A stretch of DNA of 64,000 bases from Natronosalvus rutilus. Lineage in GTDB: Archaea; Halobacteriota; Halobacteria; Halobacteriales; Natrialbaceae. The stretch is from the NCBI RefSeq assembly GCF_024204665.1, contig NZ_CP100355.1, positions 3,701,451 through 3,765,450 on the forward strand. The letters are read 5' to 3'. A program made the position numbers and the translations under genes. A model generated the notes under the pieces. It saw only the letters and a list, made by a program, of their open reading frames with translations. It was not told where the DNA came from and did no database searches. Shown piece by piece: positions 1 through 64,000 of this stretch (positions are counted from its first letter, which is position 1; each line of letters starts with the position of its first letter).

Positions 1-57
1 GGAGATTCCGGCGGGCTCATAACCCGCAGATCGGTAGTTCAAATCTACCTCCCGCTA
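1..57 (+). tRNA. initiator tRNA-Met (CAT), 3' part only
   Basis: The window opens inside this tRNA, so the acceptor 5' strand and most of the D arm are missing. Visible are the anticodon stem (11-15 pairing with 23-27) around anticodon CAT (18-20), the T stem (33-37 with 45-49) around a TTCAAAT loop, and the 3' acceptor strand TCCCGCT with discriminator A57. Three consecutive G-C pairs close the anticodon stem and the 3' end CCCGCTA matches archaeal initiators rather than elongator tRNA-Met. No CCA is encoded. Confidence 0.93.
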
Positions 58-580
58 TGTTTTGTCGCGAGCAAATTCGCGAGCGGCGGAAATAACACAA
101 GTAGTTTGATCAAGGGAACGACTTCGTCGCGATTGAGGTTCAATTCTCTCTCCACGTTTCGACTTGATCCGATCGTGAGCAACAGGGTAGCGAGTAACGC
201 AAACGAGTGACGATAGCGAGAGGGCGGCGAGCCATCTTCGCGTCGACCATGTCTCGCTTCGTTCAGAAAGCCACCTGGAGGCGGCCCAATTTCGAGCGAA
301 GCCGTCACGACGTGAGGTGGAATTCTTCGGGTACAGGTGAGTTGACGGCGAAGATACGGCGGGTAGTAACTGTATTTTTAGAGAGTGAAAAACCAGTGAA
401 TCGCTTCCGGTCGAGAATTTGTGAACCGGCAACGTTAGCCATTTGATTGAAAGCCAATACCACGTCAGTTTCCAACATGTATCAAAAGTAATGTTCATGA
501 GGAATGGACGCTTGTCCAATGAGTCGGACTAAATTCACAACTATGATTGAGAAATAGTCAACGAAGGAAACAGTCGGAAT
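58..580. other. gene-free, AT-richer stretch downstream of the tRNA
   Basis: No convincing gene is seen on either strand. Open frames here lack haloarchaeal codon bias and acidic composition. Base composition drops compared with the rest of the window, most clearly after about 340. A short hairpin is visible at 505-518 (TGGAC and GTCCA arms). The stretch may be a decayed insertion next to a tRNA, but no integrase fragment or direct repeat of the tRNA end was found. Confidence 0.4.
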
Positions 581-581
581 C

Positions 582-590
582 TATTTATGT
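582..590 (+). promoter_or_regulatory. TATA box of the peptide transporter operon
   Basis: TATTTATG lies about 27 bases before the chosen ATG at 613, the usual archaeal TATA to transcription start distance. This predicts a leaderless mRNA and supports the start at 613 over the upstream TTG in the same frame. Confidence 0.5.
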
Positions 591-612
591 AATTAGTATC
601 TGTACTCTTACT

Positions 613-2511
613 ATGCCTCATAAAGACTTGAAGGCACCCGGCGCCCATCGCCGGGAGGTGCTACTGCTTGCAGGTGCTGCTGGTGCTGCTGGACTTGCAG
701 GCTGTATGAGCGGTGACGATAACGGCAACGGCAACGGGAATACTAGCGGTAACGGCAACGGCAACGGCGACGATGACGATGTCAGCGACGACATCGACGA
801 TCAGGCCGACGTAAGCAATCGAGAAATCCAGCCAAACTGGATCTCACCCTCCGCGTCCGAGGCCCAGGAACTGAACCCGCTTCGAATCAACGACACGACG
901 TCGTCCGCACGGTTAGCGCCCCTGCTCGACGGCCCGTACGGCCTCGACGAGAACGACGAGTTCTACGGCTACTGGTTCGAGGACTACGAGACTGAGGACA
1001 ACCAGACGTGGACCTTCCACCTCCGCGACAACCTCCAATGGGGTGGTGACTACGGCCAGATGACGACCGAAGACTGGGTGTTCCACGTCGAGAACATCGC
1101 CCAGAACGAAGATAACTGGACAGCACACGTCAACCAGTCGAACTGGGACGACGTCGAGAGCGTCACGGCAGTCGATGACACGACCCTCGAGGTCGAAATT
1201 GCCGACCCGGACCCGCTGTTCGTTCGGCAGCCGACGTTCTGGGGGACGTACATCCTGCCGAAGGCGCTCGTCGAGCCGTACTTCCAGGACTATCAGGATG
1301 GAAACGAGAACGCTGGCGAGGAACTCAACGGTTCCGACGCCGTCCAGCAGCTGCAGTACACGGGGAACCTCGGACCGTATACGTTCGAGAGCCGCGACAT
1401 CGAGGACCGCTTCGTCGCCGTTCGAAACGAGGACTACTACAAGCGCGGCGACGACGAGGACTGGGAGGACGCCCCGTACTTCGAACAGTACACGATCAAC
1501 ATCCTCGAGGAGGAGAGCACCCGACTCGCGGAGTTCGAGACGGGCGGGCTCTCCTCGATAACCATCCCTGCCGACCAGGTCCAGAACTATCAGGGCGAAG
1601 ACGACTACACGATCGTCGAATCTGCGACGCCGTACTGTAGCATCCTCGCGTACAACCAGCGCGCGAACGGCTGGGAAGAACTTCGCAAACGCGAGGTTCG
1701 ACGTGCCCTCGCGATGGCCATCGACAAGGAGACGGTCGCCAACGACATCTACCGTGGGTTCGCGAAGCCGGCCCAGACGTTCCAGCCGGAGTATTCCGAC
1801 TTCTACAACGACGATCAGGTCGAGCCCGTTGGCGTCGGAGACAGCTACAACGTGGACGAAGCCCGGTCGCTGCTCGAGGAGAACCTGAGCGACGACTACA
1901 GTTACGACGGCGACACGCTCGTCGACGCCGACGGGAACCAGGTCGTGCTGTCGTTCGTCTACTCAAACGGTGCCTCGCTCACCGAGGACTCCGCCCGATA
2001 CATCGCGGATGCGCTCGGAGGCCTCGGCATCGACGTCGACTCGAACGGTGTTCCGTTCAACACGATGCTCGAGCAGTACGCGATGGTGGCCGAGGACGGC
2101 GAGCCGCAGGGGATATTCAACGACCCCGAAGCGGAAGACCCGCAGGCGCTGTCGAGCGCCCGCGAGTGGGACCTGATGTGGGGCATCGGTTTCAACACCT
2201 ACCCGCGCTCGCCGGGATCGATCGCCGCGTTCTGGACGGCCAGTTCCGGGACGAACTTCTACGGCTACGTCCCCGAGGAGGACCTCGGTTCGATGATCCA
2301 GGAAGGGGCAACCGCGACCGACGAGGAGGAACAACAGGAAATCTTCGCCGAAGTGTTCGGCATCCTGAGCCGCGACCTCCCGGTCAACTTCATTCACTTC
2401 CAGGACGACATCTACGGCTATCAGGACGAGGTCGTCTTCACGGAGGACCCGTCCCCGTCCTGGGGGTACAAGCAGTACTCCTGGTGGATGACCGACGACC
2501 CGCACAACTGA
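613..2511 (+). CDS. ABC transporter substrate-binding lipoprotein, dipeptide/oligopeptide type
   Basis: Extracellular solute-binding protein of family 5 (DppA/OppA type), 632 aa, the usual family size. It captures peptides outside the cell and delivers them to the permeases encoded next. The N terminus carries a Tat signal (Arg13-Arg14, then a hydrophobic run) ending in a lipobox with Cys31, so it should be a lipid-anchored Tat substrate. A Gly/Asn then Asp-rich linker (about 34-60) follows the cysteine, typical of haloarchaeal binding lipoproteins. The rest is strongly acidic. The upstream in-frame extension would precede the twin arginine and is not used. First gene of a five-gene operon; the ligand could also be another small compound. 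Confidence 0.93.
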   Translation: MPHKDLKAPGAHRREVLLLAGAAGAAGLAGCMSGDDNGNGNGNTSGNGNGNGDDDDVSDDIDDQADVSNREIQPNWISPSASEAQELNPLRINDTTSSARLAPLLDGPYGLDENDEFYGYWFEDYETEDNQTWTFHLRDNLQWGGDYGQMTTEDWVFHVENIAQNEDNWTAHVNQSNWDDVESVTAVDDTTLEVEIADPDPLFVRQPTFWGTYILPKALVEPYFQDYQDGNENAGEELNGSDAVQQLQYTGNLGPYTFESRDIEDRFVAVRNEDYYKRGDDEDWEDAPYFEQYTINILEEESTRLAEFETGGLSSITIPADQVQNYQGEDDYTIVESATPYCSILAYNQRANGWEELRKREVRRALAMAIDKETVANDIYRGFAKPAQTFQPEYSDFYNDDQVEPVGVGDSYNVDEARSLLEENLSDDYSYDGDTLVDADGNQVVLSFVYSNGASLTEDSARYIADALGGLGIDVDSNGVPFNTMLEQYAMVAEDGEPQGIFNDPEAEDPQALSSAREWDLMWGIGFNTYPRSPGSIAAFWTASSGTNFYGYVPEEDLGSMIQEGATATDEEEQQEIFAEVFGILSRDLPVNFIHFQDDIYGYQDEVVFTEDPSPSWGYKQYSWWMTDDPHN

Positions 2512-2737
2512 GCTGCGGGACCACTAACGGATAGCCGCTCCCAGCGACGGTATCGACGCCGTCCGTCCCGGTTCGCCGCTGGACGGGGTTTCTGCGCATC
2601 GGCTATCCTTTTTGATCGTGCACATACACATCGAAGAACACATATCGCACCACTCAATTAATGCAAATATCGATCATGTACGTTAGGAAAGACAATCACT
2701 GCGGTACGCTCGGACATCGCTCGGGGGGGTGGTCAAG

Positions 2738-3721
2738 ATGAGTATGACGTGGTACATCGGTCGTCGACTGGCCTGGGCGCTTCTGGCGTCGTTTATCATC
2801 ATGAGCGTCACGTTCGGCTTTCTCACGGCCTCGCCGAACCCGGCGACGAGTACGGTCGCCTGGGAAGCCGCCCAAGAGGGGGACAATCCGGAGGACGCAA
2901 TCGAGACCTACGAACAAACGCGAGGTGAAGATCGACCACTGAGGGAGCAGTACGTCGATTTCATGGTCTCCATGTACACGCTCGACTGGGGTGATTCGTA
3001 CACCTACGACACCGACGTCATGGGGGTTATCAGCAACTCCTGGGTGTACTCGGCGCTCGTCGTCATCCCGTCGACGATCATCGCCGTCGTGGTCGGTTTC
3101 GCCGTCGGAATTTACTCCTCGACGCACCAGTATACCAAGTCGGACTACGCCGCGACGTTCTTCGCGTTCTTTGGCATCAGCGTGCCGAACTTCTGGCTGT
3201 CGATCATGCTTATCCTCGTCTTCGGGGTAATGTTACAGTGGTTGCCGACCAGTTACTCACCTGATAGCAGCATGGCGTTCTGGTCGCTCGAGCACGTGAA
3301 GTACCTCATCATGCCCATCTTCGTCCTCACGACTGCAGCGGTCGCTTCCGAGATGCGATACGCACGGGCGGAGACGCTCGAGTACGTCAACGCGGAGTGG
3401 GTCAAGAGCGCTCGGGCGAAGGGCGTCAGCGAGTGGCGGATCATGTACCACCACATCTTCCGTCCGGCGACGCCGGTGTTGATCACAATCCTGGTGGCCG
3501 ACTTCGTCGGGATCATCTTCTCGACGGCGTACATCGTCGAGGTGATCTTCGGCATACCTGGACTGGGACTGGTCAGCTACAACGCGTTGATTCGGATGGA
3601 TACACCGCTGGTCCTGGCAACGACACTGGTTCCGGTGATCCTGGCGATTCTCGCGAACCTGCTCCAGGACATCCTGTACACCGTGCTCGATCCACGAATT
3701 AGCTACGAGGCGAGAAACTGA
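2738..3721 (+). CDS. ABC transporter permease, DppB family
   Basis: Inner permease of the peptide importer, 327 aa, family BPD_transp_1. One N-terminal membrane segment (about 10-30) is followed by an external loop and about five more segments from residue 95 on. The cytoplasmic EAA loop (around 230-255, with ARAKGVSEWRI) is the ATPase docking site. A G-rich ribosome-binding-like sequence precedes the ATG at 2738; an in-frame GTG at 2729 is less likely. The stop TGA overlaps the ATG of the next gene by one base, so the two are translationally coupled. Confidence 0.92.
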   Translation: MSMTWYIGRRLAWALLASFIIMSVTFGFLTASPNPATSTVAWEAAQEGDNPEDAIETYEQTRGEDRPLREQYVDFMVSMYTLDWGDSYTYDTDVMGVISNSWVYSALVVIPSTIIAVVVGFAVGIYSSTHQYTKSDYAATFFAFFGISVPNFWLSIMLILVFGVMLQWLPTSYSPDSSMAFWSLEHVKYLIMPIFVLTTAAVASEMRYARAETLEYVNAEWVKSARAKGVSEWRIMYHHIFRPATPVLITILVADFVGIIFSTAYIVEVIFGIPGLGLVSYNALIRMDTPLVLATTLVPVILAILANLLQDILYTVLDPRISYEARN

Positions 3722-4866
3722 TGGCAACTGATACGTCCACATCCGACGCACTCGAGGTCACGTCCATCGACTGGGAGGAGTACGACCAGGGGCGGTTCAG
3801 ACTGGACCGTCGAACGATCGGAACGTACGGATCGCTCCTGCTGGTCGGATTGCTCTGGCTGTACGATTACTTCTTCATCCCGGAACGGCTTCCGATCATC
3901 GACGTCGACCTGGGACTGTTCCAGCTATCGCTCAATCCGGGCAACGTCGACTGGCTGTTCCTGATGACGCTCGTCGCCGTGTTCTGGTTCGTCGTGGCAC
4001 CGCTGTGGGAGAACAAGCGGATGACGATGTACTACTGGAAGAAATTCAGGCAGAATACCGCTGCCGTCTTGAGCCTGTACTTCCTCACGGGCATCTTCCT
4101 CGTCGGCGCCATCGGTCCGCGTATCATCGGTCAACCAGAACCGGAGTGGGGGAACTTGCTCGCACCACCAGTGTTCTTCGGGGGCACCTGGGCCCACCCC
4201 TTCGGCACCCACCGGACCGGCGAAGACATCCTCGAGATCGTCGTCGCCGGGGCCGAAGTGAGCTTCCAGGTCGGACTCATCGCGACGCTGTTCAGCGTCG
4301 TGCTGGCAGCCATCGTCGGTGCCACGGCGGCCTTTATGGGCGGCTGGGCCGACGCCCTGCTGATGCGGTTCGTCGACCTGCTGATGACGTTCCCGACGTT
4401 CTTCCTGATCATCCTGCTGATCTACATCTACGGTGGAAGCCTGTTTCTGCTCATCATCATCCTCGCGTTCACCGGCTGGGGCGGGACGGCCCGGCTAATC
4501 AGGAGTGAAGCGCTCCAGCGAAGCGAGGAAGAGTACATCAGCGCCGCGGAGGCGGCCGGCGCGAGCCGGGCGTACATCATCCGGCGACACATCCTGCCGA
4601 ACGTCTCGAACACGATCATCACGGCCGCGACCCTGTTGATCCCCGGGATGATCCTGACCGAAGCGATCATTGCGTTCCTCGGGTTCGGCGACCCCGACGT
4701 CTGGTCGTGGGGTCGGATCATCGCTGCGGGCCGAGGGAACCTCGACGACGCGTGGTGGATCGCGACGATTCCAGGAATTTTCCTGTTCTTCACCGTGCTG
4801 TCGTTCAACTTCCTCGGTGACGCGCTTCGAGACGCACTCGACCCACGACACGAGACAGAACAATGA
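3721..4866 (+). CDS. ABC transporter permease, DppC family
   Basis: Second permease subunit, 381 aa, longer than bacterial DppC (about 300) because of an N-terminal portion with two additional hydrophobic segments (about 38-52 and 75-95). The conserved core starts near residue 105; the EAA loop (around 265-290, AAEAAGASRAYII) is intact. Starts inside the stop of the preceding permease and overlaps the following ATPase by four bases (ATGA), showing tight coupling within the operon. Confidence 0.92.
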   Translation: MATDTSTSDALEVTSIDWEEYDQGRFRLDRRTIGTYGSLLLVGLLWLYDYFFIPERLPIIDVDLGLFQLSLNPGNVDWLFLMTLVAVFWFVVAPLWENKRMTMYYWKKFRQNTAAVLSLYFLTGIFLVGAIGPRIIGQPEPEWGNLLAPPVFFGGTWAHPFGTHRTGEDILEIVVAGAEVSFQVGLIATLFSVVLAAIVGATAAFMGGWADALLMRFVDLLMTFPTFFLIILLIYIYGGSLFLLIIILAFTGWGGTARLIRSEALQRSEEEYISAAEAAGASRAYIIRRHILPNVSNTIITAATLLIPGMILTEAIIAFLGFGDPDVWSWGRIIAAGRGNLDDAWWIATIPGIFLFFTVLSFNFLGDALRDALDPRHETEQ

Positions 4867-5930
4867 CTGACGATCCACTACTCTCCGTTCGCGACCTGCA
4901 CACGGTGTTTCACACCGACGAAGGCACAGTTCACGCCGTCGACGGCGTCAGCTTCGACGTCAAGCGCGGCGAAACAGTCTGTATCGTCGGCGAAAGCGGG
5001 AGCGGGAAGTCCGTAACCACCGAATCGATCACTCGAATCCTCAAGATGCCGCCCGGAGAGATCGCCAGTGGGGAGATCATCTTCGACGGCCAGGACGTGA
5101 CGGCGATGTCGGACAAGGAGATTCGCCAGGTTCGAGGCGGGCGGATCAGCCACATCTTCCAAAACCCACAGAGTGCGCTCAATCCAGTGTACACTGTCGG
5201 CGCCCAGATACGCGAAGCGATCAACACGCACCAGGACCTCTCGAAGACGGCCGCCCGCGAACGATCGATCGAACTGCTCGACGAGGTCGGCATTCCGGAA
5301 GCGGCGGCTCGCATCGACGACTATCCGCACGAGTTCAGCGGCGGGATGAAACAGCGAGTGATCATCGCGATGGCGCTCGCGTGTGAACCCGACCTCCTGA
5401 TCGCCGACGAACCGACGACGGCGCTTGACGTCACCATCGAATCGCAAATTCTCGACTTGCTGATGGACCTCCAGGAGGAGTTCGACATGTCGATCATCTT
5501 CGTTACGCACGACCTCGGCGTCGTCGCCGAGGTCGCCGACCGCGTCATCGTCATGTATGCCGGGAAAGTCATGGAACGAGCCGGCGTCTACGATCTCTTC
5601 GACAACCCGGCTCACCCCTACACGCGGGCCCTGCTCAAGTGCCTCCCGGGCAGCAGTGGAACGATCGAACCGATCGGCGGGACGCTTCCGAGTGTCCTGA
5701 ATCCGCCCGACGGCTGTCGGTTTGCCGACCGTTGCCCCTACGCGATTGACGACTGTACCGTCGGGGATCAACCGGACCTCGTGCCCGCGACGACCGGCGA
5801 GCATACCGTCTCCTGTCTCTACTATCACGACGGCTACGACGAGTCGGTCGTCCTCGAAGAGCGTCCCCAGAACGGCGCGAACGCGACGCGTTCACGGCCG
5901 GTTTCGGGCACCGGAGGTGATCGTCGATGA
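4863..5930 (+). CDS. peptide ABC transporter ATP-binding protein, DppD family
   Basis: Cytoplasmic ATPase of the importer, 355 aa. The Walker A loop GESGSGKS is at residues 43-50, the signature SGGMKQR near 160 and Walker B LLIADEP near 180, followed by the switch histidine in FVTHDLG. The C-terminal oligopeptide-transporter motif is present (CRFADRCPYA and a downstream CLYYHDG), diagnostic of DppD/OppD. It overlaps neighbours on both sides by four bases. Confidence 0.93.
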   Translation: MTDDPLLSVRDLHTVFHTDEGTVHAVDGVSFDVKRGETVCIVGESGSGKSVTTESITRILKMPPGEIASGEIIFDGQDVTAMSDKEIRQVRGGRISHIFQNPQSALNPVYTVGAQIREAINTHQDLSKTAARERSIELLDEVGIPEAAARIDDYPHEFSGGMKQRVIIAMALACEPDLLIADEPTTALDVTIESQILDLLMDLQEEFDMSIIFVTHDLGVVAEVADRVIVMYAGKVMERAGVYDLFDNPAHPYTRALLKCLPGSSGTIEPIGGTLPSVLNPPDGCRFADRCPYAIDDCTVGDQPDLVPATTGEHTVSCLYYHDGYDESVVLEERPQNGANATRSRPVSGTGGDRR

Positions 5931-7249
5931 ACGCCCCGGGTTCGAACCCGCTCCTCGAGGTGCGCGACCTCGAGAAACACTACCCCATCACGAAGGGGGT
6001 TCTCAAGCGCGAGGTCGGGCGCGTCCGTGCGGTCGACGGGATCGACATCACCGTCGAGCGCGGACAGACGGTCGGCCTGGTCGGCGAGTCCGGCTGTGGC
6101 AAGTCGACGGCCGCGACCACCATCCTCCAGCTCGAGGAGGCGACGGGCGGGCAGGTCCTCTTCGACGGAGAAGACGTCACCGAGTTCGGAAAGCGGGATA
6201 TGAAGCGCTTCCGTCGGCGCGCCCAGATGATCTTCCAGGACCCGGACTCGAGTTTCGACCCGCGGATGTCGATCGGTGAATCGGTGGCCGAACCGTTGCT
6301 CGTCAATGGGATGGACGACCGACAGCGGCGACGACGGATCGTCGAACAGCTCCTCGTCAGGGTCGGGTTGCAGGCATCGGACGCGGATCGGTACCCTCAC
6401 GAGTTCAGCGGTGGCCAGAAGCAGCGAATCGCGCTCGCCCGGGCGCTGTCGGTCAATCCCGACCTTCTCGTCGCCGACGAGCCGGTGTCGGCACTGGACG
6501 TCTCGATCCAGGCGGAGATCCTCTCGATCATGGAGGAACTCCAGAGGGAGTTTGGACTGGGGATCTTGATCATCAGCCACAACCTCGGCGTCATCCGGGA
6601 AATCTGTGACCGCGTCGGCGTGATGTACCTCGGCCAGATCGTCGAGGAGGGGCCGACCGAGGAGATTTTCAACGATCCACAGCACCCCTACACGCGGGCG
6701 TTGATCTCCTCGATCCCGGTTCCCGACCCGCACCTGAGCCGCGACGAGGTCTCGCTGTCGGGGGACGTCCCGAGCCCGTCGAACCCGCCGAAGGGGTGTC
6801 GGTTCCACACCCGCTGTCCCGAGGTGATCCAGCCCGACGCCTACGACTTCGATCAGGAGACCTGGCGACACTTCGTGGACTACAAGTATCGCGTCCAGGA
6901 CGGATCACTCGACGCCCAATCGATCCGCGAGAGCGTCGTCACGGAGGAAGACGCGTACGACGAGCCGAACGAGGTCCCGTTCGAGGCGTTCGAATCGCGA
7001 CTTCGCACGGAGTTCTCGATTCCGGCCCCGCTCCCGGACGAGCGGGCCGAGGACGTCCTCGAGCGATCGATACGCTCCGTTTACGACGGAGACCTCGAGG
7101 CAGCGGCGTCGCTCCTTCGCGAAGAGTTCGAGACCGTCTGTCGTCAGGAGACGCCGGCAGAGGTTCACGTTACGTCCGACCACCGGGCGGCCTGCCACCT
7201 CGCTGAGGCGGAAACCGCCGTCGAAACGCCGGCTCACTCGAGCGACTGA
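5927..7249 (+). CDS. peptide ABC transporter ATP-binding protein, DppF family, with insertion
   Basis: Second ATPase of the importer, 440 aa, about 100 residues longer than bacterial DppF. Walker A GESGCGKS is at 53-60, then SGGQKQR, Walker B LLVADEP and the switch His in IISHNLG. The extra length sits inside the C-terminal oligopeptide motif: CRFHTRCP is near 291-297, but its partner (VCRQETP... ACHL) appears only around 403-430. Between them lie about 100 acidic residues of unknown function. Last gene of the operon, followed by a T-rich stretch. Confidence 0.92.
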   Translation: MNAPGSNPLLEVRDLEKHYPITKGVLKREVGRVRAVDGIDITVERGQTVGLVGESGCGKSTAATTILQLEEATGGQVLFDGEDVTEFGKRDMKRFRRRAQMIFQDPDSSFDPRMSIGESVAEPLLVNGMDDRQRRRRIVEQLLVRVGLQASDADRYPHEFSGGQKQRIALARALSVNPDLLVADEPVSALDVSIQAEILSIMEELQREFGLGILIISHNLGVIREICDRVGVMYLGQIVEEGPTEEIFNDPQHPYTRALISSIPVPDPHLSRDEVSLSGDVPSPSNPPKGCRFHTRCPEVIQPDAYDFDQETWRHFVDYKYRVQDGSLDAQSIRESVVTEEDAYDEPNEVPFEAFESRLRTEFSIPAPLPDERAEDVLERSIRSVYDGDLEAAASLLREEFETVCRQETPAEVHVTSDHRAACHLAEAETAVETPAHSSD

Positions 7250-7261
7250 CACGGGCTCGGA

Positions 7262-7320
7262 ACTGGTTTTATAGCGGTTTCCCGGCGGTTTCCAGCGTTT
7301 TTCCAATAGTTTTCCAACGG
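7262..7320 (+). terminator. T-rich stretch, probable terminator of the peptide transporter operon
   Basis: Just after the last ABC gene come repeated runs of T (GGTTTTATAG, GCGTTTTTCC, ATAGTTTTCC) spaced 15-20 bases apart with no strong hairpin. Archaeal termination commonly uses such T runs. The rest of the gap up to 7546 holds no visible gene. Confidence 0.45.
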
Positions 7321-7546
7321 GGTTCCAACGGGATTTCGACCGATTTCTCGAGCGACGCGAATCGAGATATCGGCAATGTGAGTCGGGAGAAACGTGAAAA
7401 CGGCTCTCGTGAGAGGTCGGGACGAGCGCGCGTTCGACGTCGAGAAGTGCTTGGGTCCCGGCCGACGACGCGAGCGGCCGCGACGGCTGGTGGTCGGTTC
7501 AGGTATTCGTTACTCGTCACCCGTCAACTGCCACTCGAGTGCGGCC

Positions 7547-8116
7547 TCAATCGTCGCCGTCTTCGTCCACGATGACGACCTCGCCGTCGACGACGTCGAC
7601 GTTGATCAGCGTCTTCACGTCGTAGCCCGCGTCCGCGACCTTGTTCTCGCCGCCTTCTTTCTTGATGACGGCGACGGTATCGGCGACCTCGGCCCCGATT
7701 TCGTCGAGCGCGCCGAGGACGGCTGCAAGCGTGCCGCCGGTCGAGAGGACGTCGTCGAGCACGAGCACGCGCTCGCCCTCGTACACGTCATTGATAAACA
7801 TCTCGTTCTCCGAGTAACCGGTCTTCTGGGAGATCGAGACCTCGCCCTCGAGGCCGTACTCGCGCTTGCGGATGACGGTCAGTGGAATGTCGGTCATGAG
7901 CGAGACTGCTGTCGAGATGTGGATGCCCATCGCGGCCGGGGTGACGATCCGATCGACGTCCTCCAGGTCGGCCTTGCGCGTGATTCGGATGACGATTTCG
8001 CGGAGGAGGGAGGGCTCGAGTTTGGGGACGCCGTCGCTGATGGGGTGGACGAAGTAGTGATAGCCGTTCTTCTCGATGATGGGGGCCTCGAGGAGCGACC
8101 GTTTCAACTGATCCAT
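7547..8116 (-). CDS. hpt: HGPRTase-like purine phosphoribosyltransferase
   Basis: Type I phosphoribosyltransferase, 189 aa, of the archaeal group annotated as hypoxanthine/adenine phosphoribosyltransferase-like, which converts a purine base and PRPP to the nucleotide. The PRPP-binding loop [13 protein letters not shown] is at about 117-129, and the KREYGLEGE segment (84-92) matches archaeal members. Full length. The haloarchaeal group is called HGPRTase-like because base specificity is uncertain. A TATA-like box at 8141-8146 precedes the start. Confidence 0.87.
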
Positions 8117-8140
8117 GTCGTGGATGCGGGAGATATCGAG

Positions 8141-8147
8141 TAAAAGG
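8141..8147 (-). promoter_or_regulatory. TATA box of the phosphoribosyltransferase gene
   Basis: CTTTTAC read on the minus strand, centred about 28 bases before the ATG at 8116; consistent with a leaderless mRNA. Confidence 0.42.
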
Positions 8148-8227
8148 TGACGATACGCGCCGCGCCTCGAGACACCCTCGAAACGGGCGTCGTACCCGGT
8201 ACAGCCACGCGGCCGCCGATTCCCTCG

Positions 8228-8797
8228 CTACCGTCCGTAACTCAGCTCCGGGGGCTCGTCGCCGTGGCCGACGCGCATGTTCCGTTCGTAGTAGATGTGA
8301 GCGGCCGCCGTGGCGGTGATCGTCACCGAGAGGAGGCCCGCCCAGGCGAGTTCCGACAACATCGTGAGCGGGTAGATTCCGAGCCAGAGCGCGGCCACGA
8401 GCGCACAGCCGATTGCGCCCAGCGAGAGGTACAGTTCGCGCCAGGCGAACTCCCTGCCGGGGACGATCTCGAGGTAGACGTTGAGATCACTGGTCCTATC
8501 GGTCGGTTCGATGACCCCGTCGTCGGAGTCGAATCGAAGGATGCCGGCGGTGTCCATCTTCGGGAGGTGCGTCTGCTGGAGCGTCGTGTAGACGCGCTTT
8601 CGTTGCTCCGGGGTGACGCCCTCGAGGGTCGTCTCGTACTCCCAGGCGGCGACCTGCTGGGCGAGGTCGCCGAGTTCGACTGGTCGGTCGTCCTGTTTCA
8701 AAAACTGAAGGACGTAGCGCCGTCGCTGGTTGCGGAGGACTTCGAAAATTTCACCCTTCGAGAGCGGGTTCGGCCGGCCGGGTCGGTCCATCTTCAT
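8228..8797 (-). CDS. winged-helix domain protein with membrane anchor (DUF7344-like)
   Basis: Haloarchaeal protein of about 189 aa. The N-terminal half is a winged helix typical of DUF7344 proteins (EIFEVLRNQRRRYVLQFL, then a helix ending THLPKMD and a wing). Two hydrophobic segments follow (about 125-145 and 147-168). It is probably a membrane-tethered transcription regulator, but no target is known. I place the start at 8797 because GAGGTGA precedes it closely and the TATA box at 8862-8868 predicts a transcript starting near 8838. Upstream in-frame starts (8860 GTG, 8851 ATG) would lie too close to that TATA box. Confidence 0.75.
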   Translation of the reverse strand: MKMDRPGRPNPLSKGEIFEVLRNQRRRYVLQFLKQDDRPVELGDLAQQVAAWEYETTLEGVTPEQRKRVYTTLQQTHLPKMDTAGILRFDSDDGVIEPTDRTSDLNVYLEIVPGREFAWRELYLSLGAIGCALVAALWLGIYPLTMLSELAWAGLLSVTITATAAAHIYYERNMRVGHGDEPPELSYGR

Positions 8798-8861
8798 CGT
8801 CACCTCGCGACACCAGCCTTGGGGGGAGAGATCGTCATCGATTGACGGCATGAACGCCACG

Positions 8862-8868
8862 TATATAA
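8862..8868 (-). promoter_or_regulatory. TATA box upstream of the winged-helix membrane gene
   Basis: ATTATATAC on the minus strand, a strong archaeal TATA. Transcription would begin about 25 bases downstream, giving a leader of about 40 bases that contains the GAGGTGA ribosome binding site used to choose the start at 8797. Confidence 0.5.
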
Positions 8869-8960
8869 TTCTCGTGACGGTCGCTTTCGACGACAGGTTT
8901 GCCGGTTGAAAAGATCAGTCGAGCGGCGGAGGATGACGCCGATCGAAGTCGTCCCATCCA

Positions 8961-10115
8961 TCAACCGACGACGACAGCCAGCGATCGAGCGATTTCGTCC
9001 GCCAGATCGGCCTTCGCACCCGAAAACTGCGCGACGTCCTCGGCGTGGACGAGGAGCGCTCGAGTCCGGTCACCGCCCATGACGCTCGCGTCGTTGGCGA
9101 CGACGAAGGCCGCGTCGACGCGCTCCAGCACCGCTCGTGCGGCGTCGATCATCGCCTCGTCCTCGCCACTCGTCTCGGCCTTAAACGCGACGATGGGCAG
9201 ATCAGGTCGAGCTTCGCGCACCTGATCGATGAGTTTCGGCGTCGGCTCGAGGTCGAGGGTCAGCTCCTGGCCGGAGCGGAGTTTCGCCTCGCTGGCGTCG
9301 ACGGTGTAGTCGCCGACGGCGGCGGCCGAGACGAGAGCGTCCGCCTCGCCACAGGCCTCGAGCGTCACCTCGAGCATCTCCGCTGCGCTTTCGACGGTCC
9401 GTACGTCGGCGTATGGGACGTCGTCGCCGTCGTGGATCAGTGTCACGTCGGCTCCGAGGACGTAACACGCGCGGGCGACAGCTCGACCCATCTTCCCCGA
9501 GGAGCGATTCGTCAGCACGCGAACGGGGTCGATCGGCTCGCTGGTCGCGCCGCTGGTGACGACGACGTAACGCCCCTCGAGGGGCCGGTCGCTCGCGGCC
9601 CGCGCGACCGCACAGACGATGGCTTCCTCGGTGGCAATCTTGGCCTTCCCCTCCTCGACGCGCGGGTCGACGAAGTCGACGCCCCAGGACTCGACGCGCT
9701 CGATGGCCTCGAGGACGCCCGGGTGGTCGTACATCGGTTCGTGCATGGCCGGGGCGACGACGACCGGCACGCCGGCACCGAGGGCTGTCGTGGCGCAGGT
9801 CGTGACCGGAGTGTCGTCGACCGCACCGGCGATCTTGCCTACGGTGTTGGCCGTGGCCGGCGCGAGCAAGAGGATGTCGGCCCAGCCGTCGCTCCCACAG
9901 AGGGCAACGTGTTCCACCCCGCCCGTGATCTCGGTGACGACATCGCGCTCGGTTGCGAACTCGAGCGCCCATGGGTGGACGATTCCTCGGGCGCTGTCGG
10001 TCATCACCGCGCGGACGGTCGCCCCCTGCCGGCGCAACTCGTGAGCAAGTTCGACCGTCTTGACGGCCGCGATCGACCCCGAAACCCCGAGCGCGACGTT
10101 GACTCCCTCGAGCAT
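8961..10115 (-). CDS. coaBC: bifunctional phosphopantothenoylcysteine decarboxylase / phosphopantothenate-cysteine ligase
   Basis: Coenzyme A biosynthesis, 384 aa, full length for the fused protein. The N-terminal flavoprotein domain (1-175) has the GSIAA nucleotide loop, active-site His69 and PAMHEPM at 122-128, where many bacterial enzymes have PxMN. The C-terminal ligase domain starts near 183 (VVVTSGAT) with LTNRSSGKMG at 201-210. It joins 4'-phosphopantothenate to cysteine and decarboxylates the product to 4'-phosphopantetheine, using FMN and probably CTP. Own TATA-like box at 10141-10147. Confidence 0.93.
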   Translation of the reverse strand: MLEGVNVALGVSGSIAAVKTVELAHELRRQGATVRAVMTDSARGIVHPWALEFATERDVVTEITGGVEHVALCGSDGWADILLLAPATANTVGKIAGAVDDTPVTTCATTALGAGVPVVVAPAMHEPMYDHPGVLEAIERVESWGVDFVDPRVEEGKAKIATEEAIVCAVARAASDRPLEGRYVVVTSGATSEPIDPVRVLTNRSSGKMGRAVARACYVLGADVTLIHDGDDVPYADVRTVESAAEMLEVTLEACGEADALVSAAAVGDYTVDASEAKLRSGQELTLDLEPTPKLIDQVREARPDLPIVAFKAETSGEDEAMIDAARAVLERVDAAFVVANDASVMGGDRTRALLVHAEDVAQFSGAKADLADEIARSLAVVVG

Positions 10116-10140
10116 TCTCGATTGATCTTCGGCGGGAGGT

Positions 10141-10147
10141 GTAAAAT
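10141..10147 (-). promoter_or_regulatory. TATA box of coaBC
   Basis: ATTTTAC on the minus strand, centred about 29 bases before the coaBC ATG; predicts a leaderless transcript. Confidence 0.42.
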
Positions 10148-10207
10148 GCGTATGGATCGTTGTCGGGCACCGACGATGGCCGACGGTCTTTGCGGTGCGC
10201 GGACGAA

Positions 10208-10945
10208 TCAGTCGCGGGCGACGCTCGGGTGCATCGTCGGCTCGGCCTCGAGTGGCTCCGCAAACGCCTCGAGCATCCGTTTCCTCGCCGTCTCGTCCCG
10301 CTCGCGTCGCTCCGCCTCGTCGATCTCCTCGCAGGCTGGCGGCACGTCCCGATCGCGGCCCGTGAAGTAGCCCTCAGGGGCGACCCAGTCGTGATAGAAC
10401 GGAACGCCAGAGTCGTGAATCGCGGCGAGGCCGACCTTCGCGCCGTGGCCGGCGGCGACTATCGCCTGGTGCGGTTCACCCGCGAGTCGCCCCGCGGCGT
10501 AGACGCCGTCGACGGCCGTCCGACCCGCCTCGTCGACGCTCACCACGTACTTGCTCCCGCGCTGTTCGCGACCGACGTCGAGGGGCGTGAGGTAATCGCT
10601 GTCGGCCCAGGAGGCGGCGATCACCCGGCGTGCCTCGAGCGGTTCGCCACCGTCGGTCTCGAGGACGAATCCCGCTTCAGGTGTCTGGGAATCGCGTTGC
10701 TCGACACTCGTGACGTACCCGAGTTCGAACTCGGCGCCAGCGTTTCCGGCGTGCTCGCGAACGAGCGCGAGGTACCGGCGGGCGTCGACGCCGTCGGGGA
10801 ACCCAGGGTAATTCTCGAGATTGGCGTTGCGCGCCAGGATCGATTCGCCCCCGTCGATCACGAGGGTGTCCAGTCCGTTGCGGGCGGTGTAGATGGCCGC
10901 CGAGAGACCGGCGACGCCACCGCCGACGATGCAGACGTCTCGCAT
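10208..10945 (-). CDS. thioredoxin-reductase-like FAD protein lacking the NAD(P)H domain
   Basis: 245 aa flavoprotein. The FAD Rossmann motif VGGGVAGLSAA is at 7-17 and LENYPGFPDG (43-52) matches the thioredoxin reductase family. The second FAD motif, DGVYAAGRLAGEPHQ, is at 146-160. Only about 35 residues (105-140) separate the two halves, so the roughly 115-residue NAD(P)H domain and the CxxC redox pair are absent; ASWADSDY (111-118) occupies the region where they would be. The tail (190-245) is charged. The long in-frame upstream extension is antisense to the neighbouring gene and not real. Start chosen at the ATG before the Rossmann fold, 26 bases after a TATA-like box. Confidence 0.8.
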   Translation of the reverse strand: MRDVCIVGGGVAGLSAAIYTARNGLDTLVIDGGESILARNANLENYPGFPDGVDARRYLALVREHAGNAGAEFELGYVTSVEQRDSQTPEAGFVLETDGGEPLEARRVIAASWADSDYLTPLDVGREQRGSKYVVSVDEAGRTAVDGVYAAGRLAGEPHQAIVAAGHGAKVGLAAIHDSGVPFYHDWVAPEGYFTGRDRDVPPACEEIDEAERRERDETARKRMLEAFAEPLEAEPTMHPSVARD

Positions 10946-10967
10946 ACTCGAGTGTGGACGAGAGCAG

Positions 10968-10974
10968 TATAGAA
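10968..10974 (-). promoter_or_regulatory. TATA box of the FAD protein gene
   Basis: TTCTATA on the minus strand about 26 bases before the ATG at 10945, in the 174-base divergent region shared with the FAD/Fe-S oxidase. Confidence 0.45.
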
Positions 10975-11090
10975 ACGCTCCGACTCGAGACGAGCGGCGA
11001 CAGCGGCGGTGTGGCGAGGGCGATGGGTCGGCGTGTCGGCGGTTTTGGGAGGATGGACGCCGACGCACCATCTCGCCGCATGCCCGACGC

Positions 11091-11097
11091 TTTATAC
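11091..11097 (+). promoter_or_regulatory. TATA box of the FAD/Fe-S oxidoreductase gene
   Basis: TTTATAC centred about 26 bases before the ATG at 11120. It supports that start over the longer upstream frame beginning at 11009. Confidence 0.5.
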
Positions 11098-11119
11098 GAT
11101 CGACGGCAAACAGAGGGGT

Positions 11120-14100
11120 ATGGCTACCGAGCGCGGCGTCGACCCCGCCGCCGACTCTCGAGCGACCTACGACTACCGGAGCGACGACGTCGACCGCCCC
11201 GCGCTCGTCGAGGACATCGCGCGCGTCGTCGAGGGCGACGTCCGCGCCGACTCGTACTCCCGCTCCCTCTACGCGACCGACGCGAGCATCTACGAGATGA
11301 CGCCCATCGCCGTCGTCTTCCCGACCTCGACGGCCGACGTCGCCGCCGTGATGGACTACTGCGCTCGCCGCGAGATTCCCGTCCTCCCCCGCGGCGGTGG
11401 GACCAGCCTCGCCGGCCAGAGCGTCAACGAGGCCGTCGTCCTCGACTTCACGACCGACATGGACGCCCTCCTCGAGGTCGACCTCGACGCTCGGCGCGCG
11501 ACCGCCCAGCCCGGAATCACGCTCGGGCGGCTCAACGAGGCCGTCGCCCCCCACGACCTGAAGTTCGCGCCCGACCCTGCCTGGGGCGACAAGAGCGCCC
11601 TCGGGGGCGCCATCGGAAACAACTCGACGGGGGCCCACTCCCTGCAGTACGGTAAGACCGACGCCTACGTCGAGGAGGTGGAAGTCGTCCTCGCCGACGG
11701 CACCGTCACCCGCTTCGGCGAGGTCGCTCTCGCGGACCTCTCCGACCTCGCCGACGGCGACGACCTCGAGTCGCAAATTTACGCCGAAGTCGAGCGGATT
11801 CTCGAGGAGGAAGGCGAGCGTATCGCCGATCGGTACCCCGACCTCAAGCGAAACGTCTCGGGGTACAACCTGGACTGGCTGCTCGAGGACGCCCGGGGAT
11901 CGATTCGGGAGGCCGGCGAACGCGACGCCGACGGTGGGACGATCAACCTCGCGAAACTCCTCTGTGGCAGCGAGGGCACGCTCGCCATCGTCACCGAGGC
12001 CACCGTCGCCCTCGAGCCGATTCCCGAGACCAAGAGCATGGCCCTACTGACCTACGACAGCGTGCTCGAGGCGGTCGCCGATGTCGAACCCATCGTCGCA
12101 CACGACCCCGCCGCGGTCGAACTGGTCGACGACGTGTTGATCGACCTCGCGCGCGGGACCGCGGAGTTCGTCGAGGTGACCGAGATGCTTCCGGAGGGCA
12201 CGGGTGCAGTCCTCCTCGTGGAGTTCTACGCCGAGGACGACGCCGACGGGAAACGAAAGGTGGCGAACCTGCTCGCCGACCGCTGTCCGGCCGTCGCGAC
12301 GGCCGTCGAAGCCGACCCCGCCGGCAAACGGCCCGACCTGGAGGCTGACGTCCGCGCGTTCGACGCCCTCGAGGCCTACGACGAGGCCACCAGGTCGAAC
12401 GTCTGGAAGCTCCGCAAGTCAGGCCTCCCGATCTTGCTCTCGCGGACGACCGACGAGAAACACGTCGCGTTCATCGAAGACACCGCCATCCCGCCCGAAC
12501 ACCTCGCCGCGTTCGTCGCCGACTTCCAGGAGGTGCTGGAAGACCACGACACCTACGCGAGTTTCTACGCCCACGCCGGCCCCGGCGTCCTCCACATCCG
12601 GCCGCTCGTGAACACCAAAACTGGCGCCGGAGTCGAGAATATGGAGTCCATCGCCGACGCCGCGACGGACCTGGTCGTCGAGTACGACGGGTCGGTCTCG
12701 GGCGAACACGGCGACGGCCGCGCGCGCACGCAGTGGAACCGCAAACTGTACGGCGACGAGCTCTGGGAGACCTTCGAGCGGCTGAAGACGGCGTTCGACC
12801 CCGACTGGCTCCTGAACCCCGGCCAGGTCGTCTTCCGCGAGGACGACCCCACGGCGATGACCGAGAACCACCGCTTCGGCCCCGGATACGCCTTCGACGC
12901 CGATTTCGAACCCAAGCTCGAGTGGGACGTCGACAACGGCTTCCAGGGCATGGTCGAACTCTGTCACGGCTGTGGCGGCTGTCGCGGCGACCAGTCGACG
13001 ACCGGCGGCGTGATGTGTCCGACCTACCGGGCCAGCCGCGAGGAGATCACCAGCACGCGCGGGCGGGCGAACGCGCTTCGGCAGGCGATGAGTGGCGACC
13101 TCGAGCCCGGCGAGGCCTTCACCGACGAGTTCCTCGACGAAGTCCTCGACCTCTGTATCGGCTGCAAGGGCTGTGCGATCGACTGCCCCAGCGAGGTCGA
13201 CATGGCGAAGCTCAAAGCCGAGGTGACCCACGAGCACCACCAAAGAGACGGCGCGAGCCTGCGCGACCGCCTGTTCGCGAACGTCCACGACCTCTCACGG
13301 TGGGGCTCCCGACTGGCTCCGCTGTCGAACCTCGGACCGAAGCTCCCCGGTGCACGGCGGGTGATGGAGGCCGTCGCCGGCATCAGCGCCGACAAACCCC
13401 TGCCTCGGTTCCACCGGCGGACGTTCACCAACTGGTTCCAGGATCGTAGCGGCACCTTGCGGCCGCTGTCGGGAGCGACGCGGAAGGCAGTCGTCTACCC
13501 GGACACGTTCACGACCTACAACAACCCCGAGGCGGGGAAAGCCGCCGTGCGAGTCCTCGAGGCTGCCGGCGTCCACGTCGCGGTGCCGGACGACCTGGGC
13601 GATACGGGCCGCCCCGCGTTCTCGAAGGGGTTTCTCGAGCAGGCGAAGGCGACCGCCCAGGAGAACGTGGAGACGCTCGAACCCGCACTCGAGGATGGCT
13701 GGGACGTGGTCGTCCTCGAGCCCTCCGACGCCGTCATGTTCCAGTCGGATTACCTCGACCTCCTCGGCGAGGACGCCCGTTCCCTCTCGCAGGCGACCTA
13801 CGGGGTCTGTGAGTACCTCGACGCGTTCGACCTGGACGAGGACCTCTCGTTCGTGTCGGGGAACGAGACGCTGACCTACCACGGCCACTGCCACCAGAAA
13901 GCGACCCGGAAGGACCACCACGCCGTCGGGGTCCTCCGGCGAGCAGGCTACCGCGTCGACCCGCTCGACTCGGGCTGTTGCGGGATGGCCGGCAGTTTCG
14001 GCTACGAGGCCGAACACGCCTCGATGAGTGCGGCAATCGGACGGATCCTGTACGATCAGGTCGACGAGAGCCCAGGGGACCGAGTCGTCGCCCCCGGTGC

Positions 14101-14203
14101 CTCCTGTCGCACTCAGTTAGCGGCGGGCCAGGGGCGACGCGCCCGCCCGCAGACGCCCATCGAGTGCCTCGAAGAGGCCCTGGAGACACAATCGAAGTAT
14201 TAA
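11120..14203 (+). CDS. FAD-linked oxidase with Fe-S domains, D-lactate dehydrogenase type
   Basis: Large fused oxidoreductase, 1027 aa. The order is an FAD_binding_4 domain (about 50-190, PRGGGTSLAGQ near 95), an FAD-oxidase C-terminal domain to about 575, two 4Fe-4S clusters (CHGCGGC near 615 with a later CP; CIGCKGCAIDCP near 679), and a CCG domain (HCHQKATRKD and SGCCGMAG near 950). This is the GlpC/LldE-like fusion seen in haloarchaeal D-lactate or D-2-hydroxyacid dehydrogenases, which oxidise the hydroxyacid and feed electrons to the membrane chain. The exact substrate cannot be read from sequence. Divergent from the truncated flavoprotein. Confidence 0.88.
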   Translation: MATERGVDPAADSRATYDYRSDDVDRPALVEDIARVVEGDVRADSYSRSLYATDASIYEMTPIAVVFPTSTADVAAVMDYCARREIPVLPRGGGTSLAGQSVNEAVVLDFTTDMDALLEVDLDARRATAQPGITLGRLNEAVAPHDLKFAPDPAWGDKSALGGAIGNNSTGAHSLQYGKTDAYVEEVEVVLADGTVTRFGEVALADLSDLADGDDLESQIYAEVERILEEEGERIADRYPDLKRNVSGYNLDWLLEDARGSIREAGERDADGGTINLAKLLCGSEGTLAIVTEATVALEPIPETKSMALLTYDSVLEAVADVEPIVAHDPAAVELVDDVLIDLARGTAEFVEVTEMLPEGTGAVLLVEFYAEDDADGKRKVANLLADRCPAVATAVEADPAGKRPDLEADVRAFDALEAYDEATRSNVWKLRKSGLPILLSRTTDEKHVAFIEDTAIPPEHLAAFVADFQEVLEDHDTYASFYAHAGPGVLHIRPLVNTKTGAGVENMESIADAATDLVVEYDGSVSGEHGDGRARTQWNRKLYGDELWETFERLKTAFDPDWLLNPGQVVFREDDPTAMTENHRFGPGYAFDADFEPKLEWDVDNGFQGMVELCHGCGGCRGDQSTTGGVMCPTYRASREEITSTRGRANALRQAMSGDLEPGEAFTDEFLDEVLDLCIGCKGCAIDCPSEVDMAKLKAEVTHEHHQRDGASLRDRLFANVHDLSRWGSRLAPLSNLGPKLPGARRVMEAVAGISADKPLPRFHRRTFTNWFQDRSGTLRPLSGATRKAVVYPDTFTTYNNPEAGKAAVRVLEAAGVHVAVPDDLGDTGRPAFSKGFLEQAKATAQENVETLEPALEDGWDVVVLEPSDAVMFQSDYLDLLGEDARSLSQATYGVCEYLDAFDLDEDLSFVSGNETLTYHGHCHQKATRKDHHAVGVLRRAGYRVDPLDSGCCGMAGSFGYEAEHASMSAAIGRILYDQVDESPGDRVVAPGASCRTQLAAGQGRRARPQTPIECLEEALETQSKY

Positions 14204-14233
14204 AGGCCGAATCGTGGGGAGATACGTACACGA

Positions 14234-14494
14234 ATGATCGAGGTACCTCTCCAGACGATCGACAACCTGCTGCGCCCCATCCACATGGGCCACGCCCTCA
14301 TCGGGTTGCTCGTATTAGCGATCCTCGGGACGCTCCCGCTGAAGTCGATGAAGATCATGGGTATCAACCTCGCCGCGCTGGGTGCGCTATTCCTGCTGGT
14401 GCCGACGAGCCTGACCGACGGCATGATCGCCTTCCGACTGATCGGCATCGTGCTGGTGCTGATCGGTCCGATTCTCTACGCCGGCGGTCGATAG
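14234..14494 (+). CDS. small membrane protein, unknown function
   Basis: 86 aa hydrophobic protein with three likely membrane segments (about 18-35, 41-56 and 65-83) and a short amphipathic N terminus. I do not recognise a characterised family; similar short proteins are conserved hypotheticals in haloarchaea. It starts 30 bases after the preceding stop codon, so it may be cotranscribed, although TATTAAAG at 14197-14204 could be its own TATA box. A T-rich stretch follows. Confidence 0.65.
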   Translation: MIEVPLQTIDNLLRPIHMGHALIGLLVLAILGTLPLKSMKIMGINLAALGALFLLVPTSLTDGMIAFRLIGIVLVLIGPILYAGGR

Positions 14495-14506
14495 GACTCG
14501 AATTCG

Positions 14507-14552
14507 TTTATTACTCTTTGTTCCCGACGTCTCTTCTCACCTTTCGTTTCCC
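14507..14552 (+). terminator. T-rich stretch, probable terminator
   Basis: Runs such as CGTTTATTACTCTTTG and CTTTCGTTTCCC follow the small membrane gene without a clear hairpin, in the gap before a convergent gene. Confidence 0.35.
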
Positions 14553-14647
14553 TGATCGACGACTCGAGCGGCCGCTGCGGTCGAGACGTGCGACGACTAC
14601 GCGATAGTTTTTGAAGTGGTACGGGGCAAGGACAGGGTCCGGCGCCG

Positions 14648-15298
14648 TCACTCGAAGGCCGCGACCAGTTCGCCCTCTTCGAGGGGACCGGGACCGTCGG
14701 CCTCGTACTCCTCGACGTCGGAGGTCCCTGCGGAAATCCTGGCCATCCCCGTTTCGTCGACGGCGTAGGTCACTCCGGTGGGCCCGCCGTCTACTATCCA
14801 CTCGCTGCCGTCTTCGTCGGCTCCGTTGATCGAACCCCCGATGCGGCGACAAAACATCACCGTGATCTCATCGTCCCACTCGAGGAGAAGCTGTGCCTCC
14901 ACGCTGTTTGAGACGTCGAAAACGTAATACGCGTCCCATTCACACAGAACGTCGTTCGTAAGGTAGGCTTCTTCGAAATTCGCGACGTAGTCGAAGAGCG
15001 CGTCGTCGTCGAACGACTCCGGGGGGCCGGGGTACGGAATCGTCGCCACGGTTTCGTACTCGCGGTTCTCGTCGTCGCGTTCGAGTTCGACGGTTTCCGA
15101 TTCTTTCGTGCACTCGGGACGCTCCACCTGCCCGCCGAAGTGGCCGGCAACCGACTCGGCGTTGATCGTTCGGGAGTCCTCACCGTCGGTACCATCTCCC
15201 GGATTTTCGCTGGATTCGCCCGTCGAAGACTCGTCCAGACAGCCAGCGACCGCGGCGACCGCCCCGCCAAGGGCGGCGACCATCGTTCGTCGGTTCAT
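14648..15298 (-). CDS. Tat-type lipoprotein of an unnamed family (paralogue A)
   Basis: 216 aa predicted lipoprotein. MNRRT is followed by an Ala/Gly hydrophobic run and a lipobox ending at Cys20; an acidic Ser/Gly/Asp linker (21-45) follows. The mature domain has RPEC (Cys63), TIPYP (86-90) and an EAYLTxxxLC segment (110-119, Cys119). A second copy of the family is encoded at 40863-41564 with the same cysteine spacing of 56 residues. Function unknown; probably anchored on the outer face of the membrane. Start placed at the ATG before the twin arginine, 27 bases after the TATA box; an earlier in-frame ATG would break the signal peptide. Confidence 0.78.
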   Translation of the reverse strand: MNRRTMVAALGGAVAAVAGCLDESSTGESSENPGDGTDGEDSRTINAESVAGHFGGQVERPECTKESETVELERDDENREYETVATIPYPGPPESFDDDALFDYVANFEEAYLTNDVLCEWDAYYVFDVSNSVEAQLLLEWDDEITVMFCRRIGGSINGADEDGSEWIVDGGPTGVTYAVDETGMARISAGTSDVEEYEADGPGPLEEGELVAAFE

Positions 15299-15321
15299 GT
15301 ACCGGATTGAATGTATCAATG

Positions 15322-15329
15322 CATAATAG
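15322..15329 (-). promoter_or_regulatory. TATA box of lipoprotein A
   Basis: CTATTATG on the minus strand, 27 bases before the ATG at 15298. Confidence 0.5.
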
Positions 15330-15337
15330 TGACGGAA

Positions 15338-15353
15338 GCTAAAACGCACGTTT
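15338..15353 (-). promoter_or_regulatory. shared upstream element of the lipoprotein paralogues, copy A
   Basis: AAACGTGCGTTTTAGC read on the minus strand, 40 bases before the start codon and directly upstream of the TATA box. Thirteen of 16 positions match the sequence at the same distance before the paralogous gene (41605-41620). Probably a regulator binding site or part of the transcription factor B recognition region. Confidence 0.5.
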
Positions 15354-15447
15354 CACCGTCCTCGAGCCTTGCTGGATCGACTCCGTTCGATCCCAGCGCC
15401 GCCGAGTCCATCGACGTCCCCCACACCTCCACCGTTCGCATCCGCGG

Positions 15448-15744
15448 TCAATCCACGTACAGCGAGTACGCGATCACCAGAAAGCCCCCGAGCACGAGCA
15501 GACTCTCGATCAAAATACCCACAGGCAGCGCCACCTCGAGCACTTCGAAGAGCACGCCGGCGAGGACGAACCCGAGCGTCACGACGCCGAATCCGACCGC
15601 GAGCAGGCCGAGTTCGCGTCGTCTGGTTCGCCGATAGGCCTTGAGCGTCAGATACGTGATGGTCCCGCCGACGACCAGGATCAGCGTCTTGACGATCGTC
15701 AACGCGATCATCACGGTCACGTCGCCGGGTGCGTGCGGACTCAT
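15448..15744 (-). CDS. small membrane protein paired with an HTH regulator (DUF7521-like)
   Basis: 98 aa with three hydrophobic segments (about 10-32, 43-66 and 70-95) and a basic loop KAYRRTRRREL after the first. It resembles the haloarchaeal DUF7521 family. The start codon lies two bases after the stop of the upstream HTH gene, so the two are one transcription unit. This pairing of a winged-helix protein with a three-helix membrane protein recurs in haloarchaea, suggesting that the membrane protein senses or transmits a signal. Function unproven. Confidence 0.72.
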   Translation of the reverse strand: MSPHAPGDVTVMIALTIVKTLILVVGGTITYLTLKAYRRTRRRELGLLAVGFGVVTLGFVLAGVLFEVLEVALPVGILIESLLVLGGFLVIAYSLYVD

Positions 15745-15746
15745 AG

Positions 15747-16124
15747 CTATAGTTCCTCGCGGACTTCCGACCAGAGGTCGGCCAGACGCTCGTCGGCCGT
15801 CCGCGGCGGGCGCTCGATTCTGGCGCCCAGGGTGTTGTCGTCCTCAAGTACGAGCGTGATTTCGGAGAAGGCGACCCCGTACTTGCTCGCGTGGTGGCCG
15901 TCGCGTCGAATCTCGGTCGACTCTTCGAGCAGGGTCGCTTCGGTCAGCGACTCGAGTTTTCGGTACAGCGTCGACTGTGGGATGTCACAGCGGGCGTTGA
16001 GTTCTGCGGCTGTCATGGGTTCGTCGAGGTGGCGGATGATTTCACGGCTATCGGGATCGTCCAGGGCGGCGCAGATGTCCTCGGCCGAGGGGGCGACGTC
16101 CGAGGTGAGTGGATCCCGAACCAT
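15747..16124 (-). CDS. winged-helix transcription regulator, ArsR-like
   Basis: 125 aa. The N-terminal region (about 13-75) is a winged helix: a helix DPDSREIIRHL, a recognition helix after AAELNARCDIPQSTLYRKL and a wing ending EESTEIRRDGHHASKYG. The C-terminal 45 residues are acidic. No metal-binding cysteine cluster is visible, so metal sensing is unlikely. It is the first gene of a two-gene unit with a membrane protein. A TATA box lies 28 bases before the start. Confidence 0.82.
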   Translation of the reverse strand: MVRDPLTSDVAPSAEDICAALDDPDSREIIRHLDEPMTAAELNARCDIPQSTLYRKLESLTEATLLEESTEIRRDGHHASKYGVAFSEITLVLEDDNTLGARIERPPRTADERLADLWSEVREEL

Positions 16125-16150
16125 TCGCGTGGAAATTCGAAGAAGGAGCC

Positions 16151-16158
16151 TTTAATCC
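16151..16158 (-). promoter_or_regulatory. TATA box of the HTH/membrane protein pair
   Basis: GATTAAAG on the minus strand, about 29 bases before the ATG at 16124. Confidence 0.45.
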
Positions 16159-16219
16159 CATCGGTCGATGAGCCAATACGACCCGAATACGTTCGTGGCG
16201 ATCAGCGTCGCGGATCACG

Positions 16220-16309
16220 CAGACCTCGAGCGCCAGTCCGCCGAGTTCGAGCGCCTCGTCGTCTGCTCAGACCTCGAGCGCCAGTCCGCCGAGTTCGAGC
16301 GCCTCGTCG
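16220..16309. repeat. tandem duplication at the 3' end of the ADH synthase gene
   Basis: A perfect 42-base repeat occurs at 16220-16261 and 16268-16309, offset 48 bases (16 codons). The second copy encodes the last residues of the ADH synthase, EALELGGLALEV. The first copy lies immediately after its stop codon TGA (16267-16269) in the same reading frame and would encode the same peptide again. It is a fresh-looking slippage duplication. Confidence 0.9.
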
Positions 16310-17067
16310 ACGTCCCGGTCCTCGTGGACCACGGCGGCGACGGCACGGGCGATCCCCTCGGGGTCCTCGTGCTGGAAGATCGATCGACCCATCGAGACGC
16401 CAGCACCGCCGGCGTCCACGGCTCCGCGAACCATCTCGAGGGTCTGGCGGTCGGTACCGCGGGAACCGCCGGCGATGACGACCGGAAGCCGAGTGGCCTC
16501 GACGACGTGTTCGAAGCTGTCGGCGTCGCCGCTGTAGCCGGTTTTTACGATATCGGCGCCGACCTCCTCGGCGAGACGGACGGCGTGGCCGAGCGCCTCG
16601 GGGTCGTCGCCCGCGACGTCGGGGCCGCGCGCGTAGGCCATCGCGAGGACCGGGATGCCAAAGCGGTCGGCCGCGCTGGTCAGTTTGGAGAGGTCCTCGA
16701 GCTGGCCGGGCTCGTGGGTCGAACCGACGTTGATGTGAAAGGAAACGGCGTCGGCGCCGGCCCGGATCGCGTCCTCGACGGTCCCCGTGAGGCGCTTGTC
16801 GTTTTCGTCCGGCCCGATGGTCGTCGAGGCGTTGAGGTGGACGATGTAGCCCGCGTCGTTCTTGCTCGAGTGGACGCGCGGGGCGATGCCGCGCTGGGTC
16901 AAGACGGCGTCGGCGCCGCCGCGCGTGACCGCGTCGATGGTCGATTCGATGTCTTTCAGGCCCGTTACGGGGCCGAGGGTGATCCCGTGGTCCATCGGAA
17001 CGATGACGTACCGCCTGTCTGTTCCGATGCGGTCGAGTCGTGCGTCGAGTCCGGCTGTCAAAGTCAT
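16267..17067 (-). CDS. aroA': 2-amino-3,7-dideoxy-D-threo-hept-6-ulosonate synthase
   Basis: Class I aldolase-like enzyme, 266 aa, that starts the archaeal alternative shikimate route by making ADH instead of using DAHP synthase. The TIM-barrel protein has VPMDHG at 24-29 (Asp26, His27), MAYARG with Tyr145, Schiff-base Lys175 in ADIVKTG, and the phosphate motif GGSRG. It sits 26 bases after trpA and ends the trpCBA unit, which ties early and late aromatic synthesis together. The partner 3-dehydroquinate synthase II is not in this window. The ATG at 17067 fits family N termini better than an ATG six codons upstream. Confidence 0.9.
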   Translation of the reverse strand: MTLTAGLDARLDRIGTDRRYVIVPMDHGITLGPVTGLKDIESTIDAVTRGGADAVLTQRGIAPRVHSSKNDAGYIVHLNASTTIGPDENDKRLTGTVEDAIRAGADAVSFHINVGSTHEPGQLEDLSKLTSAADRFGIPVLAMAYARGPDVAGDDPEALGHAVRLAEEVGADIVKTGYSGDADSFEHVVEATRLPVVIAGGSRGTDRQTLEMVRGAVDAGGAGVSMGRSIFQHEDPEGIARAVAAVVHEDRDVDEALELGGLALEV

Positions 17068-17093
17068 ATTGCGAATGTGTAGCAAACTGGTGG

Positions 17094-17936
17094 TTATGGC
17101 TGTTCTGGTTGCGGTACGTTTTCCGGGTTCGCGCCGCGGGCGGCGCCCTCGGCGAGTTCGCGAGCCTTCGCTTCGAGGCGGGCCGCGGTCTCGGCGGTCG
17201 GTTCGTCGTTCTCGTGGCCCTCGGCGACAATGTCCACCAGGGCGCTCCCGACGATGACCCCATCGGCCCCCGAGGCGACGATGCGTTCGGCGTGGTCACC
17301 GGTCTTAATGCCGAAGCCGACCGCCTTCGGGACGTCCCAGTCGGCCAGTCGCTCGAGGCTCGCGTTGGTATGATCGGAGACGTCCTCGCGCGCGCCGGTC
17401 GTTCCGAGTCGCGCCTGGACGTAGACGTACCCCGAGACGCGCTCGCGCATGCGTTCGAGGCGCTCGCCGCGGGTGGTGGGCGCGACGATGAAGATCAGGT
17501 CGAGGCCGAACTCGTCGCACGCGTCGCGCAGCGGGTCGGCCTCCTCTGCCGGTAAGTTGGGGACGACGAAGCCCTCGAGGCCGGCCTCGGCAGCGCGTTC
17601 GACGAAGGGGCGAGGGCCCTGCTCTTCGCCAAATTGGTAAATCAGGTTGTAATACGTCATACACACCAGCGGCGCCTCGACCTCGAGGTCCTCGACGAAC
17701 GCGAAGAAGCGCTCGGGCGTCATCCCGCCTTCGAGTGCGCGAACGACGGCCTCCTGGATCGTCGGCCCCTCCGCGATCGGTTCCGAGAACGGCAGGCCGA
17801 GTTCGATTACGTCCGCGCCGCCCCGATCCAGGGCCTCGACGTACTCGAGGGAGGCCTCGTAGGTCGGATCGCCCGCCGCAAGGTACGGGACGAACGCGGG
17901 GCCGCCGGCGAACGCCGCGTCGATGCGGTCGCTCAT
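17094..17936 (-). CDS. trpA: tryptophan synthase alpha subunit
   Basis: 280 aa, cleaves indole-3-glycerol phosphate to indole and glyceraldehyde 3-phosphate and channels indole to TrpB. The barrel signature is [19 protein letters not shown] (43-61): Glu45 matches bacterial catalytic Glu49, but the general acid/base position (bacterial Asp60) is Glu56 and the preceding Asp56 equivalent is Glu52. The ATG overlaps the trpB stop by four bases. The C terminus is extended and rich in Ala and Glu. Confidence 0.95.
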
Positions 17937-19285
17937 CGCAGGCCCCCCTCGCTCGCGAAGACCGACAGGTCGGGCGCGGCCTCGAGCCCTCGTTTTTCCG
18001 TCTCCTCGATCACCGTCTCGAGGTCCTTGTCGCCGCGACCGGAGACGGTGACGACGACCGAATCGCCCAGCACCTCGTCGGCGTCGTCGCGGCCGGCCGC
18101 TTCGTGGAGGAAACCGAACGCGTGGGCCGTCTCGAGTGCTGGGATGATCCCCTCCTCGGTCGAGAGGCGGTGGAAGGCCTCGAGCGCGGCGTCGTCGTCG
18201 ACGGTGACGGGCGTGACTCGACCCGACTCGACGAGGTGGGCGAGTTCGGGGCCGACGCCGGCGTAGTCGAGGCCGGCGGAGACGCTGTGGGATTCCATGA
18301 TCTGGCCGTGGGAGTCCTGCAGGAGGTGCGTTCGCGCGCCGTGGAGGACGCCCTCGGTGCCCGTCGAGAGCGTCGCGGAGTTGGGCGCGACCCCCGCGTC
18401 CTCGTCGACCTCGAGGGAGGAGCCGCCGGCTTCGACGGCGTAGAGCGACACGGATTCATCGGCGGTAAAGTGGTGAAACGCACCTATCGTGTTCGACCCG
18501 CCGCCCGCGCAGGCGAGCACCGAATCCGGCAGCGAGCCGATCTGCTCGAGACACTGCTCGCGCGCTTCCTCGGAGATTACCGATTGAAAGTCCCGGACCA
18601 TCGCCGGGAACGGGTGGGGGCCGACGACCGAGCCGATGACGTAGTGGGTGTTCTCGACCGTCTGAGACCAGTCGCGCATCGTCTCCGAGATGGCCTCCTT
18701 GAGCGTTCCGCGGCCCGCATCGACCGGGTTCACCTCCGCGCCGTTGATCCGCATCCGGAAGACGTTGGGTCGCTGGCGGTTCACGTCCGTCCGACCCATG
18801 TAGATTTCGCAGGGCATGTCCAGGTGGGCGGCGGCCATCGCGGTCGCGGTCCCGTGCTGGCCTGCGCCGGTCTCGGCGATGATTCGCTCTTTGCCCATGT
18901 ACTTCGCGAGCAGGACCTGCCCGAGCGCGTTGTTCAGTTTGTGCGCGCCGCCGTGGACCAGGTCCTCGCGCTTGAGGTACACGTCGCGGCCATAGCGCTC
19001 GCTGAGTCGGTCGGCCCGTTGGAGCGGCGTCGGTCGTCCCCCGAAGTCCCGGAGCCGTCGGCGGAACTCGTCCATGAAGCCGTCCTCGTTCGCGAGGACG
19101 TACCGCTGGTAGGCGTCCTCGAGTTCCTCGAGGGCGGGCATCAGCGCCTCGGGGACGTACTGGCCGCCGAAGCGGCCGAAGGTACCGTCCTCGAGAGATC
19201 GATCGTCCCCCTCGTGTTCGGTTTCGTTCTCGCGCGCGGATGGAGTGCGCTCGGTGCCGTCGTCGCTTGTCTCTAACTCGGTCAT
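17933..19285 (-). CDS. trpB: tryptophan synthase beta subunit
   Basis: 450 aa, PLP enzyme that condenses indole with serine. PLP lysine is Lys116 in HGGAHKLN and the phosphate loop is GGGSN. The TrpB1-type sequence fits the classic alpha2beta2 partner rather than TrpB2. The N terminus has about 30 extra acidic residues before the conserved [11 protein letters not shown], a common halophilic extension. Four-base overlaps at both ends couple it to trpC and trpA. Confidence 0.96.
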
Positions 19286-20067
19286 GTCGTATCAGTCTCC
19301 GCCGTCGTCAGCCGCCGGGTGTTCGCACGCACGTCGCCGTCCGTCTCGCCCGCGTGATCCATGATCGCGCTCCCGACCAGGAGGGCGTCGGCGCCCGCCT
19401 CGCGCATTCGCCGAACGTCCGCCGGCGTCGAGATGCCGCTCTCTGCGATCAGCGTCACGTCGTCAGGGACGTGGGGCGCGACCGACTCGAAGGTTTCGAG
19501 GTCGACCTCGAGGCGAGCCAGGTCACGGTTGTTCACGCCAATGACCTCGGCGCCCGCCTCGAGGGCCGTCTCGAGTTCCGCCCGATCGTGGACCTCCACG
19601 AGGACCTGAAAACCTCGATCCCGCGCGGCAGCGAGCAGTCCCGCGAGGTCGTCGACGAAGCGGGCGATCAGGAGCACGAGATCGGCCTCCACGAGGTCGA
19701 GATGGGCTTCCTCGAGGACGAAATCCTTGCGGAGCACGGGGACGTCGACGGCCGCTCGAACGTCTCGAAGGGCGTCAGCGGAGCCGCCGAAGTGAGTCGG
19801 TTCGGTGAGGACGGAGATGGCCGTCGCCCCGCCCGCGACCATCTCCTGGGCGAGGGTAGCCGGGTCGTCGTTCCGAACCCCGTCGCTCGTGGGGCTCGTC
19901 GGTTTTACTTCCGCGATGATCGGCACCCGTCCGTCGGCTTCGGCCCGCTCGAGCGCGCGTTCAACCGAGCGCGGGTCGACGTCGAGAACCGCGTCGGCTC
20001 CGCCGCGTTCGCCGGCCGACTCGAGAATCGACCGGACGGAGGCCGCGAGGTCGCCAGTGGTTTCCAT
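19282..20067 (-). CDS. trpC: indole-3-glycerol phosphate synthase
   Basis: 261 aa TIM-barrel enzyme that converts CdRP to indole-3-glycerol phosphate. Visible motifs are [14 protein letters not shown] (catalytic Lys near 54), [16 protein letters not shown] and ESGIS. It is a single-domain enzyme, not fused to TrpF. It opens the trpC-trpB-trpA-ADH synthase unit, immediately downstream of a TATA box and a perfect inverted repeat. Confidence 0.95.
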
Positions 20068-20071
20068 TATC

Positions 20072-20085
20072 GTACATCAATGTAC
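20072..20085 (-). promoter_or_regulatory. inverted repeat between TATA box and start of trpCBA, candidate operator
   Basis: GTACAT-CA-ATGTAC, six-base arms around two bases, lies between the TATA box and the trpC ATG. A factor bound there would block transcription start. The half-site GTACA/TGTAC resembles the TGTACA box of the archaeal tryptophan regulator TrpY of methanogens. That similarity is suggestive only; no regulator gene is in this window. Confidence 0.5.
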
Positions 20086-20090
20086 TAATC

Positions 20091-20099
20091 TATACATAA
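20091..20099 (-). promoter_or_regulatory. TATA box of trpCBA
   Basis: TTATGTATA on the minus strand, centred about 27 bases before the trpC ATG at 20067; predicts a leaderless operon mRNA. Confidence 0.5.
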
Positions 20100-20139
20100 G
20101 ACTTGCGGGACGCGTGCAAATATCCAGCCCATCGGTACC

Positions 20140-20147
20140 GTATTATG
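20140..20147 (+). promoter_or_regulatory. TATA box of aroA
   Basis: GTATTATG centred about 26 bases before the aroA ATG at 20170, in the 102-base divergent region shared with trpC. Confidence 0.48.
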
Positions 20148-20169
20148 CTCGGTCCGCCACACGACGACC

Positions 20170-21462
20170 ATGCACGTCACTCTCTCGCCCTCGAGCGTTC
20201 GCGGGACCGCTCGCGCCCCGCCGTCGAAGAGTTACACTCACCGGGCCATTCTGGCCGCGGGCTACGCCGACGAGGCGACCGTCCACGACCCGCTCTGGTC
20301 GGCCGACACGAAGGCGACTGCACGCGCCGTCGAGGCATTCGGCGGGGACGTCCTGCGGGCGGGCGACGACCGCCTCGAAGTATCTGGGTTCGACGGTCGG
20401 CCCGCAGTCCCGGAAAACGTGATCGACTGCGCCAACAGCGGCACAACGATGCGCCTGGTCACCGCGACCGCGGCGGTGGCCGACGGCACGACCGTCCTCA
20501 CGGGCGACGAATCGCTCCGCTCGCGCCCGCAGGGACCGCTGCTCGAGGCGATCGATGACCTCGGCGGCCAGGCGTTCAGCACGCGCGGGAACGGTCAGGC
20601 GCCGCTGGTCGTGACTGGTCCCGTTTCCGGAAACCGTGTCTCGATCCCCGGCGACGTCTCCTCCCAGTACGTGTCGGCCCTGCTGATGGCCGGCGGCCTG
20701 CTCGAGGACGGCCTCGAGATTGCCCTCGAGACGGAACTCAAGTCGGCGCCCTACGTCGACGTCACCCTTGAGGTCCTCGAGGACTTCGGCGTCGCCGCCC
20801 GGCACACGGACGACGGCTTCGCCGTCGACGGCGGGCAGTCCTACCAGGCCGCGGGCGGTTCGTACCACGTCCCCGGCGACTTCTCCTCGATTTCGTACCT
20901 GGCGGCCGCGGGCGCCGTCGCCGGCGACGAAAGCGTCCGCGTCCGCGGCGTCTATCCGAGCGCACAGGGCGACAGCGCCATCCTCGAGGCCCTCGAATGC
21001 ATGGGTGCCGACGTGGCCTGGGACCGCGAGGAGGGGGTCCTCGAGGTCTCCCGAAGCGACCTCGAGGGCGTCGAGGTGTCGGTCGCGGACACCCCCGACC
21101 TGCTGCCGACGATTGCGGTCCTGGGCGCCGTCGCCGAGGGTGACACCCATATCACGAACGCCGAACACGTCCGTTACAAGGAGACCGACCGCGTGAGCGC
21201 GATGGCCGAAGAGTTGGGAAAGATGGGCGTGCGGACGACGGAGGAACGCGATTCCCTGACCGTTCACGGCGACGATTCCTCGCTCGAGGGCGCGGCAGTT
21301 GACGGCCGGGGCGACCACCGGATCGTCATGTCGCTGGCCGTCGCGGCCCTCCAGGCGGAGGGCGAGACGCGCATCGCAGGTGGCGAACACGTCGACGTCT
21401 CGTTCCCGTCGTTCTTCGACGTGCTCTACGACCTGGGAGCAAGCCTCGAGCGGTCGGCGTAG
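20170..21462 (+). CDS. aroA: 3-phosphoshikimate 1-carboxyvinyltransferase (EPSP synthase)
   Basis: 430 aa, adds enolpyruvate from PEP to shikimate 3-phosphate, the sixth shikimate step. Family signatures are intact: [10 protein letters not shown] near the N terminus, NSGTTMRL (PEP site), [10 protein letters not shown], and the C-terminal [13 protein letters not shown]. It is divergent from the trp operon; chorismate synthase aroC is at 59126-60280. Confidence 0.96.
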
Positions 21463-21572
21463 GTCGACCCTCGAGAGAACAGCTACGTCGAATCTCGAGC
21501 GTGAGACGGTCTCGAGCGGCTGATCGAAGCGGCGAAGCGAGCCGAGCAACGGTTCGTTGATACGCGAATTCC

Positions 21573-21580
21573 TTTAAGTA
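21573..21580 (+). promoter_or_regulatory. TATA box before a 13-codon frame and the RNAP epsilon-like gene
   Basis: TTTAAGTA, an archaeal TATA in a locally AT-rich patch, with transcription expected to start near 21600. The epsilon-like gene would then have a leader of about 135 bases containing the 13-codon frame at 21603. Confidence 0.5.
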
Positions 21581-21602
21581 CCTCTCGTCACAAGGTGGAG
21601 CT

Positions 21603-21644
21603 ATGAAGGGCATTTTGGCGGCGCCGACGTTCCACTCTCGGTAG
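21603..21644 (+). CDS. possible 13-residue leader peptide
   Basis: ATG follows GGTGGAG by two bases and the TATA box by about 27. The frame MKGILAAPTFHSR ends in TAG, 90 bases before the RNAP epsilon-like gene. It may be a genuine micro-protein, an upstream regulatory frame or chance. The T, GC-balanced sequence around it differs from flanking coding DNA. Confidence 0.35.
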   Translation: MKGILAAPTFHSR

Positions 21645-21734
21645 CGACGGTTCCGCGTCCAAAGTGCGAACCTATCAATCGAGGAGAACGCGAGCGAGGG
21701 TTTTTCACCGTCTACGTTCCATCCACGCACGAGG

Positions 21735-22544
21735 ATGAGTCCGAACGGCGTGCCGCAGGGAGCGAGGCTCGAGCGACCGAGTGGCGACGACGGCGAGCGG
21801 GAAATCGAAAACCGTCCCGGCTCGGGGTCGCTCTCGCGGGCCGCTCACCAGCGCGACGCCACCGTTCGCCAGTGGGGCGTCATCACGCCGAGCGCGACCG
21901 TCATCGGCCGGCCCGACTCGCCCGAGACGGACCTCTCGTCGAGCGTCCGTCGACTCCACGACGAGCAGCACCCCGCGACCCCCGGCTACGCCGAACGCGC
22001 CCACCGTCTCGACCGGTTGCGAACGACCCAGGCGTTCTGTAACGCCCTCGAGTTGACGCCGTGGCAGCGAGATCTGGCGCTGGGCGTCATGGACGAGATC
22101 GACCTCACCGCATTCGGGAGCCAGCGCGCCATCGCGACGGTCGCGCTGGTGGTGATCCGTCACGTCGTCGACGTGGACCGGCGCGCGTACTTCGGCCTCG
22201 ACGACGTCGACGTGAGCGACCTCTCACCCGAGCGAATGGAGGAACTATTCGGCCAGTACCGCGCCCACGACATCACCGACGACCCGACGTTTGAACGCCT
22301 CGCGGCCCACCACGGGCTCGATACGACGAGTCTCAACCGACTTCGCCGCGTACTCAAGGGACAGCTCGAGGCGGAGCTCCCGGCCTACGGGCGGGCACCA
22401 TACCGCGATCCGAACCTGCCGACGGGCGTGACGGAATCCGTCGACGTAGACGAAGCGGAGGGCGAGGGAGCGAAAGCGGACGCAACGAGTGACGACGAAA
22501 CCGACGGCGTCGACGGCGCGGGCGACGAGTTCCACGACGAGTGA
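21735..22544 (+). CDS. haloarchaeal RNA polymerase epsilon-like protein
   Basis: 269 aa. The core (about 33-220) has VRQWGVITPSATVIGRP and a helical region LTPWQRDLALGVMDEIDLTAFGSQRA that resembles one TFIIB cyclin repeat. I recognise it as the family annotated in haloarchaea as DNA-directed RNA polymerase subunit epsilon, an extra polypeptide that copurifies with the polymerase; recognition is from memory. The ends are low-complexity: a variable N terminus and an Asp/Glu/Gly-rich tail from about 235. Overlaps the frame of the DsbA-like gene by only four bases if that gene began at 22541, but a later start is preferred there. Confidence 0.65.
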   Translation: MSPNGVPQGARLERPSGDDGEREIENRPGSGSLSRAAHQRDATVRQWGVITPSATVIGRPDSPETDLSSSVRRLHDEQHPATPGYAERAHRLDRLRTTQAFCNALELTPWQRDLALGVMDEIDLTAFGSQRAIATVALVVIRHVVDVDRRAYFGLDDVDVSDLSPERMEELFGQYRAHDITDDPTFERLAAHHGLDTTSLNRLRRVLKGQLEAELPAYGRAPYRDPNLPTGVTESVDVDEAEGEGAKADATSDDETDGVDGAGDEFHDE

Positions 22545-22603
22545 TACCGGCAACGGCTTCGAGCAGGACGGCCCTTTTGTGGACGGCGACCCTACGACGC
22601 ACG

Positions 22604-23335
22604 ATGACCACCGACCAGTCGATCTCGACCGACGACGAGCGCGGCCTCGAATCGAACGACTCCGGAGCGAGTGACGGCGACGGTCCGGACACAATCACTC
22701 TCTACGCGGACTACGTCTGCCCGTTCTGTTACCTCGGGCGCCAGTCCCTCGAGCGCTACCGGGAGTCCCGGGAGGAACCGCTCGCCATCGACTGGCACCC
22801 GTTCGACCTCCGACGCGGGAAGCGAAACCCCGACGGCTCGATCGATCACGACGTCGACGACGGCAAGGACGACGAGTACTTCGAGCAGGCCAGGGAGAAC
22901 GTCCGCAGACTCCAGGAGCGCTACGACGTCGAGATGGTCCAGGACCTCGCCGTCGAGGTCGACTCCTACGACGCTCAGCTCGCCTCGCTGGCCGTCGCGT
23001 CCGCCGCGCCCGAGCGCTGGGAGGCGTTCGACGTCGCGATCTACGACGCCCTCTGGCAGGACGGCCGCGACATCGGCGACCGCGACGTCCTGCTCGAAAT
23101 CGCCGACGAGGCCGGCGTCCTCGACGTCGTTCGGAAGACGCTCGATGGCGAAGAGGATGAAGACGAGAGCCTCCGATCGCGCCTCGAGGAACTGTTTTCG
23201 GAGGCAGGCCGAGCCGGCGTGCGCGGTGTCCCGACGTTCGTCTACGACGGCTACGCCGCCCAGGGTGCGGTTCCGCCCGAACACCTCGAGCGGCTGGTCG
23301 AAAGCGAGGACGGAGCGGAAGTCAGCAGACGGTAG
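22604..23335 (+). CDS. DsbA-family oxidoreductase (FrnE-like)
   Basis: 243 aa thioredoxin-fold protein with a CPFC redox pair at residues 39-42 and the helical insertion typical of the FrnE/2-hydroxychromene isomerase-like DsbA group. The cis-proline region is VRGVPTFVYDG near 215. No signal peptide, so it acts in the cytoplasm. Residues 1-28 are acidic and probably unstructured. I start at ATG 22604, after a TTTTGTGG TATA-like box, instead of the longer frame. Confidence 0.85.
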   Translation: MTTDQSISTDDERGLESNDSGASDGDGPDTITLYADYVCPFCYLGRQSLERYRESREEPLAIDWHPFDLRRGKRNPDGSIDHDVDDGKDDEYFEQARENVRRLQERYDVEMVQDLAVEVDSYDAQLASLAVASAAPERWEAFDVAIYDALWQDGRDIGDRDVLLEIADEAGVLDVVRKTLDGEEDEDESLRSRLEELFSEAGRAGVRGVPTFVYDGYAAQGAVPPEHLERLVESEDGAEVSRR

Positions 23336-23342
23336 TCCGCGC

Positions 23343-24173
23343 TCACTCGAGTTTCTCGAGCGCGTCGAAGAAGTTCACCGACGGCCCCGCCAGCGTGATC
23401 GGATCGTCGGCGGCCCGGATCGTCACCGTCTCAGGCAGGTCCAGTGGCTGTCGATTACGCCCGTCGCTGATCGCCCAGGCCGCATCGGCGCCGGAAGCAG
23501 TGAGGGTGATTTCGCTCTCAGTGCCGACGACCAGCGGGGGCATCGCCTCGGTCGCACACATCTGCGTGACGACGAACGCGTCGACGGTCGGTCGGACCAG
23601 CGGGCCGCCCTCACTCAGGTTGTAGGCCGTCGAACCGGTCGCCGTCGAGACGAGGACGCCGTCGGCCCGGCTCGAGGTGTAGGTTTCGCCGTCGATCGCG
23701 ACCTCGACGTCGACCCCGCCTGCCGGACCCCGCTTCGGGCCGTGGACGACGACCTCGTTGAGCGCCGGTGCGAGCGTCCAGCCGTCTCCGGTGGCCGTCA
23801 GGCGAGCGACGGAGCGGCCGGTGATCGATCCGGTTTCGTGGACTTCCTCGAGCAAGGTCTCGACCGTCTCGACGGCATCGGCAGGAGAGATGGCGTTCAG
23901 AAAGCCGACCTCGCCGAGGTTGACGCCGACCAGGGGGGCGCCACCGGTCTCGCGGGCCGTGAAGAGGAACGTCCCGTCGCCGCCGATGCTGACGACGAAC
24001 GCGCAGTCGTTCATCGCCTCGAGTGGGACGGAATCCGCGTCGATCGCCCGTCCGGTTGCCTCGTCGACGAGGGCGTGGCCGCCGTGGTCGTGGACGGTCC
24101 GGATGAGCGAGGCCGCGAGTCGCTGTGCCCGGTCGTTCCCTCGCTGAGCGACAATGCCGACGTCGACTCCCAT
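23343..24173 (-). CDS. nadK: NAD kinase
   Basis: 276 aa ATP-NAD kinase making NADP. The GGDGT motif is at 64-68, followed by NLGEVGFL (85-92), the NE motif in ALNEVVVHG and the Gly-rich SRADGVLVSTATGSTAYNLS. Full length. The ATG at 24173 has GGAGGCG upstream; an earlier in-frame ATG adds 26 residues that are not family-like. Convergent with the DsbA-like gene with only seven bases between the stops. Confidence 0.94.
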   Translation of the reverse strand: MGVDVGIVAQRGNDRAQRLAASLIRTVHDHGGHALVDEATGRAIDADSVPLEAMNDCAFVVSIGGDGTFLFTARETGGAPLVGVNLGEVGFLNAISPADAVETVETLLEEVHETGSITGRSVARLTATGDGWTLAPALNEVVVHGPKRGPAGGVDVEVAIDGETYTSSRADGVLVSTATGSTAYNLSEGGPLVRPTVDAFVVTQMCATEAMPPLVVGTESEITLTASGADAAWAISDGRNRQPLDLPETVTIRAADDPITLAGPSVNFFDALEKLE

Positions 24174-24363
24174 ACCTGCCGGGTAACGCCTCCGCGGGCA
24201 AAAACCCACCTTATCCAGTCCAGTCGGGCCTGGGACGGCAACAACATTCATCGTTCTGGGGCGTTTCCCCGGAAACGAACTTCACCGCCCGAACGCGACG
24301 ATACCATGGTCCACCCTGCCGACTCTCATCCCCGAATGCGAACCCCCCTGCGGAGTGGTTACG

Positions 24364-25440
24364 ATGGGTGAGGACCTCGAGGACGACTGGTTCGAGCGCG
24401 CCCTCGAGGAACGCGAAAATGAGACCGACGACGGCGAGGAAGAGAGGGGTGACAATCTGGCGAAAGATGGGGATGGCGAACGAGCGGAAGAGAGAGGCGA
24501 CGACCGAGCAGAAGACGATGTCGACGCCGCGGAAAACCAGGGTAGCAAGGACACGGACAGCTCTTCGACCTCGCTGTTCGACGAGGACTTCGGCAGCGCC
24601 CTCGACAACGTCGAGATGCCGGACGTCGGCGCCGAAACGACGCCTCCGAGGGACACCCTGGCAAGGCCGGACGGCTTCGACGACCTCGACTTTGACCTCG
24701 GCGGGCCAGAGGAAACCGACTTCGAAGCGGACGTCGACAGCGAGTTACCGCGGATCGACCTGGGAATCGACGGCCTCGATCGAATGATCCAGGGCGGCGT
24801 CCCCGAACGCACGCTCATGGTCGCGATGGGGCCCGCCGGCACCGGCAAGACCACGTTCGGCCTCCAGTTCCTCCACTACGGCCTCAAGAACAGTGAGAAC
24901 GCTGTGTTCATCACGCTCGAGGAGAGCCGCGAACGGGTGATCAACAGCGCCACCGAGAAGGGCTACCCGTTCGAGGAGTACGTCGAGACGGGCCAGCTCG
25001 CGGTCGTCGGCGTCGATCCGATCGAGATGGCGAATAGCCTCACGTCGATCCGCAACGACCTGCCCCGACTCATCGAGGACTTCGGCGCGTCGCGGCTCGT
25101 CCTCGACTCCGTCTCGCTGCTCGAGATGATGTACGAGGACCGAGCGAAGCGCCGCAACGAAATCTACGACTTCACGCGCAGTCTCAAAGAGGCGGGCGTC
25201 ACGGCGATGCTGACGAGCGAGGTGTCGGAAACCTCGCCGTACGCCTCCCGGTACGGAATCGTCGAGTACCTCACTGACGCCGTGTTCGTCCTACAGTACG
25301 TGCGCCCGGATGACTTCCGGGAGACGCGGCTGGCGATCGAGATTCAGAAGATCCGGGACGCGAACCACTCCCGGGAGAAGAAACCGTACGAGATCACGAG
25401 CGAGGGGCTGTCGGTCTATCAACAGGCCAACCTGTTCTGA
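24364..25440 (+). CDS. KaiC/RAD55-type RecA-superfamily ATPase with acidic N terminus
   Basis: 358 aa. The C-terminal domain (about 128-358) is a single KaiC-like domain: Walker A GPAGTGKT at 156-163, the paired catalytic Glu186-Glu187 in TLEESRE and Walker B LVLDSVSLLE. The first 125 residues are almost entirely Asp, Glu, Arg and Ser and look disordered. Single-domain KaiC proteins in archaea serve as signalling ATPases or motor switches such as FlaH; no chemotaxis or archaellum gene is nearby, so the role is open. No autophosphorylation Ser/Thr pair can be assigned with confidence. Confidence 0.85.
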   Translation: MGEDLEDDWFERALEERENETDDGEEERGDNLAKDGDGERAEERGDDRAEDDVDAAENQGSKDTDSSSTSLFDEDFGSALDNVEMPDVGAETTPPRDTLARPDGFDDLDFDLGGPEETDFEADVDSELPRIDLGIDGLDRMIQGGVPERTLMVAMGPAGTGKTTFGLQFLHYGLKNSENAVFITLEESRERVINSATEKGYPFEEYVETGQLAVVGVDPIEMANSLTSIRNDLPRLIEDFGASRLVLDSVSLLEMMYEDRAKRRNEIYDFTRSLKEAGVTAMLTSEVSETSPYASRYGIVEYLTDAVFVLQYVRPDDFRETRLAIEIQKIRDANHSREKKPYEITSEGLSVYQQANLF

Positions 25441-25492
25441 TCCTCTCCCCTCCTCCTCCTCCGCCCCGCCGCCTTTCCCCCGCGAGCGCCCG
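25441..25492 (+). terminator. pyrimidine-rich tract after the KaiC-like gene
   Basis: About 50 bases, nearly all C and T (CTCTCCCCTCCTCCTCCTCC followed by CCCCGCCGCC and TTTCCCCC), begin right after the stop codon. It could be a termination region; long T runs are lacking, so this is weak. Confidence 0.3.
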
Positions 25493-25539
25493 ACAGGCTG
25501 ACACCGGTCAGCACTCTCTCGTTCGCCGCCGACAGAACG

Positions 25540-25547
25540 CTTATTCG
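25540..25547 (+). promoter_or_regulatory. TATA box of the first acetyl-CoA synthetase
   Basis: CTTATTCG lies about 30 bases before the ATG at 25574. Confidence 0.42.
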
Positions 25548-25573
25548 TATCACTTCCATCAGATTCACCTAGA

Positions 25574-27538
<1,965 letters not shown>

Positions 27539-27693
27539 TATTTCGCTATTTCTGAAAAGACGAATATCGACGGTACATACGGATTCTAGTCGTCTACAAC
27601 CGACTCGAGCGACAACGAGGTCGCCTCGATGGGAACGACATCCACTCCAGCGATAACGACGTACAATGGTGGTAACGGCGAAAGAAGGACATA

Positions 27694-27702
27694 CTTATAT
27701 TC
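27694..27702 (+). promoter_or_regulatory. TATA box of the Bat-like regulator
   Basis: CTTATATTC, a strong TATA, about 27 bases before the ATG at 27725. It supports that start rather than 27629. Confidence 0.55.
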
Positions 27703-27724
27703 GCGTTACTCGAGAACACGAAAC

Positions 27725-29872
27725 ATGACCGATGGTGGATCGACGGTGCTGACAGCGACTCGGTATGAGGCGCTGTTGAACGCCGCCGAAACTCACCGCG
27801 AGGCCCTCGTCGTCCGGCTATGCGGCGACGTCGGCCTCCGACCGGCGGAGGTCGTGCGATTGACGCCGAGTTGCGTCCGGCAACTTCGCGCCGACCCACC
27901 ACGATACGGGCTCGCCGTCCCCGCCTCGAGGGAGTCGGTCGACGACCCCGCCCGAGTCGCCTACCTCCCAACACGGGTCGAACGAGCACTTCGCCAGTAC
28001 GCCCACGGCAACGGTATCGGCGACGATGACCGTCTCGTTCCCGTCACGCCGCGTCGCGTCCAGATGCTCGTCACCGAGGTGAGTTCCCGGGCGAGCGAGC
28101 GGTTCGACGATTCGGCGCTCGAGACCGTCTCCTCGAGCGATCTGCGCCGCTTTTTCGCGGAACGTGCGCTTCGCGAAACACGCAACCCGCGAGCCGTCAA
28201 AGCCGCCGGTGGCTGGCAGAGTTTCGAGGCGCTCGAGCCCTACCTCCCCAACCCGACGCGCGACGAGCTGGTTCGGGCGTTCGAGCCGCTCGAAACGGGG
28301 CGCACGCCGGATGGTTCGTCGGTCCCCTCGGCCCTCTCGAACGGCGGTCGACCGGTACAGGAGCGAGCGAGCGAACCGACCGGGAACTCGACGGACGACG
28401 CGCTGCAGGAAGTACTTGAGCGGTCCGACCGATACGCCTGGTTTCACCTCGATTCCGACGGACGCATCGACCGCTGGAGCGAGGGAGCGGCCGCCCTCTT
28501 CAAGTACGCGGCAGAGGACGTGATCGGCTCGCACGTCGAAATCCTCTTTCCGGACGCGGCCCTCGACGAGGGCGTTCCCGATCGGCTGCTCGAGACCGCG
28601 CGCGACGAACACGGAGTCGATGCCGACGGGTGGCGCTGCCGAGCTGACGGGTCACGGACGCACGTACTCGAAACGATCGTCCCCCTCGACGCCGACGGGA
28701 GCCGGGGGTTCGTCGTTCTCGCGTGCCAGGATTCGAGCCCTGACCACCGGTTCGAACCCGCTCGAGCGGTCACAGCCGCGCTGCTCGAGGCCTCGACGCA
28801 CGAGGCCGTCGAAACCGAGGTCTGTCGCGCGCTCGTCGACGAAGGGCCGTACGAACTCGCCTGGATCAACCGAACGACCGCCTCGAGAACCCGCCGAGAG
28901 TGGTACGCCGCGAGCGGCCTCGAGGACGCGGTGATCGAGCACCTGCAGGCGGCCTTCGAAGAAGCCACCGACGTGGACCACGGAGACCTGGCCGACGGAA
29001 GCGTCCGCACGAACGTCTCGACCGACGACTTCGACGGGACGCTCCTGGCGGTTTCCGTCCGTTACGGCGACACCGTCTACGGCACGCTACTCCTCGGAAC
29101 GGCCCGCGAGACGGTCGGCGAACGGGAACGGACCTGGCTCGAGACCCTCGGTTCCCAGGTCGGTCACACCATCGCGGCCGTCCGACGTCGTAACCTCCTG
29201 CTCTCCGACGCGGTGGTCGAGCTCGAGTTCGCCTGCCGGGACGCGGCGTCGTTCTTCGTCGACGCCAGCGCTCGACTCGACTGTCGGTTCGAACTCGACT
29301 CGCTCGTCCCCATCGACGATCATACCCAGTTATACTACGTCCACGTCACCGACGCCACCCCGGCAGCCGTCTTCGAACACGCCGAATCGGACGCCGGCAT
29401 TCGAGAGTGCCGGGTGATCGATACCTACGCGGACGGCAGCCGCCTCGAGTTCGTCGTCGAGGGTTCCTCGCCGGCGCTCACGCTGATGGAGTACGGCGTG
29501 ACCGTGCTCGAGTCGGTGACCCGGGACGGGACGACGACGATCACGGCCGAGTGTGCGAGCGATACCGACGTCAGAACCGTCGTCGACGGCCTGCGTGCGG
29601 CGTTTCCCGCGTCGGAACTCGTCGGGAAGCGCCAGGTCGAGCGCTCCGTCCAGACGGCCCGCGCGTTCCGAACGGGCCTGGAAGAGCGACTCACCGACCG
29701 CCAGGAGGCCGCGCTTCGAGCGGCGTACTTCGGCGGGTACTACGACTGGCCGCGCGAGAGTACGGCCGAGGAGATTGCCGACGCGATGGACGTCTCTTCG
29801 CCCACTCTGCACAACCACCTCAGGAAAGGACAGCACGAACTGCTGCGGACGTTCTTCGACGACCGTCCCTAA
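27725..29872 (+). CDS. Bat-like transcription regulator: integrase-like, PAS, GAF and HTH_10 domains
   Basis: 715 aa. Residues about 10-185 resemble the catalytic domain of tyrosine recombinases: GLRPAEVVRL with Arg39, DLRRFF with Arg141/142, GGW with Trp164 and EPYL with Tyr173, while the HxxR histidine is replaced by Ser/Asp. A PAS domain follows (about 222-335, WFHLDSDGRIDRWSEG), then a GAF-like region (about 345-490), the bacterio-opsin activator domain, and a C-terminal HTH_10 (about 655-715) with LTDRQEAALRAAYFGGYYDWPRES. The architecture is that of Bat, the redox/light regulator of bacteriorhodopsin in Halobacterium, but no opsin or carotenoid gene is here. Position between two acs genes suggests control of acetate metabolism. 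Confidence 0.87.
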   Translation: MTDGGSTVLTATRYEALLNAAETHREALVVRLCGDVGLRPAEVVRLTPSCVRQLRADPPRYGLAVPASRESVDDPARVAYLPTRVERALRQYAHGNGIGDDDRLVPVTPRRVQMLVTEVSSRASERFDDSALETVSSSDLRRFFAERALRETRNPRAVKAAGGWQSFEALEPYLPNPTRDELVRAFEPLETGRTPDGSSVPSALSNGGRPVQERASEPTGNSTDDALQEVLERSDRYAWFHLDSDGRIDRWSEGAAALFKYAAEDVIGSHVEILFPDAALDEGVPDRLLETARDEHGVDADGWRCRADGSRTHVLETIVPLDADGSRGFVVLACQDSSPDHRFEPARAVTAALLEASTHEAVETEVCRALVDEGPYELAWINRTTASRTRREWYAASGLEDAVIEHLQAAFEEATDVDHGDLADGSVRTNVSTDDFDGTLLAVSVRYGDTVYGTLLLGTARETVGERERTWLETLGSQVGHTIAAVRRRNLLLSDAVVELEFACRDAASFFVDASARLDCRFELDSLVPIDDHTQLYYVHVTDATPAAVFEHAESDAGIRECRVIDTYADGSRLEFVVEGSSPALTLMEYGVTVLESVTRDGTTTITAECASDTDVRTVVDGLRAAFPASELVGKRQVERSVQTARAFRTGLEERLTDRQEAALRAAYFGGYYDWPRESTAEEIADAMDVSSPTLHNHLRKGQHELLRTFFDDRP

Positions 29873-29955
29873 CTATCTAGATACGGCGAGTCGCTCGCCA
29901 CCCACACGCTGGCCTGAAGTTGGAGAGACTCGGCTCGAACACGTTCGGGTTGCAT

Positions 29956-30022
29956 CCAGAATATATTCCATCCCCAAACATCCCAAATAATCATCAAATT
30001 AACCTCATTCGACTGATTACTC
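29956..30022. promoter_or_regulatory. AT-rich upstream region of the second acetyl-CoA synthetase
   Basis: A markedly AT-rich stretch begins with the perfect palindrome GAATATATTC (29959-29968) and contains ATAATCATCAAATTAACC. It ends about 50 bases before the TATA box of the next gene. Likely an activator region, possibly for the adjacent Bat-like regulator. Confidence 0.35.
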
Positions 30023-30073
30023 GAGCTTCCCACCCGACGTGGTTTTGCTCACCTAGAGTCGGTATTTACCCCC

Positions 30074-30080
30074 TTTATCT
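30074..30080 (+). promoter_or_regulatory. TATA box of the second acetyl-CoA synthetase
   Basis: TTTATCT, about 26 bases before the ATG at 30100. Confidence 0.48.
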
Positions 30081-30099
30081 CGTATTGCTGTAGTGTAAC

Positions 30100-32073
<1,974 letters not shown>

Positions 32074-32140
32074 GGAGGGGCCTGGGCAGATCACCGCTTA
32101 TCGAGACCACACTCACAGCACACGATACACGGACGATACA

Positions 32141-32593
32141 ATGCCAGACAATACCACTCACGAATCGAAGAGCGAAGAACGGACCGTCGCGACCGATGGC
32201 GGCCGTTCGGACGTCGAACGAGAGAAAGAGATCGACTACCTGGACGTCGAGATTAACCTGCTGAAGCCGGGAACCCCGTTCATGCGGGATCACAACAGGG
32301 TCATCCTGACGGGATTCTTCCTCTGGGCGGTGATCGTATTCGGACCGATCACCGCGACGCGGCTGGCGCCGGACCTGATGACGACAACGATGCCGGGGCT
32401 AGGGTTTCCGCTTCACTACTTCCTGATCGCAATTGGCGGTCCGGGCGGCGCACTACTGTTGTCGGTCTGGTACGTGCGTAAGCGCGACAGTATAGACGAG
32501 AAGTACGGAATCGAGCAGATACAGGCGACGGAGACAGGGCGCACCGACACCAGTTCGGAGGCGACGGCAACCGACGGGGGTGTCGATCGATGA
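32141..32593 (+). CDS. DUF4212 small subunit of a sodium:solute symporter
   Basis: 150 aa membrane protein with two hydrophobic segments (about 55-75 and 95-118) after an acidic N terminus, ending in an acidic tail. Family DUF4212, which is nearly always encoded directly before an SSS-family transporter and is thought to be its small partner. The stop overlaps the symporter ATG by four bases. Start at ATG 32141; the longer frame into the acs 3' end is unlikely. Confidence 0.87.
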   Translation: MPDNTTHESKSEERTVATDGGRSDVEREKEIDYLDVEINLLKPGTPFMRDHNRVILTGFFLWAVIVFGPITATRLAPDLMTTTMPGLGFPLHYFLIAIGGPGGALLLSVWYVRKRDSIDEKYGIEQIQATETGRTDTSSEATATDGGVDR

Positions 32594-34308
32594 ACGGCCT
32601 CGCGTTGGCAGCGCTCTCGCTGCTTGGGGATGCAGGCGTCGTACTACAGTCTGACCAGGAGTTGCTTCCCGAAGGGCTGAACATCGGGTTCAAGTTGCTC
32701 CCGGCGATCATCGTCATCGCGATGATGGGGCTGTTCCTAGCGGCAGGCGTCTTCTACAAGGTGGCAGATACGGCGGACATGTGGGTCGCCGGTCGCTCGA
32801 TCGGCAACGTCGAGAACGGCATGGCCATCGGCTCCAACTGGATGTCGGCGGCGTCGTATCTCGGGATGGCCTCCCTAATCGCGCTGTCTGGGATTTACGG
32901 CCTGGCGTTCGTCGTCGGCTGGACCGCCGGCTACTTCGTGTTGCTCATCTTCCTGGCCGCTCAGATGCGCCGATTCGGGAAGTACACCGCACCGGACTTC
33001 ATCGGCGATCGATTCAATTCCGACGCCGCCCGTGCCATCGCGGCAGTCACGACGTTCCTCATCGGATTCGTCTACGCGCTCGGGCAGGCCCGCGGAATGG
33101 GGCTGGTCGGCCTGTACATCCTCGGCGATCCCGGAATCCCGGGATTGAGCGGTTACCAGGCGATGATGGTAATCTTCATGGTCATCACGATCGCGTACCT
33201 CTCGCTGTCGGGAATGCTCGGGGCGACCAAAACGATGGTCCTCCAGTACGTCATCCTCATCGGCGCGTTCCTGATCGGGCTGCTGGTGACCGGTTGGGCG
33301 GCGGGCTACTCGACATTCCTCCCTCAGCTCGAGTACGGAATGTTGATCAGCGAACTCAGCAGCGAGTTCTCCGAGCCGTTCGTGAACCAGAGTTACTACG
33401 TCTGGATCGCGACGGCGTTCAGCCTGATCTTCGGGACCTGCGGGCTCCCGCACGTCCTCGTTCGCTTCTACACGGTCGAGAACGAGCGAACGGCCCGCTG
33501 GTCGTGCACCTGGGGACTGTTCTTCATCAGTCTGCTGTACCTCTCGGCACCAGCGTACGCGGCGTTCGGGACCGACCTCTACAGCAGCGAGGTCCAGCCG
33601 GCATACGGTGACCCGGGCATGAGCACCGAGGCCGGTGACGTCATCGTCGTGCTGGCGACGCAGCTGGCCGGCCTGCCCACCTGGCTCGTCGGCTTCGTCG
33701 CGGCAGGCGGCATCGCCGCGGCGGTCGCGACGGTCGCCGGACTGTTCATCGCCGGCTCGTCGGCGATCTCCCACGACATCTACGCGAACATCATCAACCC
33801 CGACGCGACCCAGCGCCAGCAGGTCCTCGTCGGCCGACTGAGCATCATCGCTCTCGGTGTGCTGACGATCCTGTTCTCGCTCGACCCGTCGGCCCCAATC
33901 GCCGCACTGGTCTCGTTCGCGTTCTCGCTGGCGGCCACCGTGCTGTTCCCGATGTTCTTCCTCGGTCTCTGGTGGGAGAAGACGAACCGTCAGGGCGCGC
34001 TCGCCGGGATGTCCACCGGGCTGATCCTCTGGCTCATCCCGATGTTCAACGAGGGGCACTTCCAGATCACCCCCCTGGGGAACGAGTTCATCGCGACCTG
34101 GATGCCTGCCATCGGCTCGGGTCTGATCGGCGTGCCAGTCGTCTTCGCCGTCACGATCATCGTGTCGCTGGTGACGCCCGAACCACCTCTCCAGACCAAG
34201 CAGATGGTCCGGCAGTGTCACAGCCCAGATCCGATGCCCAAAGACAAGACGGCGGCCGACGTCGTCAGGGAACGGAACGGAAACGGACCCACCCCTGCGG
34301 ACGACTGA
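32590..34308 (+). CDS. sodium:solute symporter, VC_2705/ActP-like subfamily
   Basis: 572 aa transporter of the SSS family with about 13 membrane helices from residue 30 to 535 and a hydrophilic C terminus. MWVAGRSIGNVENGMAIG and the HVLVRFYTV segment fit the DUF4212-associated subfamily, usually annotated as cation/acetate symporter. Its position after two acetyl-CoA synthetases supports sodium-driven uptake of acetate or a similar monocarboxylate; the sequence alone does not fix the substrate. Followed by a universal stress protein after three bases. Confidence 0.9.
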   Translation: MNGLALAALSLLGDAGVVLQSDQELLPEGLNIGFKLLPAIIVIAMMGLFLAAGVFYKVADTADMWVAGRSIGNVENGMAIGSNWMSAASYLGMASLIALSGIYGLAFVVGWTAGYFVLLIFLAAQMRRFGKYTAPDFIGDRFNSDAARAIAAVTTFLIGFVYALGQARGMGLVGLYILGDPGIPGLSGYQAMMVIFMVITIAYLSLSGMLGATKTMVLQYVILIGAFLIGLLVTGWAAGYSTFLPQLEYGMLISELSSEFSEPFVNQSYYVWIATAFSLIFGTCGLPHVLVRFYTVENERTARWSCTWGLFFISLLYLSAPAYAAFGTDLYSSEVQPAYGDPGMSTEAGDVIVVLATQLAGLPTWLVGFVAAGGIAAAVATVAGLFIAGSSAISHDIYANIINPDATQRQQVLVGRLSIIALGVLTILFSLDPSAPIAALVSFAFSLAATVLFPMFFLGLWWEKTNRQGALAGMSTGLILWLIPMFNEGHFQITPLGNEFIATWMPAIGSGLIGVPVVFAVTIIVSLVTPEPPLQTKQMVRQCHSPDPMPKDKTAADVVRERNGNGPTPADD

Positions 34309-34311
34309 CCA

Positions 34312-34779
34312 ATGTACGAACGCATACTCATCCCGACGGACGGTAGCAGCGTGGCGGAAGTAGCGGTCGAGCACGCACTCGACCACGCGGAGAAGTACGG
34401 CGCGGAGGTACACGCGCTGTACGTCGTCGACACTGACGCGGTCGCCTACGGGCTTGGGACGGAACAGGTCGACCGCCTCAGGCAGGGCGACTTCCAGGGC
34501 ATGACCGAGCTTCGCGAGAAGGCAGAAGCCGCGACCGGGTACGTTCGCGACCTGGCCGAAGCGAAAGGTCTCTCGGTGGTCGAACACTACTCGGGCGGCC
34601 GGCCGCACGCCCTGATCGCCGACTACGTCGAGGACAACGACATCGACCTCGTCGTCATGGGCAGCCACGGCCGCTCCGGCGTCAGGCGCGCCCTGCTGGG
34701 TAGCGTCACCGAACGAACCCTGCGGTCGACGACCGTTCCGGTGCTCGTCGTCGACGCCCGGAAGTCGGTCGAGGAGTAA
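34312..34779 (+). CDS. universal stress protein, UspA family
   Basis: 155 aa, single Usp domain. The ATP-binding motif GSHGRSGVRRALLGSVTE is intact near 119-136, so it probably belongs to the nucleotide-binding Usp group. It begins three bases after the symporter stop and is thus the third gene of the DUF4212-SSS-usp unit. In haloarchaea Usp genes often sit beside transporters and may modulate them. Confidence 0.9.
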   Translation: MYERILIPTDGSSVAEVAVEHALDHAEKYGAEVHALYVVDTDAVAYGLGTEQVDRLRQGDFQGMTELREKAEAATGYVRDLAEAKGLSVVEHYSGGRPHALIADYVEDNDIDLVVMGSHGRSGVRRALLGSVTERTLRSTTVPVLVVDARKSVEE

Positions 34780-34901
34780 CGGTCGACTCACTACCGCTCA
34801 CGATTTTCGCGTTTCGATCGCTCAGTAGCAGCCAGCAGCAGTCTCGTGGTTGGTGACGACCCCCAGGTTCGCGTTTGGCGACGATCTCGAGAATCCTGCG
34901 T

Positions 34902-35132
34902 TCACCGCTTCTCGCCGGAGCCGTACCACTCGCGAGCCAGTTCGAGGTTCCAGACGAACGCGAAGTAAGCGACGATCCCAGCGAGCATGAGCGCGTAGTA
35001 CGCCCACGTCGGTCCCTCGAGGACGCTGAAGAGGAGTTCGACGATCGTTACCCAGATGATCGCGAACAGCAAGTCGACCAGCATTCCCCACCGCTCCTCG
35101 CGGGCGGTCTCGAGCCACGCTCCTGGCTTCAT
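34902..35132 (-). CDS. small membrane protein, unknown function
   Basis: 76 aa with two hydrophobic segments (about 17-38 and 42-62), a charged N terminus and a basic C-terminal tail. It has good haloarchaeal codon bias and an ATG; no characterised family recognised. Its 3' end faces the 3' end of the UspA gene. Confidence 0.6.
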   Translation of the reverse strand: MKPGAWLETAREERWGMLVDLLFAIIWVTIVELLFSVLEGPTWAYYALMLAGIVAYFAFVWNLELAREWYGSGEKR

Positions 35133-35274
35133 CGTGAGTCACCCTGCGCCGCCAGCGGTCCCGTCGAGTGCATGCCGGTGTGTGTCCCGGTGTGAGCAAA
35201 AAGCTACCGCCGGAATCGTCTCTCGGGCAGCGTCCACGAGCAGTCTGTGCCAAAGCGGTTGCGGATCCGAACGC

Positions 35275-35281
35275 ACATATG
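35275..35281 (+). promoter_or_regulatory. TATA box of the tRNA Cm56 methyltransferase gene
   Basis: ACATATG about 26 bases before ATG 35304; predicts a leaderless mRNA and supports that start over the upstream in-frame ATG at 35247. Confidence 0.45.
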
Positions 35282-35303
35282 CCCCAGCCAGCTACGCGTT
35301 CGT

Positions 35304-35858
35304 ATGAACGAGCGTCGCGACCCCGAGGTCGCTGTCCTCCGGCTCGGCCACCGACCCGGGCGAGACGAGCGGATGACGACCCACGTCGGCCTGACAGCCC
35401 GGGCACTGGGCGCCGACCGCGTCCTCCTCCCAGACAACGCCGGCCAGTCCCTCGAGACGGTCGCGGACATCACCGAACGTTTCGGCGGGCCGTTCGCAGT
35501 CGAGTTAACCGATTCCACCCAGGGAGTCGTCCGCGGATGGGAGGGAAAAGTCGTCCACCTCACGATGTATGGCGAGCGCGTCCAGGACGTCGAGGACGCC
35601 GTTCGAAGGGCCCACCACGAGGACGGCGACCCGCTCCTGATCGTCGTCGGCGCGGAGAAGGTACCGTTCGACGTCTACGAGGAGGCCGACTGGAACGTCG
35701 GCGTGACGAACCAGCCACACTCCGAGGTCGCGGGGCTGGCCGTCTTCCTCGATCGTCTGTTCGAGGGCCGCGAACTCGAGCGGGAGTGGGAGGGTGCGGA
35801 TCGGCGCGTGGTTCCGATGGAGACGGGCAAGCGGGTCGTTTCGGCCGACGAGGAGTGA
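35304..35858 (+). CDS. tRNA (cytidine(56)-2'-O)-methyltransferase
   Basis: 184 aa archaeal SPOUT methylase, aTrm56, which methylates the ribose of C56 in the T loop of tRNAs. The N terminus VAVLRLGHRPGRDERMTTHVGL and the trefoil-knot region (LLIVVGAEKVP, then VTNQPHSEVAGLAVFLDR) are characteristic. Length matches the family. Confidence 0.9.
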   Translation: MNERRDPEVAVLRLGHRPGRDERMTTHVGLTARALGADRVLLPDNAGQSLETVADITERFGGPFAVELTDSTQGVVRGWEGKVVHLTMYGERVQDVEDAVRRAHHEDGDPLLIVVGAEKVPFDVYEEADWNVGVTNQPHSEVAGLAVFLDRLFEGRELEREWEGADRRVVPMETGKRVVSADEE

Positions 35859-35971
35859 GAGTCGGCAGACGGGCAGCCCCAAACGAGGACAACCACACTC
35901 GAGCGGCACGGACTCGCATTTCGACGCCGACACGCTCCGCAGCGTCGCACCCGGCGCACCGAGTAACAAGA

Positions 35972-35979
35972 CTTAATGG
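35972..35979 (+). promoter_or_regulatory. TATA box of tfe
   Basis: CTTAATGG, about 28 bases before ATG 36003. The alternative in-frame ATG at 35976 overlaps it, so the later start is preferred. Confidence 0.45.
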
Positions 35980-36002
35980 CCGCATGCGATTATTACGGGG
36001 TA

Positions 36003-36527
36003 ATGGCTTTTGAGGACCTGCTCGAGGACCCGGTTATCCAGAAGTACTTACACGAGCTCGTCGGTCCCAAGGGGATGCCCGTCGCGGCAGCGCCGCCGGA
36101 CGGAGAGGTGACCGACGAGGAACTCGCCGAGACGCTGGACCTCGAACTAAACGATGTGCGACGGGCGCTGTTCATCCTGTACGAGAACGACCTCGCCACC
36201 TATCGCCGCCTCCGCGACGAGGATTCCGGCTGGCTCACCTACCTCTGGACGTTCGAGTACGAGAACATCCCGGAGAACCTCGAGGAGGAACTCTACCGGC
36301 TCTACGACGCCCTCCTCGACCGTCGGGAGTACGAGCAGAACCACGAGTTCTACCTCTGTGAGATCTGTTCGATTCGCTTCGAGTTCGGCGAAGCGATGGA
36401 CTTCGGTTTCGAGTGCCCAGAGTGTGGCTCGCCCGTCGAATCGATGGACAACAGCCGACTCGTCCGCGCGATGGACGACCGCCTCGACGCCCTCGAGGAC
36501 GAACTCAACGTCGAATCCACCGCCTGA
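36003..36527 (+). CDS. tfe: transcription initiation factor E, alpha subunit
   Basis: 174 aa basal transcription factor that helps TBP, TFB and RNA polymerase open promoters. An extended winged helix (about 8-85) is followed by a zinc ribbon with Cys119, Cys122, Cys138 and Cys141, and a short acidic tail. Full length for archaea. The stop TGA shares its last base with the ATG of the DUF2110 gene, so the two are coupled. Confidence 0.94.
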   Translation: MAFEDLLEDPVIQKYLHELVGPKGMPVAAAPPDGEVTDEELAETLDLELNDVRRALFILYENDLATYRRLRDEDSGWLTYLWTFEYENIPENLEEELYRLYDALLDRREYEQNHEFYLCEICSIRFEFGEAMDFGFECPECGSPVESMDNSRLVRAMDDRLDALEDELNVESTA

Positions 36528-37210
36528 TGGTCGTCCTCGCAACCAAACTGTACGTCGACGGCGACGCCCACCAGCGGGCGCTCGATTCCCTGCGATCACT
36601 GGTCGACAACGAGATCGGCGAACTCGACGTCGAGTTCGAGATCGGCGTCCGACACGACGACTTCCCCTCCGTCACGATCGAGGGCGAGGACGCCGTCGTC
36701 GCGCGCAACGTCCTCCGCGAGGAGTGGGGCGAAATCGTCCCCGATCTCGAGGCCGGGGAAACCTACGTTGGCACGCTCGAATCGTGGGACGACGACGGGT
36801 TCGTCCTGGACGTCGGAACCGAGACCGGGGTTCGAATCCCCGCCGACCAGCTGGGTCTGGGGCCGGGATCGCCCGCACAGGTCAGAGAGCGCTTCGGCCT
36901 GGTCCAGCACCTGCCACTGCAGTTCGTCTACCGACCGGACGAGGCGGACGGATCACGGCTGACCGACGCCGAACGCGACCGCCTCTTCGAGTGGACGCGC
37001 GGGACCGGCCGCCTGAACGTCAACAGTGCGACCCGCGCGGAGGTCCGGGCGACGCTCAATCGCGCCGGCCACGCTCAGGACTACGTCACGATCGAACGAC
37101 TGGGGCTGCTCGAGCAGAGCGTCATCTGTACGGACGACACCGACCCGCCAGGGCTACTCTCGAGCATCGGCTCGTACCTGCCGGCGGAGTTGCGCTGCGT
37201 CGTTCCCTGA
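36527..37210 (+). CDS. DUF2110 family protein, tfe operon
   Basis: 227 aa, conserved archaeal family DUF2110 of unknown function, typically encoded next to tfe. The segment ETYVGTLESWDDDGFVLDVGTETGVRIPADQLGLG (shortened: YVGTLESWDDDGFVLDVG near 80-98) looks like a small S1/KOW-like beta-barrel, suggesting RNA or nucleic-acid contact. That is inference from pattern. Coupled to tfe by a one-base overlap, and followed nine bases later by a lipoprotein gene. Confidence 0.86.
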   Translation: MVVLATKLYVDGDAHQRALDSLRSLVDNEIGELDVEFEIGVRHDDFPSVTIEGEDAVVARNVLREEWGEIVPDLEAGETYVGTLESWDDDGFVLDVGTETGVRIPADQLGLGPGSPAQVRERFGLVQHLPLQFVYRPDEADGSRLTDAERDRLFEWTRGTGRLNVNSATRAEVRATLNRAGHAQDYVTIERLGLLEQSVICTDDTDPPGLLSSIGSYLPAELRCVVP

Positions 37211-37219
37211 CCGCCAGCC

Positions 37220-37999
37220 ATGAGAACGGTCAACCGTCGCCTCGTCCTCGCAACGCTCGCCGTCGCCCTACTCGCGACGACCGCCGGGTGTACGATGCTC
37301 TTTGGCGGCATCTCCGACGAGGCCCTCGATGAGTCCCAGTCGTACGACGACCTCCGGGACCGCGAGGCGGACGTCGCCATCGAGGTCGAGAGCGGATCGT
37401 TCATCAGCGACGGAGAGTTCCGCGCGGTCTACGACCTGAACGACACCGAAGACCTGTCGCTGTACCGGTCGACGCTCTACCGCGAGGAGCCACTCGAGGT
37501 TCGGGCCGTCCGCTACTGGTACCCGAACGGTACCGAACTCACGGGGTCCGAACTCGAGGTCGATCAGGACCGCTCGAGTACCGACATCCGGGTTCCGGAC
37601 GGCAATGGGACGCTGGCAATTACCGGCCCCGCGAACCAGGGGCGGTTCTACCTGCCGGCTTACGTCGAGGGCTCCTACGAGGTCATCCTCCCTCCGGGCT
37701 ATCGATCGACGAACTACCTCTTCGGGTCGGTGAACCCGGGCGGACACGAACGGGAGGTCGTCGACGACCAGGAGCACCTCCGGTGGGAACACGTCGATAG
37801 CTCGCTCTCGATCCGGTACTATCTGGGGCGGGACGTCTTCATCTTCGCCGGCGTCGTCCTCGTGGTCGCCGCTGCCGGCGGCGCCGGCGTCGCCTACTAC
37901 TACCGGAAGGTCAAGGCCCTCGAAGAGAAGCGGAAGTCGATGGGTCTCGACGTCGAACTCGAGGACGATTCGGGAAAGGGGCCGCCGCCGGGGATGTAG
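37220..37999 (+). CDS. membrane lipoprotein, DUF5803-like
   Basis: 259 aa. The Sec-type signal ends in a lipobox LLATTAGC (Cys24), followed by a beta-rich outer domain (about 40-200) and one membrane helix (about 210-230) before a basic, then acidic cytoplasmic tail. So it is probably attached at both ends. Resembles haloarchaeal DUF5803 proteins, conserved after tfe and DUF2110; function unknown. Confidence 0.8.
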   Translation: MRTVNRRLVLATLAVALLATTAGCTMLFGGISDEALDESQSYDDLRDREADVAIEVESGSFISDGEFRAVYDLNDTEDLSLYRSTLYREEPLEVRAVRYWYPNGTELTGSELEVDQDRSSTDIRVPDGNGTLAITGPANQGRFYLPAYVEGSYEVILPPGYRSTNYLFGSVNPGGHEREVVDDQEHLRWEHVDSSLSIRYYLGRDVFIFAGVVLVVAAAGGAGVAYYYRKVKALEEKRKSMGLDVELEDDSGKGPPPGM

Positions 38000-38003
38000 G
38001 TGG

Positions 38004-38119
38004 CTCGAGGCGTGAGTACGGAGGCGAACGGTCGAAGCGCGGATCCAGGGGCGAGAACTCGAGGCGCGAGTACGGTGGCAGGTCTCGAGGTGTGGGTACA
38101 GGGGCGAGAAATCGAGGCG
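38004..38119. repeat. short imperfect tandem repeats between DUF5803 and purM genes
   Basis: A unit beginning CAGGGGCGAGAA and continuing through CTCGAGG recurs with a 53-base step (38046 and 38099). CTCGAGGYGYGRGTAC occurs at 38004, 38058 and 38084. No gene is present. The repeats lie between two convergent 3' ends. Confidence 0.6.
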
Positions 38120-38125
38120 AGACGC

Positions 38126-39160
38126 TCAGGACAGCGAGAGGCCGCGAATCTCGACCGTGTCGCCCTCCTCGACGCGACCGATGATCTCGCCATCGGTCTC
38201 GTCGGCGAGCGCCTCGGCGTCCGACTCGTCCAGAGCAACCACGAAGCCAGTGCCCATGTTGAAGGTGCGGTGCATCTCCTCGTCGGCGACGTTCCCCTCC
38301 TCGGCGACGAACTCGAAGATCGGCTGAATCGGCAGGGGACCTTCGATCACGTAGCGATTCTCGCCCATTCGGAGCAGGTTCGTCCAACCGCCGCCCGTGA
38401 CGTGTGCGGCAGCCCGGACGTCGTGGCGACGCATCGGCTCGAGCAAGTGCGTGTACAGCCGGGTTGGTCGAAGCAGTTCCTCGCCGATGGTGACCTCGGG
38501 GTCCAGCGGAAAGGTGTCACCGTAGTCGTGGTTCCGGGTGACGGCCTCGCGAGCGAGCGTGAGGCCGTTCGAATGGATGCCGTTCGAGGGGAAGCCGACG
38601 AGGACGTCGCCCGCTTCGGCATCTTCATCGAGAATCTCGTCTTTGAGCGCGAGGCCAGCACAGGTTCCGGCCAGGTCGAAGCCGCTGACGACCTCGGGCA
38701 TGACCGCGGTTTCCCCGCCCAGGAGCGTGAGGTTCGCTTCCTCGAGGCCGACGGCGAGTCCCTCGCCGATTTCGGCGGTGAGGTCGTCGTCGGGTTCGTC
38801 GACCGCGAGGTAGTCGACGAACGCGACCGGTTCGACGCCCGCGGCGACGAGGTCGTTGACGTTCATCGCGATGCAGTCGATGCCGATGGTCGAGAAGTCC
38901 TCAATGGCCTCGGCGACGAGGAGTTTTGTGCCGACCCCGTCGGTCGCCAGCGCGAGGTAGCGGTCGCCGATGTCGAGCAGGCCGGCGTACTCGGTCGTTA
39001 TGCCGCTCCCGAACGCCTCGAGGAGCGCGGCCGTGGCGTCCTCGCTGGCGTCGACGTCGACGCCCGTCTCGGCGTAGGTGAGTTCCTCTGGCTCGCCATT
39101 ACTGTCGTCTCCGTCGCCAGCGCCGGAACCACCCCCCGCCTCGTTCGCCTCGTTGGTCAT
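38126..39160 (-). CDS. purM: phosphoribosylformylglycinamidine cyclo-ligase
   Basis: 344 aa, closes the imidazole ring to make AIR in purine synthesis. Family features include YAETGVDVDA, the nucleotide-binding ATDGVGTK loop, LLGGETAVMPE and FPSNGIHSNG. A Gly/Asp/Asn-rich leader of about 25 residues precedes the conserved part, a halophile-type extension. Start at ATG 39160; nine codons further upstream is another ATG that is less likely. Confidence 0.94.
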   Translation of the reverse strand: MTNEANEAGGGSGAGDGDDSNGEPEELTYAETGVDVDASEDATAALLEAFGSGITTEYAGLLDIGDRYLALATDGVGTKLLVAEAIEDFSTIGIDCIAMNVNDLVAAGVEPVAFVDYLAVDEPDDDLTAEIGEGLAVGLEEANLTLLGGETAVMPEVVSGFDLAGTCAGLALKDEILDEDAEAGDVLVGFPSNGIHSNGLTLAREAVTRNHDYGDTFPLDPEVTIGEELLRPTRLYTHLLEPMRRHDVRAAAHVTGGGWTNLLRMGENRYVIEGPLPIQPIFEFVAEEGNVADEEMHRTFNMGTGFVVALDESDAEALADETDGEIIGRVEEGDTVEIRGLSLS

Positions 39161-39240
39161 GCTCGAGAGAGCACGGGGCGAGGGCAAAAGGTCACCGGTC
39201 CAGCGTCGGAGTGGGCGGGCGACGGACGCTACGGCGAGCC

Positions 39241-39342
39241 GCGATGTGGCGTTCGGCAGCGTCGCGTTCGGTGGTATTGTGGGTGGCGGTGTCGCGTTCA
39301 GCGATGTGACGTGGGGGCGTCGCGTTCAGCAGCGTCGCGTTC
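39241..39342. repeat. 15-base-periodic GTCGCGTTC repeats upstream of purM
   Basis: GTCGCGTTC occurs at 39261, 39291, 39319 and 39334, and GCGATGTG at 39241 and 39301, spacings close to multiples of 15. No gene is visible in 39161-39367. Confidence 0.65.
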
Positions 39343-39367
39343 GACGGTTCGACCTAGCCGCTCGAGG

Positions 39368-39715
39368 TCAGGCCTCACTGACAGCCAGTTCGAGGACGCC
39401 CTCGAACGCGGCGGATCCCGATCCGTCGAGTAATGCAACGTCGCCCTCGTCCCTGTCGTACTCGATGAGGCCGTGATCCGCTACCATCGGCAGATGCACG
39501 TGGACGAGCGAAACGTGAACGTCTCGTCGAACGCGTCGACGGTCCTCGGCGTCGTCGTCCGGCAGGCACTCTCGTCTCGTGACCGCCTCGACGAGACCGT
39601 CGACGCTGTCCCGTCCTCGTTCCGCAAGTGTAGTGAGGAGCCGTCGCTGTCGCGGATTCGCGAGTACCCGATACGCTACCTCTCGATTACGGACCATCGG
39701 TCGTGTCTTCGACAT
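39368..39715 (-). CDS. winged-helix protein, DUF7344-like
   Basis: 115 aa. NREVAYRVLANPRQRRLLTTLAERG begins a winged helix typical of haloarchaeal DUF7344 proteins, with the recognition helix in a VHVSLVHVHLPMVADHGLIEYD region and a short wing. No membrane segment. A likely cytoplasmic regulator with unknown target. The start at 39715 or 39697 cannot be decided; the frame extends further upstream with poor composition. Confidence 0.72.
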   Translation of the reverse strand: MSKTRPMVRNREVAYRVLANPRQRRLLTTLAERGRDSVDGLVEAVTRRECLPDDDAEDRRRVRRDVHVSLVHVHLPMVADHGLIEYDRDEGDVALLDGSGSAAFEGVLELAVSEA

Positions 39716-39857
39716 CGTACCAGTCCCTTCTCGAGTATCGAGGTGAGGACTGCGCCTAACCATGCAGATGCACCGACAGGAGTCCCATTTAGACAATATC
39801 GACGGAACACGCAACGGCAGCGACAGTGGACCGCCAGCCGCTCGATTCGCTACCCGA

Positions 39858-40769
39858 TCAAAACGGACTCGAGAGGTAGGCCTTCGGGATCGCGTTCCGA
39901 ACCGTGACCAGCGGGTCGACGACCTGGCTGATCTCGAGGCCGCCGACCAGACTCGAGAACATGTACGCCTCGGTGTCGTCGAAGTCGTGTTCGGCGGCGA
40001 GCAAGGCGATGGCGTCCTGGTTCACGAGTTCGCAGGCCGCCTCGAGCGTCTCGGCGCTCGCGAGGGGCTTCCAGGCGTCGCTCGTCTCGATCAGCGGGCG
40101 CTCGAGGCTCGTCGCGGGGTCGGAGACGACCTCGAGGGTGACGTTGATCTCTGTGGCAATCTCTGAACCCGTCCCGCACATCTCGCCGTCGGCCATCGCG
40201 GCCTTGCAGTCGCCCATCGCGAGCATCGCGCCCTCCTGGAAGACGGGGAAGTAGACCGCGTTGCCGGCCGTGACGTCGGTCGTGTCGAGGTTGCCGCCGT
40301 GGTCGTGGGGCACGAGCGTACTGTAGCCGTCCTCGGCGGTGGCGACGCCGATCGTGCCGATCACCGGCGCGAGCGGGACCTCGAGGTCCGCGAAGGCGAG
40401 GGTGCCGTCGTCGACCGGCGTCATCTTCGACCGCGGCGACTCGACGTTATCGTGGCCGTCGAGCAACCCGAAGCCGTCGATGGTAACGACCCGGCCCGCG
40501 TCCTCCGCGATGCGAATCTCCTCGATTTCGACTCGCAAGACGTCGCCGGGTGTCGCCCCGTCGACCGCGATGGGACCGGTCGCCGCGTTCACCTCCTCGG
40601 GGACCGCCTCGAGGACGTCCGAGTCGTCCTGGATCGCGCCCTCGAGGCTGTCGGCCGTCTCGACGGTCAGGCTATCGCCCGACTCGACGGTGATCGCTGG
40701 CTCGAGGTCGGGGGTGAATTCGTAGAGTTTGCTGTCCTCGTAGCTGATCGTGTGATCGGTATCGGGCAT
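39858..40769 (-). CDS. acetamidase/formamidase family protein
   Basis: 303 aa of the FmdA/AmdA family, zinc-dependent amidases that release ammonia from formamide or acetamide. Visible signatures are ATGPIAVDGATPGDVL near 60-75, HDHGGNLDT near 158 and GDCKAAMADGEMCGT near 185, which contribute conserved His, Asp and Cys. Length is as expected. No amide transporter is next to it; substrate unknown. ATG 40769 is preferred over an upstream ATG. Confidence 0.9.
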   Translation of the reverse strand: MPDTDHTISYEDSKLYEFTPDLEPAITVESGDSLTVETADSLEGAIQDDSDVLEAVPEEVNAATGPIAVDGATPGDVLRVEIEEIRIAEDAGRVVTIDGFGLLDGHDNVESPRSKMTPVDDGTLAFADLEVPLAPVIGTIGVATAEDGYSTLVPHDHGGNLDTTDVTAGNAVYFPVFQEGAMLAMGDCKAAMADGEMCGTGSEIATEINVTLEVVSDPATSLERPLIETSDAWKPLASAETLEAACELVNQDAIALLAAEHDFDDTEAYMFSSLVGGLEISQVVDPLVTVRNAIPKAYLSSPF

Positions 40770-40862
40770 GGCTCGAGTACAAATAGGGGTGTCCCGGCCA
40801 TCAAACCGCATGGTCGTTCGCGGCCGTCGACCGTTCCAGCCCGACGGACGGCCCTCGAGTGC

Positions 40863-41564
40863 TCAGAACGTCACTTTACCCTCGAACGTCGCCACCAGTA
40901 TTCCATCCTCGAGCGGGTCCGGAGCCGTGGCCTCGCGCTCGTCCGGGTCAAGGGCAGCACCCGCGTCCAGGTAGTCGACTCTCGCGACACCGCCACTGTC
41001 AATGACGTAGACGACCGCGCTGAATCCGATATCGCTCTCCCAGACCGCTCCGTCATCGGAGACACCCGCTGTCGCGCCGGCCGCACGCAGCAAGAAGACG
41101 GTCGTGGCTCCCTCGTGCCAGTCGAAGGTCTCGCGTTCTCGAACGCTGTGACCGATCCGGAGGATTCGATCCGAGCCGGACCGGGCACACAGCAGGTTGT
41201 GGGTGAGGTACGCTTCGTCGAACGCGATGAGGTAGTCGATCACCGCCTCTTCATCGAATCCTTCCGGCATGACGGGGTAGGGGATCGTTTCGGCCGTCTC
41301 GTGCTCTTCGCGGTCATCCCCGTACTCTACCTCGACCGTCTCCGGGTCAATGTCACACTCGGGCCGGGTCGGCTCGCCGTCGAACGCCTCGAGGACGCGG
41401 CTCTCGTCCCCGCCACCGCCGTCAATTTCATCGTTGCCACCGTTCCCACCGTTTTCAGCGCCGTTTCTGTCGTCCACATTCGAGGGCCTGGCTTCGTCGG
41501 CCAGACAGCCCGCCGCGGCCGCCGTCGTGGCACCGAGTGCGGCCAGTATCGCTCGCCTGTTCAT
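40863..41564 (-). CDS. Tat-type lipoprotein of an unnamed family (paralogue B)
   Basis: 233 aa, same organisation as the protein at 14648-15298: MNRRA signal, lipobox with Cys20, then a Gly/Asn/Asp linker (about 27-55). Shared motifs are RPEC (Cys70), ETIPYP (92-97), PEGFDEEA and EAYLTHNLLC (117-126, Cys126). The two cysteines are again 56 residues apart. The C-terminal third is beta-rich in both. No characterised homologue recognised; presumably displayed on the cell surface. Confidence 0.8.
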   Translation of the reverse strand: MNRRAILAALGATTAAAAGCLADEARPSNVDDRNGAENGGNGGNDEIDGGGGDESRVLEAFDGEPTRPECDIDPETVEVEYGDDREEHETAETIPYPVMPEGFDEEAVIDYLIAFDEAYLTHNLLCARSGSDRILRIGHSVRERETFDWHEGATTVFLLRAAGATAGVSDDGAVWESDIGFSAVVYVIDSGGVARVDYLDAGAALDPDEREATAPDPLEDGILVATFEGKVTF

Positions 41565-41588
41565 ACCCGTTCGTACGAAAACAGGGGT

Positions 41589-41595
41589 GAAAAAG
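41589..41595 (-). promoter_or_regulatory. TATA-like box of lipoprotein B
   Basis: CTTTTTC on the minus strand, 28 bases before the ATG at 41564; weaker than that of paralogue A. Confidence 0.38.
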
Positions 41596-41604
41596 TCGAT
41601 GAAG

Positions 41605-41624
41605 GCTAAAATCGACGTTTTAGC
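41605..41624 (-). promoter_or_regulatory. shared upstream element of the lipoprotein paralogues, copy B
   Basis: GCTAAAA-TCGACG-TTTTAGC is an inverted repeat with seven-base arms. On the minus strand AAACGTCGATTTTAGC (41605-41620) aligns with AAACGTGCGTTTTAGC upstream of paralogue A, at 41 versus 40 bases before the start codon. Confidence 0.55.
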
Positions 41625-41640
41625 TTACAAGAACGGATCG

Positions 41641-42282
41641 TCAGAACGGGAGGCCGAACTCGAGGTAAAACAGCGCGAGCAGGCCGGCACACGTCGCGAA
41701 CGTCACCGCGAAGACGGGCTTGCTCCACTCGAGGACGGACTTGCCGTCGAGCGGCCCGAAGGGGATCATGTTGAATGCGGCCAGGAACAGGTTGATCACG
41801 ACGCCCATGTGCCCGACTTGCTGGAGCAGCGCCGGCCCCTCGAGTACCCGTGTCCCGACGAGTACCGGAAAGAAGAACCCGGCGAGGATCAGGTTCGTCA
41901 CTGGGCCGGCGACCGAGATCAGCCCGTTCTCGCGATAGGTGATCCGCCCCCGGTGGTAGACGGCACCCGGCGCGGCGAAAAGGAAGCCGATCAGCGCGCT
42001 CATGATCGCCAGAAAGAGCATCTGGTAGTCGGCTCGAAACGCCGCGACCTGACCGAAGCGAACCGCGACGACCTTGTGAGCGAGTTCGTGGAGCAAGAAC
42101 GCGACGCCGACGGTGACGAAGCTCAGCGCGATCATCATCGCGAAGTGGCCCGGCGACGCCAGTCCGAGGTGGACGGGGGCGAGCAGGAGGGCGAACGCGA
42201 CGCTCAGGACGATCCAAGCGAGCGCCAGGTCAAACAGTTCCCGATCAGTGAAGGTGAGCGGGGAGGGTCGTTCGTAGCTCAC
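41641..42282 (-). CDS. M50-family membrane metalloprotease (site-2-protease-like)
   Basis: 213 aa, about six membrane segments. The zinc motif HELAH lies near 65-69 within a hydrophobic helix, and the third ligand in NMIPFGPLDGKSV (near 175-187). It is thus a minimal intramembrane protease core without a PDZ domain. The gene starts within the stop codon of the TraB-like gene (four-base overlap), a strong sign of a joint function. Confidence 0.9.
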   Translation of the reverse strand: MSYERPSPLTFTDRELFDLALAWIVLSVAFALLLAPVHLGLASPGHFAMMIALSFVTVGVAFLLHELAHKVVAVRFGQVAAFRADYQMLFLAIMSALIGFLFAAPGAVYHRGRITYRENGLISVAGPVTNLILAGFFFPVLVGTRVLEGPALLQQVGHMGVVINLFLAAFNMIPFGPLDGKSVLEWSKPVFAVTFATCAGLLALFYLEFGLPF

Positions 42283-44054
42283 GAGAGGACCTCGTAGATC
42301 AACTCGAGGCTGTTCTGTGCGCCCCTGATGAGTTCGTTCATCAGCGCGTCAACCCCGCCGAGTTCGCCGCCGGCCAGCCACGGCAAGACGACGAGCGGGA
42401 AGAGGAACGTCGCGATCATGCTCCCGACGTTCGTCAGCGCGACGATCATGATGAGTCGGAACAGCGGCACCTCGAACATCTCCTCGATGGATTCCGTGAT
42501 GGGTTTCGACGTGTCGCCGATGATGGTGTTGAGCGTCCTGATGTCCATGACGTTCACCGGGCGGTACCGGAGTTCGACGTACCCGGCGAACCAGCCGGGA
42601 GCCAGCAGCGGGTTGATGCTCGTGAGCCAGGCGATGGCGCCGCCGACGCCGGCGCTGGTCCAGCGTGCACCGGCCAGGCGAGCCAGCGTGAACGCGAAGA
42701 TGCCGTTGAACAGGAACCACGCGAGGAACACCTTGAGCAGGAAGACGTCCCGGACGCCGGCCATCAACAGGAGGAAGAAGAAGCCGACGAACGCGACCAT
42801 CACGAGGTAGCCGATGACCTTGAAGATCGAGAACCGGCGACTGGATGCCGTTCCCGTGATCGACTCCATAGCCGGCAGGGTTTCGGGTGCCGCGAGGTAG
42901 CGTTCGATGCCGGCTTTGTGGCCGGCGCCGACGACGGCGACGACGTCGTAGCCCTGCCCCCTGAGCGTGTGGAGTTTGTGGGCGATGAAGGCGTCTCGCT
43001 CGTCGATCAGTGCGTTGGCTCCGCTCGGACTGAACCGGCGGAACTCCTCCATCATGGCGGCGACGACGTCCCCGTCGGTCATCTCCTCGATGTCGATTTC
43101 CTCGATGTTCTCGACGTCCGACGTGAGCGCATCGAGCAAGAGACCGACGGCCGCACCAATGGCGACCCCGATCCCGAGTCCGACGAGTCCGCTGACGATG
43201 CCACGAATAGCGAAGTCCCCGGCCGCCTCGAGCGCGCTGGCGTCGAACGGGCCGACGTACGTCTCGGTGGCGACGAGTGCCCCCATTCCGACGACGCCGA
43301 GTACGGCACCCGTAACTACCCGGAGCGAAGAGCCGCTGAGCAAGCGACCGGTGTACTCGTCTGCGTGCTCGAGCGACGGGAGAAAGAGCAACCCGACGAA
43401 GAGCCCGCCGATCAGCCCGATGCCGAGCGCGCCCACGTACTGGAGCATCGTCGGATTCGTAATTCCGAGGCCGAGTGCGCTCTCGAGGCCGGCCGTGGTG
43501 GCAAATAGGGTTCCAAAGAGGAGCCCCAGGGCGAGGCCGAACACCCCACCGAAGGCGACCGAAAGCGTCCGAGGGTCAGTGACCCCGAGGGCGAGTCCGC
43601 CGACCATCTTGAACTTCTCGGTGGCGGTGAGTCGCGCCCAGAACCGCTGGATCGTTACCTGAATGTCCCGGTCGACGAGGGCAACGCCGTGGCCGTTTCG
43701 CTCGGCCGCCTCGATGGCCGCCTTCATGTCGGCGCCGGGTTCGACGTCGAACTGTTCGCCGAGTCGCGACTGAACGTACGAGAGCATCCAGTAGGCCAGA
43801 AACTGGAAGACGGTGTTGCCGCTCAGGAGGTCCTTCGCTTCGATGTCATCGGGCGTGCCGCCCTGCATCTGGCGGTAGCGCCCCTCGTCGAGTTCGACGG
43901 CGACGACGTCGGGGTCCTCGCGGTCGATCGTCTCGTGGACGTCGTCGACGCTCCGCTGGGAGACGTGGGCCGTCCCGAGAACGTAAATCGAGCCACGGTC
44001 TCGTTCCGGCGGCTCGGGCGTGTCCGGAACGGTCGCGTCACCTGCATCGCTCAT
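42279..44054 (-). CDS. TraB/PrgY-family membrane protein
   Basis: 591 aa. The N-terminal TraB domain has GTAHVSQRSVDDV (27-39), VAVELDEGRYRQM, and, much later, VVAVVGAGHKAGI (around 370), the GxxH-type motifs of the TraB/Tiki superfamily. A hydrophobic region with about six helices (160-320) is inserted inside the domain, and several helices follow from 405 on. TraB proteins inhibit pheromone signalling in enterococci and Tiki cleaves Wnt. The archaeal role is unknown. Coupled to the M50 protease; has a TATA-like box at 44077-44083. Confidence 0.88.
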   Translation of the reverse strand: MSDAGDATVPDTPEPPERDRGSIYVLGTAHVSQRSVDDVHETIDREDPDVVAVELDEGRYRQMQGGTPDDIEAKDLLSGNTVFQFLAYWMLSYVQSRLGEQFDVEPGADMKAAIEAAERNGHGVALVDRDIQVTIQRFWARLTATEKFKMVGGLALGVTDPRTLSVAFGGVFGLALGLLFGTLFATTAGLESALGLGITNPTMLQYVGALGIGLIGGLFVGLLFLPSLEHADEYTGRLLSGSSLRVVTGAVLGVVGMGALVATETYVGPFDASALEAAGDFAIRGIVSGLVGLGIGVAIGAAVGLLLDALTSDVENIEEIDIEEMTDGDVVAAMMEEFRRFSPSGANALIDERDAFIAHKLHTLRGQGYDVVAVVGAGHKAGIERYLAAPETLPAMESITGTASSRRFSIFKVIGYLVMVAFVGFFFLLLMAGVRDVFLLKVFLAWFLFNGIFAFTLARLAGARWTSAGVGGAIAWLTSINPLLAPGWFAGYVELRYRPVNVMDIRTLNTIIGDTSKPITESIEEMFEVPLFRLIMIVALTNVGSMIATFLFPLVVLPWLAGGELGGVDALMNELIRGAQNSLELIYEVLS

Positions 44055-44076
44055 TGTCGGGGTAACTCGCTCACGG

Positions 44077-44083
44077 CTTTTAC
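44077..44083 (-). promoter_or_regulatory. TATA box of the TraB/M50 unit
   Basis: GTAAAAG on the minus strand, about 26 bases before the ATG at 44054. Confidence 0.42.
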
Positions 44084-44157
44084 CAGTATCGAAGGGTAAC
44101 GAAATGTTCCTCGAACAGAACGCGAACGATGCCGGTTCCAGACGCGACTGTTCCTGA

Positions 44158-44445
44158 TCACCGTCGTCGACGAGTACCGGTCAGCGCGGCCACCTCGAGG
44201 AGCAACGCCGGGAGGACGAGGCCGAGCACGGCGACCCCTGCCAGACGGAACGTCAGGCCGTCGATCGACCGCGCGGCGAGCCACGCGAGGCCGAGCGCGG
44301 CGGCGAGAACGAGGCCGCCGACGAGTAACTGTCCGGGAACCCCAAGCCATCGGCGTAGGGTTCTGTATCTGTCTCTATTTCTACCTCTACCGCTGTCTCG
44401 AGCGCGCATCTGTGCGTTCGTCTCGAGTCCGTACGCGACCGTCAT
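44158..44445 (-). CDS. small hypothetical membrane protein
   Basis: 95 aa: a basic Arg-rich N terminus (1-32) followed by two hydrophobic segments (about 38-58 and 64-88) and an Arg tail. No family recognised. It is divergent from the thioesterase gene with very little space between, so its true start may be the later ATG at 44409. Confidence 0.45.
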   Translation of the reverse strand: MTVAYGLETNAQMRARDSGRGRNRDRYRTLRRWLGVPGQLLVGGLVLAAALGLAWLAARSIDGLTFRLAGVAVLGLVLPALLLEVAALTGTRRRR

Positions 44446-44522
44446 AAGTGCTGGTGCTCGAGGCGTGGGTGATCGAGACCGATCCGAAAGAGACTGATTC
44501 CCGGGCGGAGAAGCCAGCAGCG

Positions 44523-44969
44523 ATGACCGCGCTCCTCGAGACGCTGATCGAAAACCGCGAGATGGTCCAGCCGAATCACTCGAACAACCTCGAGACGGCC
44601 CACGGGGGGAACGTCATGCTCTGGATGGACGAGATCGGGGCGATGTCGGCGATGCGGTTTTCGGGCGAGACCTGCGTCACGGCCCGCGTCGACCGGATGA
44701 ACTTCGAGCGACCGATCCAGGTCGGCGACGTGGCGTTCATCTCGGCGTACGTCTTCGAGTCCGGTCGGACGAGCATAAAGACGCGACTCCGGACCTACCG
44801 CGAGGACCTCCGGACGGGCGAACGGGAGAAGACGACCGAGTCGGTCTTCACGTTCGTCGCCGTCGACGACGACGGCAAGCCGACGCTGGTTCCGGACCTG
44901 ACGATCGAGTCCGAGCGCGGCGAGCAGTTGCATCAGGAGGCGCTCGAGTACGATACTGGCGATCGCTGA
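44523..44969 (+). CDS. acyl-CoA thioesterase, hotdog fold
   Basis: 148 aa from ATG 44523. The hotdog signature is QPNHSNNLETAHGGNVMLWMDE (shortened: NNLETAHGGNVMLWMDE), matching the YciA/BACH acyl-CoA hydrolases, with Asn/Asp positions for catalysis. It releases CoA from acyl-CoA. The frame is open back to a GTG at 44448, but that stretch does not match family N termini. Codon bias good; no operon partner. Confidence 0.87.
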   Translation: MTALLETLIENREMVQPNHSNNLETAHGGNVMLWMDEIGAMSAMRFSGETCVTARVDRMNFERPIQVGDVAFISAYVFESGRTSIKTRLRTYREDLRTGEREKTTESVFTFVAVDDDGKPTLVPDLTIESERGEQLHQEALEYDTGDR

Positions 44970-45086
44970 GCGCACGGTGACACGAGCAGCGTCCACGTTG
45001 GGAGGGCCAGTATCGGACCACCCCGGCGCCCCACCGACGGACCACGACCGACGCTACTAACCCGTCGAGCACCGTCAGCCCCGACG

Positions 45087-46034
45087 ATGAGAATCGCGAT
45101 CACGGGTGGCACCGGGTTCGTGGGGTCGCACCTGGCCCGGCGTCTCGGCGACGACGGGCACGACCTCGTACTGATCGCTCGAGGGATCAACGAGCGCAAC
45201 GCCGACCTGCTCGAGCGTGAAAACGTCGAATTCGTCCCAGCCGCCGTGACCGACCGGCGGGCGCTACGCGAGGCGTTCGTCGACTGCAACGTCGTGGCAC
45301 ATCTCGCGGGGATCAACTACGAGCGCGAGACACAGACGTACGAAACCGTCCACGTCGACGGGACGAGAGCCGTCGTCGAGGCGGCGGCCGACGCGGGCGT
45401 CTCGAAACTCCTCCTCACGAGCTACCTGCGCGCACGTCCGGACTGCGGGTGGGCGTACCACGAATCGAAGTGGAAAGCCGAACGGATCGTCCGCCGGTCG
45501 GGACTCGAGCACACGGTCGTCAAACCCGGCGTGGTCTACGGGCCGGGGGATCGGATGCTGTGGGGAATCGCCCGCTCGCTCGCGACCGTTCCGGTGTTTC
45601 CGCGGGTCGGGCTCGGCGAGCGCCGGATTCGTCCCGTGGCGATCGAGGACCTCGTCGACGTGTTGGTGGCCTCGACCGTCGAGGATCGGCTCTCGGAGAC
45701 GACGGTCGCCGTCACGGGTCCAGAGGAACTGACGGTCGCGGAACTCGTGAAGCAAGTGGGCGACGCGATCGGGCGGAACCCCATCGTCGTCCCCGCGCCG
45801 GTCCGGGCACACCTCGTCTCGGCATGGATGCAAGAACGGGCACTCGAGACGCCGATCGTGACGACCGCCGCCGTCCGGATGCTCGCCGAGGAGGCGACGG
45901 ATCCGGCGCCGGAAGCCATGTGCGATCCCCTGCCGGAGGCCCTCGAGCCAACCCGGTCGTGCTCGAGGCGGCGAATCGCGGCGGGGCTCCCTCGACTGGA
46001 GCCGTTCGGTGTCGGGGAACTTCGGTGGCCCTGA
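45087..46034 (+). CDS. NAD(P)-binding epimerase-like protein (NDUFA9-like SDR)
   Basis: 315 aa extended or atypical short-chain dehydrogenase. Rossmann motif GGTGFVGSHLA at 7-17. The catalytic Tyr-Lys pair is YHESKWKAE near 129-137. The arrangement VVKPGVVYGPGDRM and the VEDLVDVLV-type C-terminal segment match the group related to complex I subunit NDUFA9, often involved in quinone or lipid metabolism. Substrate unknown. Confidence 0.87.
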   Translation: MRIAITGGTGFVGSHLARRLGDDGHDLVLIARGINERNADLLERENVEFVPAAVTDRRALREAFVDCNVVAHLAGINYERETQTYETVHVDGTRAVVEAAADAGVSKLLLTSYLRARPDCGWAYHESKWKAERIVRRSGLEHTVVKPGVVYGPGDRMLWGIARSLATVPVFPRVGLGERRIRPVAIEDLVDVLVASTVEDRLSETTVAVTGPEELTVAELVKQVGDAIGRNPIVVPAPVRAHLVSAWMQERALETPIVTTAAVRMLAEEATDPAPEAMCDPLPEALEPTRSCSRRRIAAGLPRLEPFGVGELRWP

Positions 46035-46092
46035 CGGTCTAGGACGATTCGTCGAACTCGAGTTCGCCTCCCTCCCCGCCCCCGTCTCGAGC

Positions 46093-47151
46093 CTACGGAA
46101 ACCGAATCGCCTTTTCGGCGGGATCGATCTCGACCTGTCCGCCGATCGGGATGGGAACGGTCGGCCACGCGTGCCCGAACTCGAGTCCCTGCACCACCGG
46201 CACGTCGGGGTTGTACTCCGCGAGGACGTCCGCGACGACCTCGCGCTGTTGCTCCCGGTAGGTTTCGCGCCACTCCGCCGGCCGATCCTGCCGGTGGGAC
46301 CGCGTCGCCGGTCGACCGACGAGGACCCCCGAGAACCGCTTGAGCAGACCGCGTTCACCCAATGCGCGCAGCACGCCGGCGACCCAGTCGGGGTCGGGGA
46401 CTTCCTCGGAGGTCTCGAGGGCGAGTACCGTCCCCTCGAAGGCGTCGTCCTCGGGCAAATACCGGTCCGCGAGGAACTGCTGGTCGATGATCTCGAGACA
46501 GCCGCCCCAGACCCGTCCGGAGACGGCGTCGGTCCCGCCCGACCAGTGCCAGCCGGGACTGACCTCGGTGTCCCGGGGCGTCTCGAGGGCCTCGGGATCG
46601 GCCCAGTTGCCGGGCTGGTCGGTGAACCGCTGGGCCGGCTCGAGCGCCCCGATCGAGTCCTCGAAGAACGCTCGCTCGGCGTACGCGACGGTGTGATCGA
46701 ACATCTCGCCGTCCATCGCCAGTTCGACCATCACGGCGGGACCGTAAAACGAGACGATTCCGAGGTTCCACAGGTACGTCGCGAGGTTGGTGTTGTCGCT
46801 GTAGCCGTAGAACCGCGTGGGGTTCTCGCGGAGGACGTCCGGGTCGAGGTGAGAGAGCATTCGAATCTGATCGTTGCCGCCGATGACGGCGATCACCCCG
46901 TCGATGTCGGGATCCGCGAAGGCGTCCATCACGTCTCTCGCTCGCGCTTTGGGGTTTTCGTATAGTTCCTCCCGGCCCATCTCCGTGGTCGGGTACTCGA
47001 CCGGTTCGAGGTCGAAGACGGTTCGCAGGCGCTCAAGTCCCAGTTCGTAGACGTGAGGCACCTCGAGTGCGGGATTCGACGCCGGGGCGGCGACCGCAAT
47101 CTGACTGCCTCGCTCGAGTGGCGGTGGCGTGACGAACTCCTGATCGTCCAT
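46093..47151 (-). CDS. S66-family serine peptidase (LD-carboxypeptidase/MccF-like)
   Basis: 352 aa. Nucleophile Ser118 in GYSDNT, with Glu246 in ALETSEE and His327 in FGHAWP, gives the S66 Ser-Glu-His triad. Bacterial members trim murein tetrapeptides or inactivate microcin C. Haloarchaea have no murein, so MccF-like hydrolysis of aminoacyl- or peptidyl-nucleotides is a better guess. Located 66 bases after the HAD phosphatase gene on the same strand, possibly cotranscribed. Confidence 0.88.
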   Translation of the reverse strand: MDDQEFVTPPPLERGSQIAVAAPASNPALEVPHVYELGLERLRTVFDLEPVEYPTTEMGREELYENPKARARDVMDAFADPDIDGVIAVIGGNDQIRMLSHLDPDVLRENPTRFYGYSDNTNLATYLWNLGIVSFYGPAVMVELAMDGEMFDHTVAYAERAFFEDSIGALEPAQRFTDQPGNWADPEALETPRDTEVSPGWHWSGGTDAVSGRVWGGCLEIIDQQFLADRYLPEDDAFEGTVLALETSEEVPDPDWVAGVLRALGERGLLKRFSGVLVGRPATRSHRQDRPAEWRETYREQQREVVADVLAEYNPDVPVVQGLEFGHAWPTVPIPIGGQVEIDPAEKAIRFP

Positions 47152-47217
47152 AGGTGTGACTGTGCCGGTCGGCTCAAGAAACTATGGCAGGTTTGTGGGG
47201 CGATAGCACGGTCCGGG

Positions 47218-48006
47218 TCAGCCGAGCACGTCCTCGAGTTCGGCCAGCGAATCGAGGACGTACGTCGGCTCGAGGTCGGCGGCCGCAACATCGGCGCGAC
47301 TCGCCACGCCAGTCGTCACGAGCGCGGTGTCCGTGCCGGCCCGTGCGCCGAGTTCGATGTCCGTATTCAACCGGTCGCCGACGACGAGGGTTCGCTCCGG
47401 GCCCCCCTCGAGGCCCAGGCGCTCGAACGCGGCATCGGCCGCGGTTTTCGAGGGCTTGCCGAGGATGCCGTCGACCTCACGCTCCGCAACCGCTTCCATC
47501 GCGGCGATGATCGTTCCGGATCCGGGAACCATCCCCCCGTCTGTCGGAATCGTCACGTCCGGGTCCGTCCCGTAGAACGCGTCGGCGCACTCGAGTGCCG
47601 TCAGCGCGCGGCCGAGGTCGTCGTAGGTAAGGTCGCGGTCGATCGAGCCGAGGACGACGGCCGCCTCCCGCGGGTCGTCGGTCACGGCGAGCGAGGCCGC
47701 CTCGAGCAGGGCCTCGAGTCGCGACTCCCCGACGACGAATACGGACGCTTCCGGGTGCGTGTCCGCGAGGAACTCGGCGGCGACGGTCCCGGACGTGAGC
47801 ACGCGACGCGGGTCGACGGCGAGGTCGTGCGCCGACAGTCGCTCCTCGTAGTGGGCCGCCCCGCGGGTCGGGTTGTTCGAGAACAGCAGGCGGTCGCAGC
47901 CGGCGTCGTCGATCGCTCGGATGCCCGTGGCAGCGCCCGGCAGCAGTCGGTCGCCGCGGACGAGGGTTCCGTCGACGTCGAGGATCACCGCCTCGTAGCG
48001 CGTCAT
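47218..48006 (-). CDS. HAD-IIA family phosphatase
   Basis: 262 aa with the NagD/p-nitrophenylphosphatase architecture: nucleophile Asp10 and Asp12 in DVDGTLV, LFSNNP motif II, a C2 cap, GKPSKT lysine motif III and VGDRLNTDI motif IV. Substrate unknown; homologues act on sugar phosphates and phosphoglycolate. The frame runs 30 codons further upstream, but ATG 48006 starts right before the conserved domain. Confidence 0.9.
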   Translation of the reverse strand: MTRYEAVILDVDGTLVRGDRLLPGAATGIRAIDDAGCDRLLFSNNPTRGAAHYEERLSAHDLAVDPRRVLTSGTVAAEFLADTHPEASVFVVGESRLEALLEAASLAVTDDPREAAVVLGSIDRDLTYDDLGRALTALECADAFYGTDPDVTIPTDGGMVPGSGTIIAAMEAVAEREVDGILGKPSKTAADAAFERLGLEGGPERTLVVGDRLNTDIELGARAGTDTALVTTGVASRADVAAADLEPTYVLDSLAELEDVLG

Positions 48007-48087
48007 GGCCGGCACCTGGCACGCGATGGTGTTGAGCCTTCGGATCGCGGTATTTGAGTTGATCGGCGTGAGACGGACGTACCAATC

Positions 48088-48094
48088 CTTATTC
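48088..48094 (+). promoter_or_regulatory. TATA box of the acidic hypothetical gene
   Basis: CTTATTC about 27 bases before the ATG at 48118. Confidence 0.42.
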
Positions 48095-48117
48095 ACGCCC
48101 CGGCCGTACCACCGAAC

Positions 48118-48582
48118 ATGACACTCGAGGTCGAGCCCCCGAATCCGCCCGAACTCACCTACGTCGACCCCAACGAGTACGAGGACGCGACCGTCGTCGG
48201 CGAACCCGACGACATCGACTACCGCCGCGAGGAACTCCAGACGTTCCTCGAGGAGGGCGCCTGGGAGGAGGCTTTCGACGCCTGGCGCGAAGACGCCGAC
48301 CTCGAGCCACGAGCGTTCGAGATCGCGACCGACCTCGGCCTGTTCTCACAGTTCGACTTCTTCTGGGACGACTTCGCCGATCGCGTCGGCTACCACGCGC
48401 CGGGCATTCCCGAGGACTGGCAGGAGCAGGAGTATCACCCGGAACTCGACTCCTGGGGGACCGTCTCCTCGATCAACGCCGAACTCACGGAGTTCGGGCA
48501 ACTGGTCTGTGAGATCCTCAAGGACGACTACATAGACTGGGAAGCCGAGTACGAGCCCCCGGAGGACCTTCCGGATTTCTAG
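48118..48582 (+). CDS. acidic conserved haloarchaeal protein, unknown function
   Basis: 154 aa, extremely acidic with many Trp, Tyr and Phe (FDFFWDDF, DWQEQEYHPELDSWG). No signal peptide, membrane segment or recognised motif. Predicted mostly helical around 35-100. Codon use is typical of the host and the start follows a good TATA box, so I consider it real. Divergent from the HAD phosphatase gene. Confidence 0.75.
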   Translation: MTLEVEPPNPPELTYVDPNEYEDATVVGEPDDIDYRREELQTFLEEGAWEEAFDAWREDADLEPRAFEIATDLGLFSQFDFFWDDFADRVGYHAPGIPEDWQEQEYHPELDSWGTVSSINAELTEFGQLVCEILKDDYIDWEAEYEPPEDLPDF

Positions 48583-48704
48583 ACGCTCGAGTCAGCCACT
48601 CACAGATCCGAGGAATACCGAGGAACAGTGACCGCGAGAAACAGTTACCGCAAGGAACACGATCAGGATCTACAGAAACCGCGCCAGAAGCGTCCAGAAA
48701 GGCG

Positions 48705-49709
48705 TCAGCGGAGTTCGGGCGCGACTTCCTCGCCCAGCCGATAGATGCACTCGCGCATGGCCTCGGTGTCGGTGCCCGGGTGGTACGTCCGGAAAATCAC
48801 GTGGACGTCGTCGCCCAGTACCTCCCGATGGGTCTCGAGTTCCTCGGTGACCTGCTCGGGCGTGCCGAAAATCGCCTGCTCCTTCAGTTCTTGCTTGCGC
48901 TCTGCGGGGAGTTCCTCGACGGGTTCGCCCGAGAAAATCTCGGCGTAGCGTCGCTGGATGTAGAGGTAGCCGTCTCGCATGGTCTCCCAGGCCTCCTCGC
49001 GGGAATCGCCGACGAAGCCGTGCTTGATGACGTAGATGCCGAAGTCGTCGTCTAAGCCTTCCTCCTCGCGTACGTTTCGAATGTCCTCGACGCGCTTCTC
49101 GAGGCCCCGAAGCGAGAGCGACGAGGGCGCACACCAGGCGTCGGCGGTGCGCGCGGCCCGCCTGACGGCCGGCTTGGCCTTTCCGCCGAGCATGATCGGC
49201 ACGTCGCCGTCCGGTTTCGGCGTGACGGTCACGTCGGGGGAGACGTCGTGAAATTGCGCGTCGTACTCGAGCGGGCCTTCGGACCAGGCGGCCCGACACA
49301 GGTCGACCTGGTCGGCCAGGCGCTCGACCCGTTCCTCGCGGGGGACGCCGAAGGCGTCGAACTCCCGGGGATTGGAGCCGATGGCGAGTCCGAGGGTCAT
49401 CTGCCCGCCCGAGAGCAGGTCGACGGTCGCGGCGTCTTCCGCGAGGCGCACGCCGTCGTAGAGCGGCGCGAGGGCGATGCAGGTTCCGATCTCGACGTCC
49501 TCGGTCGCGGCGGCGAGCGCACCCAGGGTAGGCATCGTCGCCGAGAGGTAGCCGTCCTCGGCGAAGTGGTGTTCCGAGACCCACGCGCTGTCGAGGCCGG
49601 CGTCGTCGATGGCCCGGCCAAGCTCGAGGATCTCGTCGTAGAGCTCGCTCATCGAGCGGTCGTCGTCCGGCCGCTGCTGGCACGTGAACAGCCCGGTGCC
49701 GAGTTGCAT
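48705..49709 (-). CDS. luciferase-like monooxygenase family oxidoreductase, probably F420-dependent
   Basis: 334 aa bacterial-luciferase-like TIM-barrel enzyme. It has the LGTGLFTCQQR start, SEHHFAEDGYLS (51-62), GTCIALAPLYDGVRLAED and LGLAIGSNPREFDAFG signatures. Haloarchaea make coenzyme F420, and many of their luciferase-like proteins use it in place of FMN; substrate unknown. Start at ATG 49709; the frame continues upstream without family similarity. Confidence 0.88.
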   Translation of the reverse strand: MQLGTGLFTCQQRPDDDRSMSELYDEILELGRAIDDAGLDSAWVSEHHFAEDGYLSATMPTLGALAAATEDVEIGTCIALAPLYDGVRLAEDAATVDLLSGGQMTLGLAIGSNPREFDAFGVPREERVERLADQVDLCRAAWSEGPLEYDAQFHDVSPDVTVTPKPDGDVPIMLGGKAKPAVRRAARTADAWCAPSSLSLRGLEKRVEDIRNVREEEGLDDDFGIYVIKHGFVGDSREEAWETMRDGYLYIQRRYAEIFSGEPVEELPAERKQELKEQAIFGTPEQVTEELETHREVLGDDVHVIFRTYHPGTDTEAMRECIYRLGEEVAPELR

Positions 49710-49796
49710 GGTGGGAAAATTGCCCGAAGGAGGTAAAGTCGTTTCTACACGACGGCGTCTATACACGACGCACGACGGACAAATGGTGATCGACGA

Positions 49797-50414
49797 CTAC
49801 TCGTGACCGCCCCGGTCGTGAAGGGACGCATCGCCCGCTCGCGCCAGCGTTCGTGCGACGCGAATCGGCTCCGGGCGGCCACCTTCCGGCGTGAACACCT
49901 GGACGAGCGACGCAGCCTGGTCTGCCTTGAGGCCGACTACGCGAACGTAGACGGTCTCCACCCTGTTCGAACCTGTCTCGTCCGAACCCTTCTCGCTCTC
50001 GAGACGAACCGATCGCCTCGGCGGGAGCGACCAATACCGCTCGAGGCGCGTCTTGAGCGCCTCGCCGGAAAACGCCTCGCGGAGCCCCGACTCGAGGCCT
50101 TCGCTCTCCTCGAAGGTGACCGCGACGACGGGAACGCCCGTCCGGTCGTGGATTGCCTCGAGGTCGAGCAGGTTGTACCAGGCGGGAGCGACCGCGCCGA
50201 CGAAACAGGTGCGAACGTCAGGGCGCTCGAGACCGGTGACGAGCGAGACGATCGCCTCGGTCGCGTCGAGGCCGCCGACGGTACACCGGTCGAAAATCGC
50301 GCCGTCGAGCACGCGGTCGGCGCGGACGACTGCCCCGGCGAGCGTGCTCTCGTCGGCCCCGGGTCGGTACGACTCGGCGACACCGAGCGCTCGCGTCCCG
50401 GGTTTCAGATTCAT
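49797..50414 (-). CDS. DUF99 family protein
   Basis: 205 aa, archaeal family DUF99 (endonuclease-V-like fold has been proposed for the family). Motifs include LGVAESYRP, DAIIFDRCTVGGLDATEAI in the form AIFDRCTVGGLDAT, and PVVAVTFEES. Function unknown. Starts 27 bases after the stop of the small DUF5786-like gene on the same strand. Confidence 0.84.
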   Translation of the reverse strand: MNLKPGTRALGVAESYRPGADESTLAGAVVRADRVLDGAIFDRCTVGGLDATEAIVSLVTGLERPDVRTCFVGAVAPAWYNLLDLEAIHDRTGVPVVAVTFEESEGLESGLREAFSGEALKTRLERYWSLPPRRSVRLESEKGSDETGSNRVETVYVRVVGLKADQAASLVQVFTPEGGRPEPIRVARTLARAGDASLHDRGGHE

Positions 50415-50441
50415 CGCGGTCCCGTCCTGTGAACTGACGCG

Positions 50442-50615
50442 CTAGTTACAGTCTTTGATGTCCTTGAGCCGGTCGAGCAGTTCCTCGCTCGAGGCGCCGT
50501 TTTCGAACTCGATACTCCCCTGGTGGTTGGTTTCGTCCGATTCCACCGCGCCGTCCTCGTCAAAATCCGCTTCGACGTCTCGTTGTTCGGACTCGTCGTA
50601 GCTTCCGAACCCCAT
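50442..50615 (-). CDS. small acidic protein, DUF5786-like
   Basis: 57 aa, short haloarchaeal family beginning MGFGSYDESEQRD, with an acidic centre and a C-terminal amphipathic segment SSEELLDRLKDIKD. No cofactor motif. TATA-like CCTTATTT at 50643-50650 is about 30 bases before the start. Probably cotranscribed with the DUF99 gene. Confidence 0.75.
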   Translation of the reverse strand: MGFGSYDESEQRDVEADFDEDGAVESDETNHQGSIEFENGASSEELLDRLKDIKDCN

Positions 50616-50642
50616 ATGGAGTAAACTACAGGCCGAAGCCAA

Positions 50643-50650
50643 ATAAGGAT
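50643..50650 (-). promoter_or_regulatory. TATA box of the DUF5786-like/DUF99 unit
   Basis: CCTTATTT-type sequence on the minus strand (plus-strand AAATAAGG), about 30 bases before the ATG at 50615. Confidence 0.45.
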
Positions 50651-50688
50651 ACTGGCACCAGAACGGTACGTTCGGCGATCCGAGCGCG

Positions 50689-51096
50689 TCAGTCGCTGAC
50701 CGACATCTCTCGTTCCCGTTCCCGCTCCAGTCGACGACAGCCCAGGACCAGCGACTCGGGGAGTTCGGCGGCGTGGGAGTGGAGCGCCTCGAATACCGCG
50801 GCCACCTCCTCGAACCGCGGACCGCGGGAGGCGACGAACGGGTCCGGCTCCCACTCGACGAACCCCAGATCGGAAAGGAGTGGCAGATGACGGTGGAAGA
50901 GCTCCGTCCGGAGCACGTCGGGGTCGGCAGGGGCGTCCGGATTGATCGCTCGCTCCGGGAGCGGAATCGTCTCGTCTCGTGGGGCATCCATGAGCGAGAC
51001 GACGAGCCGACGTCGCGGTTCGGCCGAGAGGGCTTCGAATACGTCGTCCCAGTTTCGTATCGTGTCCCTGCCATTCTCGAATCGAACCGTTGTCAT
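50689..51096 (-). CDS. winged-helix protein, DUF7344-like
   Basis: 135 aa. WDDVFEALSAEPRRRLVVSLMD opens a DUF7344-type winged helix; FHRHLPLLSDLGFVEWE is the expected recognition-helix region. The C-terminal helix is Arg/Glu-rich. No membrane segment. Third member of this fold in the window. TATA box at 51118-51125. Confidence 0.78.
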   Translation of the reverse strand: MTTVRFENGRDTIRNWDDVFEALSAEPRRRLVVSLMDAPRDETIPLPERAINPDAPADPDVLRTELFHRHLPLLSDLGFVEWEPDPFVASRGPRFEEVAAVFEALHSHAAELPESLVLGCRRLEREREREMSVSD

Positions 51097-51117
51097 ATCA
51101 TCACGTGGGGGGCGGTA

Positions 51118-51125
51118 GTACTTAA
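51118..51125 (-). promoter_or_regulatory. TATA box of the DUF7344-like gene
   Basis: CTTAAGTA on the minus strand, about 26 bases before the ATG at 51096; it overlaps the palindrome AGTACT. Confidence 0.45.
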
Positions 51126-51332
51126 GCGACCGACCTAATCAATCAGCAGTTGATCGGTCACGAGAGCAGATAGTGGCGATGAGAACCCATTTCGAGCGTA
51201 TCGAACGATACCGACGGTCCCATCGCTCCTGCTCGAGTCGGCAGCCCTCTCGCCAGGCAACGGATTGTCGACGCTCGACTGACGAGTCGCTTCGAGGCCA
51301 GCGTTTTTGTCCGTCGGCATGGAGTCGTTCGT

Positions 51333-51950
51333 ATGGATATGGAGGTACACCACGTCACGGAGGAGGCCGACACGTTCACCTGCAACGCGTTCCTGGTCAC
51401 CGGTGGGCGGACCACGCTCGTCGATGCGGGCGCGATGGACGGCGTCGTCGACGTGATCCGCGAACACACCGACGACCTCGAGGCCGTCGTCCTGACCCAC
51501 CAGCACGGCGACCACGTGGCCGAAATCGAGGCCGTCGTCGACGCGTTCGACCCGGCGGTCTACGCCTACGCGGATCACCCGCTCCGGACCGAGGCGCTCG
51601 AGGCCGGCGAGACGGTTCGGATCGGCGACGAGGACTTCGAAGTGGTGTACACGCCGGGCCACGCCGACGACCACGTCTCGCTGGTCTCGGCGACGACCCT
51701 GTTCAGCGGCGACGTCATCGTCCACGACGACGGCGCGTTCGACTACGGCAGTTTCGGACGGACCGACATGCCAGGACAGTCCCGGGAGACGCTCATCGAA
51801 AGCCTCCAGCACCTGCTCGATCGGCTTCCTGAGGGCGTCGAGCACCTCTATGCGGGGCACGGCGAGGTGTTCCACGGCGACGTCAAAGACGTAATCGAGA
51901 CGGCGCTCGAGCGAGCGGAGAAGCGAGAGCCGAAATATCCCGACGAGTAG
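51333..51950 (+). CDS. MBL-fold metallo-hydrolase
   Basis: 205 aa metallo-beta-lactamase fold. Metal ligands are His56, His58, Asp60 and His61 in THQHGDH, His110 in TPGHADD and Asp127 in SGDVIV; the last His is in AGHGEV. It is of the small glyoxalase II-like type. A hydrolase of unknown substrate, perhaps a thioester. ATG 51333 follows a GTTTTTGTC box by about 27 bases. Confidence 0.9.
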   Translation: MDMEVHHVTEEADTFTCNAFLVTGGRTTLVDAGAMDGVVDVIREHTDDLEAVVLTHQHGDHVAEIEAVVDAFDPAVYAYADHPLRTEALEAGETVRIGDEDFEVVYTPGHADDHVSLVSATTLFSGDVIVHDDGAFDYGSFGRTDMPGQSRETLIESLQHLLDRLPEGVEHLYAGHGEVFHGDVKDVIETALERAEKREPKYPDE

Positions 51951-52270
51951 TAACGCCGGTGCTCCCTCAGTCGATGTTCGTTTCTCGTTTCACGACGTAA
52001 AAAACGACCAGCACGTCACGGCCGAGGGTGCGGCTCGAGCGATGCGAGAGTTGCCCGACGGAAACGCGCGCGTTTCCGAGCATCGCGAACGCGTCGCGTT
52101 CGCTCAACGGGGAAGGGCAGACTACAGGCCCGCCTGGTGGACTGGAAGGGCGAAGTGGGCTCGGGACGAAGTGGAGTCGCTGCGTCGGCACTGCACCGAG
52201 ATTGAAGAGATTCTGCCGTCGCTATCGTGATACGAACGGCCTCGAGTGGAGAGAAACGGGACCGAGTCGA
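51951..52270. other. gap with strong palindromes, no gene called
   Basis: 320 bases between the MBL-fold gene and the L40e gene 3' ends. Short frames exist on both strands (a plus-strand 62-codon frame at 52042 and a minus-strand 38-codon frame ending at 51967), but neither has homology or convincing composition. Two strong inverted repeats are present: a 20-base perfect palindrome CGGAAACGCGCGCGTTTCCG (52059-52078) and GCGAACGCG-T-CGCGTTCGC (52085-52103). A structured RNA or a terminator for convergent genes is possible. Confidence 0.4.
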
Positions 52271-52420
52271 TCAGGCCGCGCGGGCTTCCTTCGCCTTAGG
52301 GCGGAGGTTCTTGTAGCCGCACTTACGACAGCGCGTCGCTCGCTGGGAGTTGCGGGCGTTACAGCGCATACAGATCATCTTCTCGAGCGTCCGTTTTTCC
52401 GCGGCGTCGAAACTGGCCAT
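52271..52420 (-). CDS. rpl40e: large subunit ribosomal protein L40e
   Basis: 49 aa zinc-binding ribosomal protein. Cys17, Cys20, Cys31 and Cys34 form the zinc finger (CMRC and CRKCG), followed by a basic tail. Length and sequence match archaeal L40e. It has a strong TATA box at 52443-52449, 26 bases before the start. Confidence 0.95.
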
Positions 52421-52442
52421 ACCGGTCGTTAGCCGGAGGGCC

Positions 52443-52449
52443 ATATAAC
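52443..52449 (-). promoter_or_regulatory. TATA box of the L40e gene
   Basis: GTTATATGG-type box on the minus strand, centred about 26 bases before the ATG at 52420. Confidence 0.5.
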
Positions 52450-52535
52450 GGCTGTGATCCATTTTTGGCACCACGACCACGGAGTTCGAGCCGTCGAACG
52501 GTGCGCTTACAACCGGTTCGGCCGTTTCGCCGGAC

Positions 52536-52757
52536 GTGAGCGACGACAGGGCGACTTCGATGCGAGCGACGCTGGTCCACCGGAGCCTCCAGGCGATGGG
52601 CGTCGGCTTCCTCCTCTCGGGGCTCGGCGTCGGCGCGCTGCTCGCCAGCCAGGACAGTATCGCGTTCGGCATCGTCGCCATCCCGCCGCTGGTTCTCTGC
52701 GGGGTCGGCGTCCTGTTGCTGGTGCCCGTCGGGCGTCGAGGCTCGAGCGAGAGCTGA
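52536..52757 (+). CDS. small membrane protein, unknown function
   Basis: 73 aa from GTG 52536 (or 65 aa from ATG 52560). Two hydrophobic segments (about 20-40 and 45-66) and an Arg/Ser tail. A TATA-like GCTTACAA at 52507-52514 fits the GTG start. No family recognised. Divergent from the L40e gene. Confidence 0.5.
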
Positions 52758-52779
52758 CGGATTCGGGATAGAAATCGAC

Positions 52780-53286
52780 TCACGTGTCCTCGTCCGCCAG
52801 ATACTCGTCCTGTACGGCGACCACCTCGCTCGAGTCCGCACACCCGGCGTACCGCCGCAGCGGCTCCTCGTTGAGCGTCAGGAACGTCTCACCCCAGCGA
52901 AACGGCTCGAGGAGGTCGGCGGCGGCCTCGGCGTGACCGAAGATGCGGAGCGCCGCGGCGAGCGCCTCCACGGTCGTCAGCCGGAACGGCCGGCCGTAGT
53001 TGACGGGATTGGCGGCGACCAGGAAGGGAAGTGCCCGGTGGACGCCCGACATCGAGAACGCGGCCTGCTCAGCGGACTCCCAGGAGCAGTCGAGCGCCAC
53101 GAGCGTGTCGAGGGCGTCGTCGGCGTCTGTCGGTGAAAGCGCCCGCTCGGCGTGGGGGTTGAGCACGACGCCGTAGGGGACGGCCCGCATCGAGCGATGG
53201 AGGATCGCCCGGTCGAAGCGCTCAAGGCGCCGGGCCGTACACTTCTTCGGGTCGTCGTCGCCCTCGTAGTAGACGTGACACTCCAC
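52780..53286 (-). CDS. 16S rRNA aminocarboxypropyltransferase, Tsr3 family
   Basis: 168 aa archaeal Tsr3 homologue, which transfers the 3-amino-3-carboxypropyl group of S-adenosylmethionine to a modified uridine in small-subunit rRNA. Signatures are [20 protein letters not shown] and [10 protein letters not shown] use the GTG at 53286: it matches the usual N-terminal length and is about 26 bases after a CTTTTGG box. The alternative TTG further upstream overlaps that box. Confidence 0.88.
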
Positions 53287-53381
53287 GCCCCGAGAGAGGG
53301 GCGTGGGGACCAAAAGGGGGTCGATCTCTGCGTTCCCGTGCGAGCGTCGGGATCAGGGACAGGTCCGGCCTCGAGTCGATC

Positions 53382-55208
53382 TTAGGCCTCGTGGATCGCC
53401 TCCCCACGATTCAGCCGCGAGGCGATTCGGAACGTCTGTTCGGCCTCGCGGTTCGTCGGGAAGTGGGCGCCCATGTACCGCGCCGTCGCGAGCAGGGGCA
53501 TCCGTCGCGTACGCTCGTCGACGGATGGGTCGCCGGCCCCTGCATCGGCCGCTCCCTCCCCCGCGAGCAGGTCGAACTGTTGGAACGCCGCCTCGACGTT
53601 CTGGAGCGTGTGGAAGCCGGCGTCCTCTCGGAGGAGCCCGCGGCCGAGTGTCTCCTTCAGGTCGTCGGGGTCGCCGCCGCAGTCGAAGAACTCGGCAACG
53701 AGTCGGCCCGCCTCGTTGACCTCGCCCTCGCGGTCGAACGTTTCGAGGAGCGCCTCGAGGATCGCGTCCGGCTCTCGTCCGCTCTCGTTGTTCCCCGGCT
53801 CCGGCACCGGCGCGGGCGGCGTGTTGAGGAACCGGTCGAGGTAGACGCTCATTGCCGCGTCGAACACGCCGCGGTACAGTTCGACGGCGTCGGTTCGGCG
53901 GGTCGTCTGGTGAACTGCGTTGGCGTAGGTGAACGTGTGGTGGACCGTGTTCCAGTCGGAGAACTCGTTGGCGACGCCGAACTGGGCGACCCGCGTCGTG
54001 GCCGCCTGGGTGACGACCGCCGCGAGGTCCTCGGTCGTCGCGCCGTCGGCGACCGCCTCGGCCAGCGCGTCGACGATGGCTTCGGGATCGTCGCCGAGCA
54101 GCGTCGTCTGGAGATTGGCTGGCGCTTCCCACTCGCCCGCCTCGCGAGCCTCCGCTCCCTCCGCAGCCAGCGCCTCGAGCCCGCTCGTCTCGCTCACGTC
54201 GCCGCCGTAGACCTCTTCCAGCAGGGCCACGAGGTCGACTGGCTGTCGCCACGACGACGATTCATCGCTTCGGCTGGCGGTCACCAACGGCTCGACCAGC
54301 GACGCGAGGACGTCCCCCGCGAGGTCCCAGCCAACGTGCTCGAGGGACTCGAAGGCCGTGTTGGCGAAGTCCAGCACGTGGCCTGTCGTGAGGTAGGGGT
54401 GATCGGTCACCGCGGCGAAGACGATCTCCGCGACCTCGGCTTCGGCGTGGCCGGCCGCGACGGCCGTCCGCAGACAGCGCTCGGCGCCATCGGCGTCCCG
54501 GACCTCGACGCACTCGCGGAACCAGTCTTTGAGGCGCTCGAGAGATACCTCGCCCGTCGAGAACGAGGGCTGGTCGAACTTCGGTGGTTCGCCCGCACAG
54601 TCGCTCGCGACGTGGCGAACGCCGGTGTAGAGCGCCCGCTTTCGGTCCTCGGGTGCGAGGTCGTCCATCACGTTCGCCATGCAGCCGAGAATGGTCGCGC
54701 CAGAGGACCAGCCCATGTCCCGGTAGCGGGTGGCGAACTCGAGCGTCGTCGCCATCGGTTCGGCGTAGTCGACCCCCGCGTCCAGCAGGCCGATAGTCGA
54801 CTTGGCGGTCACCAGGCGCAGGTTCTCCTCGAGACCCGTCTCCAGCCTGTCGGCCCAGTGTTCGGCCGGCGAAGTTTCGAGCGGGGGATTCGGGTCGACG
54901 TAGACGATGCCGTCGCGGACCTCGGTCGGGTACGTTTGGACGTCGTCGGCCCACGGATCGAACGTGTCCCCGCAAGAGAGCTCGAACCGGGCGTGGTGCC
55001 AGTGGCAGGTCAGGATGCCGTCGTCGACGGTTCCCTCCGAGAGGGGAAAGCCCATGTGCGGACAGCGATTGTCGACCGCCCGGACCTCGCCCTCGTGGTA
55101 AAAGAGGGCGATGGCCGTGCCGTTCTTCGAGAGCAGTTCGCGACCGCTCGTTCGGAGGTCCTCGAGAGAGAGCGCCTCGACGAATCCCGATTCGGTGTCG
55201 GATGACAT
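53382..55208 (-). CDS. Rieske 2Fe-2S protein fused to a long helical domain
   Basis: 608 aa. Residues about 8-105 are a Rieske domain with CPHMG and CHWHHARF providing two Cys and two His ligands. About 500 helical residues follow with no recognised fold. This part shows three loosely similar segments, each with a histidine motif: TTGHVLDFANTAFE, VHHTFTYANAVHQ and GFHTLQNVEAAFQ, each preceded by a helical stretch such as AVAAGHAEAEVAEIV or AVADGATTEDLAAVV. This suggests internal duplication. The protein is soluble, so probably an electron-transfer or oxygenase-like component. It has its own promoter and lies downstream of the 2-oxoacid oxidoreductase genes. Confidence 0.85.
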   Translation of the reverse strand: MSSDTESGFVEALSLEDLRTSGRELLSKNGTAIALFYHEGEVRAVDNRCPHMGFPLSEGTVDDGILTCHWHHARFELSCGDTFDPWADDVQTYPTEVRDGIVYVDPNPPLETSPAEHWADRLETGLEENLRLVTAKSTIGLLDAGVDYAEPMATTLEFATRYRDMGWSSGATILGCMANVMDDLAPEDRKRALYTGVRHVASDCAGEPPKFDQPSFSTGEVSLERLKDWFRECVEVRDADGAERCLRTAVAAGHAEAEVAEIVFAAVTDHPYLTTGHVLDFANTAFESLEHVGWDLAGDVLASLVEPLVTASRSDESSSWRQPVDLVALLEEVYGGDVSETSGLEALAAEGAEAREAGEWEAPANLQTTLLGDDPEAIVDALAEAVADGATTEDLAAVVTQAATTRVAQFGVANEFSDWNTVHHTFTYANAVHQTTRRTDAVELYRGVFDAAMSVYLDRFLNTPPAPVPEPGNNESGREPDAILEALLETFDREGEVNEAGRLVAEFFDCGGDPDDLKETLGRGLLREDAGFHTLQNVEAAFQQFDLLAGEGAADAGAGDPSVDERTRRMPLLATARYMGAHFPTNREAEQTFRIASRLNRGEAIHEA

Positions 55209-55232
55209 ACGAGAACGATGGACGAGGAGTCC

Positions 55233-55239
55233 TAAAGGC
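55233..55239 (-). promoter_or_regulatory. TATA box of the Rieske fusion gene
   Basis: CCTTTAG on the minus strand, 27 bases before the ATG at 55208. Confidence 0.45.
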
Positions 55240-55247
55240 GTTCCCTG

Positions 55248-55257
55248 AAATTAATTT
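55248..55257 (-). promoter_or_regulatory. AT-rich palindrome upstream of the Rieske fusion gene
   Basis: AAATTAATTT, a perfect ten-base palindrome just upstream of the TATA box, in otherwise GC-rich DNA; candidate regulator site. Confidence 0.35.
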
Positions 55258-55429
55258 AAGCACGGCGAGCGGGAGGAACGCGTCTCTTCGCGGGTGCGTG
55301 TCGTGAACGTGGGCTCGGGAGCATGAGTACGCGCTGTGACTCGAGCAACTGCTCTCGAGAATCGGGCCTCGAGCACGATCGTCGAAAACGGGTTCGAAAA
55401 GCGAACCGGGATCGAATTCGAACGCGAGG

Positions 55430-56362
55430 TTACTTGTGGCGCTCGAGCAGGTCGTAGCTACGCTCCCACTCGGCGTCGTCGTCGAAGTACCGCTCCGCGA
55501 GCGGTTCCTCGGGCATCTCGCCCAGTTCCTTCTTCTGTTGCTGGTAGGACGGACGCTCGTCGACAAAGTACCGGCCGGTGAGGACGGTTCCCTCGTAGAG
55601 CGCGTTCTCGGTTTCGAACATCATCTCCTGGGCCTCCTTGCGGTCGTGGATGTCGAAGTCGTAATCGTCGGACTCCTGGACGTCGACGTACGGGACGTAC
55701 TGTCGGGCGTCCTTGTTCCAGGTCGGACACTGGGTCAGGAAGTCGATGTGCGCGAAGCCGTCGTGCTCGATGGCTTCTTTGATAATCTCTTTGGCCTGGT
55801 TCGGGTTGACCGCCGCCGTTCGGGCGATGTAGGTCGCACCCGAGGTCAGCGCCAGCGAGAGCGGCCGGATCGGGGACTTCGCGTTGCCGTGAGGCGTCGT
55901 CTTCGACGTGTGGCCCTTCGGGCTCGTCGGCGAGGTCTGGCCCTTCGTCAGGCCGAAGACCTCGTTGTTGAACACGATGTAGGTCATGTCGTGGTTCTCT
56001 CGAGCCGTGTGCATGAAGTGGTTGCCACCGATGCCGTAGCCGTCGCCGTCACCGCCCGCGGCGACCACGGTCAGGCCGTCGTTGGCCAGTTTCGCCGCAC
56101 GGGCGACCGGCAGCGAGCGGCCGTGGATCGTGTGGAACCCGTAGGTGTCGAGGTAGCTGTTCAGCTTGCCCGAGCAGCCGATGCCGGTGACGGTCAGGAC
56201 TTCCTCCGGGGTGAGTCCGACTTCCGGGAGGGCCTGCTTCAGCGCCTTGAGGACGCCGAAGTCGCCACATCCTGGACACCAGGTCGGCTGGGGCTCGAGA
56301 CCGGGCGTGAACTCGTCACGGTCGATCTCGCGTTCGTCGCCGATTGCGTTGAATGCACTCAT
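55430..56362 (-). CDS. porB: 2-oxoacid (probably pyruvate):ferredoxin oxidoreductase, beta subunit
   Basis: 310 aa thiamine-diphosphate subunit. TWCPGCGDFG (27-36) and TGIGCSGKLNSY (59-70) supply cluster and ThDP contacts, and GGDGDGYGIGGNHF is the Mg-ThDP motif. With the alpha subunit it oxidatively decarboxylates a 2-oxoacid and reduces ferredoxin, making acyl-CoA. Subunit lengths (310 and 633) fit the haloarchaeal pyruvate enzyme better than the shorter 2-oxoglutarate enzyme, but this is from memory. Two bases separate it from the alpha gene. Confidence 0.9.
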   Translation of the reverse strand: MSAFNAIGDEREIDRDEFTPGLEPQPTWCPGCGDFGVLKALKQALPEVGLTPEEVLTVTGIGCSGKLNSYLDTYGFHTIHGRSLPVARAAKLANDGLTVVAAGGDGDGYGIGGNHFMHTARENHDMTYIVFNNEVFGLTKGQTSPTSPKGHTSKTTPHGNAKSPIRPLSLALTSGATYIARTAAVNPNQAKEIIKEAIEHDGFAHIDFLTQCPTWNKDARQYVPYVDVQESDDYDFDIHDRKEAQEMMFETENALYEGTVLTGRYFVDERPSYQQQKKELGEMPEEPLAERYFDDDAEWERSYDLLERHK

Positions 56363-56364
56363 AG

Positions 56365-58266
56365 TCAGTCACCTGCAGCGGGTTCGATTCGAACCTGCGC
56401 GTCCGGCTCCGCGTCCGAGCCGTCGACGTTGAGCTCGTAGCCCTCGACGACGTCGGCGGGTTCGAACGGGTTGCCGTTGTACTTGAGCAGGCTGGTCAGC
56501 TTCTCGCCGTAGCGGCCGAGTTCCTTCTGGATCAGGCCGCGGAACTGGGCCGTGGCGTTCATCTCGACGACCATCGCCTGGTCGACGCTCTCGATGAACT
56601 CGGTGAGTTCGGCCTCGGGGAACGGCATCATGTCGGAGACGCCGACGGCCTTGACCGAGTGGCCCTGGTCGTTCAGGCGCTCGGTCGCCTCGAGGACGGC
56701 GCCCTGGGCCGATCCCCAGGTGATGATGCCGAAGTCGGCCGACTCGTCGCCCGCGTAGGTCTGGTTCGAGTCGTGTTCCTCGTCGAGTTCGGTGCGGATG
56801 GCCTCGAGCTTCTCGAGCCGGCGGTCCATCTGGAAGACGCGGTTGTCGGGGTCCTCCGAGATGTGGCCGGCTGGCGTGTGCTCGTTCCCGGTCGCCAGGA
56901 AGCGCCCGCCCTTCTGGCCGGGCAACGAGCGCGGGCTGACGCCGTTTTCGACGTCGTGCTGGAACCGGTGGAACTTCCCGGACTCGTCGTGCGGGAGGTC
57001 CTCGAGTTCGTCCTCGGTGAGCGTCGAGCCCAGCGATGGGTCGGGCTCGCGGTCCAGGAAGCTGACGGGGACGTTCTCGTTCTCCCCGCTCAGCTTCTGG
57101 TCGTAGATGATGATCGTCGGAATCTGGTACTCGTAGGCGATGTGGAACGCCAGGCGCGTCTGCTCGTAAGCCTCCTCGATGTTAGCGGGCGCGAAGACGA
57201 CGCGTGCGGAGTCACCCTGGCTCGTATAGAGCGTGAACTCGAGGTCGCCCTGCTCGGGTTTGGTGGGCATCCCCGTCGAGGGGCCGGCCCGCATCGACTC
57301 GAGCAGTACGATCGGCGTCTCGGTCATCTCCGCGAGGCCGAGGGGTTCGCTCATCAGGGCGAAGCCGCCGCCGGAAGAGCCGGACATGGCCTTCACGCCG
57401 GCGTGGCTCGCGCCCACGGCGAGTGCCGCGGCCGCGATCTCGTCTTCGACCTGCTCGGAGATCCCGCCCATGTCGGGCAGGTTCTGGGACATGATGGTGA
57501 AGACGTCCGTCCACGGCGTCATCGGGTAGCCGGCGATGAACCGGCAGCCGGAGTCGATGGCACCGTAGGCGATGGCGTTCGAGCCCGAGAGCAGCGCCTG
57601 CTCGTCCTCGTGGTCGCCCTCCGGGATGCGGAGGTCGTGCTCGAAGTCGTACTCCTCCGTGACCATGTCGTAGGCGTCGTGGAGGATCTCGAGGTTCGGC
57701 TCGAGGATCTTCTCGGGCATGGCGTCGCGCATCAGGTCCTCGATGTGCTCGAGGTCCATCTCCAGGAGCGCCGCCGTGACGCCGACACCCGCGGTGTTGC
57801 GCATGACCTCGCGGCCGTGCTCTTTGGCCATCGAGCGCAGGTCGATGTCGAAGACGTGCCAGTCGTTCTCCTCGGCGCGCTCCTCGAGGTTCAGGGACTC
57901 GACATCGTCCTCGGAGAGCAGCCCCGAGTCGTAGACGATGATTCCGCCCTCGTTGAGCTCGTCTAAGTTCTCCGAGAGGGGTTTGATCTCCTCGTTGCCG
58001 TAGTAGGCGCCTTCCTTCGGGTTCCGGGCGAAGGAGTCACCGAGTGCGAGGAGGAAGTTGTACCCGTCCCCCCGAGACTGTACCTTGTGCCCCGCCGCGC
58101 GGATCTCGACGTAGGTGTGGCCACCGCGAATCCGAGACGGATAGTGTCGGTGGGTAAATACGTCGAGGCCCGACCGCATGAGGGCCTTCGCGAAGTTCTG
58201 ACTCGTCGAGTCGATTCCGTCTCCGGAACCGCCTGCGATTCGCCAGATAAGTTCATGGTCGCTCAT
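56365..58266 (-). CDS. porA: 2-oxoacid (probably pyruvate):ferredoxin oxidoreductase, alpha subunit
   Basis: 633 aa, in which the gamma domain (1-190, GGSGDGIDSTSQNFAKAL) is fused before the alpha domain (about 215-580, SGSSGGGFALMSEPLG and YDQKLSGE). This gamma-alpha fusion is typical of the two-subunit haloarchaeal oxidoreductases that replace the pyruvate dehydrogenase complex. First gene of the alpha-beta pair; a long leader region without clear TATA at the usual distance precedes it, so transcription may start further upstream. Confidence 0.9.
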   Translation of the reverse strand: MSDHELIWRIAGGSGDGIDSTSQNFAKALMRSGLDVFTHRHYPSRIRGGHTYVEIRAAGHKVQSRGDGYNFLLALGDSFARNPKEGAYYGNEEIKPLSENLDELNEGGIIVYDSGLLSEDDVESLNLEERAEENDWHVFDIDLRSMAKEHGREVMRNTAGVGVTAALLEMDLEHIEDLMRDAMPEKILEPNLEILHDAYDMVTEEYDFEHDLRIPEGDHEDEQALLSGSNAIAYGAIDSGCRFIAGYPMTPWTDVFTIMSQNLPDMGGISEQVEDEIAAAALAVGASHAGVKAMSGSSGGGFALMSEPLGLAEMTETPIVLLESMRAGPSTGMPTKPEQGDLEFTLYTSQGDSARVVFAPANIEEAYEQTRLAFHIAYEYQIPTIIIYDQKLSGENENVPVSFLDREPDPSLGSTLTEDELEDLPHDESGKFHRFQHDVENGVSPRSLPGQKGGRFLATGNEHTPAGHISEDPDNRVFQMDRRLEKLEAIRTELDEEHDSNQTYAGDESADFGIITWGSAQGAVLEATERLNDQGHSVKAVGVSDMMPFPEAELTEFIESVDQAMVVEMNATAQFRGLIQKELGRYGEKLTSLLKYNGNPFEPADVVEGYELNVDGSDAEPDAQVRIEPAAGD

Positions 58267-58486
58267 GGTGGATAAGCGGCCTCGGTGGCCAGCAGTATGC
58301 GGAATTTTGCTCCAGCGAACCTAAAGCCTTTGCTATAGATTACCAAGAAACTTTCGTGAAGAATGAGGGTCCGGGCAGGATATCTCCCCCGTTTCCGGGT
58401 GTACGTACGGAAAACGCGTTTAGAATTGTAGACAGATGCCAGTCATATCGACGCTCGAGGTCTAGCACTACGGGACGAACGACCGA

Positions 58487-59029
58487 TCACGCCCCACCAC
58501 CGTACGACCTGGTCGCGACCTCGTCGTAGAGAACCGTCGACGGGGGCTCCGAAAACCAGCCGACGTCGGCGATTTCGCCGTCTCGAGCACGCGGTTCGCC
58601 GCCGGCGTACTCGCCGGCGAAGATCACGATCAGGTCGAACACCGTGGGATCGTCGGGTTCGAGCGAGCGATGTTCGATCACGTGCACCTCGAGCACGCCT
58701 GTAATCTCGCACTCGACGCCTGCCTCTTCTCGAAGTTCCCGACGGGCGGCCTCCCGGTAGGTTTCGTCGGGTTCTCGCTTGCCGCCGGGGTCGCCCCAGC
58801 CCTCGTCTCCCTCGTTTCGGACCAGCAGCACCGCTCCGTCGGCGTTCGTCAGCCAGACGCCCGCGCCACCGAGTGCCTCCTCGTCGGCCCGCTCGCGGAC
58901 GCGACGGTATCGCTCAGGGGCGTGCTCCCACGTCTTGTCGACCGCGTCGAATTCGCCGTACTCGCCCCGCAGGTCGGCAATCGACGACTCGACTCGGCTC
59001 CTGGTTCGTTCGGTGACGGGAGCGACCAT
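58487..59029 (-). CDS. Nudix hydrolase
   Basis: 180 aa. The Nudix box is perfect: Gly83, Glu89, Arg97, Glu98, Glu101, Glu102 and Gly104 in GX5EX7REUXEEXGU spacing. It hydrolyses nucleoside diphosphates linked to another moiety; substrate unknown. An N-terminal extension of about 55 residues with a helical, acidic and basic mixture precedes the domain. Confidence 0.9.
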   Translation of the reverse strand: MVAPVTERTRSRVESSIADLRGEYGEFDAVDKTWEHAPERYRRVRERADEEALGGAGVWLTNADGAVLLVRNEGDEGWGDPGGKREPDETYREAARRELREEAGVECEITGVLEVHVIEHRSLEPDDPTVFDLIVIFAGEYAGGEPRARDGEIADVGWFSEPPSTVLYDEVATRSYGGGA

Positions 59030-59125
59030 CTCGCAATACTGATGGTGCCGCCCAGTTAGTGATTTCGCTCGAGTGATGGACGAGTACGAGTTCGAACGCG
59101 AGCGAGGGCGGGCGCAGGACGCGCC

Positions 59126-60280
59126 TCACTCGTTCCGCGGATTGGTCGGGTGGTAGTCGGTATCGTACTCGCCGGGCGTTCCATCTACCCGGTCGGGATT
59201 GATCCGGCCCGACAGCAACATGAAGTCCACGAGCGTGAGCGCGAGCATCGCCTCGACAACCGGCACCCCGCGCGGCGGCAATACGGGGTCGTGGCGCCCG
59301 ATGACCTGGGCGTCCTCGACGACCTCGCCGGTCTCCCAGTCGACGGTCTGCTGGGGCGACGGAATCGAGGTGGGCGCGTGGAGGGTGACTTCGCCGTAGA
59401 TCGGTTCGCCGCTCGAGATGCCGCCCTGGATGCCGCCGTGGTCGTTCTCGACGGGCGTCGGGTTGCCGTCCTCGCCGAACTCCCAGTCGTCGTTTCGCTC
59501 CGTCCCCGCGTACTCTCGAGCCTCCCGACCCAGCCCGAACTCGAAGGCCGTCGTCGCCGGAATCGCCATCATCGCCTGGCCCAGCCGAGCGGAGAGTGAG
59601 TCGAATCGCGGGGCGCCGAGTCCGACAGGGACGCCTCGAGCCTCGAAGTAGATGCTCCCGCCGATGGAGTCGCCGGCTTCCTGGTACTCCTCGATGAGCT
59701 CCTGCATCTTCGCGGCGGTTTCGGGGTGGGCACAGCGCACGTCGTTTTCTTCGCTGTGCTCGAGAATCTCCTCGAAACTCACGTCGGGCGCCTCAACGTC
59801 CCCGATCTGATTGACGTGGGCTTTGAGTTCGATCCCCTCACCCGCGAGGAGTTTCTTCGCAACCGCGCCCGCGGCGACCCAGTTCACGGTCTCGCGTGCA
59901 GACGAGCGTCCGCCGCCGCCCCAGTTGCGCGTGCCGAACTTCGCGGAGTACGTGAAGTCGCCGTGGGAGGGTCGCGGTGCGGTGATGAAGGGTTCGTACT
60001 TTCCCGAGCGGGCGTCCTTGTTCTCGATGACGAGGCCGATGGGTGTCCCGGTGGTGTAGCCGTCCTGGATCCCGGACTTGATCGAGACCGAGTCGGGTTC
60101 CCCGCGACTGGTCGTGATCATCGACTGGCCGGGTTTTCGCCGGTCGAGGTCCGCCTGAATGTCGTCCTCGGTCAGCTCGAGGCCGGCGGGACAGCCGGAG
60201 ATCGTACACCCCATCGCCTCGCCGTGGCTCTCCCCGAAGGTCGTCACCTGGAAGAGGCGACCGAAGCGGTTGCCGTTCAT
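59126..60280 (-). CDS. aroC: chorismate synthase
   Basis: 384 aa, converts EPSP to chorismate with reduced FMN. Signatures are GESHGEAMGC near the N terminus, RRPGQS in the form DRRKPGQSM, SGIQDGYTTGTPI, and SSARETVNWVAAGAVAK. Full length. The leaderless TATA box is at 60303-60310. Its substrate comes from the aroA product encoded at 20170-21462. Confidence 0.96.
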   Translation of the reverse strand: MNGNRFGRLFQVTTFGESHGEAMGCTISGCPAGLELTEDDIQADLDRRKPGQSMITTSRGEPDSVSIKSGIQDGYTTGTPIGLVIENKDARSGKYEPFITAPRPSHGDFTYSAKFGTRNWGGGGRSSARETVNWVAAGAVAKKLLAGEGIELKAHVNQIGDVEAPDVSFEEILEHSEENDVRCAHPETAAKMQELIEEYQEAGDSIGGSIYFEARGVPVGLGAPRFDSLSARLGQAMMAIPATTAFEFGLGREAREYAGTERNDDWEFGEDGNPTPVENDHGGIQGGISSGEPIYGEVTLHAPTSIPSPQQTVDWETGEVVEDAQVIGRHDPVLPPRGVPVVEAMLALTLVDFMLLSGRINPDRVDGTPGEYDTDYHPTNPRNE

Positions 60281-60302
60281 GGCTGGCTCTCCGTGGCGGG
60301 CG

Positions 60303-60310
60303 TACTTATC
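60303..60310 (-). promoter_or_regulatory. TATA box of aroC
   Basis: GATAAGTA on the minus strand, 26-27 bases before the aroC ATG at 60280. Confidence 0.47.
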
Positions 60311-60490
60311 GGTGCAGGATTGTGCAAGAAGGGGCGATATCGATGGTTGCTGCGGTCGCTCGGTTCGGGTCTCGAACTGGGTTTCGGTCCCGAATGCCGA
60401 ACTGGGCTGGGGACTCGGCCTCGAGCCTCGGGCAACGACCGAATCAAGCTTCGAGCGACTTCTTGATCCTCGACCGACTCGAGCTTCGAG

Positions 60491-61666
60491 CTACCCGTCG
60501 TACGCCGGAATACCAGTCAGATCGTGACCCAGCACGAGCGTGTGGATGTCGTGGGTGCCCTCGTAGGTGTAGACCGTCTCCATATTCGCCAGGTGGCGCA
60601 TGGGCGAGTAGTCCGTCGTGATACCGTTCCCGCCAAGCATCTCGCGGGCTACCCGCGACTGCTCGCGGGCCATCCGGACGTTGTTGCGCTTGGCCATCGA
60701 GACGTGTTGCGGACGCAGGTCCCCGCGCTCCTTGAGTTCGGCCAGCCGGTAGGCGAGCAACTGCGCGAGCGTAATCTGGGTCGCCATCTCCGCTAGCTTG
60801 TCCTGTTGGAGCTGGAAGCGACCGATCGGCCCGCCGAACTGCTCGCGGTCGGTCGCGTACTGGCGCGCGGTCTCGAAGCAATCCCGCGCCGCGCCAACGG
60901 CGCCCCAGGCGATGCCGTACCGGGCCTGGGTCAAACACGACAGCGGTCCCTTCATTCCCTCGACGCCGGGCAGAACGTTCTCCTCGGGGACGCGCACGTC
61001 GTTCAGGCCGATCTCGCCCGTGATCGACGCTCGCAGGGAGAGCTTCTCGGTGATCTTGTTCGTCGAGACGCCGTCGCGATCGGTCTCGACCAGGAATCCA
61101 CGAACGGCGTCCCCGCCCGTCTCGTCGCTCGAGCGGTCCTTCGCCCAGACGACCGCCACGTCCGCGATGGGGGAGTTCGTGATCCAGGTCTTCGAGCCGT
61201 TGAGCACGTAACCGTCCGCATCACGTTCGGCGCGAGTCTCCATACCCGAGGGGTTCGAGCCGTGTTCGGGCTCCGTTAGGCCGAAACAGCCGACGGCCTC
61301 GCCCGCGCCGAGTTTGGGGAGCCACTCTTCTTTCTGCGCTTCGCTCCCATAGGCATGGATCGGGTACATGACCAGGGCGCCCTGGACGGACGCCATCGAC
61401 CGCAGGCCGGAGTCGCACGCCTCGAGTTCCTGCATCAACAGTCCGTACGCCGTCTCGGAGACGTTCGGGGAGCCGTATCCCTCGAGGTTCGGGGCGTAAA
61501 AGCCCATCTCGCCCATCTCCGGAATGAGGTCGGTGGGGAATGTCCCGTTCTCGAAGTGGTCGCCGATATCGGGCGCAACTTCCGTCTCGACGAACTCACG
61601 GGCAGTATCGCGAATCAATCGTTCTTCCGCCTCGAGGTCGGCCTCGAGGGAGAGGTAATCGAGCAT
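60491..61666 (-). CDS. acyl-CoA dehydrogenase, glutaryl-CoA dehydrogenase-like
   Basis: 391 aa FAD flavoprotein. The catalytic base is Glu369 in YTYEGTHDIHTLVLG, a C-terminal signature of the glutaryl-CoA dehydrogenase group; FGLTEPEHGSNP and WITNSPIADV are the flavin-domain motifs. It oxidises an acyl-CoA at the alpha-beta bond, perhaps with decarboxylation. The frame runs 43 codons further upstream, but ATG 61666 is 28 bases from a TTCTTTTC box and fits the family. Divergent from the aldehyde dehydrogenase gene. Confidence 0.91.
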   Translation of the reverse strand: MLDYLSLEADLEAEERLIRDTAREFVETEVAPDIGDHFENGTFPTDLIPEMGEMGFYAPNLEGYGSPNVSETAYGLLMQELEACDSGLRSMASVQGALVMYPIHAYGSEAQKEEWLPKLGAGEAVGCFGLTEPEHGSNPSGMETRAERDADGYVLNGSKTWITNSPIADVAVVWAKDRSSDETGGDAVRGFLVETDRDGVSTNKITEKLSLRASITGEIGLNDVRVPEENVLPGVEGMKGPLSCLTQARYGIAWGAVGAARDCFETARQYATDREQFGGPIGRFQLQQDKLAEMATQITLAQLLAYRLAELKERGDLRPQHVSMAKRNNVRMAREQSRVAREMLGGNGITTDYSPMRHLANMETVYTYEGTHDIHTLVLGHDLTGIPAYDG

Positions 61667-61690
61667 GGGTGTACGTCCGCGAGAGGGCGT

Positions 61691-61697
61691 GAAAAGA
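61691..61697 (-). promoter_or_regulatory. TATA box of the glutaryl-CoA dehydrogenase-like gene
   Basis: TCTTTTC on the minus strand, about 28 bases before the ATG at 61666, in the 122-base divergent region. Confidence 0.42.
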
Positions 61698-61788
61698 ACT
61701 CCTATCTCGTCGCAATAATTGCCTCTCCTCCCGCCACTTCTCGTGAGCGTGCAGTAATTACACGTCGATCCGATACGTATCGGCCGCC

Positions 61789-63372
61789 ATGACATCCCAG
61801 CTGGCGGACTCGGTACTCTCGTCCGCCGCCGTCACAACGCGAGACCTCGAGACCCTCGCCGACCGCATCGAGACGAGTGAAGCGGCGTCAATTCCGGTTC
61901 GCGCGCCCGCGACCGACGAAGTCGTGAGCCGCATTCCAGCGTGCTCCGAAGCCGACGTGGAATCCGCCGTCGAGCGCGCCCGTACGGCCCAGTCCGAGTG
62001 GGCCACCAGGGATCCAAAAGCTCGAGCTGCCGTCCTCGACCGCTTCGCCGACCTCGTCCTGGAGCGGCGCGAACGACTGCTGGACCTGATCCAGATCGAA
62101 ACCGGCAAGTCCCGCGTGGACGCCGCCGAGGAGGTGCTCGACGTCCCCGCGACGGCCGCTTACTACGCGACTCGAGGTCCCGACCTGCTCGCCGACGAGT
62201 CGCGCGACGGCGTATTCCCGCTGCTGACCGACGCGCGCGTGACCTACGACCCTGTCGGCGTCGTCGGCGTCATCTCGCCGTGGAACTACCCGCTGACGCT
62301 CGCGATTACCGACGCCATCCCGGCGCTGCTCGCTGGCAACGGCGTCGTCCTCAAGCCCGATGAGAAGACGCCGTTCGTCGCCCTCGAGCTGGCCGCCTTG
62401 CTCGAGGAAGCTGGCCTCCCACCGGGAGTCTTCGAGATCGTTACCGGCGAGGGATCGACCGTCGGTCCCGCGCTGATCGACCGCGCGGACTACCTGTCGT
62501 TTACTGGGAGCACCGCCACCGGGCGTAGCGTCGCCGAGCGTGCGGGCCGGAACCTTATCGACTGTTCGCTCGAGTTAGGCGGGAAGAATCCGATGGTCGT
62601 CCTTGCCGATGCCGACCCCGAGACGGCCGCTCGTGGGGCCGTCCAGGGGTGTTTCGCGAACGCCGGGCAGCTCTGTCTCGCGATGGAGCGAATCTACGTC
62701 GAGGCGCCCCGCTACGAGGCCTTCCTCGACGCCTTCGTCCGCGAGACGCGCGCGCTCTCGCTCGGGACAGGCCTCGAGTACGGCCCCGACGTGGGCTCGC
62801 TGATCGACGGCGACCAGCTCGAGCGCGTCGAAGCACACGTCGCGGACGCCCTCGAGCGCGGTGCGTCCATTCTGACGGGCGGCCGTGCCCGACCCGACGT
62901 CGGCCCCTTCTGCTACGAGCCGACGATCCTGACCGACGTGGCGCCCGACTCGATGGCGGCCTGCGAGGAGACGTTCGGCCCCGTCGTCTCCGTCGAGCCG
63001 GTCCCCTCCGCGGGTCGGGCGGTCGAGGCCGCCAACAAGACCGAGTACGGCCTGAACGCGAGCGTCTGGACCGGCGACCGGCGGCGCGGAATCGAACTCG
63101 CCCGCGAGATCGACGCTGGAACCGTGTGCGTCAACGACGCCTACATCTCTGGCTGGGCGGCCACCGACGCGCCGATGGGCGGCGTCGGGGACTCCGGCCT
63201 GGGTCGTCGCCACGGCCCCGAGGGGCTCGAGCGGTACCTCGAGTCGAAGACCATCGCCTCCTCGCGCGTCGGACCAGTGTGGAACCCGCCCGGCGTGCCC
63301 GCTCGCTGGTTCGTTCGCGGAATGGTTGGCGCCCTGGGCGTCCGGAAGCGACTCTCGAGGTGGTTCCGATGA
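61789..63372 (+). CDS. aldehyde dehydrogenase family protein
   Basis: 527 aa NAD(P)-dependent aldehyde dehydrogenase. Catalytic Cys296 in NAGQLC, general base Glu262 in LELGGKN, SPWNYPL and the cofactor motif FTGSTATG are all present. Sequence style resembles succinate-semialdehyde dehydrogenases, but the substrate is open. The C-terminal 30 residues (WNPPGVPARWFVRGMVGALGV) are hydrophobic and unusual for a soluble member, possibly a membrane contact. The stop overlaps the next ATG by four bases. Confidence 0.9.
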   Translation: MTSQLADSVLSSAAVTTRDLETLADRIETSEAASIPVRAPATDEVVSRIPACSEADVESAVERARTAQSEWATRDPKARAAVLDRFADLVLERRERLLDLIQIETGKSRVDAAEEVLDVPATAAYYATRGPDLLADESRDGVFPLLTDARVTYDPVGVVGVISPWNYPLTLAITDAIPALLAGNGVVLKPDEKTPFVALELAALLEEAGLPPGVFEIVTGEGSTVGPALIDRADYLSFTGSTATGRSVAERAGRNLIDCSLELGGKNPMVVLADADPETAARGAVQGCFANAGQLCLAMERIYVEAPRYEAFLDAFVRETRALSLGTGLEYGPDVGSLIDGDQLERVEAHVADALERGASILTGGRARPDVGPFCYEPTILTDVAPDSMAACEETFGPVVSVEPVPSAGRAVEAANKTEYGLNASVWTGDRRRGIELAREIDAGTVCVNDAYISGWAATDAPMGGVGDSGLGRRHGPEGLERYLESKTIASSRVGPVWNPPGVPARWFVRGMVGALGVRKRLSRWFR

Positions 63373-64000
63373 CCGATTCCGATCCACGAGTCCTCCTGAC
63401 CGGCTTCCCCGGCTTTCTCGGCTCCGCGTTGCTCGGGCGACTGCTCGCTCGCGGTGACGAGCCTGTCGCCTGCCTGGTCCAGCCGCAGTACAGACCACTT
63501 GCCGAGCGACGGGCCGCTGAATTGATCGAGGCGGTGGACGGCATCGACGCATCGTCCGAGCCGATTCGACTGTACGAGGGCGACATCACCGAACCCGAAC
63601 TCGGCCTCGACACCGGCGCGTTCGACGCACTCGAGTCCGTTCGCGAGTGCTACCACCTCGCGGCCGTCTACGACCTCGGCATTCAGCAGGACCTGGCCGA
63701 GGCCGTCAACGTCCGTGGGACCGAACACGTCCTCGACGCAGCCGAAACGCTGGACGTCGATCGCTTCCAGTACGTCAGTACCTGCTACGTCAGTGGCCGC
63801 TACGACGGCGTCTTCACCGAGGCCCACCTCGAGGAGGGGCAGTCGTTCAACAATCACTACGAAGAGACCAAGTATCGCGCGGAGGTGCTGGTCCAGGAGC
63901 GCATGGCCGAGGGGCTTCCGGCGACAGTCTACCGGCCGTCGATCGTCGTCGGCGACAGCGAAACTGGCGAGACGGGGAAGTACGACGGCCCGTATTATCT
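63369..64000 (+). CDS. NAD-binding fatty acyl reductase-like SDR, truncated by window end
   Basis: The first 210 residues of a larger protein; the frame is open at the end of the window. The Rossmann motif TGFPGFLGSALL is at 11-22 and the Tyr-Lys pair in NNHYEETKYRAE near 158-169. The pattern VRECYHLAAVYDLGI and YRPSIVVGDSETGETGKYDG match the Male-sterility/NAD_binding_4 group (acyl-CoA or thioester reductases). The ATGA overlap with the aldehyde dehydrogenase gene points to joint use. Confidence 0.85.
   Translation, partial: MTDSDPRVLLTGFPGFLGSALLGRLLARGDEPVACLVQPQYRPLAERRAAELIEAVDGIDASSEPIRLYEGDITEPELGLDTGAFDALESVRECYHLAAVYDLGIQQDLAEAVNVRGTEHVLDAAETLDVDRFQYVSTCYVSGRYDGVFTEAHLEEGQSFNNHYEETKYRAEVLVQERMAEGLPATVYRPSIVVGDSETGETGKYDGPYY

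Follow-up and report, generated by a model that had tools for sequence, protein, structure and literature searches.

A Rieske domain fused to a helical histidine-repeat domain: a candidate Rieske-coupled non-haem iron oxygenase in haloarchaea and bacteria

The window analysed here, a 64,000-nucleotide stretch of the genome of Natronosalvus rutilus, encodes a protein in which a Rieske domain is followed by some 500 residues belonging to no sequence family. This raises the question of what a Rieske cluster does when it is tied to such a partner. The gene is a single 608-codon frame opened by an ATG (53382-55208, minus strand) and is present once in this haloarchaeal genome, whose relatives among named records are Natrialbaceae. 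Its features are the following.

53382-55208, minus strand: whole gene, 608 amino acids, Rieske plus helical histidine-repeat domain (open reading frame; full-length haloarchaeal and bacterial homologues).
54879-55184, minus strand: Rieske [2Fe-2S] domain, residues 9-110, ligands C49, H51, C68 and H71 (PF00355, E = 3e-14; ligand conservation).
53385-54875, minus strand: predicted helical domain, residues 112-608, without a sequence family and probably 8yxs-like (AlphaFold2; Foldseek).
54303-54497, minus strand: repeat copy 1, residues 238-302, with the H277 codon at 54378-54380 (profile repeat test; conservation).
53889-54092, minus strand: repeat copy 2, residues 373-440, with the H424 codon at 53937-53939 (profile repeat test; conservation).
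53529-53729, minus strand: likely repeat copy 3, residues 494-560, with the H533 codon at 53610-53612 (profile repeat test, weak; conservation).
53463-53465, minus strand: H582, fourth candidate ligand (retained by 83 of the 85 members).

The Rieske centre is complete, as the original prediction had it. The motifs C49-P-H51 and C68-H-W-H71 supply all four ligands (Pfam Rieske, E = 3e-14), and both the CxH and the CxxH pair are kept in 85 of 85 distinct homologues. The solved sequences nearest to the N-terminal 110 residues are the Rieske ferredoxins of naphthalene, toluene and biphenyl dioxygenase systems, and the best 50 Foldseek hits listed for the full-length model are Rieske proteins.

The remainder of the protein is far less familiar. 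Searches of Pfam, NCBIfam and the PDB sequences gave no match to residues 112-608, whether these were used alone, as a profile or as a set of archaeal and bacterial members. Specifically, Pfam and NCBIfam give no match to the helix-grip catalytic domain of Rieske oxygenases, and the D-x2-H-x3/4-H motif is absent from the protein. A match to carboxymuconolactone decarboxylase, seen in one member only (E 0.05-0.11), is not significant. A phage origin was also considered and dropped, with nothing matching in phages or viral contigs; the viral structure library likewise gave no meaningful match.

Three similar histidine-bearing segments had been picked out from the sequence, GHVLDFANTAFE (H277), HHTFTYANAVHQ (H423/H424) and GFHTLQNVEAAFQ (H533). 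All are present, and internal repeat detection, in which profiles of alignment blocks were compared and scored against 60 column-shuffled controls, confirms their likeness. The block spanning residues 238-302 scores 42.0 against 373-440 (shuffled maximum 13.6, 0/60), aligning H277 with H424, and 15.0 against 494-560 (shuffled maximum 13.1, 0/60), aligning H277 with H533; the remaining comparison, of 373-440 with 494-560, is marginal (1/60 shuffles). On these shuffle-controlled scores we regard copies 1 and 2 as secure and the weaker third copy as likely.

The histidines at these equivalent repeat positions, H277, H424 and H533, do not vary in any of the 85 distinct homologues, and H582 is found in 83 of them, being replaced by Y in one and by Q in one. 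H423 is missing from Bacillota members, and H606 from cyanobacterial and Bacillota members. The helical domain of the window protein contains only 12 histidines in total, so this conservation is selective. K136, D280, E316, D418 and E528 are also invariant among the 85 members. In the AlphaFold2 model, the repeat histidines lie at the start of a helix or within one.

The model of the helical domain, built by AlphaFold2 with 36 haloarchaeal sequences, is all-helical and confident (pLDDT 90.8, pTM 0.91). Searched against the PDB with Foldseek, it returned one standout, 8yxs (probability 1.00, E = 2.3e-3, 484 columns, covering the whole domain), an X-ray structure titled as a non-haem iron dioxygenase from Aspergillus brunneoviolaceus. 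Ranked by E-value, the second hit (E = 0.21, probability 0.13) is ~90-fold worse. Two C-terminal fragments of AAA ATPases, 2r9g and 3bge, gave short local matches of ~120 residues, with high probability and E about 1. When superposed globally, the model and 8yxs agree poorly (TM 0.38-0.42, rmsd 12 Å), and we therefore call the kinship of the two folds only probable. The original view that no oxygenase catalytic domain can be recognised holds for sequence (Pfam, NCBIfam) and probably fails for fold.

We assume that 8yxs belongs to the family of questin oxidases and ring-cleaving dioxygenases (GedK, AgnL3, BTG13; PF14027). Neither the window protein nor 17 archaeal and bacterial members match PF14027 (Questin_oxidase) at E up to 10, and a sequence search for PF14027 found none in 145 haloarchaeal genomes, where control genomes were likewise empty, or in 11 plasmid records. 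Because this sequence test failed, we do not claim membership in PF14027.

A fold match of this quality could also arise by chance. On that reading the domain would be a new, unrelated helical-repeat fold serving as a scaffold or docking domain, for example for ribonucleotide reductase, and the Rieske domain would act as an electron carrier. A Foldseek E of 2e-3 and a TM of ~0.4 are modest, and helical repeats yield spurious matches. However, the ~90-fold gap in E between 8yxs and the next hit, the coverage of the whole domain and a strictness of histidine conservation that is unusual for a scaffold make this explanation quite unlikely in our judgement.

The reading that we favour, with a little better than even confidence, is that the protein is a Rieske-coupled non-haem iron oxygenase with a histidine-rich iron site and a fold unlike that of classical Rieske oxygenases. 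We infer the metal, the substrate and the reaction as follows. The protein would be a single-chain, cytoplasmic enzyme whose N-terminal Rieske cluster would receive electrons from a ferredoxin or reductase and pass them to one iron in the helical domain. This iron would be held by H277, H424 and H533, from equivalent repeat positions; further candidate ligands are H582, one of the invariant carboxylates (E316, D418 or E528), or both. The iron would activate O2 for the oxidation, possibly with cleavage, of a small molecule of aromatic or quinone-like type, in the manner of fungal enzymes that probably share the fold. BTG13 is said to hold its iron with four histidines and a carboxylated lysine; set against such a site, the present sequence offers three invariant histidines, one near-invariant histidine and the invariant lysine K136. 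We weighed K136 as a possible carboxylated lysine; it sits at the start of the domain.

Support for the iron oxygenase comes from the complete Rieske domain of all 85 members; from the conservation of the three histidines, and near-conservation of H582, across archaea, cyanobacteria, Bacillota and Proteobacteria; from a significant repeat that puts the three invariant histidines at equivalent positions; and from an all-helical model with 8yxs as its standout match. In addition, the invariable fusion to an electron-transfer domain points to chemistry that consumes electrons. Against it stand the modest fold match, the absence of a sequence match to PF14027 or to any oxygenase, the replacement of H582 in two species and the lack of a reductase or of consistent pathway genes nearby. 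The repeated histidines had been proposed to bind metal or haem in a new type of Rieske enzyme. The metal enzyme gains from the invariant histidines and the 8yxs fold, whereas haem finds no support, as the protein has no CxxCH and no haem-protein match.

Work on the fungal enzymes raises a related possibility. Anthraquinone ring cleavers of fungi were long believed to be Baeyer-Villiger enzymes and are now described as dioxygenases acting after a reductase (reviewed in PMC9890505). GedK, described as cofactor-free, takes as its substrate the hydroquinone made by a separate reductase (PMC9890505). The helical domain might accordingly be an oxygenase or oxidase of the ring-cleaver type that is cofactor-free or uses another metal, with the fused Rieske domain standing in for that reductase and reducing quinone to hydroquinone rather than iron. 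We think this unlikely: invariant histidines at repeat-equivalent positions suit a metal site better, and 8yxs is named a non-haem iron dioxygenase in its title.

The gene neighbourhood adds little to the identification of a substrate. The genes porB and porA (55430-58266, same strand) lie directly upstream of the Rieske gene across a gap of 221 bases, so the reported proximity to pyruvate:ferredoxin oxidoreductase genes is correct as a matter of position. Of the genomes checked, only the two closest relatives retain this order (G112 and G113, 93-94% identity); it is absent from the rest of the genus members examined and from the named Natrialbaceae loci, and synteny with other Natrialbaceae breaks exactly upstream of the Rieske gene. 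The genes are genuinely linked here, but the arrangement is recent and unconserved, and it therefore says little about function; we have dropped a functional link with pyruvate:ferredoxin oxidoreductase.

Elsewhere the neighbours vary by lineage and so do not identify the substrate. Many Natrialbaceae share Tsr3-like, metallo-beta-lactamase-fold and DUF99-like proteins (named by eye) as conserved neighbours; in Haladaptataceae an AsnC-type regulator and ribonucleotide reductase take this place. At six Haladaptataceae loci (L056, L062, L066, L075, L108 and L112), some of them on plasmids, the gene lies just upstream of the ribonucleotide reductase alpha and beta genes, with the AsnC-type regulator before it in most. 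The presence of class I ribonucleotide reductase genes downstream would suit a docking domain for that enzyme, but the linkage is confined to Haladaptataceae and absent from all other lineages.

Alpha/beta hydrolases, SDRs or MFS transporters are frequent neighbours of the bacterial copies. On three Metabacillus/Priestia plasmids (L069, L072 and L110) an MFS transporter is close to the gene, and two of these loci (L069 and L110) also have a cyclophilin-like protein near it, together with an alpha/beta hydrolase that is closely related between the two. Outside this Metabacillus/Priestia pair, whose hydrolases are 90% identical, the hydrolases have no detectable relation to one another and therefore carry little weight as pathway evidence. 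Across the loci examined, neither a reductase nor consistent pathway genes were found nearby.

The same neighbourhoods bear on whether the protein is an enzyme at all. An alternative role is that of a sensor or regulator under redox control, with a helical domain that would bind a metal or ligand but turn nothing over, and a Rieske cluster that would register the redox state of the cell. The AsnC-type regulator gene adjoining it in Haladaptataceae and the absence of pathway genes recurring across lineages would fit such a role. We nevertheless consider it improbable, as Pfam and NCBIfam reveal nothing in the 608 residues that could serve as an output domain, be it DNA-binding, kinase or other, and the fold match is to an enzyme, 8yxs.

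The family is widespread in Natrialbaceae and patchier in other haloarchaea. A relative of the helical domain occurs in 74 of 125 genomes of Natrialbaceae, the family of the window genome (two of these matches being fragmentary or weak), and in 37 named haloarchaeal loci; among 295 sampled genomes of the phylum it was found in 18, all in the same order as the window genome. Homologues of full length and ~40-45% identity are carried on plasmids of cyanobacteria, Bacillota, and alpha- and betaproteobacteria. The haloarchaeal sequences group in a single clade with full support, in a tree whose midpoint root serves for display only. No helical domain standing by itself turned up among the members. 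The records are annotated "Rieske (2Fe-2S) protein" or similar, and a search of the papers covered returned nothing on this protein family, nor any paper joining Rieske with questin oxidase.

Two further observations deserve mention. On a plasmid of Paraburkholderia sp. PGU19 (L073, 5001-5312) there is a short remnant that matches the helical domain in its C-terminal part alone and probably represents a degraded copy. In Haladaptatus pallidirubidus (NZ_CP085301.1), the 13,431-base loci around the gene at ~1.86 and 2.41 Mb (L066 and L067) are letter-for-letter identical, reflecting either a large perfect chromosomal duplication or an assembly artefact.

Set beside known systems, the Rieske half is closest, in both sequence and fold, to the Rieske ferredoxins of dioxygenase systems (e.g., 2qpz and 5bok). 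These are stand-alone proteins of ~100-115 amino acids, whereas the protein described here has 608 and, in every member, the Rieske domain is fused to 500 more residues; it is thus not a stand-alone Rieske ferredoxin of ~100 residues. Classical Rieske non-haem iron oxygenases, such as naphthalene dioxygenase, KshA and carbazole dioxygenase, likewise place an N-terminal Rieske domain before a mononuclear iron domain, which here is putative. Their catalytic domain is of the helix-grip type; in contrast, the corresponding half of the present protein is predicted to be all-helical, with its histidines on an internal repeat. Current understanding places Rieske oxygenases in a single fold family with a 2-His-1-carboxylate iron. 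We put at about even the chance that the present family represents a second, independently evolved architecture for Rieske-driven oxygenation, a Rieske domain plus a helical-repeat domain that holds iron by three or four histidines, unrelated to the helix-grip domain and common to haloarchaea, cyanobacteria, Bacillota and Proteobacteria. If so, the Rieske solution to electron transfer arose more than once, and a family annotated only as "Rieske (2Fe-2S) protein" in the records examined gains a catalytic hypothesis.

The comparison with the fungal enzymes would then connect archaea and bacteria to the chemistry of anthraquinone ring cleavage. The helical domain is similar in length to 8yxs, which is its one standout full-length fold match, and it carries conserved histidines of its own, with no detectable sequence similarity of the helical domain to 8yxs or PF14027. 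The fungal ring cleavers depend on a reductase that acts in a step of its own; the prokaryotic proteins described here differ in having a Rieske domain fused in front, and this domain of their own would reduce the iron or the quinone substrate.
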